Assembly (NCBI GenBank): GCA_012518815.1
Contig: JAAYRK010000030.1
Span: forward strand, 1 to 38,167
From: Candidatus Epulonipiscium sp.
GTDB lineage: Bacteria; Bacillota; Clostridia; Lachnospirales; Defluviitaleaceae
Direction: 5' to 3'
DNA length: 38,167 nucleotides
Part shown: positions 1 to 38,167 of the stretch, in pieces
How the letters are laid out: every line of letters begins with the position of its first letter
Position numbering within the stretch: position 1 is the stretch's first letter
The notes under the pieces: model-generated
What the model was told of the DNA's origin: nothing
Database searches by the model: none
The model's input: the letters and a program-made list of their open reading frames with translations, nothing else
Position numbers and translations under genes: made by a program

Positions 1-1100
1 CCTGTGGCTCCCATAATTCCAATGGTGCTTCCTGCCTTAACTTCAAAAGAAATATCTTTTAGGGCTAAATGGCCATCGTATTCAAATTCTACATTATTAA
101 AGGCAATATTCCCTTTTATCTTTTGTGGTATCACAGGATTTTCAGGATTTTTTATAACTGTTTCTTCTTTAAAGATATTTTCTATTTTTCTACTTGAAGC
201 TAAAGCACGGGCTAACAAGTTTGTAAGCCATCCAAGTAAGCGCATGGGCCAAATAAGCATATAAATATAATTACTAAATGCCACTAATACTCCAATGCTT
301 ATATGTTCATTTATAATCATAAGGCCTCCTGCCACAATAACTATTACAATAACTAAGTTAGATAAAAATTCTATCATTGGATTATAATGAGCCCAGATTC
401 CTGCTTGCTCAAGGTTTAGATTGAAATTCTTTTCGTTTTCAATTAAAAATTTCCTTATTTCATATTTTTCTCTTCCAAAAGCTTTAACTAGCCTTACCCC
501 TGCTATATTTTCCTGGGCAATTGTATTAATAACTGCCCCTTGGTCACTAATTTTTTCATAGGCTTCTCCTACTCTTTTTTCAAGTTTGTATGCAATAAGC
601 CCGATAAAAGGCATAAGAGACAAACTAATTATGGCTAACTTCCAATTAAGCAAAAAGAGTAAAATAGATGCAATAATAAAATAAAAAACTTGCTCTAAAA
701 ATAACATCAATCCATAGCTTACAGCTTGCCAAATATTATCCGTATCTTCTTTAATTCTAGACATAAGTTCTCCTGTATTCATTTTGTCAAAAAATGAAAA
801 AGATAAACTTTGAATATGATCAAATAAATCTTTTCTAATATCTACAATTGTCTTAGAGCTAACCACATCAAATATCATTTCTTTAGCATATCCTAAAAAC
901 CCTCTGGCAACTGTAATAAATACTAAAGCTAAAAGAGCTTCTTTAAATAACTCTAACTTTCCCCCAATAATTACTTCATCCACAATTATTCTATTAAAAT
1001 ATGGATTAAACATATCCAATATTAATCCTAATAACATTGCTATAAATCCAATAAAATAAATTTTTCCGTACTTTTTTATATAAATAAATAAACGTCCCAT
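1..1100 (-). CDS. ABC transporter, fused permease and ATPase (3' end missing)
   Basis: This is an exporter-type ABC half-transporter of the membrane, cut off by the window edge. About 366 codons are visible, reading from the ATG at 1100 towards position 1. The N-terminus starts MGRLFIYIKKYG and is followed by hydrophobic helices and the usual exporter-TMD text (FDKMNTGELMSRIKEDTDNIW at about residues 100-120). The last visible residues, ALKDISFEVKAGSTIGIMGATG, are the start of the nucleotide-binding domain and stop inside Walker A. The Shine-Dalgarno CAGGAGGG at about 1108-1115 fixes the start. It lies downstream of a leader peptide ORF and two hairpins, so expression is probably attenuated. 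The fusion type resembles BmrC/YheI and other multidrug exporters, which often work as heterodimers with a second half-gene; that partner would lie outside the window. The substrate cannot be told. Confidence 0.93.
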   Translation of the reverse strand, partial: MGRLFIYIKKYGKIYFIGFIAMLLGLILDMFNPYFNRIIVDEVIIGGKLELFKEALLALVFITVARGFLGYAKEMIFDVVSSKTIVDIRKDLFDHIQSLSFSFFDKMNTGELMSRIKEDTDNIWQAVSYGLMLFLEQVFYFIIASILLFLLNWKLAIISLSLMPFIGLIAYKLEKRVGEAYEKISDQGAVINTIAQENIAGVRLVKAFGREKYEIRKFLIENEKNFNLNLEQAGIWAHYNPMIEFLSNLVIVIVIVAGGLMIINEHISIGVLVAFSNYIYMLIWPMRLLGWLTNLLARALASSRKIENIFKEETVIKNPENPVIPQKIKGNIAFNNVEFEYDGHLALKDISFEVKAGSTIGIMGAT

Positions 1101-1169
1101 AGTTATACCCCTCCTGTTGATAAAGAACCCTTGTATATAAAATGATTTTCTTTATAAAAAATATTTATA

Positions 1170-1196
1170 AAAGGTCATGGCTTAGCCATGACCTTT
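1170..1196 (-). terminator. Hairpin between leader terminator and ABC gene
   Basis: A perfect 12-bp inverted repeat with a 3-base loop: AAAGGTCATGGC, TTA, GCCATGACCTTT. On the minus strand it is followed by TATAAATATTTTTT, so it may be a second terminator in tandem with the one at 1210-1239. Its 5' arm can also pair with the 3' arm of that upstream hairpin (11 pairs with wobbles, 1209-1219 with 1186-1196). Confidence 0.7.
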
Positions 1197-1205
1197 AAAA
1201 ATATA

Positions 1206-1239
1206 CAAAAAGGCCACGGGTAATAATACCCATGGCCTT
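1206..1239 (-). terminator. Attenuator-type terminator after the leader peptide
   Basis: On the minus strand the arms 1239-1227 and 1222-1210 form a 13-bp stem (one G-U pair) with a TTAT loop, directly followed by TTTTTG and further U-rich sequence. It sits 28 bases after the leader peptide stop and before the ABC transporter, so it would stop transcription ahead of the transporter unless the stem is broken. Confidence 0.85.
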
Positions 1240-1266
1240 AATTAATATATATCAATGAATTAATTG

Positions 1267-1377
1267 CTATAAAACAATAAATCCTTTTGAGGCAGGGCTA
1301 TTATTATTCAAAAAATTATATTTAGATAATTTATCAATTCTATTATTTCCATGAAAATGAATATTAATTAAAATCAT
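1267..1377 (-). CDS. Leader peptide ORF, 36 residues
   Basis: A 36-codon ORF (MILINIHFHG at the start, GFIVL at the end, TAG stop) with one of the best ribosome sites in the window: AGGAGG, 7 bases, ATG. It has its own sigma-A promoter, lies alone between that promoter and a terminator, and precedes an ABC transporter. The codons around NNNSPAS (1290-1306) are complementary to the 5' arm of the terminator, as expected for an antiterminator inside a leader ORF. B. subtilis bmrB is a known leader peptide upstream of bmrCD with such a role; I see the same layout here, not a confirmed homology. I do not recognise the peptide family. Confidence 0.75.
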   Translation of the reverse strand: MILINIHFHGNNRIDKLSKYNFLNNNSPASKGFIVL

Positions 1378-1414
1378 AATCCTACCTCCTTTTCTTAATA
1401 ATATATGCTATTGT

Positions 1415-1443
1415 ATAATAAATAGTCAAAATTCATTTGTCAA
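1415..1443 (-). promoter_or_regulatory. Sigma-A promoter of leader peptide/ABC unit
   Basis: Minus strand TTGACA (1443-1438), 17-base spacer, TATTAT (1420-1415). Predicted start of transcription is near 1408, giving a short 5' leader before the AGGAGG site. Confidence 0.8.
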
Positions 1444-1447
1444 TAGT

Positions 1448-1464
1448 TGTAATGAAAATGTAAT
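1448..1464 (+). promoter_or_regulatory. Candidate WalR box at leader/ABC promoter
   Basis: TGTAAT-GAAAA-TGTAAT, an exact match to the WalR (YycF) consensus TGTWAH-N5-TGTWAH. It starts four bases upstream of the -35 box of the minus-strand leader/ABC promoter, but reads on the opposite strand. The box at 34111 has the same reversed orientation. Confidence 0.5.
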
Positions 1465-1472
1465 AAAGCAAA

Positions 1473-1495
1473 AAAAGCGTACAATGTACGCTTTT
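1473..1495 (-). terminator. Terminator of the universal stress protein gene
   Basis: A 10-11 bp stem (AAAAGCGTAC, AAT, GTACGCTTTT) starting a few bases past the Usp stop; on the minus strand it runs into TTTTTTGC. Confidence 0.85.
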
Positions 1496-1499
1496 ATAG

Positions 1500-1928
1500 T
1501 TAAGAAGAAAATGCTTCTTTATCTTTTACCTTTAAAGCCTTCTCTCTTTCTAAAACAACTACTTCAACTTCCGGAGTTGTTGATGTAATGTAACTTTCTA
1601 TGTCATTTGTAAGGAATCTGTAAATCTTATTTTTCATTGTTTCCCCGATAACCAATTCAGTAATATTATTTTCTTTAATAAAACTTGCTATTCGTTCAGG
1701 TACATTATCATCACAAACTACATGTACTTCTGCCCCTAGCTTAGAAGCATAATCAAATAATTCTTGAAGTAATTCTCCTGTATCATTTTTTGCTAAAATA
1801 CTGTTTCCTTGTTCTACGTGAAGTATATGTAACTCTCCACCCAATTGTTCTGCTAATTCAGCCCCTTTTTTAATAAGCCTGCGGCTGTTTTGTTGAATTG
1901 TAATGCAAGCTAAAATCTTTTGTTTCAT
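1500..1928 (-). CDS. Universal stress protein (UspA family)
   Basis: A 142-residue single-domain Usp protein, expected to be a cytoplasmic nucleotide-binding fold. The start MKQKILACITIQQNSRRLIKKGAELAEQ and the strand LVIGETMKNKIYRFLTND near residues 90-108 fit the family. The latter resembles the Usp domain of KdpD sensor kinases more than the G-x2-G-x9-G(S/T) ATP loop of classical UspA, whose glycine pattern is only partly present. Length is normal. The ribosome site is a G-rich stretch (GAGGGGGGG) just upstream of ATG at 1928. It has its own terminator and lies 79 bases after the GH18 gene, so co-transcription with it is possible. The exact role is unknown. Confidence 0.85.
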   Translation of the reverse strand: MKQKILACITIQQNSRRLIKKGAELAEQLGGELHILHVEQGNSILAKNDTGELLQELFDYASKLGAEVHVVCDDNVPERIASFIKENNITELVIGETMKNKIYRFLTNDIESYITSTTPEVEVVVLEREKALKVKDKEAFSS

Positions 1929-2007
1929 TTAATCCCCCCCTCATGGAGATATATAAATAGGCTTATTTCATCTATTACATTGTATCATATTTTATAAAAA
2001 TATACTA

Positions 2008-3798
2008 TTACTTATTTGATATCCCATTCCAAAAATCTTTAGTTTCTAGTCCCAATCTCCATATAGCAATCCCTTGCAAACCTTTATCTTTAGCTAATTT
2101 CATTTTAAATTGACTGCTTTGTAAATTTTCAAACCAGACAATCCTATCGTCTCCATTTTCATCTTTATACCTATAATAAGGAACTTTATAAGTATCATTC
2201 CATAAAATTTTTCCTCCATATTTTTTTAGATAATTATTAATTTCAGATACCGTAACAGCCTTACCATTTTTCCCATCAATGGACCAATCATATCCGTAAG
2301 CCGCAATTCCCATTAACAATTTCTGTGGAGGAATTTCTTTTACTGCGTAGTTAATTACTTTTTCTACCCAGCCGTATGAGGCTACAGGCCCTGGTACTCC
2401 ACCTGACCAATGCTCATCATAAGTCATTATAATCACCCGGTCTGCATATTGGCCTATAGCTTTATAATCATAGGCCCCAGTCCAATTATCTCTTAAATAA
2501 TCAGCAGTTTTAGCAGGAAGGGTTGCTGAAACCATATAACCTTTAGGACCCAACTCGGCCTTTAATTCTTTAATAAAAGATGTATATTCTGCCCTACTAT
2601 CAGGCCCAAGACCTTCAATATCTACTTCTACACCATTATATCCGTACTTTTCTATTTCTGCTAATACGCTTTTTACTAGCTTATCCCTAAGAACTGGATC
2701 CTCTAAAACTTCTTCAGCTAATTCTTTATGAAATCTTCCCCCTTGGGCATTATGGATTAACATAAGAGAATTAATTTCCTTTTGATTAGAGTAAGCTATT
2801 GTTTCCTCTGGAGGATAATCTGTCTCCAAGCTTCCATCTATTCTCATGCCATGACTAAAACTAGCTATATCCGTTATTTTTGCGTTGTTGTTTTTCAAAG
2901 AATTATAAGAACTTAAATGTCCTTCATAATACTTTACTGTAAAGCCAAGAACCGTATCAAATTTATAGGCTATTATCTTCATTTCATCAAGAGAAACTTC
3001 AGGCCCTTCAATAATTATTGAAGGGGGAACTACTCTTAAGAGTTGTCCTATATAAATAGTTTCTGATTTTAACTTATTCCATTCCATCAAATCAGAAACG
3101 GATACTTTATGTTTTGAGGCAATTCCATAAAGAGTATCTCCTTTTTGAACAAGATAATCTGAAGCTTTTGGCAAGCTACTATTAATTAATACAACCTTAG
3201 CCTTATGATCCCAATCTACAGGAATCTTAAAAGATTCTGAAACAAATCGAATAGGAACCATCAGCCTTCCATTATAGATCCTTGGAGCTGCGTCTAAAAA
3301 ATGCACCTTTCCATTTACAAATGCTTTAGTTGAATTAGCTTGTAACTCAATAGTCGTATCATCTTTTTTAATTACTGCAACTTTTTCTTTTGACTTCCAA
3401 TGAACATAGGCCCCTAAACTTTCTCCCACTATACGAATGGGCACAAGAACCCTACCGTTTTCTATGACAGGTGAAGTATCTGAATTTACATATCTATTAT
3501 TAATACGAAGTTGAATTGAATTAGTCTGATTAAAGGAAGAAGCTGCCGCATAAGTCTTTGTAGAAGGACTTTGAAGCATCAAAGTTGCTGCAATAATTGA
3601 GCCAGTCATAAATTTAACAGAGCTAACTTTTATGGTAGGATAAGTTTTTTCAATATATTTTCTTATATTATTTTTTTCTTTTTCTAAAGTTTGTTCTCCA
3701 AATTCCTTAGAGAACTCAACATCATCTGGTAAATAAATAATTAAGTGATATTCTCCATTTTCATAAATTAATCTTTGAGCATAAGAAGTCCAATCCAT
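2008..3798 (-). CDS. Membrane-anchored CuAO-N / LysM / GH18 glycosidase
   Basis: A 596-residue cell-wall or spore-cortex glycosidase. From the chosen ATG (3798, preceded by AGAAGGG), residues 1-59 are a charged region of unknown function, 60-80 a hydrophobic segment ([15 protein letters not shown]), 95-205 a copper-amine-oxidase N-terminal-like wall module with the repeated text RVLVPIR and [11 protein letters not shown], 215-256 a LysM domain ([19 protein letters not shown]), and 270-596 a GH18 TIM barrel. The GH18 signature is NGVEVDIEG, with Glu near residue 395 as catalytic acid. The LysM-plus-GH18 design is that of YaaH/SleL enzymes that cut spore cortex N-acetylglucosamine bonds, but CuAO modules also occur in vegetative wall enzymes. 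A GTG ten codons upstream gives a longer ORF but lacks a ribosome site. Confidence 0.9.
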
Positions 3799-3818
3799 GC
3801 TTTCCCTTCTTTCCATAA

Positions 3819-3852
3819 TTAAAGGCACTTAAATCTAAAAAAGCCTTTAAGT
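3819..3852 (-). repeat. Overlapping inverted repeats before the GH18 gene
   Basis: TTAAAGGC (3819-3826) is repeated inverted at 3843-3850, and ACTTAAA (3827-3833) inverted at 3846-3852. The two pairings exclude each other. They lie 21 bases or more upstream of the chosen GH18 start; no U-tract follows. Confidence 0.35.
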
Positions 3853-3891
3853 CAGTATATTATTATTATGGAAAGAACTATAAAAATTATC

Positions 3892-4776
3892 CTAGTAATC
3901 ATTTAATCTTCGAGGTCCTGCCAGTATTTCCCTAGCTATATACATGGTACCATCATCCTTTGTCTTTACATTCCACTTGATTAACATAATATATCCATCA
4001 ATAATTTCAATCCCCGTTATGCACCTGGGATGAACGCAACTCCCATCATTAAAATATGCAGCTTCACCTAATTCAGGAAATGAAGGTTTATGACTATGCC
4101 CTGCTACAAGAATATGTTTTTCTTTTTCTACCCATTTAGTTAACCTTTCTCTCACTGCTTTTTTCTTATTATAATTTTTTGCTGCTCTAGTTGGGTCCTT
4201 TATTCCAAATACATTTAAAGGTCTCCATAAATATCTGACTAAAAATCTTGCTAAAATCCACAATGTATCATTAATCAAATCTCCTTGATGTCCATGGAGT
4301 AAAAGAATCTTCTTTCCTGAAACTTTATGCTTTAAAATTAGTCCTTCATGAAATTTAATATTTTTAAACAAAGGAACATGTCTTTTTAAGGCTTCATCAT
4401 AATAGTTCCATAATTTTTTCTCTACAAATCTTTGTGATCTTTTTACAATATCGTGATTTCCATAGATAAAATATAAGCGGCCTTCATTATAAAATCTAGA
4501 TAAAAGCCAAAAAACATGGCTGTGGGTTTGTACAATTTCAGTCATATCACTGTTTTCCCACAGCTCATCGCCATCTCCTAATTCTATATAACTATATCCC
4601 CTATTAAAATAATATGATAAAGCATAAAAGTAAATATGTTGATTTCTAGCAAAATCATCTGCCCAACTTCCATCTCCCCTATGACAATCACTCATTATGA
4701 TAATCTTTGAACTATCATCAAAAAGAACTTCTTCTGCCGACTCAAAAACTTTTGATACCCTTTTTAATGTATCCAT
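3892..4776 (-). CDS. Calcineurin-like metallophosphoesterase
   Basis: A 294-residue dinuclear-metal phosphoesterase. All family motifs are visible in order: MSDCHRG (D-x-H, about residue 29), LGDGDE (GD), YGNHD (about 106), LLHGHQGD and VAGHSHKP near residue 228. The long helical insert between the first two motifs and the final GHSH resemble UDP-2,3-diacylglucosamine hydrolase-like proteins. A Gram-positive would not make lipid A, so the substrate is unknown. No signal peptide or membrane segment is seen; cytoplasmic. The start ATG at 4776 follows AGTGGTGG. The 186-base gap to the next minus-strand gene upstream suggests separate transcription. Confidence 0.85.
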   Translation of the reverse strand: MDTLKRVSKVFESAEEVLFDDSSKIIIMSDCHRGDGSWADDFARNQHIYFYALSYYFNRGYSYIELGDGDELWENSDMTEIVQTHSHVFWLLSRFYNEGRLYFIYGNHDIVKRSQRFVEKKLWNYYDEALKRHVPLFKNIKFHEGLILKHKVSGKKILLLHGHQGDLINDTLWILARFLVRYLWRPLNVFGIKDPTRAAKNYNKKKAVRERLTKWVEKEKHILVAGHSHKPSFPELGEAAYFNDGSCVHPRCITGIEIIDGYIMLIKWNVKTKDDGTMYIAREILAGPRRLNDY

Positions 4777-4963
4777 TCTACCACCACTAAATATAATTCT
4801 ATAACATTATATTCAATGGCATCTTTTTAAGAACACCTTAAATCTTTCTAAACACAGATAGCTTTTATGAAGGCTAAATAATCTAAAAATTTCTCGTGCT
4901 TTTCTCATGATATTTAAATCATTTCTTTTTATGTTTTACAAGCAAGTAAAAAAATCAGTAATT

Positions 4964-5368
4964 TTAACCTTTTAAAATCTTTATATATACTTTTCTGTTT
5001 CTAGGACCATCAAACTCACAAAAATATACACTCTGCCAAGTTCCTAAAACAGGCTTTCCTTCATGAATTATTATAGTCTTTTCTGCTCCCACAAAAGAAG
5101 ATTTAAGATGAGCATGAGAATTGCCCTCAAAATGCCTATAATCGCCCTTAATAGGAAATACTTTATCAAGAGCAACAAGCATATCTCTTACTACATCTGG
5201 ATCAGCATTTTCATTTATAGTAATTCCTGCTGTTGTATGAGGACAATAAACTACTGCAATACCCTCATTAATATCAGCTTTTTCTATTGCTTGCCTAAGT
5301 AAATGTGTAATATCCAAAAACTCTTGGCTCTTATTAGTTGAAATTTGAAATTGAAATAAATTATTCAT
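4964..5368 (-). CDS. yjbQ: YjbQ family protein (UPF0047)
   Basis: A 134-residue protein of the YjbQ/UPF0047 family, full length. Characteristic text is VVYCPHTTAGITINENADPDV (residues about 40-60), HFEGNSHAHLKSSFVG (about 79-95) and GTWQSVYFCEFDGPRNRKVY at the C-terminus, with the conserved His and Glu residues that line the active site. Family members complement thiamin-phosphate synthase mutants weakly, hence the name secondary thiamine-phosphate synthase; the natural substrate is not settled. AGAGGTAGG before the ATG at 5368 supports the start. It appears to be a single-gene unit. Confidence 0.93.
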   Translation of the reverse strand: MNNLFQFQISTNKSQEFLDITHLLRQAIEKADINEGIAVVYCPHTTAGITINENADPDVVRDMLVALDKVFPIKGDYRHFEGNSHAHLKSSFVGAEKTIIIHEGKPVLGTWQSVYFCEFDGPRNRKVYIKILKG

Positions 5369-5454
5369 AAACCTACCTCTTTCTATACTTTTTAATAATT
5401 ATAATCAATAATTTTTCTTTAATTATATCAATTAAAAACTAATTAACAAATAAA

Positions 5455-5480
5455 ATGAGCATATATTTTTATATGCCCAT
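5455..5480 (-). terminator. Terminator of PHP gene
   Basis: On the minus strand an 11-bp stem (one G-U pair) with an AAAA loop, 12 bases after the PHP gene stop, followed by TTTTATTTG. Confidence 0.75.
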
Positions 5481-5492
5481 CCAAAGTATTTT

Positions 5493-6329
5493 CTATGATT
5501 TTAGCAAATCTCCAAGGTAAAGATTTGTAACTGGTATATTCATCTCCCCAATTTTAGCATTCCCAAAATCGCCATGGCAATCAGAACCAGCCGTTATAAG
5601 CAAGCCTCTATCTTTACAAATATCTAAACATATCTTAGTTATTTCCTTAGTATGAGTAGGATAGTAACACTCCATGCCATCAATTCCAAAATCAATTAAG
5701 CTTTCTATTCTTTTTTTAAAGATAGTCATATCCCTTTCTTTAATAGTCTCCCCTGGATGAGCTAAAACTGCCTTCCCCCCAGCATTATGAATGTATTTAC
5801 ATACTTCCTTTACTGAAGGAAAATCTACACAATCATAGGAGCAGTTATATTTAGGGTAAAGCTCAAAACCTTCTCTAAGACTTTTTGTAATACCTTTTTC
5901 CATAAAATAATGTAGTGCTTTCCAACCACCCTTTTTATTATCATAATTAAAAGATAAAAAGTCCTGTAAAGATATATTATTAAAATCCTCTTGCATTTTC
6001 TTAATTAACTTAACACTAATCTCATCAAGTAAAAAACGGTTTCTTTTAACAAATTTATAAAAGACATCATCATATAAATTGACTCCATAACCTAGGATAT
6101 GAATATCCTCTCCCTTATAAAGAGAATCTAACTCAACTGCAGAAATAAAGCCTATATCATATCCTTTGGAGATTTTTTCTAATTCTTTAGAACCTTCTAA
6201 GACATTATGATCGGCAATAGCCAACAAGCCCACACCTTTTTCTAAAGCCGTAGATAAAATATCTTTTGGAGACATCGTTCCGTCCGAATAATATGAATGA
6301 ATATGTAAATCTGCAACTTTCTCAATCAT
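5493..6329 (-). CDS. PHP-domain phosphoesterase
   Basis: A 278-residue PHP-domain protein. The first metal motif is ADLHIHSYYSDGTMSP at residues 6-21; IADHNVLEGSKEL near 40-50, AHPGET near 190 and AGSDCHGDFG near 250 supply the remaining His/Asp ligands. Length and motif order match the YciV/RNase AM (3',5'-nucleoside bisphosphate phosphatase) and TrpH-like group rather than histidinol phosphatase. Cytoplasmic. The ORF can be extended two codons to a TTG, but AAGGAG lies 7 bases before the ATG at 6329, which is therefore the start. A hairpin with a T-run separates it from the gene upstream. Confidence 0.9.
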   Translation of the reverse strand: MIEKVADLHIHSYYSDGTMSPKDILSTALEKGVGLLAIADHNVLEGSKELEKISKGYDIGFISAVELDSLYKGEDIHILGYGVNLYDDVFYKFVKRNRFLLDEISVKLIKKMQEDFNNISLQDFLSFNYDNKKGGWKALHYFMEKGITKSLREGFELYPKYNCSYDCVDFPSVKEVCKYIHNAGGKAVLAHPGETIKERDMTIFKKRIESLIDFGIDGMECYYPTHTKEITKICLDICKDRGLLITAGSDCHGDFGNAKIGEMNIPVTNLYLGDLLKS

Positions 6330-6350
6330 GGGCAATCTCCTTATTAAAAA

Positions 6351-6382
6351 CAGGCAGTAAGACTAGTTAATGTCCTCTGCCT
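6351..6382 (-). terminator. Terminator after the DUF3027-like gene
   Basis: Minus strand AGGCAG and CTGCCT arms plus an inner AGGAC/GTCTT helix, followed by GTTTTTA. It lies between the stop at 6423 and the ribosome site of the PHP gene. T-runs on both sides make it usable in both directions. Confidence 0.65.
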
Positions 6383-6422
6383 ATTTTTTATTAATTATTA
6401 TTTCCTTTTTGTAAAAAATAAT

Positions 6423-7115
6423 TTACTCTAACTCCTCTTTAAAAGCATCACAACCCGAGCATATACCTACAACTCTTCCATCATTTAAAGATGCCTCGTT
6501 GCTACATAATCCAAAATCCCAAAAATAAAACATACCTTTTAATCTTAAAAAATAAGCGCAATTACTACATCTATTAAAAGATACTTGATTTACAACTTTA
6601 CTCCATCTTCTAAAACAACGTTCGGAATGTTCATCTAATAACTTTTCTTCCTTATTTAATTCTTCTTCAGGAACATTAGAAGGTGTTTCTGTCCACATAT
6701 TTCCAGATTCAAAGGCAATGTATTTATTATTAGGGGAATAAATACTAACAATAGTATCACTAAGAGATTCTGATAAAAACTGAATCTCACAACCTTTACT
6801 TAATGATAAAGAAAGATCATAAGGACTAATTTGTTTAAATTCAACGACAGTGGCACCAATAAGTTCATTTAAAACAGGTATAATATCTTCTGCATCGTCA
6901 TAATGACCACAAAGTATCATAGAATCTTTGATTATCCGCCATGCACAAGATTCAGTCATTAACTTCCAACCCTTGTTTGCTTTATCTTCATCAGACCACT
7001 CTTCTAAATCTCTATCATTTAAATCTATAGTTATATTATTATCCATATTTATTCTAACACTAATGCATTCCAAGCCAATTAAAGATTCAAGTAGCTCTGG
7101 TATATCATAACTCAT
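6423..7115 (-). CDS. Uncharacterised protein with DUF3027-like Cys4 tail
   Basis: A 230-residue acidic protein that I recognise only in part. The N-terminal about 150 residues (MSYDIPELLESLIGLECISV) look like a small alpha/beta domain with a repeated strand pattern (VRINMDNNITIDLND, later LSLSLSKGCEIQFL). The C-terminus carries CSNCAYFLRLKG, then WDFGLCSNEASLNDGRVVG and CSGCDAF. These four or more cysteines look like a zinc site and resemble the DUF3027 family, in which the CxxC, C and GC-DAF text is typical. No signal or membrane segment. A clear promoter (7266-7294) and GGAAGGAGG ribosome site precede the ATG at 7115, and a terminator follows. It looks like a single-gene unit. Function unknown. 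Confidence 0.75.
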   Translation of the reverse strand: MSYDIPELLESLIGLECISVRINMDNNITIDLNDRDLEEWSDEDKANKGWKLMTESCAWRIIKDSMILCGHYDDAEDIIPVLNELIGATVVEFKQISPYDLSLSLSKGCEIQFLSESLSDTIVSIYSPNNKYIAFESGNMWTETPSNVPEEELNKEEKLLDEHSERCFRRWSKVVNQVSFNRCSNCAYFLRLKGMFYFWDFGLCSNEASLNDGRVVGICSGCDAFKEELE

Positions 7116-7265
7116 AATTGTTCCTCCTTCCTATTCTAGGTCGTCAAAAAATTATTCTTTATATTTTAAAGTATTTATTTACTAAAGGATGGATTTTAAT
7201 TGTTTATTTTTTATTTATTGTAGATAAATATCAAAAGACTGCTAAAAATATCAGCTAACATACTA

Positions 7266-7294
7266 ATAATACTATAATATAAAAATATAGTCAA
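7266..7294 (-). promoter_or_regulatory. Promoter of the DUF3027-like gene
   Basis: Minus strand TTGACT (7294-7289), 17-base spacer, TATTAT (7271-7266); the predicted start near 7259 gives a 5' leader of about 145 bases. Confidence 0.7.
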
Positions 7295-7303
7295 TTTTTG
7301 AAA

Positions 7304-7580
7304 TTAAAAAATCTTTATTTTGCTATTAGTTGCAAAATAAAGATTTAATCAAGTTATCAAGGCTTATTTAATTTGAATTAAATATAATCATCAATATAAA
7401 AAATTCTCTACCAAAAATAATTTTCTTAAATATCCAGTTGACTAAAATTATTTAAGCTTACTGTTAAAAAATTATCTTAATTAATTTTTTTAATATATAT
7501 TAAACTTTTTCCTAATAGCTATACTTTTTATTATTAATTTAAATACATCACCAAAACAATAATTTTATACTTTTAAATTT
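7304..7580 (-). ncRNA. Candidate small RNA (promoter to terminator, no ORF)
   Basis: A good promoter at 7587-7615 and a strong terminator at 7306-7346 enclose about 275 bases with no ORF having a ribosome site. A separate promoter for the next gene starts right after the terminator, so this is not simply its 5' leader. The transcript would be very AT-rich; I recognise no known RNA family in it. This rests on promoter and terminator only. Confidence 0.4.
7306..7346 (-). terminator. Strong terminator hairpin in the 7.1-7.9 kb gap
   Basis: A perfect 15-bp inverted repeat (7309-7323 and 7332-7346) with an 8-base loop; minus strand runs into TTTTTT. There is no T-run on the plus strand, so it acts on leftward transcription. 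Confidence 0.7.
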
Positions 7581-7586
7581 TATTTA

Positions 7587-7615
7587 ATATTACTATATGG
7601 CTTAATTATCGTCAA
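7587..7615 (-). promoter_or_regulatory. Promoter of candidate small RNA
   Basis: Minus strand TTGACG (7615-7610), exactly 17 bases, TAATAT (7592-7587). The predicted start is near 7580. Confidence 0.6.
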
Positions 7616-7836
7616 TACAAAATATAAAATTTTCTTAATTATAATATAATAATTGAAAGTAGGATTTCTTCATCAATATACAATATTAATCATGATAAAA
7701 TAGTACTATTTACAATATCAGCTTAAGCTTGTATACTATAAGTAATAGTAGGAATATAGTTAATAGTTTGACTATTAACAAACAATAAACTACTTTATAA
7801 CTTTTATCAATCAAATTATTTAAGTTGCACAAATTT
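7616..7836. other. AT-rich gap without a recognisable gene
   Basis: No ORF with a ribosome site on either strand. The one clear structure is a perfect 9-bp inverted repeat with a 3-base loop at 7759-7779 (GTTAATAGT, TTG, ACTATTAAC), which could be an operator or a small hairpin. Confidence 0.4.
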
Positions 7837-7865
7837 AAAAGGAACGGTCTAGTTCCGCTCCTTTT
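7837..7865 (-). terminator. Terminator of rubrerythrin gene
   Basis: Minus strand 11-bp stem (one G-U pair) with a 7-base loop: AAAAGGAGCGG and CCGTTCCTTTT arms. It is 12 bases past the stop, and the U-tract is formed by the end of the stem. Confidence 0.8.
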
Positions 7866-7876
7866 ATCTCTAAAAA

Positions 7877-8431
7877 TTACTTGAATTCTTTAAATACTTC
7901 TTTTTTAGCTCCGCAGATTGGACATAATCCTGGTGCTTCATCCAAAACCGTATAGCCACAAACAGGGCATATGTAAACAGCTTCAAGAGCATAATCTTTC
8001 CCCGCTTTGGCCGCCTCTTGTGCTTCTTTAAACATTTTAACATGAATTTTTTCAGCCTCCAGTGCATAATGAAAAGAACGTTTTGCTCCTTTTTCATCCT
8101 GATATTCTGCAGTATTTAAGTATACGGGATACATTTGTTCCACTTCGTGGAGTTCTCCATCTATGGCACCTTGAAGATTTTCAACAGTTGTTGTATTGCC
8201 AAAGACAGCTCCTGAAGGAACAGTAAAATCTCCTTTTTGTTCTTTTAATACATTAAAGTGATTATTTGCATGAACATATTCTGCATAAGCTATGGCTTCA
8301 AAAAGTGTTCCGATATTATTAAGTCCTTCTTTTCTTGCAACTTCACCCCAAATAAGATAACGCATATGAGCCATGCTTTCACCACCATAAGCTGAACGTA
8401 AGAAATCGGCTGTCATTGCATTATTAACCAT
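7877..8431 (-). CDS. rbr: Rubrerythrin
   Basis: A 184-residue non-haem iron peroxidase that reduces hydrogen peroxide in the cytoplasm of anaerobes. Residues 1-140 form the ferritin-like diiron bundle, with ligands in GGESMAHMRY (Glu about 18), EAIAYAEYVHANNH and the second E-x2-H pair in ALEAEKIHVKMF. Residues about 145-184 are a rubredoxin domain with CPVCGY and CPICGAKK (four Cys for one iron). Length is normal. A TTG five codons upstream only reads through the ribosome site; GAGGAGG lies 6 bases before the ATG at 8431, which is used here. It is a single-gene unit, divergent from the HD-GYP gene. Confidence 0.96.
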   Translation of the reverse strand: MVNNAMTADFLRSAYGGESMAHMRYLIWGEVARKEGLNNIGTLFEAIAYAEYVHANNHFNVLKEQKGDFTVPSGAVFGNTTTVENLQGAIDGELHEVEQMYPVYLNTAEYQDEKGAKRSFHYALEAEKIHVKMFKEAQEAAKAGKDYALEAVYICPVCGYTVLDEAPGLCPICGAKKEVFKEFK

Positions 8432-8515
8432 AATATACCTCCTCAATTATACAATATATTGATTATGTTATGCAATATGAGGCTTTTTATACATTAAAAA
8501 ACCTTAAAAAATAAT

Positions 8516-8544
8516 ATCTTAATAATATACATCATTGGTGTCAA
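8516..8544 (-). promoter_or_regulatory. Promoter of rubrerythrin gene
   Basis: Minus strand TTGACA (8544-8539), 17 bases, TAAGAT (8521-8516). A second TTGCAT/TATAAT pair closer to the gene would start transcription inside the ribosome site and is less likely. Confidence 0.6.
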
Positions 8545-8629
8545 ATTATGTAGAAAAATTAATTAAATTGTCTTATAATAGTAATACAAAACAGAACGCC
8601 CTTTGTGAATTAGAATGGGGGACGATACC

Positions 8630-9736
8630 ATGCGTTTAGTTCCAGTAAATTGTTTAAAAGGTGGAGAAATTATTGCAAAAACCGTTATCGATGAAAACGG
8701 TTCTAGATTGCTTGCAAAAAATACAAGCTTTAAAAGCTACTACAAAAAGAAATTACAGGCTAGAGGAATTGATAGAATATATATTGCTGATAAACTTTCA
8801 GAAGGAATTGAAATTAAGGATGTTATCTCAGAAAAAACCAGATTAAGGACAATAAATTTAGTCAAAGATACTCTATCTATCTTTAAAGCTACCCAACAAA
8901 TTGATGTAACTCAACTTAAAACATCAGTTATCCAGATTGTAGATGATATACTAAGTAATAAAGAAATACTGTATGATATGGTGGATATAAAATCAAAAGA
9001 TGATTATACTTATGGCCATTCTGTTAATGTCGCAGTTTTATGTGTTATGCTTGGAAGAAAAATAGGTGCTGAAAAGTCATATTTAAAGAAACTTGCCTTG
9101 GGTGGTTTACTTCATGACTTTGGTAAAATATTGGTTCCTGATGAAATATTAAATAAGCCTGATAAATTATCTAAGGATGAATTTGATATTATTAAACAGC
9201 ATCCTTCCCATGGTTATCAAATATTTAAAGATCATCCTTTATTAACACCAATAAGTAAAGTAATGATTCTTATGCATCACGAAAAAGTAAATGGTGAGGG
9301 ATATCCTTTGGGAATAACTAAAAACCAAATTCATGAAGGGGCTAGAATTTGTTCAGTTTGCGATGTGTTTGATGCCATGACTAGTAAAAGAGCATATAGA
9401 AATGAGTATACTATTGTAAATACTTTAAATGAAATGGAAAGAATGACAAAAGATCATTTAGATGAAGATTTGTTTAAAACCTTTAGAGGTATGATATGTT
9501 ATTATCCTGTAGGAACTACTGTATTATTAAGTAATGATACTATTGCAATTGTTGAACAAAATAAAATAGGTTCCATAGACAGACCAACTGTAAGAGTTAT
9601 TTATGATTTAAAAAATAATGAAGAAATCTTTAGGAGAGTTGATTTATCAGCTACTAAAGAGTTAAAAGTCGAACGGGAGTTAATTTCTGAAGAATATATG
9701 AATAATCCTTCTATTTTAAGAGCAATGAGGCCATAA
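8630..9736 (+). CDS. HD-GYP cyclic-di-GMP phosphodiesterase
   Basis: A 368-residue response protein expected to hydrolyse cyclic di-GMP. The first about 110 residues (MRLVPVNCLKGGEIIAKTVIDENG) form the small N-terminal domain often seen before HD-GYP modules. The HD-GYP domain covers about residues 120-300: DDYTYGHSVNVAVL, LGGLLHDFGKILVPDEIL, KQHPSHGYQIF, MHHEKVNGEGYPLG (here GEGYP for GYP) and CDVFDAMTSKRAYR, so the metal ligands are intact. A short beta-rich tail follows. There is no receiver or membrane domain. An ATG five codons upstream lacks a ribosome site, while GGGGGA precedes the chosen ATG at 8630. It is divergent from rubrerythrin and ends at a shared terminator. Confidence 0.93.
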   Translation: MRLVPVNCLKGGEIIAKTVIDENGSRLLAKNTSFKSYYKKKLQARGIDRIYIADKLSEGIEIKDVISEKTRLRTINLVKDTLSIFKATQQIDVTQLKTSVIQIVDDILSNKEILYDMVDIKSKDDYTYGHSVNVAVLCVMLGRKIGAEKSYLKKLALGGLLHDFGKILVPDEILNKPDKLSKDEFDIIKQHPSHGYQIFKDHPLLTPISKVMILMHHEKVNGEGYPLGITKNQIHEGARICSVCDVFDAMTSKRAYRNEYTIVNTLNEMERMTKDHLDEDLFKTFRGMICYYPVGTTVLLSNDTIAIVEQNKIGSIDRPTVRVIYDLKNNEEIFRRVDLSATKELKVERELISEEYMNNPSILRAMRP

Positions 9737-9765
9737 TAAGTATTTATTCTATAATCAAAGATACT

Positions 9766-9792
9766 AAAAAAGCAGCAAAAAGCTGCTTTTTT
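9766..9792. terminator. Bidirectional terminator, HD-GYP and Tyr-rich genes
   Basis: AGCAGC (9771-9776) and GCTGCT (9782-9787) flanked by A5 and T7. It serves the plus-strand HD-GYP gene and, with the minus-strand T-run, the convergent gene that stops at 9792. Confidence 0.9.
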
Positions 9793-10337
9793 TAATAGTA
9801 GGGGTAAGGATACTGGTATTGATAAGGGTATTGATAGTATGGATATTGATAATAGGGGTATCCATAAAAAGGAGTTCTCCTGCGAAAATTTCTCCTTCTT
9901 CCAAAGAGCTCTGTAAGTAAAAGTGCTCCTGCTAATGAGCGGACTAATCTGTATCTTGGAATTCTTTGTCTATCCATATCCCCTTCGTCAAGAAGTTCTG
10001 GCATTTCTTCTATAACCCTTTCGTAAACCCTATCAATCATTTGTTCTATCATTTCTTGATCCGGATATTCATTATACATAGGGCTTCCGTTATAATCCAT
10101 CCTGTCACATTCATATTCTATATGTTTTTGAATTCTTTGATTTAGTTCTGGATACATTCTTTTCATATATTCCATATCTCTTTCGTCTAAATCATCCATA
10201 TAATTCATGCCAGCTTGATAAGGCCCCATATTATACATGCCAGCTTGAAAGGGTGCTTGATTCATCATTGGTTGCTGTCTTATACTTTCTTCTATTCCTT
10301 TATAATCTTCATTATCTAGTTCATAATCCTTAGACAT
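9792..10337 (-). CDS. Tyr/Pro-rich protein, possible spore coat component
   Basis: A 181-residue protein with three parts: a Met/Gln/Gly-rich N-terminus with the near-repeat FQAGMYNMGPYQAGMNYM (about residues 30-47), a conserved-looking helical core (MKRMYPELNQRIQKHIEYE, then YNEYPDQEMIEQMIDRVYERV, about 58-112), and a tail with an Arg cluster (RRRNFRRR) followed by repeated tyrosine/proline text (YPYYQYPYYQYPYQYQ). Similar cores with low-complexity tails occur in clostridial proteins of unknown function. Tyrosine-rich tails are common in spore coat and exosporium proteins, so that location is a guess. No signal peptide. Ribosome site AGGGAGGAAAT before ATG at 10337. Single-gene unit, convergent with the HD-GYP gene. 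Confidence 0.8.
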   Translation of the reverse strand: MSKDYELDNEDYKGIEESIRQQPMMNQAPFQAGMYNMGPYQAGMNYMDDLDERDMEYMKRMYPELNQRIQKHIEYECDRMDYNGSPMYNEYPDQEMIEQMIDRVYERVIEEMPELLDEGDMDRQRIPRYRLVRSLAGALLLTELFGRRRNFRRRTPFYGYPYYQYPYYQYPYQYQYPYPYY

Positions 10338-10410
10338 TCATATTTCCTCCCTATACATTTTTTATTTCCAATAACAATATATGCATAAGGCTTTAATTGG
10401 TTCTTATATT

Positions 10411-10439
10411 AAAAAAAATCCCTGAAATTCAGGGATTTT
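10411..10439 (-). terminator. Terminator of glgP
   Basis: A 10-bp stem (AAAATCCCTG, CAGGGATTTT; loop AAATT) overlapping the glgP stop codon; the minus strand continues as TTTTTTTT. Confidence 0.9.
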
Positions 10440-12885
10440 AGCCATTATAACGAACATCGACAGCTTTGAGCTTCCATATTTTATTTGCATATTCTTTAAT
10501 TGTTCTGTCACTAGAAAACTTACCGCTAGATGCCATATTAACAATTTGTATTTTAAGCCATTTTTCTCTGTCTTTATAAGCTTCAACCATTCTTTTATGA
10601 GTTTCTGCATAGCTTTCAAAGTCTTTAAGTACAAAGTAATGATCTCCTCCATTTAGTAAACTCTCATAAATATCTCTAAATAACTCTGTATTCTCTGGAC
10701 ATAAGAAACCATTAATCAACTGTGTTAATACTAAGCGTATATCCTGATTCATATTATATATGTCCCAAGGATTGTATCTGCCAGTTTTATAATAATCCAT
10801 AGCTTCCTCTGCAGTTAAGCCAAATATAAATATATTGTCGTCGCCAACTTCTTCTTTTATTTCTATATTAGCACCATCTAATGTGCCAATAGTCACTGCA
10901 CCATTCAACATGAACTTCATGTTACCTGTGCCAGAAGCTTCTTTACCCGCAGTTGAAATCTGCTGGCTTATATCGGCAGCTGGAAATAACTTTTCAGCAG
11001 CTGATACATTGTAATTTTCAATAAATACAACTTTAATTTTTCCATTAATGGAGGAATCATTATTAATTACATCTGCAACACAATTAATTAGCTTTATTAT
11101 AAGTTTAGCCATTTTATATGCAGAAGCTGCTTTTGCACCAAAAATAAAGGTATGAGGATAAAAATCCATGTCAGGGTTTGCTTTTAAATTATTGTATAAG
11201 TACATTACATGAAGTATATTTAAAAGCTGTCTTTTATATTCATGAAGCCTTTTTATTTGAATATCAAAAATAGAATTTGGGTCAACTTCAATATTATTTC
11301 GTTCTTTTATAAACTGTGCTAATTTCACTTTGTTTTCATATTTTATTTCCATAAATCTCTTTCTAAAAGCCTCATCTTCTTTATAGGGCAAAAGTTTTTT
11401 AAGCTCGTATAAGTCTGTAACCCATCCATCCCCTATAGTATCAGTTATTAACTCTGCAAGACTTGGATTAGCTTTTAAAAGCCACCTTCTTTGAGTAATA
11501 CCATTTGTTTTATTATTAAACCTCTCAGGGTAAATTTCATAAAAATCTTTTAAAACATCATGCTTTAAGATTTCTGTATGAAGAGCAGCTACCCCGTTAA
11601 CTGAATGACTACCTACTATAGCAAGATATGCCATTCTAACTTGACCATCTGCTACAATCGCCATCCGTCTTATTCTTTCACTGTCAAACTTATATTTATT
11701 TATCAACTTATAACAAAATCTTCGATTAATTTCTTCTACTATTTGATATATCCTTGGAAGAAGTCTACTAAATAATTCGATAGGCCATTGTTCCAAGGCT
11801 TCAGACATTATCGTGTGATTTGTATAAGAGCAAACTTTTCTTGTTATATCCCATGCTTCATCCCAAGACAAGTCTTCTTCATCTACAAGAATCCGCATAA
11901 GCTCTGCCACTGCTAATGAAGGATGGGTATCGTTCATTTGAAAGGCTACTTTATCAGGCATATCTTTAAAATCAGTATGATTAGCTTTATACCTGTTTAC
12001 TGCCTGTTGAATACTAGCAGATATAAAGAAATATTGTTGCTTTAATCTTAATTCTTTACCCTTTATATGATTGTCACTAGGATATAATACTTTTACAATT
12101 ATTTGTGCTAAGTTTTGCTCTTCTAAGGCCTTTTCATAGTCTCCTTGGTCAAATTTCTTTAAGTCGAATCTGTTTGCTGCCCTAGCATCCCATAGTCTTA
12201 AAGTATTTACCGTATAATTATTATAACCTACAATTGGAATATCATAGGGAACGGCAATAACAGATTGATAATCTTCTTGGATAAACTTGTCTTCACCGTT
12301 TTCTTTTTTCTCAACTCTTACATTTCCGCCAAATTTTACTTCGCAAGCATATTCAGGTCTGAATATTTCCCAAGGATTTCCATACTCTAGCCAGCTATCA
12401 GGATATTCTACTTGATATCCGTCAATAATTCTTTGCTCAAATATTCCATGTCTATATCTTATCCCACATCCATAAGCCGGATAGCCTAAAGTTGACAAAG
12501 AATCTAAAAAACATGCAGCTAATCTTCCTAAACCTCCATTACCAAGGCCTGGATCAGGTTCTTCTTCTTCAATGTCATTATAGCTAATACCTAGTTCCTC
12601 TAAAACCTCTTCCACTTCTTTCTTAACCATAAGATTAATAAGATTATTTCCCAAAGCTCTACCAGTTAAAAACTCCATGGATAAATAATAAACTACTTTT
12701 GCATCTTCTTTTTTATAAGTATTGTCAGTCTCAATCCACCTATCTGCAATAAGATCTTTTAACACAAAGGCAACTGCTTGGTAAACTTCTTGCTTTGATG
12801 CTTTATCTATTGTCTTTTTTGTCAATGTCTTAACCGTCTCTTTAACCTCTTCTTTAAATTCTTCTTTATTAAAGAAAAAATTCAT
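10438..12885 (-). CDS. glgP: Glycogen/maltodextrin phosphorylase (GT35)
   Basis: An 815-residue pyridoxal-phosphate enzyme that releases glucose-1-phosphate from alpha-1,4-glucans in the cytoplasm; length is normal. Visible signatures are DPGLGNGGLGRLAACFLDS near residue 110, GYGIRYRHG-like text (GCGIRYRHGIFEQ), NDTHPSLAVAELMR near 315, and the PLP-lysine motif EASGTGNMKFMLNGA with Lys near residue 655. The start ATG at 12885 follows a G7 run. It lies 23 bases downstream of apeB on the same strand, so the two are probably one transcript. No other glycogen genes are near, so the substrate (stored glycogen or imported maltodextrin) cannot be told from context. Confidence 0.97.
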   Translation of the reverse strand: MNFFFNKEEFKEEVKETVKTLTKKTIDKASKQEVYQAVAFVLKDLIADRWIETDNTYKKEDAKVVYYLSMEFLTGRALGNNLINLMVKKEVEEVLEELGISYNDIEEEEPDPGLGNGGLGRLAACFLDSLSTLGYPAYGCGIRYRHGIFEQRIIDGYQVEYPDSWLEYGNPWEIFRPEYACEVKFGGNVRVEKKENGEDKFIQEDYQSVIAVPYDIPIVGYNNYTVNTLRLWDARAANRFDLKKFDQGDYEKALEEQNLAQIIVKVLYPSDNHIKGKELRLKQQYFFISASIQQAVNRYKANHTDFKDMPDKVAFQMNDTHPSLAVAELMRILVDEEDLSWDEAWDITRKVCSYTNHTIMSEALEQWPIELFSRLLPRIYQIVEEINRRFCYKLINKYKFDSERIRRMAIVADGQVRMAYLAIVGSHSVNGVAALHTEILKHDVLKDFYEIYPERFNNKTNGITQRRWLLKANPSLAELITDTIGDGWVTDLYELKKLLPYKEDEAFRKRFMEIKYENKVKLAQFIKERNNIEVDPNSIFDIQIKRLHEYKRQLLNILHVMYLYNNLKANPDMDFYPHTFIFGAKAASAYKMAKLIIKLINCVADVINNDSSINGKIKVVFIENYNVSAAEKLFPAADISQQISTAGKEASGTGNMKFMLNGAVTIGTLDGANIEIKEEVGDDNIFIFGLTAEEAMDYYKTGRYNPWDIYNMNQDIRLVLTQLINGFLCPENTELFRDIYESLLNGGDHYFVLKDFESYAETHKRMVEAYKDREKWLKIQIVNMASSGKFSSDRTIKEYANKIWKLKAVDVRYNG

Positions 12886-12908
12886 TCAACCCCCCCATTT
12901 CTTATTAA

Positions 12909-14201
12909 CTAACTGTTATAAAACCTTTCAAAGGCTTTAATAATATATTTATGGTCTAAAACTCCTCCCAATTCCCTAATAGAATGCATAGAGAGGATTG
13001 GATTACCAATATCTACACAGCTTATTCCTAATTGTTTTACAATAATAGGTCCTATAGTTGTTCCGCCCTTTAAATCTGAACGGTTTACAAAGTATTGAAC
13101 AGGGACTCCTGCTTCTTTGCAGATTTCTTCAAATACGGAACTTGTACTTCCATCACTGGAATACTCCCGGTTAGCACTAATCTTTATTACAGGGCCACCG
13201 TTTATGATAGGCCTATTAGTAGGATCTTGCTTTTCTTCAAAATTTGGATGAAGAGCATGGGCCATATCTCCAGAAATCATAAAGGAATTAGCAAGAGACC
13301 TCAAATATCCTTCCCTATCCTTACCTAAAGAAAGCATAATCCTTTCTAGTATATAGGATGCTACCGGGGAATCTGCTCCCTCCTTGCTTGCACTTCCAAC
13401 TTCTTCATTATCAAAACAAAACAATAAATTAATACCTTTTTTAGCTTTTGTATTAATTATTGCTTTAAGTCCAGCATGAACCATTGCTAAATCATCTAAT
13501 TTAGGTGAAGAAATAAATTCTTCATTTACACCTATAATAGCTCCCTTTTCAACAGGATATAGGAATAAATCAAAATCCAATATTTTATCAGTATCTATAC
13601 TTAAGTTATCGGCTAATAAATTAATCACTTTATTATTTACTTCTAATTCCTCTTTAATAACAGCCAAAAGAGGTAGTGTGTCTTTTTGCTTATTTAATTC
13701 TATTCCTTTATTAACTTCTCGATTCATGTGTATTGCAAGACTTGGAATAATAGCAATAGGATTTTTGAAGTCAACTAACATTTTCTTAGGCTTAAAAGGA
13801 TTGTCCCCTTTTACAAAAACCCTTCCTGCAAGTGATAGAGGTCTGTCTAGCCAGCTATATAATATGGGACCGCCATAAGATTCTGTATTTAATTTTAAAT
13901 AATTATTTGTTTTTATTTCTGGATATGGTTTTATCCTAAAACCAGGACTATCCGTATGACAAGCAATAATTTTAAAAGCCTCTTCTTCTACATCTCCTTC
14001 CCCTATATCAAAAGCAACAAGGGCTGAATCATTAATTATTGTAAAATAACTTTTATTCTTTTCTAACTCCCATTTTTGTGTTAAGTCAAGAGCAGTAAAA
14101 CCATTGTCTATTAAGACCATCTCCAGCAGTTTGACTACATGAAATGGTGAAGGACTACTATTAATAAATGAAATAAGTTCTTTAGCCAATAAATTATCCA
14201 T
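12909..14201 (-). CDS. apeB: M18 family aminopeptidase
   Basis: A 430-residue zinc aminopeptidase of family M18 (aspartyl aminopeptidase type), acting on short peptides in the cytoplasm. Metal and catalytic motifs are in place: IACHTDSPGFRIKP (His about residue 81), SSPKLDDLAMVHA (Asp), LLFCFDNEEVGS (Glu pair) and the C-terminal ILSMHSIRELGG (His). Length is normal. The ATG at 14201 follows AAGGGGG with 6 bases spacing. First gene of a likely apeB-glgP unit. The stretch before it holds a GC-rich hairpin whose C-run is complementary to this ribosome site. Confidence 0.95.
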   Translation of the reverse strand: MDNLLAKELISFINSSPSPFHVVKLLEMVLIDNGFTALDLTQKWELEKNKSYFTIINDSALVAFDIGEGDVEEEAFKIIACHTDSPGFRIKPYPEIKTNNYLKLNTESYGGPILYSWLDRPLSLAGRVFVKGDNPFKPKKMLVDFKNPIAIIPSLAIHMNREVNKGIELNKQKDTLPLLAVIKEELEVNNKVINLLADNLSIDTDKILDFDLFLYPVEKGAIIGVNEEFISSPKLDDLAMVHAGLKAIINTKAKKGINLLFCFDNEEVGSASKEGADSPVASYILERIMLSLGKDREGYLRSLANSFMISGDMAHALHPNFEEKQDPTNRPIINGGPVIKISANREYSSDGSTSSVFEEICKEAGVPVQYFVNRSDLKGGTTIGPIIVKQLGISCVDIGNPILSMHSIRELGGVLDHKYIIKAFERFYNS

Positions 14202-14207
14202 ATATAT

Positions 14208-14247
14208 CCCCCTTATATAGTTTTAGGGGGGCCAAAAGGCCTCCCCT
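14208..14247 (-). promoter_or_regulatory. GC-rich hairpin before apeB, may mask its ribosome site
   Basis: Minus strand: AGGGG, bulged A, GGCC, loop TTTT, GGCCCCCCT. No T-run follows, so it is a poor terminator for ileS. Its C6 run (14231-14226) can pair instead with the GGGGG of the apeB ribosome site (14212-14208), with the loop AAAACTATAT plus flanks between. The fold is read by eye. Confidence 0.45.
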
Positions 14248-14319
14248 ATTATTATATCACAAAATATTTTATTTATTTATTTAATTCCTTAAACTTACAT
14301 ATTCAAAGCTTAAACGTCC

Positions 14320-17300
14320 TTATACCCTTTGTATGGTTAGATTAATATTTTCACCATTAATCTTCCATTCTCTTGAGTAACCTTCATTTACACTTTCTTC
14401 AGAAATATTATCTCCTAATACTTCTCCCGCTATTTCAGCTTTATTGTTTTCAATTATTTTAGCTAATTTTTCATTTCCATGATAGAAAAGATTAATATAG
14501 TCTTGTACTTCAAAGTCTGCTTCTTTTCTCATAGTTTGAACTTTACTTATTATTTCTCTTACAAAGCCTTCTTCAATTAATTCTTCTGTAAGATTTGTAT
14601 CTAAAACAACTGTAAGATCTCTTTCACTTTCTGCAATAAAGCCTTCTTTTTGTGTAGCTTCTATTAGAAGGTCTTCTTCAAAAAGTTCTACCTTTTGCCC
14701 ATCAAATTCGAAACTTAAAGGATTACCAGCTTTTAATTCATCCATTGATTTATTGCCATCTAGATTAGCTAAAGCTTCACGGATTTTTCCTACTAGCTTG
14801 CCATATTTAGGTCCTACAGTTTTTAGCTGAGGCTTAAAAGAATAAGTCGTAAAATCAGCTACATCTTCTGTAAAGACAACTTCTTTAATATTTAATTCTT
14901 CTGCAATAATATCTTTAAATAAATCTGGAAGTTCTTTATCTGTCTTTACATACATTGTGCTTAAAGGCTGTCTGTTCTTAATATTTGCTGCATTTCTACA
15001 TGCTCTGCCTTGAACAACTATTCTAACAGCTTCATCCATATTTTCTTCTAAAGCCTTATCAATAAAATTATCATCAGCTTGTGGATAATAACATAAATGT
15101 ACACTTTCTGGAGCAGTTTTATCCACATTAATCACAAGATTTCTGTAGATTTCTTCAGCCATAAAAGGTGTAAAAGGAGCAGTAATTTTAACTAAATCAA
15201 CTAATACGGTATAAAGGGTCATAAAGGCATTAATCTTATCTTGTGGCATATCTTTATACCAAAAACGTTCTCTACTTCTTCTAACATACCAATTACTTAA
15301 ATCATCTACAAATTCCTGTAATGCTCTTGATGCCTCAAATATTTTATAATTCTCAAGATTATTATCAACAAATTTAATTAATGAATGAAGTTTTGATAAA
15401 ATCCATTTATCCATTAAGGACAATTTATCATATTCTAATTTATATTCCTTTGGATTAAATTTATCAATATTAGCATAAAGCACATAAAAGGCATAGGTAT
15501 TCCAAAGAGTACCCATGAATTTTCTTTGGGCTTCACTTACAGCTTCACCATAAAATCTACTTGGCAGCCAGGGAGCACTGTTAGTATAAAAATACCATCT
15601 AACTGCATCGGCTCCTTGTTTATCTAAAACTGTCCAAGGATCTACTACATTACCTTTATGCTTACTCATCTTTAAGCCGTCTTTATCTTGAACCAAACCT
15701 AAAACAATAACATTTTTGTATGCTGGCTCGTCAAATAAAAGAGTAGATATAGCATGTAAAGTATAGAACCATCCTCTTGTTTGGTCTACAGCTTCACTTA
15801 TAAAATTAGCTGGGAAGTTTTCTTCAAAAATCTCTTTGTTTTCAAAAGGATAATGCCATTGAGCAAAAGGCATTGAGCCAGAATCATACCAACAGTCAAT
15901 AACTTCTGTTACCCTTTTCATACTGCCGCCACATTTTGGACAGTTAAGATATACATTATCGATATATGGTTTATGAAGCTCAATATCATCAGGCACATCT
16001 TGACCCATTTCTTTTAATTCAGCTATACTTCCTATAACATGACGATGCCCACAACTACATTCCCAAATAGGAAGGGGAGTTCCCCAATATCTTTCACGGC
16101 TTAAGCCCCAATCTATAACATTTTCAAGGAAATTACCAAAACGTCCATCACGGATATGTTCAGGATGCCAATTAATCTTTTTATTATTATTTACAAGCCT
16201 ATCTTTTACTTCTGTCATTTTAATAAACCATGTGTCTCTGGCATAATATAGTAAAGCCGTGTCACATCTCCAACAGAAAGGATAAGAGTGTTCATAATCT
16301 ATTGCTTTATAAAGAAGATTTCTTCCATCCAAATGCTTAATGATTTCAGGGTCTGCATCCTTAACAAAAACATCTTTCCAAGGAGTAACTGATTCTACAA
16401 ACTTTCCTTGTTCATTAACCAATTGAACAAAAGGAAGGTCATAAATACGTCCTACTTTAGCGTCATCTTCCCCAAATGCAGGTGCAGCATGAACGATACC
16501 TGTACCATCTGTTAAAGTTACAAAATTATCGGATACAACATAATATGCCTTTTTATCTGGCTTTGCAAAATCAAACAAAGGTTCATATTCTATTCCAACT
16601 AAATCCTGTCCAGACACTTTATCTAATACTTCGTATTCTTCTGTTAAAACAGTATCTGCTAGAGCCTCTGCTAAAATATATACTTCATCAGAACACTTTG
16701 CCTTAATATAGCTTTCATTTGGATTTACAACTAAGGCAACGTTGGAAGGTAATGTCCATGGAGTTGTTGTCCATGCTAAAAGATAAACTTGCTTTTCATT
16801 TTTTACAGCAAATTTAACATATATTGAAGCTTCCTTAACATCTTTATATCCTTGAGCAACTTCGTGGCTTGATAAAGATGTCCCACAACGAGGACAATAA
16901 GGTACTATCTTATGTCCTTTATACAAAAGTCCTTGATCCCATATTTTTTTCAAAGACCACCAAACGGATTCAATATATTCATTATGATAAGTAACATATG
17001 GGTTTTTCATATCTGCCCAATAGCCTACCCTGTCACTCATTTTTTCCCATTCGTTTTGATACTTCCAAACACTGTCTTTACATTTTTTAATAAAAGGCTC
17101 TACTCCATATTTTTCAATTTCAGGTTTACCACTAATACCTAACATCTTTTCTACTTCCAATTCAACAGGAAGTCCATGGGTATCCCATCCTGCCTTACGA
17201 AGAACTTTAAAACCTTTCATTGTTTTATACCTAGGAATAATATCTTTTATAACCCTAGTAAGAATATGACCTATATGTGGCTTTCCATTTGCTGTAGGAG

Positions 17301-17439
17301 GTCCATCATAAAAAGTAAATGTAGGACAACCTTCCCTTTCGGCAATACTTTTTTCAAAAATATTATTTTCCTTCCAAAACTTGAGTATCTCTTTTTCCCG
17401 TTCAACAAAATTAAGGTCTGTTGAGACTTTGTTATACAC
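14320..17439 (-). CDS. ileS: Isoleucyl-tRNA synthetase
   Basis: A 1039-residue class I synthetase that charges tRNA-Ile. The HIGH motif is in GKPHIGHIL (residues 55-58) and the KMSKS motif is KMSKH in DGLKMSKHKGNVV near residue 590. Editing (CP1) domain and zinc-type CPRCG and CPKCGG motifs lie between, and the anticodon-binding region follows. The length and C-terminal region match the longer ileS class shared with eukaryotes (mupirocin-tolerant ileS2 type) more than the about 920-residue common bacterial form. The start is GTG at 17439 with GGAGG 7 bases before. Expression is controlled by the T-box leader upstream. Nearby ATG codons are out of frame. Confidence 0.97.
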   Translation of the reverse strand: MYNKVSTDLNFVEREKEILKFWKENNIFEKSIAEREGCPTFTFYDGPPTANGKPHIGHILTRVIKDIIPRYKTMKGFKVLRKAGWDTHGLPVELEVEKMLGISGKPEIEKYGVEPFIKKCKDSVWKYQNEWEKMSDRVGYWADMKNPYVTYHNEYIESVWWSLKKIWDQGLLYKGHKIVPYCPRCGTSLSSHEVAQGYKDVKEASIYVKFAVKNEKQVYLLAWTTTPWTLPSNVALVVNPNESYIKAKCSDEVYILAEALADTVLTEEYEVLDKVSGQDLVGIEYEPLFDFAKPDKKAYYVVSDNFVTLTDGTGIVHAAPAFGEDDAKVGRIYDLPFVQLVNEQGKFVESVTPWKDVFVKDADPEIIKHLDGRNLLYKAIDYEHSYPFCWRCDTALLYYARDTWFIKMTEVKDRLVNNNKKINWHPEHIRDGRFGNFLENVIDWGLSRERYWGTPLPIWECSCGHRHVIGSIAELKEMGQDVPDDIELHKPYIDNVYLNCPKCGGSMKRVTEVIDCWYDSGSMPFAQWHYPFENKEIFEENFPANFISEAVDQTRGWFYTLHAISTLLFDEPAYKNVIVLGLVQDKDGLKMSKHKGNVVDPWTVLDKQGADAVRWYFYTNSAPWLPSRFYGEAVSEAQRKFMGTLWNTYAFYVLYANIDKFNPKEYKLEYDKLSLMDKWILSKLHSLIKFVDNNLENYKIFEASRALQEFVDDLSNWYVRRSRERFWYKDMPQDKINAFMTLYTVLVDLVKITAPFTPFMAEEIYRNLVINVDKTAPESVHLCYYPQADDNFIDKALEENMDEAVRIVVQGRACRNAANIKNRQPLSTMYVKTDKELPDLFKDIIAEELNIKEVVFTEDVADFTTYSFKPQLKTVGPKYGKLVGKIREALANLDGNKSMDELKAGNPLSFEFDGQKVELFEEDLLIEATQKEGFIAESERDLTVVLDTNLTEELIEEGFVREIISKVQTMRKEADFEVQDYINLFYHGNEKLAKIIENNKAEIAGEVLGDNISEESVNEGYSREWKINGENINLTIQRV

Positions 17440-17477
17440 AGTATATCCTCCATTCTCTTATTTTCCCTTATATAAAT

Positions 17478-17720
17478 AAAAAACCTTCCATCCTTTAACA
17501 GGACGAAAGGGTTCCTTTCGTTATACCACCTGATATAATCAAATATTACACATACATAATTATATGCTTTCCTGTTAACGGCGGAATTCCGTCAGAGCCT
17601 ACTGTTATTTCGGTCTGCCACTCCAAGGTGATCTTCCGTATTTCCTTTATCATGGGCTTCCACCATCCCCAATTCGCTATTGATTAGTGAAACACGTACT
17701 TGTCCTTTTCTTAGTGTTTA
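17478..17720 (-). promoter_or_regulatory. T-box riboswitch, isoleucine
   Basis: The leader RNA senses uncharged tRNA. On the minus strand: an AGTA box (17700-17697), the stem I apical region (GGGGATGGTGG, near 17665), a specifier ATC for Ile at 17632-17630 in GGAAGATCACC, and the T-box GGTGGTATAACG (about 17530-17519), whose UGGU bulge matches the ACCA end of tRNA-Ile. The antiterminator (17499-17532) pairs CAGG with CCTG and ACGAAAGG with its complement. The competing terminator (17482-17513) is followed by T6 at 17483-17478. The stop-or-go layout is complete. Confidence 0.93.
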
Positions 17721-17751
17721 CTCAAATATACAATATACAATTCAATATAAT

Positions 17752-17780
17752 ATTATAAAAAGAAATTCCTTATTTGTAAA
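17752..17780 (-). promoter_or_regulatory. Promoter of the ileS T-box transcript
   Basis: Minus strand TTTACA (17780-17775), 17 bases, TATAAT (17757-17752). Predicted start near 17745, just ahead of T-box stem I. Confidence 0.85.
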
Positions 17781-17881
17781 GGCTTTTATTTAATTTAAAT
17801 CAAAAATTATAGTTAAATCTTCTTTTTTATTATATTATTTTTTATGATATAATAAGAAAAATTTATTTTAACTCAATTTCT

Positions 17882-17910
17882 TTGATAAAAAAACTTTATA
17901 GGTGTATACT
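17882..17910 (+). promoter_or_regulatory. Promoter of pncB
   Basis: TTGATA (17882-17887), 17 bases, TATACT (17905-17910). The predicted start near 17917 falls on the first base of the palindrome at 17917-17930. Confidence 0.7.
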
Positions 17911-17916
17911 TAATTT

Positions 17917-17930
17917 TAGTAAACTTACTA
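17917..17930. promoter_or_regulatory. Candidate operator palindrome before pncB
   Basis: TAGTAA-AC-TTACTA, a perfect 6+6 palindrome at the predicted transcription start. Its position fits a repressor such as an NAD-salvage regulator; which one is unknown. Confidence 0.4.
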
Positions 17931-17948
17931 TATGAAAGGGAGTCTTAA

Positions 17949-19412
17949 ATGAGCGGACTAAACTTAACTCTCCTTACAGACTTATATCAGTTAACGATGA
18001 TGCAAGGATATAAGGAGGCTAATGTAAAAAACAATGAAGTCGTATTTGATTTGTTTTATCGTACTAATCCATCTAACTCCGGCTTTGCAATAGTCGCAGG
18101 CCTTGAACAGGCGATTGATTATATTAAAAATCTATCATTTTCTAATGAGGATGTAGATTATTTAAGATCTACTAATTTATTTAGTGAAGACTTTTTAGAG
18201 GATTTAAAGAACTTTAAATTTACTGGGGATATATATGCTATACCTGAAGGAACCGTAGTATTTCCCAAGGAGCCACTCCTTAGGGTTAAAGCTCCTATTT
18301 TTGAAGCACAATTTATAGAAACAGCACTATTAAACATAATTAATCATCAAAGCCTTATTGCAACAAAGGCAGCAAGGGTATGCTGGGCTGCTGAAGGTGA
18401 TGCTGTCTTAGAATTTGGTTTAAGACGTGCTCAGGGACCTGATGCAGGAACATATGGTGCAAGAGCTGCTATAATTGGAGGCTGTTCTTCTACTTCCAAT
18501 GTCTTAGCAGGCAGACTATTTAACGTACCTATTAGCGGAACCCATGCTCATAGTTGGGTTATGAGTTTCCCTGACGAACTCACGGCTTTTAGAGAGTATG
18601 CAAAAGTATTCCCCAATACCTGTATTCTTCTTGTAGATACATACGATACTCTTAAATCTGGTATTCCTAATGCTATTACTGTATTTAAAGAATTAAAAGA
18701 AAAAAATATTAAGCCCAAATTAATGGGAATCCGCCTTGATAGTGGAGACTTAGCTTATCTATCAAAAAAAGCAAGGATTATGTTAGATAATGCAGGATTC
18801 CCTGAAGCAGTCATTAGTGCTTCTAGTGATCTTGATGAATATCTTATTGCAGATTTAAAACGTCAAGGTGCCAAAATTAATGTATGGGGAGTAGGTACAA
18901 GATTAATAACTTCAAAAGATTGTCCTGCTTTTGGTGGTGTTTATAAACTATCCGCAGAAGCTGATAAAAATGGTAACTTTATACCAAAAATTAAACTATC
19001 TGAAAACCCAGATAAAGTAACAAACCCCGGTATTAAAAAGATAATAAGGGTTTACGAAAAATCAACTGGTAAGATAAAAGCAGATTTAATCGCATTAGAA
19101 GAAGAAACTTTCAGTGAGAATGAACCATTAAAATTATTTGACCCAGTAAATACGTGGAAACAAATGAAATTAAAACCCGGCGAATTTACTTTAAGAGAGT
19201 TATTGGTTCCAATTTTTATTAATGGAAAATGTGTATATGAATCTCCTTCTGTTTTGGATATACGAAAATATTGTCAAAAAGAATTATCAACTCTTTGGGA
19301 TGAATGCAGAAGACTAACAAATCCTCACATTCTCCCTGTAGACTTATCGCAAAAATTATATGATTTAAAGAAAGAAATGATTGACGATATTAGAAAAGCT
19401 GATTTAGATTAA
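17949..19412 (+). CDS. pncB: Nicotinate phosphoribosyltransferase
   Basis: A 487-residue enzyme of NAD salvage that joins nicotinate to PRPP (ATP-dependent) to give nicotinate mononucleotide; length fits the longer bacterial form. Signatures: LLTDLYQLTMMQGY at the N-terminus, EFGLRRAQGPDAGTYGARAA near residues 158-177, ISGTHAHSWVMSFPDE near 197 (His that is phosphorylated in the family), LLVDTYDTLKSG and GIRLDSGDL around 260, and the phosphate loop WGVGTRL near 318. AGGGAG precedes the ATG at 17949. It has its own promoter with a palindrome at the start site and a strong terminator, so it is a single-gene unit. Confidence 0.96.
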   Translation: MSGLNLTLLTDLYQLTMMQGYKEANVKNNEVVFDLFYRTNPSNSGFAIVAGLEQAIDYIKNLSFSNEDVDYLRSTNLFSEDFLEDLKNFKFTGDIYAIPEGTVVFPKEPLLRVKAPIFEAQFIETALLNIINHQSLIATKAARVCWAAEGDAVLEFGLRRAQGPDAGTYGARAAIIGGCSSTSNVLAGRLFNVPISGTHAHSWVMSFPDELTAFREYAKVFPNTCILLVDTYDTLKSGIPNAITVFKELKEKNIKPKLMGIRLDSGDLAYLSKKARIMLDNAGFPEAVISASSDLDEYLIADLKRQGAKINVWGVGTRLITSKDCPAFGGVYKLSAEADKNGNFIPKIKLSENPDKVTNPGIKKIIRVYEKSTGKIKADLIALEEETFSENEPLKLFDPVNTWKQMKLKPGEFTLRELLVPIFINGKCVYESPSVLDIRKYCQKELSTLWDECRRLTNPHILPVDLSQKLYDLKKEMIDDIRKADLD

Positions 19413-19420
19413 TTTTTAAT

Positions 19421-19468
19421 AATAAAGAAAAATAAAAGTGTGCAAGCACACTTTTATTTTTCTTTATT
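19421..19468. terminator. Long bidirectional terminator, pncB and lipoprotein gene
   Basis: A perfect 23-bp inverted repeat (19421-19443 and 19446-19468) with only two bases at the centre. It ends the plus-strand pncB transcript and overlaps the stop codon (19464-19466) of the convergent lipoprotein gene. T-runs are present on both strands. Confidence 0.9.
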
Positions 19469-19880
19469 TTACATTATTAGGAGTTCTTATGCCTTCTGAA
19501 GCATTTTCAGTCTTAAAAATATTAGTCCTATTGTTTGTAGTATTGTTTCTTGTAGTTGTATTAGTAGTATTATTTCTATTAAGTGCATTATTTAAATTAT
19601 CGTTCATAATATTAGGTAGAGTTCTGTTAGGTATTTGAGTTGTAATACCTCTTCTTACATTATCTTCTCTTGTGTTTAAATCTGCAGGGCTTAAATCTAA
19701 ATCATTATCATATCCTAAACCATCGTCTACCCTACCATTATTATCCATAATGCCGTTTCCATTATCAAATATACCATCGTCATCGCGACCGTTTCTTGCC
19801 ATTCTATTATTTGCACAAGCTGTAAGCAAAACAAATAGAGATAAAAGACCAACAACTATTATATATCCTCTTTTATTCAT
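19464..19880 (-). CDS. Asn/Asp-rich small lipoprotein
   Basis: A 138-residue predicted lipoprotein: a charged start (MNKRG), hydrophobic helix (YIIVVGLLSLFVLL) and lipobox LTAC with Cys at residue 22. The mature part is hydrophilic and repetitive: Asp/Gly/Asn-rich text in 30-60 (DDDGIFDNGNGIMDNNGRVDD) and Asn/Thr-rich text (NNTTNTTTRNNTTNNRTN) near 104-121. No enzyme or binding domain is visible. A role as a spore or surface lipoprotein is possible but not shown. AGGAGG lies before the ATG at 19880. Single-gene unit. Confidence 0.85.
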   Translation of the reverse strand: MNKRGYIIVVGLLSLFVLLTACANNRMARNGRDDDGIFDNGNGIMDNNGRVDDGLGYDNDLDLSPADLNTREDNVRRGITTQIPNRTLPNIMNDNLNNALNRNNTTNTTTRNNTTNNRTNIFKTENASEGIRTPNNVK

Positions 19881-20040
19881 TAAAATATACCTCCTTTTAT
19901 AGTTTCAATATTAGTGTCCCTCTATTTCTACGAAAAATGTTGTAATTTTTTTGGCAAAGGTGCAAAATAGTATGATATAATTAACATAATTATATATAAT
20001 AAATAAATATATAATTTTATTTTTAAAACAGGAGGTCAAT

Positions 20041-20754
20041 ATGAGATCTTTACTTTGTATCTTATTAATTATTTTAAGCAATATATATTCTCTTATATTT
20101 TTAATAAAATATTCTTATTTAAAAAAATATGCTTCGAAAGATAAACAAGTCCAATATTCTTATAAATCTCTTCAAAAACTTACAAGAGCATTACTATTTT
20201 GTGCTGGTATTAAATTAAATGTAAAAGGAAAAGAAAATATTCCTAAGAACCAAACTGTTTTGTTTGTTGCCAATCATAAAAGTTACTTTGATATACCAAT
20301 TCTAGTTAGTATAATTGATATTCCTATGGCTTTCATTGGAAAAATCCAACTTAAAAAAACGCCCGTAATATCTTTTTGGATGAAAAAAATAAATTGTATC
20401 TTTATGGATAGGGATGATATTCGTCAATCATTAAAATCTATAAATGAAGGAATTGAACAAATTAAAAATGGACAATCATTATTAATATTTCCTGAAGGAA
20501 CAAGAATTATAGAAGAAGAATTAGGAGAATTTAAAAAAGGTAGCCTAAAACTTGCAAGTAAAACAAATGTCCCTATAATACCTATTTATATAGAAAATGC
20601 TCATAGAATATTAGAAAAACAGTTTCCTTGGGTTAAATCAACTAAGGTTAATGTTAATGTTGGCAGTCCAGTTGTGATAGAAGAATTAGATGAAGAAAAC
20701 AAAAAGAATCTTGCAAAATACATTAAAAGCAAAGTTGAAGAATTAAAAATATAA
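20041..20754 (+). CDS. plsC: 1-acyl-sn-glycerol-3-phosphate acyltransferase
   Basis: A 237-residue membrane-bound acyltransferase that makes phosphatidic acid. An N-terminal hydrophobic helix (LLCILLIILSNIYSLIFLI) is followed by the PlsC domain with the NHKSYFD (H-x4-D) motif near residue 79 and FPEGTR near 153, and VPIIPIYIENAH further on. Length is normal. An AGGAGG site lies 7 bases before the ATG. The gene is alone on the plus strand; it faces cls, another phospholipid gene, across a shared terminator. Confidence 0.93.
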   Translation: MRSLLCILLIILSNIYSLIFLIKYSYLKKYASKDKQVQYSYKSLQKLTRALLFCAGIKLNVKGKENIPKNQTVLFVANHKSYFDIPILVSIIDIPMAFIGKIQLKKTPVISFWMKKINCIFMDRDDIRQSLKSINEGIEQIKNGQSLLIFPEGTRIIEEELGEFKKGSLKLASKTNVPIIPIYIENAHRILEKQFPWVKSTKVNVNVGSPVVIEELDEENKKNLAKYIKSKVEELKI

Positions 20755-20785
20755 AAGCGAAGGATCTAAATTTTCCTTCGCTTTT
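20753..20785. terminator. Bidirectional terminator, plsC and cls
   Basis: A 12-bp stem (AAAAGCGAAGGA and TCCTTCGCTTTT, 9-base loop) directly after the plsC stop, 15 bases before the cls stop, with T-runs on both strands. Confidence 0.88.
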
Positions 20786-20799
20786 TATATTTTTTATTT

Positions 20800-22251
20800 T
20801 TATAGCATTGGAGATAAAAGTCTTGAAATAGATTCCTTAAATTTAATACCAAAGGCTCTATTTTCATATATTGCTTTTGTAATCTCTTTACTATCAGCTA
20901 TATCTTTCATAAATTGCTCTTGAAGTTGACTATTAATTACTTTGTCATAAATAAAAGCATTAACTTCAAAATTCATTTTAAAACTTCTAATATCAAAGTT
21001 AGCTGTACCTACCGTGCTAATAACATCATCTACTAAAATCATCTTACTATGAAGAAATCCTTTTTCGTAAGTATAGCATTTAACACCTGCTTGTATAAGT
21101 TCTCCTACATAAGATAAAGATGCCCAGTAGACAAACAAATGGTCAGGCTTATTAGGTATAATTATCCGTACATCCACGCCAGATAAAGCAGCTAATTTTA
21201 ATGCTTCTAGCAAACTATCGTCAGGAATAAAATAAGGAGTGTGAATATATATTCTTTTCTTTGCTAAATTTATCATTTTTAAATAACCGTTTTTAATTGA
21301 ACTCCATTTTGAGTCTGGTCCACTAGATACAATTTGTATTCCTGTATAGCCTATACTTTCTTTAACTGGAAAGTATTTATCTTTTATAACATAAGGTTCT
21401 TTAGTAGAAAATCTCCAATCCAATAAAAATCTAAGCTCTAAATAATCAACCGCTCCACCTTGAATTCTTAAATGAGTATCTCTCCAATAACCCATTTTCT
21501 TTGATAGTCCAAGGTATTCCTTACCAATATTAATTCCCCCAACATAAGCAGTTTGCCCATCTATGATACATATCTTTCTATGATTTCTATAGTTGATACG
21601 AACATTAATGTATGGTAAAAAAGGTGGGAAAAAGCAACTAATTTTACCTCCTGCTTCAACGAGGGGATCAAAAAATCTCTTTGAAAGCCTGATGCAACCC
21701 ATACCGTCATAAAGAACCCTTACTTCTACACCTTCGCTTGCTTTACGGGCTAAAAGTTCTATAATCCGCTTGCCTAACCAATCACTTCTAATAATATAGT
21801 ATTCCATATGAATAAATTTTTTTGCATTCTTTATGTCCTCAATCATTTTGTCAAATTTATCATTTCCTTCATTAAATATTTCAACTGAGTTATCAGTAGT
21901 AAAAAGAGCATTATGAGATACTAAGTGAAGATAAATTAAATCTTTACTCTTTCTAATATTAGGATAGCTTATTTCAATATCTTTCCGGCTTAATACTTTT
22001 TCTTGCTGGTTAATCATTCTTTCTAGCCTGTCATCTTCTTCTTTAACTGCAAAAACCTTTTTCTTTCTTAAGTCCTGTCCCAAAAACAAATATAAGAAAA
22101 AGCCTAATATAGGAACAAAAAGCAAAATCATAAGCCAGGCCCATGTTGTTGAAGGATTTCTTCTTTCAAAAAAAACAAGTAGGATTGCAAGCAAAATATT
22201 AATAATTAAGATATTTTTTAGCAACCATAAAAGTCCATCAATAATGACCAT
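20800..22251 (-). CDS. cls: Cardiolipin synthase
   Basis: A 483-residue membrane enzyme of the phospholipase D family that condenses two phosphatidylglycerols into cardiolipin. Two N-terminal membrane helices (about residues 5-25 and 37-58) precede two HKD motifs: NHRKICIIDG near residue 223 and LHSKMILVDD near 400, each followed by the usual GG/GT-N-x text (GGINIGKEY, GTANFDIRS). Length is normal. GAGGAGGAG lies before the ATG at 22251. Transcribed alone. Confidence 0.96.
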   Translation of the reverse strand: MVIIDGLLWLLKNILIINILLAILLVFFERRNPSTTWAWLMILLFVPILGFFLYLFLGQDLRKKKVFAVKEEDDRLERMINQQEKVLSRKDIEISYPNIRKSKDLIYLHLVSHNALFTTDNSVEIFNEGNDKFDKMIEDIKNAKKFIHMEYYIIRSDWLGKRIIELLARKASEGVEVRVLYDGMGCIRLSKRFFDPLVEAGGKISCFFPPFLPYINVRINYRNHRKICIIDGQTAYVGGINIGKEYLGLSKKMGYWRDTHLRIQGGAVDYLELRFLLDWRFSTKEPYVIKDKYFPVKESIGYTGIQIVSSGPDSKWSSIKNGYLKMINLAKKRIYIHTPYFIPDDSLLEALKLAALSGVDVRIIIPNKPDHLFVYWASLSYVGELIQAGVKCYTYEKGFLHSKMILVDDVISTVGTANFDIRSFKMNFEVNAFIYDKVINSQLQEQFMKDIADSKEITKAIYENRAFGIKFKESISRLLSPML

Positions 22252-22413
22252 AATGCTCCTCCTCTCAATATAATTATAGCAAAAAATAAGACAGAGGCTA
22301 TGTAATTTAATAATTTTCTATTTCATATTTCTTAATTCAATGATACAATTATAGAAGAATTTATATAATAATTATATACTATCAAGTATCTAAGTAACAA
22401 AGGAGGACAACCA

Positions 22414-22797
22414 GTGCAAATTTGGCAAATTATTTTAATTGTTCTTGCTGTTTTAGCTCTTATTGTTGTTGGTTTATATTTTTTAGGCAAAAAAATGCAA
22501 ACTAAAATGGATCAACAGCAAAGCTTAATTAATCAACACAAAATAACCACATCAATTCTTGTAATTGATAAGAAGAAGGAAAGAATTATTAATTCAAATC
22601 TTCCAAAAACAGTGATTGAACAATTTCCTAAAGTATATCGCTATAAAAAAATGCCTCTTGTAAAAGCAAAAGTAGGCCCACAAATAACTACCTTTATTTG
22701 CGATGATAAGGTATTTAAAAATCTTCCAACAAAAAAAGTTGTTAAAGTAGATGTTGCAGGGCTTTACATTGTTTCAATCAAATCATCTAAAAAATAA
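22414..22797 (+). CDS. Small membrane-anchored protein of unknown function
   Basis: A 127-residue protein with one N-terminal membrane helix (WQIILIVLAVLALIVVGLYFL, residues 4-24) and a basic soluble region of about 100 residues (SILVIDKKKERIINSNLPKTVIEQFP, CDDKVFKNLPTKKVVKVDVAG). I do not recognise a named domain; such proteins occur in clostridia as conserved hypotheticals. The start is GTG at 22414, fixed by AGGAGG 8 bases before. It ends at a terminator shared with the convergent Dabb gene. Confidence 0.85.
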   Translation: MQIWQIILIVLAVLALIVVGLYFLGKKMQTKMDQQQSLINQHKITTSILVIDKKKERIINSNLPKTVIEQFPKVYRYKKMPLVKAKVGPQITTFICDDKVFKNLPTKKVVKVDVAGLYIVSIKSSKK

Positions 22798-22806
22798 TCT
22801 TTTGAA

Positions 22807-22829
22807 AATCCCTCCAAAAAGGAGGGGTT
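22807..22829. terminator. Terminator between membrane protein and Dabb genes
   Basis: AATCCCTCC, AAAAA, GGAGGGGTT (one U-G pair on the plus strand) followed by TTTTATTT. It lies between the two convergent stop codons. Confidence 0.85.
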
Positions 22830-22830
22830 T

Positions 22831-23133
22831 TTATTTGACTTCATAATCAACTGATGCCCGGCTAACAACAATTTCTTTCATAAAATCAACAACTTTTAAA
22901 TGCTCAGGATGAACAGCATATGCTTTAAGATCTTCATCTTTTTTAAATTCTGAGTATAAAACCAAGTCATAAGCATTTTCATAATTATAATTAATACCTA
23001 CTTCTAAATATACAATTTCACTTATTTTATTCCTTAAGCCTTCAATTTTTTCCTTAGCTAGATTTAATACTTCCTCTTTGCTGCCAAAATTCGTGTTATC
23101 TTTAATTTGCCACATAACAATATGTTTTATCAT
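22831..23133 (-). CDS. Dabb family protein (stress-responsive barrel)
   Basis: A 100-residue dimeric alpha/beta-barrel (Dabb, also called stress-responsive A/B barrel) protein. The start MIKHIVMWQIKDN, the central YDLVLYSEFKKDEDLKAYAVHPEHLKV (about 55-80) and the C-terminal VVSRASVDYEV are typical. Family members bind or act on small molecules, but most bacterial ones have no known substrate. AGGGGG lies 8 bases before the ATG at 23133. Single-gene unit. Confidence 0.92.
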   Translation of the reverse strand: MIKHIVMWQIKDNTNFGSKEEVLNLAKEKIEGLRNKISEIVYLEVGINYNYENAYDLVLYSEFKKDEDLKAYAVHPEHLKVVDFMKEIVVSRASVDYEVK

Positions 23134-23252
23134 TTGCTTTTCCCCCTGTAAAATATTTATTATAATTATAATATATGTTTATGTATATATTAAATAACAG
23201 ACGATAAAATATAGTATTTGTTATTTACCTTAAGGGTAGACTGGAGGTTAAC

Positions 23253-24176
23253 ATGAAAAAAGTTAAAATCCTTTCAATCATTAATGAAATATACTGCAGG
23301 TTCCAAGATGATGAAGTCCCTGCCCTAAGTGCGCAGTTAACTTTCTACCTTACATTATCCTTTTTTCCATTTTTATTGTTTATCCTAACACTCCTTAGTT
23401 ATACTCCTATTGGCTCTGATTTATTTCTATCATTTTTAGGTAATTTACTACCTAAGGAAACTTATACTTTAGTATATCATACACTTAAAGAAACTGCAGT
23501 GTATGGTACAATTAGAGAAAGTATAAAATTAAAAAATAGTACAACATTATTATCCTTTGGAATGATTACTACTTTATGGAGCGCCTCCAATGGCGTTAAT
23601 TCTGTTATCAGAGGCTTAAATAAGGCCTACAACGAAGAAGAAACCCGTTCATATCTTAAACTTAGGGCTTTATCTTTAATTTTTACAGTAGTATTATCTG
23701 TAACAATTCTTTTATCTTTGGCACTTATTGTCTTTGGAAGAGTCATCGGACTTTACTTGCTTGTACGCTTAGGGTTAAACCATTGGTTTAGTACCTTATG
23801 GATTATGTTTAGACATCTTATTATGATTTCAACTATCTTTGTAGTATTGCTTTTTTTATATAAGTATATGCCTAACCGGAAACTTTTTTATAAAGAAGTC
23901 TTACCCGGCACTATTTTCTCTACAATCTTTTGGGTCTTACTTTCTAATCTTTTTTCTAAATATGTTAATAATTTTGGAAGATATAACATCATGTATGGAA
24001 GTATTGCAGGTATAATCATCTTGCTTTTATGGTTATATATGAGCAGCATTGTTCTCCTTATTGGTGGAGAAATCAATGGGGTTTTGACCTTTGCAAAGAA
24101 AGGGGAAGTAAAACCAAAATGCAAAAAATTCGGTTTTCCTATACCCTTTTCAAAAAAGAAGAAAAAAACTTCTTAA
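23253..24176 (+). CDS. YihY/BrkB family inner-membrane protein
   Basis: A 307-residue polytopic membrane protein of the YihY/BrkB family (once mis-assigned as ribonuclease BN). About six hydrophobic segments are seen, and the family text is clear: FQDDEVPALSAQLTFYLTLSFFPFLLF (about 15-45), TTLWSASNGVNSVIRGLNKAYNEEETRSYLKLRALSL (about 108-145) and GSIAGIIILLLWLYMSSIVLLIGGEIN (about 250-277). Function is not established; transport has been proposed. GGAGG precedes the ATG. A weak hairpin (24156-24174) overlaps the stop codon. Confidence 0.93.
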   Translation: MKKVKILSIINEIYCRFQDDEVPALSAQLTFYLTLSFFPFLLFILTLLSYTPIGSDLFLSFLGNLLPKETYTLVYHTLKETAVYGTIRESIKLKNSTTLLSFGMITTLWSASNGVNSVIRGLNKAYNEEETRSYLKLRALSLIFTVVLSVTILLSLALIVFGRVIGLYLLVRLGLNHWFSTLWIMFRHLIMISTIFVVLLFLYKYMPNRKLFYKEVLPGTIFSTIFWVLLSNLFSKYVNNFGRYNIMYGSIAGIIILLLWLYMSSIVLLIGGEINGVLTFAKKGEVKPKCKKFGFPIPFSKKKKKTS

Positions 24177-24199
24177 ACTTTTTGCTTGTTTAAAAGAAT

Positions 24200-24931
24200 T
24201 TAATCCCCCTTTATGTTTAACTCCTCTACAACTAATTTTTTTGATTGCCTTTGTTGTTTTTTTAAATTAATATAACCAATTGCTACTACAATAAATGAGC
24301 CTATAGCATCAACTATAAGGTCCTCCATAGTGTCTGTAAGAGCTCCCCTTCCAATCAGCACGACACCTTCTTCAGTAATAAACTTCTGCATATTTGTTCC
24401 TAGTATACTATCTGCAGCAAACTCATATATTTCCCAAACTGTTCCACAAGCTAGGGCAAAACAAAATGCAAATAATGCTACAAAAAAAGGACTTAAATGA
24501 ATAAAAGGTTTTTCCATATCATTCAGATAGCTTACAATAAAAAAGCCCATAGCTCCTAACATGGCTGCACTAAAACCATGAAGAATTAAATCCCAATAGG
24601 GGATTTTAAAATAAAAGTTTCTAACTTCTCCAAGAAATATCGCACAAAATAAAAAAATAAAATATAATATTTCCATTAAATCTGGTATATCTATGCGATA
24701 CTTTTGTTCAATTCTTGAAGGAAGAAATATGACAACCGTTCCAACTAAGCATTGAAGAATAGTCAATACATAATCACTTTTTACCCTATCATAGGGCTTA
24801 TCCAAAGGATCGGTTGTAGGAGCAGTAATAAGCATATAAACTGAATAAATAAGAGATATAACAAGTAATCCTAAAACAATGATAAAAACTATATTCTTTC
24901 TTTTCTCGTACATCTTAACTTTAAGCTTCAA
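24200..24931 (-). CDS. YjdF-like (DUF2238-type) membrane protein
   Basis: About 243 residues with six or seven hydrophobic segments. The typical text is YWDLILHGFSAAMLGAMGFFIV, FALACGTVWEIYEFAADSILGTNMQ and LTDTMEDLIVDAIGSFIV, which places it with the DUF2238/YjdF membrane proteins of unknown function. The start is uncertain: the longest frame begins with ATG at 24949 with a weak ribosome site, whereas AAGGTGAT stands 5 bases before the TTG at 24931, which I prefer. A further ATG at 24913 has no site. Convergent with the BrkB gene, 23 bases apart. Confidence 0.85.
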   Translation of the reverse strand: MKLKVKMYEKRKNIVFIIVLGLLVISLIYSVYMLITAPTTDPLDKPYDRVKSDYVLTILQCLVGTVVIFLPSRIEQKYRIDIPDLMEILYFIFLFCAIFLGEVRNFYFKIPYWDLILHGFSAAMLGAMGFFIVSYLNDMEKPFIHLSPFFVALFAFCFALACGTVWEIYEFAADSILGTNMQKFITEEGVVLIGRGALTDTMEDLIVDAIGSFIVVAIGYINLKKQQRQSKKLVVEELNIKGD

Positions 24932-25065
24932 TTTTATCACCTTGACCATTTTCTTTACTATAACTATATTTACTGCTATTATTAATTATGATATATATAG
25001 CTTTATAAATCAAATTTTTCTCTTTCTAAAATATAAAGTCATGAATTTATCTAAGACAAGTAACA

Positions 25066-25093
25066 AAAAAACAGTAGTATTCTACTGCTTTTT
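25066..25093 (-). terminator. Terminator of rlmH
   Basis: Minus strand AAGCAGTAG-AATA-CTACTGTT (one G-U pair) followed by TTTTTG, about 50 bases beyond the rlmH stop. Confidence 0.8.
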
Positions 25094-25143
25094 TAATTTT
25101 ATTTAATACAATTACTAATCTTTTATTATCTTATAGAAAAACT

Positions 25144-25623
25144 TCATTTATGATACGGTTCACCCTTCATTATTTTAAACCATCTATATAATTGCTCCAG
25201 TAAAACTACTCTCATTAGCTGATGAGGAAAGGTCATTTTTGAAAAACTAAGTTGTTCATCTGCACGTTTTAGTAGTTCTTTTGAAAGCCCAATAGAACCT
25301 CCTATGATAAAAGTAATGTGGCTTTTCCCTAGCAAGCTTAAATCTTGTATTTTTTCTGCCATTTCTTCTGAGGAATATTGTTTGCCTTCTATTGCTAATG
25401 CAATTACATAGGCATCATCTTTTATATTTTTTAGTATTCTTTGTCCTTCTTTGTTTTTTATATTATCTTCTTGGGCTATACTCATTTTTTCAGATGTTTT
25501 TTCATCGGCTAGTTCTATTATTTCTAATTTGCAATACCTTGATAAACGTTTTGAATATTCATCAACAGCCATATGAAGATACTTTTCTTTAAGTTTTCCC
25601 ACAGCAATAATTGTAATTTTCAT
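25144..25623 (-). CDS. rlmH: 23S rRNA m3-pseudouridine-1915 methyltransferase
   Basis: A 159-residue SPOUT methyltransferase that methylates pseudouridine 1915 in helix 69 of 23S rRNA on the assembled ribosome. It is full length, with [27 protein letters not shown] at the start, the SAM-binding knot [10 protein letters not shown] near residue 106, and the invariant tail [17 protein letters not shown]...GEPYHK. AAGGAG lies before the ATG at 25623. rlmH lies near the walRK locus in other Firmicutes too, including Bacillus. It follows murA, with a hairpin between. Confidence 0.97.
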
Positions 25624-25645
25624 AGTTACTCCTTATAAAATTAAA

Positions 25646-25667
25646 GGGCAAACCAAAAAGTCTGCCC
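25646..25667 (-). terminator. Hairpin between murA and rlmH
   Basis: Minus strand GGGCAGAC and GTTTGCCC arms (one G-U pair), 6-base loop, followed by TTTAATTTT. The U-tract is weak, so part of the murA transcripts may read into rlmH. Confidence 0.6.
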
Positions 25668-25684
25668 CCTAAATATCTATATTC

Positions 25685-26944
25685 TTATTTTTTAACTCTT
25701 ACTATTTCAGCACCCATGGCATTAAGCTTTTTCTCAATTTCTTCATAACCTCTATCAATATATTGAAGATTTGTTATGGTTGTTTTTCCTTCTGCAGCTA
25801 ATGCCGCTAATACTAGCCCGGCTCCTGCACGAAGGTCTGTTGCACAAACTTGTGCTCCAGAAAGACTTTTCATGCCTTTTATAACTGCTACTCTACCTTC
25901 TACTTTAATATCTGCACCTAAGCGCTTAAGTTCATCTATGTATTGAAAACGATTTTCCCAAACACCTTCAGTTATAATACTTGTTCCATCTGCAACGCTA
26001 AGAAGAGCTGACATCTGAGGTTGTAAATCTGTTGGGAAACCAGGATAAGGCAAGGTCTTAACGTTTACTGCTTTAAGTCTATCTTTTGCGATAACCCTTA
26101 TGTAATCATCTCCTACATCTAAGTCTACTCCCATCTCAAGAAGCTTTGCTGATATAGATTCCATATGTTTGGGAATTAAATTGTGGACAGTTACATCCCC
26201 TCCTGTAATAGCTCCTGCTATCATATATGTACCTGCTTCGATTTGGTCAGGTATAATCATATAGTTGGCACCAGATAATTCTTTTACACCTACAATACGA
26301 ATTACATCTGTTCCAGCACCTTTAACCTTAGCTCCCATACTATTTAAGAAGTTAGCTGTATCAACCACATGAGGTTCTTTAGCTGCATTTTCTATTATAG
26401 TAGTACCTTCAGCTAGAACTGCTGCCAACATTATATTAATGGTTGCTCCTACACTAACAACGTCAAGATAAATCTTAGTACCTACCAACTTATCTGCACG
26501 TGCTTTTATCATTCCATGTTCTACAACAACATCGGCACCTAATGCTGTAAAGCCCTTTATATGTTGGTCTATAGGTCTAGTTCCAAAATTGCATCCACCT
26601 GGAAATGCAACTTCTGCTTTTTTATAGCGTCCAAGAAGTGCTCCTAATAGATAATAAGAAGCCCTTATCTTCTTGACTGCTTCATATGTAGCACAGAAAT
26701 TATTCATATTTCTGCTGTCAATTTTCAATGTATGACGGTCTACAAATTCACAACTTACTCCCATCTCATTTAGAGTATCTGACAAGCTAATAACGTCATC
26801 AATATAGGGTAAGTTTTCAATATAACATATATCATTTGACAGTATTGCTGCAGGAATCATAGCAACAGCGGCATTTTTTGCGCCGCTTACATAAACTTCT
26901 CCTTGCAGTTTCCTTTTACCGTAAACAATCAATTCTTCCAACAC
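25685..26944 (-). CDS. murA: UDP-N-acetylglucosamine 1-carboxyvinyltransferase
   Basis: About 419 residues; catalyses the first committed step of peptidoglycan synthesis, moving enolpyruvate from PEP to UDP-GlcNAc in the cytoplasm. [14 protein letters not shown] near residues 19-32 holds the catalytic Lys-Asn pair, and [17 protein letters not shown] holds the Cys (about residue 118) that is the fosfomycin target, so the enzyme is of the sensitive type. The start is unclear among GTG 26950, GTG 26944 and TTG 26941; AGAGG sits best for 26944 or 26941, and the TTG would give the family-like start MEELIVYG. It lies just beyond yycI with a 200-base gap and likely has its own promoter. Confidence 0.96.
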
Positions 26945-27150
26945 AAACACCTCTTAATCGGATTTATCTACTTCATAAACATGTAAATTTTCATATTGTT
27001 AAATACTATAATTATGATATGTAAACAAAAAAATATTTCTTAAAAATATATCTGAAAAAAATTACAAACATAAACACCTAATCAATTATAACATTAAAAT
27101 ATAATAGAAGAAAGCCCCTTTATTAAAAATTATAGCTAAAATTGTATCTT

Positions 27151-28035
27151 TTAATTTTTTAATGCTATTTTATTGGTGTATGCGTTTATAAAAAAACTTC
27201 TTCCATCAGCTAAAGTTATTCTATAATAGGGTACAGCTTCTCCACCATTAGCTATCATTTCTTCCGATTCAAAGAGGTATCCTATATCAATTTTTTGAAT
27301 AACAATAATATTATTTGAATCCTCTATCTTTTTAATTTGATTCATAAAGCCAAATAATATTTCATCTGGAGCATAAATACTTCTTGAAAACTCAGTATAT
27401 TTAACAGGCTTCATTTTATAAATATTAGCATACTCAATTCCTCCAGGCTTAATAAATATTTCAACATAACTATTATAAATATAATCATCTTTATAAATTT
27501 CATAATAAAGAAACTTATATTGTCCTTTTCCTTCTTCGGTATAATCAATTTTTAAAGCGGATAAGTCATAATCCATTTTTCTTAAGAAGTTATCTGCCAA
27601 TCTCTTAGCATCTTCTTTAGAATTTATTATTTGATTTGATGTATCAGGCTCTTCCTTATAAGTAATTCTTCCATCTGAGAAACCAATCTTTTTACCATCC
27701 ATTTTATAAACTGTCTGAATAATACCTGGTTCAATATTTTCTATATATATACTAATCCCATCATTATTATTGAAAAAGTTTTTAAGAATAGCTTTTCTTT
27801 CATCTTCTGAAAAAGATACAGGAGCAAGGGTTAACTTTTTCATAGGTGGATATCTTTTGGGCAGCAAGGTATAGAGCATAATATTGTTTTCGTACAATAA
27901 ATTTTTAATATTGCTCTCTTGTTGATTGCTTAAAGTATATGTTTTTGTACTCTTTTGATAATTCATATAAGCTAATACGATATTTAAAATAAGAAAAATT
28001 ACAATAAGTATATTTTTAACCTTTGACCAATTCAT
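27151..28035 (-). CDS. yycI: YycI, regulator of WalK
   Basis: A 294-residue membrane-anchored extracellular protein. One N-terminal helix (ILIVIFLILNIVLAYMNY, about 9-26) is followed by the YycI/YycH fold with two related beta-rich lobes. In B. subtilis YycH and YycI contact WalK through their membrane helices and tune its kinase activity. Similarity is mostly in architecture and position, with the ending YYRITLADGRSFFINAYTNK typical of the family. It starts 27 bases after yycH on the same strand and ends the wal group here; the MBL-fold gene yycJ that often follows is absent. Confidence 0.88.
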   Translation of the reverse strand: MNWSKVKNILIVIFLILNIVLAYMNYQKSTKTYTLSNQQESNIKNLLYENNIMLYTLLPKRYPPMKKLTLAPVSFSEDERKAILKNFFNNNDGISIYIENIEPGIIQTVYKMDGKKIGFSDGRITYKEEPDTSNQIINSKEDAKRLADNFLRKMDYDLSALKIDYTEEGKGQYKFLYYEIYKDDYIYNSYVEIFIKPGGIEYANIYKMKPVKYTEFSRSIYAPDEILFGFMNQIKKIEDSNNIIVIQKIDIGYLFESEEMIANGGEAVPYYRITLADGRSFFINAYTNKIALKN

Positions 28036-28062
28036 ACTACATTGCCCCTATATAAAAGATAA

Positions 28063-29448
28063 TTATTGTTCATTCGTTGCTTTAATAAAATATTTATCTT
28101 CTCCTATATCAATAATCCAGTTTATTTCTGGGTTTTTATCTAAGGATTCTAGGTAGTAAGCCCAATACATATCTTTAATGTTTACTTCACCATTATAAGC
28201 TGAATTAAAGCTATTAATGGCCTCTAAGTAAGATACATTTAGCTCTTTTTCTTCGTCTAATAAGTAACCTTCCCAAGTTAATCTTTTGTATTGTTTTATT
28301 TTTTTGTTTTCTACAACAATCTTAATTGCGTGATTCATACCTATTTCTTCTGATATTTCCTGGGAAAATATAAATGGCATATCATTTATTATAAAATCAA
28401 AATAAAATTCCCAGCCCTTATCCGTTTCTTTTTTCTTAGACAAATAAATATAGCTTTCTAATGAAGAATAATTATTAAATACTTTTTGATGTTCATCTAG
28501 GAATTCCTTAGCAATTTGGTAGCTCTCAATAAAAGTTGTTTTTACACTACTAGTAGAACTAGTCTGATTAGTATACTCCATAACTCCATTGGGAAAATAC
28601 TTAACCATTACATTTCCTTCGATATAAAAAACCGTTCCATCACTTATCTTTTGCATTCTTTTTAATGTTGGGTTAATAAAAAGTGGATTTACCATCTTGT
28701 CTAATTTTTCCTCATTAATTTTCCCTTCATTAATAAAAGAATTTTTTACTCCGATTAATTGATATGTGGGAAATTCATTGAATATAGGTAAAAATACATT
28801 GTTTTCAAATTGATTCATTCTTATTTGTTTTGTTGAATTATATATCATACCAGTAGGATTTTCACTAACACTATTAATAAGGTTGTACATACTTAATTTA
28901 TCTTGCTTTATTGCAACAATATAAACTTTATTAGTCTTTTCATTAATAAAATAACAATTAATTTCTTGATTAATATTTTTATCAGGTATCACAAGTATTT
29001 GATTAAATTCAGGTATATAAGAAGCAAGACTGTTTTCAATTCCAGCTATGCCTGATACAGGTATAGGGTCTGTAAATGTATATAGAATAGACTTTTGAGA
29101 AAGCATTTTTCTCCAATCTATACTTTCTTCTTTTAAAAACTGTCCTTCAAAAAAGGCCTGGGCTAAAATATCCCCCAACTCATCTTGAGCAAGCTTAAAT
29201 TCTTCACTGGATCTATTAAGTACATTATAGACCCCTCCTTCAAAACCTAAATTTATTATAATCCTTGTAGGTTGAAGAAAAGCTATGGGTTCTGCTGAAT
29301 ATTTTACAATACTAGACCTGTTTTTTGCCCATAAATTATAAAAAAAGTTACGGCTTGACAAATTGCCAAACCATAACTCTCCTGTCTGAAAGCAACTTAT
29401 AATAATTAATACAAACAATAGAAATGTTTTAAACTTTGATTTGTCCAT
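28063..29448 (-). CDS. yycH: YycH, regulator of WalK
   Basis: A 461-residue protein with one N-terminal membrane helix (FKTFLLFVLIIISCFQTG, about 6-23) and a large outside domain. The text ELWFGNLSSRNFF after the helix, the position directly before yycI and the length fit YycH. It is expected to act with YycI on the sensor kinase WalK at the membrane. GGTGG lies before the ATG at 29448. The gene follows a small secreted-protein gene by 17 bases. Confidence 0.88.
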   Translation of the reverse strand: MDKSKFKTFLLFVLIIISCFQTGELWFGNLSSRNFFYNLWAKNRSSIVKYSAEPIAFLQPTRIIINLGFEGGVYNVLNRSSEEFKLAQDELGDILAQAFFEGQFLKEESIDWRKMLSQKSILYTFTDPIPVSGIAGIENSLASYIPEFNQILVIPDKNINQEINCYFINEKTNKVYIVAIKQDKLSMYNLINSVSENPTGMIYNSTKQIRMNQFENNVFLPIFNEFPTYQLIGVKNSFINEGKINEEKLDKMVNPLFINPTLKRMQKISDGTVFYIEGNVMVKYFPNGVMEYTNQTSSTSSVKTTFIESYQIAKEFLDEHQKVFNNYSSLESYIYLSKKKETDKGWEFYFDFIINDMPFIFSQEISEEIGMNHAIKIVVENKKIKQYKRLTWEGYLLDEEKELNVSYLEAINSFNSAYNGEVNIKDMYWAYYLESLDKNPEINWIIDIGEDKYFIKATNEQ

Positions 29449-29465
29449 CTAAACCACCGTGTTAT

Positions 29466-29975
29466 TTATTTTACTAATATCTCTAAACTACTTCTCTGAC
29501 TAACACCTGTATCTGTAAGAATATTGTCAATTTTGATATCTTCTAGCTTTTTCTTAATAGTATTATCCTTGCAGTCTATTCTAAATTTAAAAGCCTTTTT
29601 ATCATCTTCTTGTTGAGCAATTATTATGATATAATTATTACCTTCTTTTAACTCTATTAGCTGTGAAAATAGTCTAGAGGTACCAACCACTTGCGTATAA
29701 AGTTTAGAAGCATCTTCTAAATCATCTTGGTAAACAATAAAAGTAATAAGCATCCCTTCTTCTGCTTCACCAGAAATGTTCCTAAATTTATCAAATGTAA
29801 CTTCATGTTTTTTTGTAATACCTGCCGTAATTTTTATTATATCTAAATCCATTACTCCTGCTTCTTCTACGCTAGTTGCTTTTTCAAAACTATCATCTAC
29901 TGTATTTGCTCTTGCTTCGGCAGTAGAAAAAAACATGACAATTACTAAAATCCCAATATATAATAACTTACGCAA
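29466..29975 (-). CDS. Small secreted protein within the wal locus
   Basis: A 169-residue exported protein I do not recognise. The start chosen is TTG at 29975 because GGAGG lies 7 bases before it; the ATG at 29993 would read through the ribosome site. The product begins MRKLLYIGILVIVMFFSTAEARA, a signal peptide with an AxA cleavage site near residue 23. The mature part (about 146 residues) is beta-rich (HEVTFDKFRNISGEAEEGMLITFIVYQDD, EGNNYIIIIAQQ) and could be a small beta-sandwich. It sits between walK and yycH, after a candidate WalR box and promoter, and is probably co-transcribed with yycH and yycI. The usual walRKHI order has no gene here. Confidence 0.85.
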   Translation of the reverse strand: MRKLLYIGILVIVMFFSTAEARANTVDDSFEKATSVEEAGVMDLDIIKITAGITKKHEVTFDKFRNISGEAEEGMLITFIVYQDDLEDASKLYTQVVGTSRLFSQLIELKEGNNYIIIIAQQEDDKKAFKFRIDCKDNTIKKKLEDIKIDNILTDTGVSQRSSLEILVK

Positions 29976-30019
29976 TGTGTTACCTCCTTCCATATTAATA
30001 TTTAAATCACTGCTATTCT

Positions 30020-30052
30020 ATTATACAAAAAATATATTACAAAACAATTACA
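30020..30052 (-). promoter_or_regulatory. Candidate WalR box and internal promoter before secreted-protein gene
   Basis: Minus strand TGTAAT-TGTTT-TGTAAT (30052-30036), an exact WalR consensus direct repeat, followed 10 bases later by TATAAT (30025-30020). It is in the same orientation as the downstream gene and lacks a good -35, as expected for an activated promoter. Located between walK and the secreted-protein gene. Confidence 0.55.
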
Positions 30053-30069
30053 TGCAGCTTAATTTTAAA

Positions 30070-31839
30070 TTACAAGCTTTGTTTGGGAAATTTCAATGTT
30101 ATAGTAGTTCCATTACCATACTCACTTTCTGCGTATATCTTACCATTGTGAAGTTCCATTATTTCTTTTGCAATTGCAAGTCCTAAACCAGTACCACCCA
30201 TTTTTCTAGACCTAGCTTTATCTACCCTGTAAAAACGTTCAAAAATCCGTGGTAAGTCACTCTCAGGAATACCAAATCCCGTATCTGAAACGCTTACTAA
30301 AGCAAAGTCATCTTCTTCATATAGCTTTACATTAATTTCAGCATTCTCAGGACTATATTTTATAGCATTACTTATCACGTTACTTAACACTTGTTGAATC
30401 CTCTCAGAATCAATATTAACTACTATCTTCTTATTAGATATAGAATAATCTAACTTTTGATTTTTCTTTTGTGCAAGAATTTGGTGCTGCTCCACACTTT
30501 TTATGATAAGTTGGGTTATATTAACGGACTTAAAATTAAACTTTACTTGCTTATTATCTAGTCTTGACAACTCTAATAAGTCTTGAACTAATGCAGTCAT
30601 TCTGTCGGCTTCATTATTTATAACTTGAAGAAAAGATACTGCTAAATTTTTATCTTCAATAGCACCATCGAGTAAAGTTTCTGCATAACTTTTTACAGTA
30701 GTTAGAGGCGTTCTTAGTTCATGGGAAACATTTGCAACAAACTCTTTTCTCATTTCATCAAGTTCTTTTTGTTCTGTCACGTCTTGTAAAACAATTATTA
30801 CTCCATCGCTTTCGCCTTTTTTTCTTCCATAAGTAGCAAAGCAGCCATTAATATATTTATCCTTTACAAGCATTAAATGCTGCCTTATATAATCTGGTTT
30901 CATAGTAAGGAAGTCATTAAATATTAGTTCTATACCATTTCTTTTAAATATATCGTAAAAATAATTTTCTTCTTCTATCATATCAAGCATTTCATATGCC
31001 GCAGGATTTGCATGGATTAACATACCCTTTCTATCAAATGCCAAAATACCGTCTGCCATATGAGTAATAACTGTTTCAAGTTTATTTTTTTCACCAGATA
31101 TGGTTAAAAGCATTTGATTTAATTCTTCCGCCATGTGGTTAAAACTTCCAGTTAGTTGTCCTATTTCATCATTAGATTTTACTTCAATTTTATTATCTAA
31201 ATGTCCTTCTGCCATTTCTTTTGCTTTTTTAGTCAATATTTTTATTGGTTCTGTTAAGGTCTTAGCAAAATAAATACAAAAAATCATAGTTACAAATAAT
31301 GCCAGAAATGATGCTATAACTATGATATTAGTAATTATTGCAATACTATTAGAGGTTTCTTGTGTAGAAGCTCGAATAAATATGATATTTTTAATTTCAT
31401 TCTCAGATAATATGGGATAGGCATAATCAACATACTCTTGTACTAATCCACCTTCTAATATTTGAACGGGATTCCCTACTGAAGGTTTCTTATTAATAAT
31501 TGTTTCATACACAACTCTTTTATTCCATTGCTCCTGGCCATTTTCCTCTATATCTGGAATAATTATATTTCCCTTAGGGTCTAATATGTATATTTTTTTA
31601 TTTATAAAAATACTTCTATCTCCTACCCATGTATTTATTTCTCTCCATCTGGGATTAATAGAACCATCTTCAGACACTATGTTTTGTCTAATTGAGTCTG
31701 CAGTATTCTTAAGTTCATTATGTATCTTATTATATTCATGATCTCTAATTTGCCAAACAATAAAGGTACCACTAGAAATCATTACAATTAAAACTAAGGT
31801 TAAGTATATAAATACTAGCCTCCATTGTATGCTTTTCAT
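30070..31839 (-). CDS. walK: Sensor histidine kinase WalK
   Basis: A 589-residue membrane kinase of the essential cell-wall two-component system. Order: helix 1 (about 8-30), outside sensor region (31-165), helix 2 (about 168-192), HAMP (about 193-246), PAS (about 255-350), HisKA with the phospho-acceptor His373 in FVANVSHELRTPL, and HATPase with DTGFGIPESDLPRIFERFYR and GGTGLGLAIAKEI near 540-565. Length is normal for WalK/VicK. It starts 4 bases after walR ends, with AGGGG before the ATG. The PAS and HAMP region and the linked yycH/yycI genes make WalK far more likely than PhoR, which has a similar layout. Confidence 0.96.
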   Translation of the reverse strand: MKSIQWRLVFIYLTLVLIVMISSGTFIVWQIRDHEYNKIHNELKNTADSIRQNIVSEDGSINPRWREINTWVGDRSIFINKKIYILDPKGNIIIPDIEENGQEQWNKRVVYETIINKKPSVGNPVQILEGGLVQEYVDYAYPILSENEIKNIIFIRASTQETSNSIAIITNIIVIASFLALFVTMIFCIYFAKTLTEPIKILTKKAKEMAEGHLDNKIEVKSNDEIGQLTGSFNHMAEELNQMLLTISGEKNKLETVITHMADGILAFDRKGMLIHANPAAYEMLDMIEEENYFYDIFKRNGIELIFNDFLTMKPDYIRQHLMLVKDKYINGCFATYGRKKGESDGVIIVLQDVTEQKELDEMRKEFVANVSHELRTPLTTVKSYAETLLDGAIEDKNLAVSFLQVINNEADRMTALVQDLLELSRLDNKQVKFNFKSVNITQLIIKSVEQHQILAQKKNQKLDYSISNKKIVVNIDSERIQQVLSNVISNAIKYSPENAEINVKLYEEDDFALVSVSDTGFGIPESDLPRIFERFYRVDKARSRKMGGTGLGLAIAKEIMELHNGKIYAESEYGNGTTITLKFPKQSL

Positions 31840-31843
31840 ACCA

Positions 31844-32542
31844 CTACCCCTTAAAATAATACCCTACCCCTCGTTTTGTTAATATATATTCTGCTCGGCT
31901 CGGATCATCTTCTATTTTTTCTCTTAAGCGTCTTACGGTTACATCCACTGTGCGAATATCACCATAATACTCATAACCCCAAACTTTTTCTAGTAATATT
32001 TCTCTTGAAAAAACCTGTCCCTTTTGTCTAGCTAAAAACTTTAATAATTCAAATTCTCTAAGAGTTAGCTCTATAACTTCTCCATCTTTAGTTACTTCAT
32101 ATTTTTCAATGTCTATTTTTAAATTATTATGGACAATAAAATTTTTACTTTTTTCTTCTTTAATTTCTTTTTCTACTACTGCAACCCGTCTTAAGTTAGC
32201 CTTAACTCTAGCCATTAGTTCTCTTACACTAAAAGGTTTTGTCACATAATCATCTGCACCTAATTCCAAGCCTAAAACCTTATCTACTTCTTCAGCCCTT
32301 GCTGTTAGCATTACAATAGGAGTTTCTTTTTTTTCTCTTACTTTTCTGCATACCTGAAAGCCGTCTATTTTAGGCATCATTATATCTAGAAGAATTAAGT
32401 CAGGGTCTTTTGAAAAAATTATATCTAGTGCTTCTTCACCGTCATAAGCTACTAATACCTCATAGCCTTCTTTTTGTAGATTATAAGCAATGATATCAGC
32501 AATACTTTTTTCATCATCGACTACTAAAATCTTTTGACCCAT
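31844..32542 (-). CDS. walR: Response regulator WalR
   Basis: A 232-residue OmpR-family regulator. The receiver domain (1-120) has the acidic pair Asp9-Asp10 and phospho-acceptor Asp53 in LILLDIMMP, with Thr in MLTARAEE and Lys in DDYVTKPF. The winged-helix DNA-binding domain (about 130-232) ends with [32 protein letters not shown]. It should bind TGTWAH-N5-TGTWAH repeats; three such sites occur in this window. Promoter at 32605-32633, ribosome site GGTGAT before the ATG. First gene of the wal unit. Confidence 0.97.
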
Positions 32543-32604
32543 TTAAATCACCATCCTGTCTCTATCCATTATATAAGTAGACCTTCTATCAATCTGTTAT
32601 CATT

Positions 32605-32633
32605 ATTGTATCAAAAATAATTATTTGTGTAAA
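32605..32633 (-). promoter_or_regulatory. Promoter of walRK
   Basis: Minus strand TTTACA (32633-32628), 17 bases, TACAAT (32610-32605); start near 32598. Confidence 0.75.
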
Positions 32634-32649
32634 ACACATTATTATAAAA

Positions 32650-32674
32650 GGGCGAACTTATAACATGTTCGCCC
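32650..32674 (-). terminator. Terminator of the M23 hydrolase gene
   Basis: GGGCGAAC and GTTCGCCC arms with a 9-base loop, 28 bases after the stop; the minus strand continues TTTTATAAT. It separates the gene from the walR promoter. Confidence 0.85.
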
Positions 32675-32701
32675 AAAAACTCATCTTATTTGATTTATTT
32701 C

Positions 32702-34066
32702 TTATTTTAAGTAATTATAAGGATTTTTTGCTTCTCCATTGAGTCTTATTTCAAAGTGCAAGTGCGAACCTGTACTATTGCCGGTACTTCCCATGGCTGC
32801 AATTTGCTCACCCTTGGCAACCTTTTGACCTACAGAAACGTATACTTTACTTAAATGTGCATAATATGTTTCAAATCCATTTCCATGATTAATTCTTACC
32901 AGATAGCCATATCCTCCATGCCAACCAGCTTCAACTACTGTACCTCCGTCAGCCGCATATATAGGAGTTCCTACTGGTCCAGCTAAATCTATTCCAGCAT
33001 GGAATCTTCCCCAACGTTGACCAAAAGTAGAAGTCAGTCTTCCTGATGTAGGCATTCTAAAAGAGCCTGTTGCACTCTTTGGTGGAGGAGTCTTTGTTCC
33101 TACAATAACTACGGATTCTTTTGGCTCTTTTAATACTTTTTCGGATATAATTTCTGTACCTTCTTCATATCCGTTTATCCTTACTTTGTAAGCCGTAATT
33201 TCTTTTTCTCCTTCTTCACCAGGTTCAACAACTTTTATATAAGTCTTATATTGTGTATCATCTTTTTCATATCTCACAGGTTTTTCGATAGGTTCAGTGT
33301 ATTTAAATTCTTCCTTAGTCATTACTGATAATATCGGCTTTGGTATGTTAAGACTAATCTCTTGACCAATTTGTAAGATTCCTTCTTCTTCTAAATCAGG
33401 ATTTGCTTTTAAGATATCCTCTACTGTAAGATTGTATCTTTCTGATACTCCCCACAAAGAGTCTCCTTCTTCTATCGTATAAATCTTTTGAGCTTCAGAA
33501 CTCTTTGTTAAAAGAGTAACTCCTTCGTCAACCGAAATAATATCATCTAGAGATTTAACAAGTTTTTTCTCAACTTTAACATCTTCAACAAAAGAAATTA
33601 GTTCGGCTTTTATTCCTTCTTCAATATATTTAGCTTTAATTTTTTCAAGAACTGCTTGTGCATCATTATTATTAATAAGAACTGCTTGCTCTACACCGTC
33701 TACTTTAATTGAATAAGCATTTATATCGTAGGAAATCTGATTCTTTAATTTAAATATTAACTCTTCTTTTGCTATTATTTCTTTTTGTGAAGCACGAATA
33801 GGTTCAACAGTTAATTCGCTACAGATGTCAATTGTACCACCTAAATCTTCTTCAATACAAAGCTTAGCTTCTTTTAATAAATCCTCTGCCAATACTTCTT
33901 CAACAATAATCCCAACTTGTTCTTCACCTAATAATACAGAATAAGCATTAGGTGTTTGTGAAATCTCAAATCCTAAATAAAAAACTGCCGTTACTACAAT
34001 AATTGCTACAAAAAGTCTAAAATACTTTATCATATCAATAGATTGTACCTTTTCTAAGCTACTCAT
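32702..34066 (-). CDS. Membrane-anchored LysM-G5-M23 peptidoglycan hydrolase
   Basis: A 454-residue cell-wall enzyme, likely a peptidoglycan endopeptidase. From the ATG at 34066: membrane helix YFRLFVAIIVVTAVFYLGFEI (about 14-34), a long spacer, LysM near residues 196-242 (IYTIEEGDSLWGVSERYNLTVEDILKANPDL), a G5 domain (about 250-318), and an M23 domain (about 330-450) with zinc ligands in GRFHAGIDLAGP and SGSHLHFEI. The frame runs 58 codons further upstream, but that part has odd composition and lacks a ribosome site; TGGAGG before 34066 decides the start. A WalR box lies at 34111-34127, so WalR control is likely. Similar to other Firmicute YycF-controlled M23 enzymes in design. Confidence 0.95.
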   Translation of the reverse strand: MSSLEKVQSIDMIKYFRLFVAIIVVTAVFYLGFEISQTPNAYSVLLGEEQVGIIVEEVLAEDLLKEAKLCIEEDLGGTIDICSELTVEPIRASQKEIIAKEELIFKLKNQISYDINAYSIKVDGVEQAVLINNNDAQAVLEKIKAKYIEEGIKAELISFVEDVKVEKKLVKSLDDIISVDEGVTLLTKSSEAQKIYTIEEGDSLWGVSERYNLTVEDILKANPDLEEEGILQIGQEISLNIPKPILSVMTKEEFKYTEPIEKPVRYEKDDTQYKTYIKVVEPGEEGEKEITAYKVRINGYEEGTEIISEKVLKEPKESVVIVGTKTPPPKSATGSFRMPTSGRLTSTFGQRWGRFHAGIDLAGPVGTPIYAADGGTVVEAGWHGGYGYLVRINHGNGFETYYAHLSKVYVSVGQKVAKGEQIAAMGSTGNSTGSHLHFEIRLNGEAKNPYNYLK

Positions 34067-34110
34067 AATTGTTTCCTCCATAAAATTTATTATGGCTTTC
34101 TTAATAAGTA

Positions 34111-34127
34111 TGTAACACATTTGTAAA
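34111..34127 (+). promoter_or_regulatory. Candidate WalR box before the M23 hydrolase gene
   Basis: TGTAAC-ACATT-TGTAAA, an exact match to TGTWAH-N5-TGTWAH, 45 bases upstream of the start codon of a wall hydrolase, on the strand opposite to the gene. It overlaps the presumed -35 region (GTTACA with CATAAT at 34094-34089). Confidence 0.6.
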
Positions 34128-34179
34128 AAATACAATCTTATTTTAACAAATAGCAAATGATTTGTAAAGGCATAAATAA

Positions 34180-34208
34180 AAAAAAGTAGCCCCAAACAAT
34201 TTTGGGGC
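34180..34208 (-). terminator. Terminator of cellobiose phosphorylase gene
   Basis: Minus strand GCCCCAAA, ATTG, TTTGGGGC followed by TACTTTTTTTT, about 20 bases after the stop. Confidence 0.88.
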
Positions 34209-34226
34209 CTTAATATCGGATAAATA

Positions 34227-36662
34227 TTATCCCATTTCAACTATTACTTCATGTTCTTTATTATCTGATAAAGGAGGGATTATGTTAGAATCTAATTCTT
34301 GTCCATCTAAAATTACTCTCTTAACACCCTTTGATACATGATTTGGATTTTGTATTGTTATATTATATCTAGTTCCTCTAAATTCTCTTGTAACAGTATA
34401 ACCATCCCATACTTTAGGAATACAAGGATCAATCTTTAGTCCATCATAATCTGGTTTGATTCCTAAAATCCATTGAGAAATAGTAACAAAATTCCATGCA
34501 GCTGTTCCAGTAAGCCATGAATTCTTTGCCTGTCCTTCATTTGGAGCATCTCTACCAGCAATCATTTGTGCATAAACATAGGGTTCTAATTTATGAATTT
34601 CACTTATTTCTTCTAGGTAAGCAGGTGCAATTCTTGAATATATTTCAAATGCACGATCTCCACGGCCTAAAACTGCCTCCGCACATGCAATCCAAGGATT
34701 GTTGTGACAGAAAATACCTGCGTTTTCTTTATATCCTGGAGGATAACTTGTTATTTCTCCTAACTTATAATCATAGCTAGTGTATGCAGGTTGATTTAAT
34801 ACAATACCATAAGGTGTATCTAATCTTTCTTTTACAGAATCTAATGCTTTCTGAGCCAAGCCCTCTTCTACACCTATACCAGCCATTACACAGAAACCTT
34901 GAGGCTCAATAAAGATTTGACCTTCTTTATTTTCTTTACTTCCAACTTTACCTCCAAAAGCATCATAAGCACGAAGGAACCATTCTCCATCATAACCATA
35001 TTCTATAGTTGCCTTAACCATGTCATCTATATGCTTTTGAGCTTTCTTAGCATCTTCTTCTAAACCTCTTCTCTTACAAAGTTCAACGTATTCCTTACCG
35101 ATAAATACAAACATACCAGCAATAAATACAGACTCAGCTACTCTACCATCAGGATCTCCATAAGTTTGGAAGGATTCTCCTGGCTCTGTAGAGAAGCAGT
35201 TAAGGTTTAGACAATCATTCCAGTCTGCTCTTCCAATTAGAGGAAGTCCATGAGGTCCTAAATTATTAACAACATGATAGAAAGATGCTGTTAAATGCTC
35301 AAATAAAGAGCCTGTGTTATCGGGGTTACAATCGTAAGGTACTTCTTCATCTAAGATAGCAAAATCCCCTGTTTCTTTTATGTAAGCACTAACTGCTAAT
35401 ATTAACCATAATGGGTCGTCATTAAAGCCTCCACCTATATCATGATTTCCTTTTTTAGTTAAAGGTTGATATTGGTGATAAGCACTTCCATCTTCAAATT
35501 GTGTAGCTGCAATATCAAGTATTCTTTCTCTAGCTCTGTCAGGAATTTGATGAACAAAACCTAGAATATCTTGGTTTGAATCCCTAAAGCCCATTCCCCT
35601 TCCAACTCCTGATTCAAAGTAGGAAGCACTTCTAGACATATTAAAGGTAACCATACATTGATAAGGATTCCATATATTAACCATGCGGTTTAATTTTTCA
35701 TCATGGCTATCTAAAGTATATTTAGAAAGAAGTCCCTTCCAATACACCCTTAAATCTTCAAGAGCTTTTTCTACACATTCATTATCTTTAAATTGCTCTT
35801 GCATAGCATAAGCCTTTTCTTTATTGATTACGTTTAAAGCAATAAACTTTTCATCTTTATCATTTTCAACATATCCAAGAACAAAAACAAAGGTCTTTTC
35901 TTCTTCTGGTTTAAGGGTTAAATTAATTCCATGAGAAGCAATTGGAGCCCAACCACTTGCAACAGAATTATTAGATTTTCCTTGTGCTACTACCTGAGGA
36001 GTATTCAAATCGTTATATGCTCCAAGGAAACTATCTCTGTCACTGTCATAACCATCTATTTCAGTATTTACCCAATAAAAAGCATAATGATTTCTTCTTT
36101 CTCTATATTCAGTCTTATGATAAATTGCACTACCTTCAATTTCCACTTCCCCAGTACTTAAGTTTCTTTGGAAATTGGTCATATCATCATAAGCATCCCA
36201 TAAACAAAATTCAACAAATGAAAATAGGGATAATTCTTTTTCTTCCTTAGAATTATTTTTTACTTTTACTCTATGAACTTCTCCATTGTATTCTAAAGGA
36301 ACAAAAGAAGTTACATTTACTTTAACGTTATTTCTTTCTCCAGTAATTGAGGTATATCCTAAACCATGTCTGCACTCATAAAAATCTAAATCTTTCTTTA
36401 CAGGCATCCAACCAGGAGTCCAATAATCCCCATTGTCAAAGATATAAAAATAACGGCCTCCGTTATCAATAGGTATGTTATTATAGCGATATCTTGTAAT
36501 TCTTCTTAGTCTTGCATCTCTATAAAAACAATACCCTCCTCCTGTATTAGAAATAAGGCCAAAAAAGTCTTTATTCCCTAAATAGTTTATCCAGGGATAT
36601 GGGGTCTTTGGAGTAGTAATAACATACTCCTTGTTTTTATCGTCAAAAAAGCCGAATTTCAT
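34227..36662 (-). CDS. Cellobiose phosphorylase (GH94)
   Basis: An 811-residue cytoplasmic enzyme that splits cellobiose with phosphate into glucose-1-phosphate and glucose. The length equals that usual for clostridial cellobiose phosphorylases and is shorter than cellodextrin phosphorylase (about 980). Order: N-terminal beta-sandwich ([21 protein letters not shown]...), linker helix, alpha/alpha barrel and C-terminal beta domain. The catalytic acid is in [50 protein letters not shown] and [13 protein letters not shown] are further family text. A chitobiose phosphorylase is a less likely alternative. AAGGAGG lies before the ATG at 36662. A cre-like site is upstream. No cellobiose transporter is visible next to it. 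Confidence 0.95.
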
Positions 36663-36738
36663 ATGCGCCCTCCTTAAAAAATAATATTATTATTTTTAAT
36701 TTCTTATTTCTACTTTATTAGTGAATCAAATAAGAAAA

Positions 36739-36752
36739 TGAACACGCTTTCA
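36739..36752. promoter_or_regulatory. Candidate cre (CcpA) site before cellobiose phosphorylase
   Basis: TGAACACGCTTTCA (minus strand TGAAAGCGTGTTCA) matches the catabolite-responsive element consensus TGWAANCGNTNWCA with one mismatch. It lies 77 bases upstream of the ATG, downstream of the predicted promoter, the position for blocking elongation. Confidence 0.6.
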
Positions 36753-36867
36753 TTTTTGCATAAACTTTTACACTTAATAAAATAGAAAAGCTTACCCTTA
36801 AAAATATAAATATGTAGATAAGAAGCTAAAAAAATGTGATTTTTTATAATCTTATCTCTTAACTAAT

Positions 36868-36896
36868 AGATTACTAGTATTTCGAAAAATAATCAA
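36868..36896 (-). promoter_or_regulatory. Promoter candidate, cellobiose phosphorylase
   Basis: Minus strand TTGATT (36896-36891), 17 bases, TAATCT (36873-36868); start near 36861. This gap (36663-36990) otherwise holds only the cre-like site and the terminator of the upstream gene. Confidence 0.5.
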
Positions 36897-36969
36897 GTCT
36901 AAAGCAATAAAAATTAAAGATTATTTAAATCTTTCCTACTTTTAAATATCGTATCATAATAAATAAAGA

Positions 36970-36990
36970 AGGCAGGATATAATCCCGCCT
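36970..36990 (-). terminator. Terminator of the modular protein gene
   Basis: Minus strand AGGCGGGAT, TAT, ATCCTGCCT (one G-U pair) followed by TCTTTATTT, directly after the stop. Confidence 0.8.
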
Positions 36991-38167
36991 CTAGTAACCT
37001 AAAATATTTATTGTATCCGCTTGGTCGCTGCCATAACTTTTCATTGTAATAACTACAAGCATATCTTCTTTTAAATCTCTCCTACTTAGTCTTTTATTTC
37101 CTCTAAAAACTTCTACATCCATGCCCATCCTAATACGTTTAGTTCCCATAAAGTCTGATTCTGTTCTAATATCAACATAATCCTTGGAAAAATTAATATT
37201 TTCAATATATCCTTGTACAGTACTAAGTTTTCTTTGATAGCCGACTACTAACTCTTCAACTTCCATACTGTCTAAATACATAGTTACCTCTTGTCCTAAA
37301 CGCACATCATATAATGAAATGTTTTCATTGGTTAATTTGCTAACAATTTTTGCCCCATATATAAGAGGATAAGTTTTAATTTTGCCGTCTTCATGTTCAA
37401 TAGTTATTTTTGACTGATTAGCTGATATAACTACTTCTTGTATTATTCCAGTTACTCTAGATGTATAACCCTCTGCCCAAATTTCAGTAACCTTTTCATA
37501 TTCTATATCTAGGGTAATTTTATCTCCTATTCTTAAATCATTCCACGTTGCATCTTCTAATCCCTTTTTCTTTATACTTACACTGCTATTAATACTATAT
37601 TCTACAGTATCATTCTTATAATCTAGTAAAATTACATTTGAACCATTTTTTCGTTTTTTCTCTACTAGGATTCCTGATATTTCTCTTTGGCTTTCGATGA
37701 TTTCACCCTTAGTTAAAAGATTACCTCTTACTTCGCTAACAATAATATCTCCTTTATTAATATCAGCTAATTCTAATTCTTTATTATTTTTAGTGATTAC
37801 TGAGTTACTACTAACAATATAGCTTTCTATTTCTTCACTAATTTCTCCTTTATGATTTACATACTTAACTATTACTTCTATGCCAGAATCTTTTACTGCT
37901 TTAACTACTCCTTCAACTTTTCTAGGTGAAATATTAAGATTTTCTTGTAAATAACTGGTATTGGCATTTGTAGCTGGTGTGTTTTTGTCTTCATCAAATG
38001 AATCCTGTGTTGGAGTGCTTGCCCCTTCTATCTTTGTAATCTTTGAAATATAATCATTATTGCCTTCTTTTATAAGCTGAATTAATACGGTATCATCTTT
38101 TTTAATGCTTTCTTTATTAGTTTCTTTGCTTCCAATATAAAATTTAGCATCTTCTTTTACAGGATAA
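36991..38167 (-). CDS. C-terminal part of a protein of tandem beta-rich modules
   Basis: The frame is open without a stop from 36991 to the window edge, so about 392 residues of the C-terminal part are visible and the N-terminus lies beyond 38167. At least four repeats are seen with a common core, glycine followed by a beta hairpin: VEGVVKAVKDSGIEVIVKY, ISGILVEKKRKNGSNVILLD, VTGIIQEVVISANQSKITIE and VQGYIENINFSKDYVDIR. Between them lie segments such as DLRIGDKITLDIEYEKVTEI and DLKEDMLVVITMKSYG. The repeat unit is roughly 80-90 residues. It resembles the C-terminal modules of clostridial SLH-domain or wall-bound proteins; no SLH domain is visible here. A GTG at 37305 gives only a 104-residue fragment and is not a start. 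Confidence 0.8.
   Translation of the reverse strand, partial: YPVKEDAKFYIGSKETNKESIKKDDTVLIQLIKEGNNDYISKITKIEGASTPTQDSFDEDKNTPATNANTSYLQENLNISPRKVEGVVKAVKDSGIEVIVKYVNHKGEISEEIESYIVSSNSVITKNNKELELADINKGDIIVSEVRGNLLTKGEIIESQREISGILVEKKRKNGSNVILLDYKNDTVEYSINSSVSIKKKGLEDATWNDLRIGDKITLDIEYEKVTEIWAEGYTSRVTGIIQEVVISANQSKITIEHEDGKIKTYPLIYGAKIVSKLTNENISLYDVRLGQEVTMYLDSMEVEELVVGYQRKLSTVQGYIENINFSKDYVDIRTESDFMGTKRIRMGMDVEVFRGNKRLSRRDLKEDMLVVITMKSYGSDQADTINILGY

Follow-up and report, generated by a model that had tools for sequence, protein, structure and literature searches.

What governs the ABC exporter gene that runs off one end of this clostridial DNA, and does the short open reading frame (ORF) ahead of it take part? 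In the window (the whole analyzed stretch of 38,167 nucleotides), a first-pass annotation had read the region before the gene as a leader-peptide attenuator, with a promoter, a short ORF, a terminator, and an antiterminator formed from ORF codons. This is still the best-supported reading, and both the leader and its pairing are kept in relatives. To the earlier account we add a pairing between the leader's own Shine-Dalgarno (SD) sequence and its late codons and a second terminator-like hairpin at 1196-1170.

Layout of the locus

The leader, encoded on the minus strand, is flanked by a universal-stress/KdpD-like gene and the exporter gene. Its features, with six regions numbered in the order of transcription, are as follows.

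1928-1500, minus strand: universal-stress/KdpD-like gene
1495-1473, minus strand: terminator of that upstream gene itself, ahead of the leader promoter
1443-1415, minus strand: promoter, TTGACA-17-TATTAT (consensus scan, 11 of 12 matches)
1390-1381, minus strand: SD sequence of the leader ORF, AGGAGGTAGG, just 5' of the ATG (region 1)
1377-1267, minus strand: leader ORF of 36 codons with a strong SD, MILINIHFHGNNRIDKLSKYNFLNNNSPASKGFIVL
1305-1289, minus strand: region 2, AATAATAGCCCTGCCTC, the whole of which pairs with region 3
1239-1222, minus strand: region 3, AAGGCCATGGGTATTATT, 5' arm and loop of the first terminator (T1)
1221-1209, minus strand: region 4, made up of the 3' arm of T1 plus the base that opens the T run
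1196-1170, minus strand: second hairpin (T2), AAAGGTCATGGCTAAGCCATGACCTTT, with a stem resembling that of T1 (regions 5 and 6; region 5 is 1196-1186)
1114-1107, minus strand: SD sequence of the ABC gene, AGGAGGGG, outside both T1 and T2
1100-3, minus strand: half-transporter gene, probably for the first subunit of a heterodimeric ABC exporter, 366 amino acids, leaving the window at its end

The ABC protein matches TmrB (5mkk, 1.2e-44), TM287 (3qf4), and BmrC/YheI (7m33, 8e-37). Judging by gene order, this protein most likely forms the first half of a heterodimeric exporter, because a second half-transporter follows directly in the four relatives for which downstream DNA was read. The source genome groups with Defluviitalea-like Clostridia; Defluviitalea phaphyphila is among its relatives, as is a "Ca. 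Epulonipiscium" metagenome-assembled genome.

The individual elements of the first-pass annotation were recovered. The promoter has 11 of 12 consensus bases (sites with 9 of 12 are frequent by chance in such a scan), and TTGACA-17-TATNAT likewise precedes the leader in two relatives (L011 and L013). The 36-codon ORF has the strong ribosome site claimed for it, and the terminator ahead of the ABC gene (T1, 1239-1210) consists of 13 bp with a loop of 4 and a T run. A search with the leader peptide gave no significant relative outside its own genome; the weak matches that were inspected lay in coding genes or at a terminator without an ABC gene.

At the Rfam gathering score, the only family found in the window was a T-box leader (RF00230, 104.5 bits) at 17496-17721 on the minus strand, which adjoins an isoleucyl-tRNA-synthetase-like gene (17439-14320) on its 5' side; eight leader loci gave none. 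Subthreshold matches to Termite-leu (28.9 and 30.2 bits, threshold 51), near T2 of the window and opposite the leader L108, were judged to reflect chance or composition.

Competing pairings in the leader RNA

The antiterminator proposed earlier, 1290-1306 with 1221-1238, was reproduced exactly by RNAfold. The segment folded alone has a minimum free energy (MFE) structure of 15 bp with a one-base bulge and one internal loop, at -20.4 kcal/mol (the 2:3 pairing). T1 folds at -23.1 kcal/mol; a terminator far more stable than its alternative, which had been named as evidence against an attenuator, is therefore not what we see. With the start region of the window leader masked and the 3' arm of T1 not yet made, the MFE structure of the nascent RNA is 2:3, but in the full-length fold T1 returns as the MFE structure despite the masked start. 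As T1 wins the full-length fold even then, the switch must be kinetic; in these models, the ON state would have to be reached by kinetic trapping.

The SD of the leader ORF offers region 2 another partner: the stretch GAGGTAGG (1388-1381) within it pairs with CCTGCCTC (1296-1289) within region 2 (the 1:2 pairing). None of 200 shuffles of the window leader reached the strength of 1:2. Taken by itself, 2:3 in the window leader could arise at chance level (dinucleotide-shuffle P = 0.17).

T2 folds at -17.9 kcal/mol. It shares the stem of T1, and therefore the 3' arm of T1 can pair with the 5' arm of T2. In the window leader, this 4:5 pairing, in which CCGTGGCCTTT (1219-1209) of region 4 takes region 5 as its alternative partner, has 11 bp and -14.3 kcal/mol. 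A scan found a second hairpin in 29 of 45 leaders, some of them far away; where T2 is nearby, its stem is usually like that of T1. Across 31 leaders of both sequence families described below, native 4:5 pairing beat all of 20,000 cross-leader permutations. The likeness of the two stems could stem from duplication, and whatever its origin, failure of T1 would be expected to defuse T2 as well. On the plus strand, 1123-1242, opposite the tandem hairpins, gives a weak match (34.6 bits) to the leader covariance model, because inverted repeats read alike on both strands.

Conservation among orthologous loci

We read the upstream DNA of 58 orthologous ABC loci and curated the leader set by hand, with the pairing itself as one of the criteria. 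Of these loci, 46 have such a leader, with an SD and an ORF of 23 to 52 codons; the other 12 have no recognizable leader. A start codon follows the region 1 SD in every leader, and in 45 of the 46 a terminator lies 11 to 86 nucleotides past the stop codon (27 for T1 here). The genes upstream vary among species, while leader and ABC gene remain together. The first-pass annotation held that loss of the ORF or of the pairing in relatives would count against it; both are kept. Three orthologous ABC genes of this genus without the leader (L072, L073, and L018, in G106, G122, and G042) have instead a conserved 72-codon ORF upstream (MK..I.SYCKTEG.NS.HLMYEI...).

The same peptide was not found in these relatives; their peptides are unrelated. 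Among the 46 peptides there is no conserved residue or codon run, and the NNN of the window peptide is not kept. Even the closest pair illustrates this: in G001, whose ABC protein is 80% identical, the peptide shares only its first residues and NSPASKG, with the middle replaced and 11 residues added, and SD, region 2, and T1 are retained.

What is kept is complementarity. Almost every leader has late codons complementary to its own SD, and the helix occurs in variants related by compensating changes (GAGGTAGG/CCTACCTC, GAGGCAGG/CCTGCCTC, GAGGTAGT/ACTACCTC, GAGGCAGA/TCTGCCTC, and GAGGTAAA/TTTACCTC); a further variant is the 16-bp GGAGGTAGGACTAATG/TATTAGTCCTATCTCT. The 1:2 pairing is significant singly in 37 of 41 leaders, exceeds cross-leader pairing in 20,000 of 20,000 permutations (with relatedness left in), and averages -15.4 kcal/mol versus -9.3 kcal/mol in 109 ordinary genes from the same loci. 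Helix positions 5 to 8 covary (P of 0.0012 or less). In contrasts made independent on the ABC tree, positions 5, 7, and 8 show a matching change in about 3 to 4, 2, and 2 to 3 cases, respectively, and the opposite never, and position 6 has two contrasts, which split; these contrasts are few, and no single position reaches 0.05.

All three reading frames occur across region 2 (giving NPTS, TLPQ, and IPYL versions), and the ABC tree shows at least 11 changes of frame. It is therefore the RNA and not the peptide that is conserved, which argues for selection acting on the RNA. Together, these comparisons support the pairing of SD with late codons as the main conserved feature of the leader, probably acting as an anti-antiterminator.

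Only 24% of leaders show a significant 2:3 pairing when tested singly. In the set of 41, native 2:3 exceeded cross-leader pairing in 20,000 of 20,000 permutations, which ignore relatedness, and it was stronger than in reversed-sequence controls (-10.5 versus -6.8; Wilcoxon, P = 4e-7).

Distribution beyond the orthologous loci

An unbiased search for the leader pattern in 392 genomes of the order returned 25 matches, of which 11 have a start codon and a terminator. All 11 belong to the ABC gene, 10 lying directly upstream of it and 1 at a contig end that continues into the ABC contig. The remaining 14 or so are attributed to chance, since a reversed-pattern control gave a similar number and those inspected had no leader. 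Outside the order, a covariance model located more leaders that precede ABC exporters (L106, L108, L109, L110, L112, and L113). Its weak matches C57 and C19, in the source genome of the window, fell inside coding genes and were rejected. Another match (L107 in G430, 69.5 bits) has an SD, an ORF, and an ATGGG-type terminator; directly downstream there is no ABC gene, and the long ORF that comes next resembles a SipL-like protein.

The covariance model also yielded a second sequence family, GGAGGTCGTG/CACGACC, with the same 1:2 arrangement. A pattern search for this family hit 11 sites across 10 genomes; in each an ATG closely follows the SD, and 6 of the sites lie before another group of ABC exporters. 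The 2:3 pairing is stronger in this family (mean of -15.8 versus -8.4 reversed). The family appears to place the same logic before other exporters across Clostridia. In L125 (G722), a leader of the same architecture but with another SD extension (GGTTGCG/CGCAGCC) precedes an MFS exporter.

Among the remaining sites of the second family, some stand before a GyrI-like gene paired with an MccF-like one and others before genes for small unknown proteins. Leaders of the form GGAGGTCGTG/CACGRCC before nonexporter genes are L111/L133 (G671), L131 (G519), and L139 (G470); here the leader is followed by genes for a GyrI-like protein and then an MccF-like peptidase, or for two small unknown proteins that have a QDHGFNLYKALEFS-like motif in common.

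Proposed mechanism and alternative explanations

The anatomy of the leader, its pairings, and the conservation of those pairings are supported by the comparisons above. Building on them, we consider it likely, with a probability of roughly 75%, that the leader is a ribosome-controlled transcription attenuator in which regions 1 to 6 adopt one of two exclusive sets of pairings and which senses a ribosome held at the leader start. The OFF state would comprise 1:2, 3:4, and 5:6, and the ON state 2:3 and 4:5. If translation is absent, the SD would pair with the late codons, T1 would form with T2 as its backup, and the genes would stay off. Under fast translation, the ribosome would cover region 2, and T1 would again form. 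A ribosome held at the start codon or in the first few codons would instead cover the SD and leave region 2 free. Region 2 would then take the 5' arm of T1 before its 3' arm exists, so that T1 fails; we infer that this switching would take place cotranscriptionally. The idle 3' arm of T1 could in turn pair with the 5' arm of T2, T2 would fail too, and RNA polymerase would enter the two exporter genes. As the SD itself would be the sensor, the leader should respond when ribosomes are halted on the start codon or close to it, an arrest that many 50S-binding drugs would cause; the type of gene controlled and the analogy with known systems suggest that the signal may be such a drug.

Other explanations for this locus differ in what they take the conserved element to be. 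A translated-looking ORF ahead of an exporter would also suit peptide-specific arrest of the ErmCL type, in which nascent peptide and drug together stop the ribosome at a particular codon and the outcome depends on the peptide sequence; mef(E)L and ermK work in this way (PMC4335068). Since the peptide is not conserved, being unrelated between leaders and replaced in its middle even in the closest pair, and region 2 is kept in all three frames, such drug-specific nascent-chain arrest is improbable. Amino acid attenuation of the trp, his, or ilv type was rejected, as the 46 peptides hold no conserved regulatory codon run.

That the conserved parts are RNA would accord with control of the same fold by an RNA-binding protein or small RNA, or through the cell's general initiation capacity or growth rate. 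However, in every leader region 1 coincides exactly with the SD of an ORF that has a start codon, which indicates the ribosome as the sensor, and no Rfam family was found at threshold; we regard this explanation, too, as having little chance of being correct. We find it hardly credible that the hairpins are ordinary tandem terminators of the upstream gene beside a chance ORF, with no regulation. AT-rich DNA often contains terminators and short ORFs, and the ORF alone has no significant database relative, but the upstream gene already has its own terminator (1495-1473) before the leader promoter, the leader stays with the ABC gene while upstream genes differ between species, and 1:2 covaries.

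Comparison with known attenuators

The first-pass annotation likened the leader to bmrB-bmrCD of Bacillus subtilis. The comparison, drawn on layout and mode of control, holds for the logic, which vmlR shares, but not for the arrangement. In the portion of the bmrB report available (PMC4191407), a translated leader ORF precedes a heterodimeric multidrug ABC exporter, with a terminator, an antiterminator, and a predicted anti-antiterminator; a short ORF with an SD before heterodimeric ABC exporter genes is present here too, and here computed pairing and conservation indicate that the three structures exclude one another. That text places the terminator inside the bmrB ORF, whereas it lies 11 to 86 nucleotides past the stop codon in the 45 leaders, and describes no SD-based anti-antiterminator, calling the function of the predicted one unclear. 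It describes the bmrB antiterminator as less stable than the terminator, which implies kinetic switching there too, and reports that preventing leader translation cut expression and abolished induction, which is what a 1:2 lock would predict.

In vmlR and cplR (PMC9226507, PMC10201436), a ribosome on an upstream ORF likewise blocks an anti-antiterminator, the antiterminator forms, and the terminator fails. The ORF there has three codons inside the anti-antiterminator hairpin, in contrast to 36 here (23 to 52 in relatives); its SD in vmlR is single-stranded ahead of that hairpin; and the genes controlled encode ABC-F ribosome protectors and have their own SD sequestered too, whereas that of the ABC gene here is free of T1 and T2. 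Streptococcus pneumoniae patAB resembles the present locus in its heterodimeric ABC exporter and predicted terminator/antiterminator/anti-antiterminator leader but differs in that the available part of the report (PMC4319486) mentions no leader ORF and gives a transcript leader of only 67 nucleotides. Leader peptide attenuation of drug resistance genes is also found in mef(E)/mel and ermK, the latter with two adjacent terminators, but with a conserved arrest peptide (MTASMRLR or MTHSMRLR) and a different RNA layout (PMC4335068).

Because a defining feature of bmrB and one of vmlR were sought here and not found, we do not file the leader with either. It appears distinct from both in that the SD is region 1, the anti-SD lies at the end of the same ORF, the terminator is past the stop codon, and the peptide is free to vary. 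We found no description of a clostridial leader of this design in the open-access literature.

Implications

More tentatively, and at somewhat less than even odds, these leaders may belong to a widespread clostridial class of attenuator, in which the SD is the sensing strand, an anti-SD in the last codons and the 5' arm of T1 compete, tandem terminators form a relay, arrest at the start codon is read independently of the peptide, and unrelated exporters (several ABC groups and an MFS pump) are served. Such a class would offer a testable logic by which many anaerobic Clostridia, from the gut and from the environment, could sense translation inhibitors and turn on exporters without a protein regulator or a conserved arrest peptide. 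It predicts that the inducing drugs would be those that hold ribosomes at the start, and that others would not induce. Its signature of SD, anti-SD, and terminator would escape annotation tools that look for conserved peptides.
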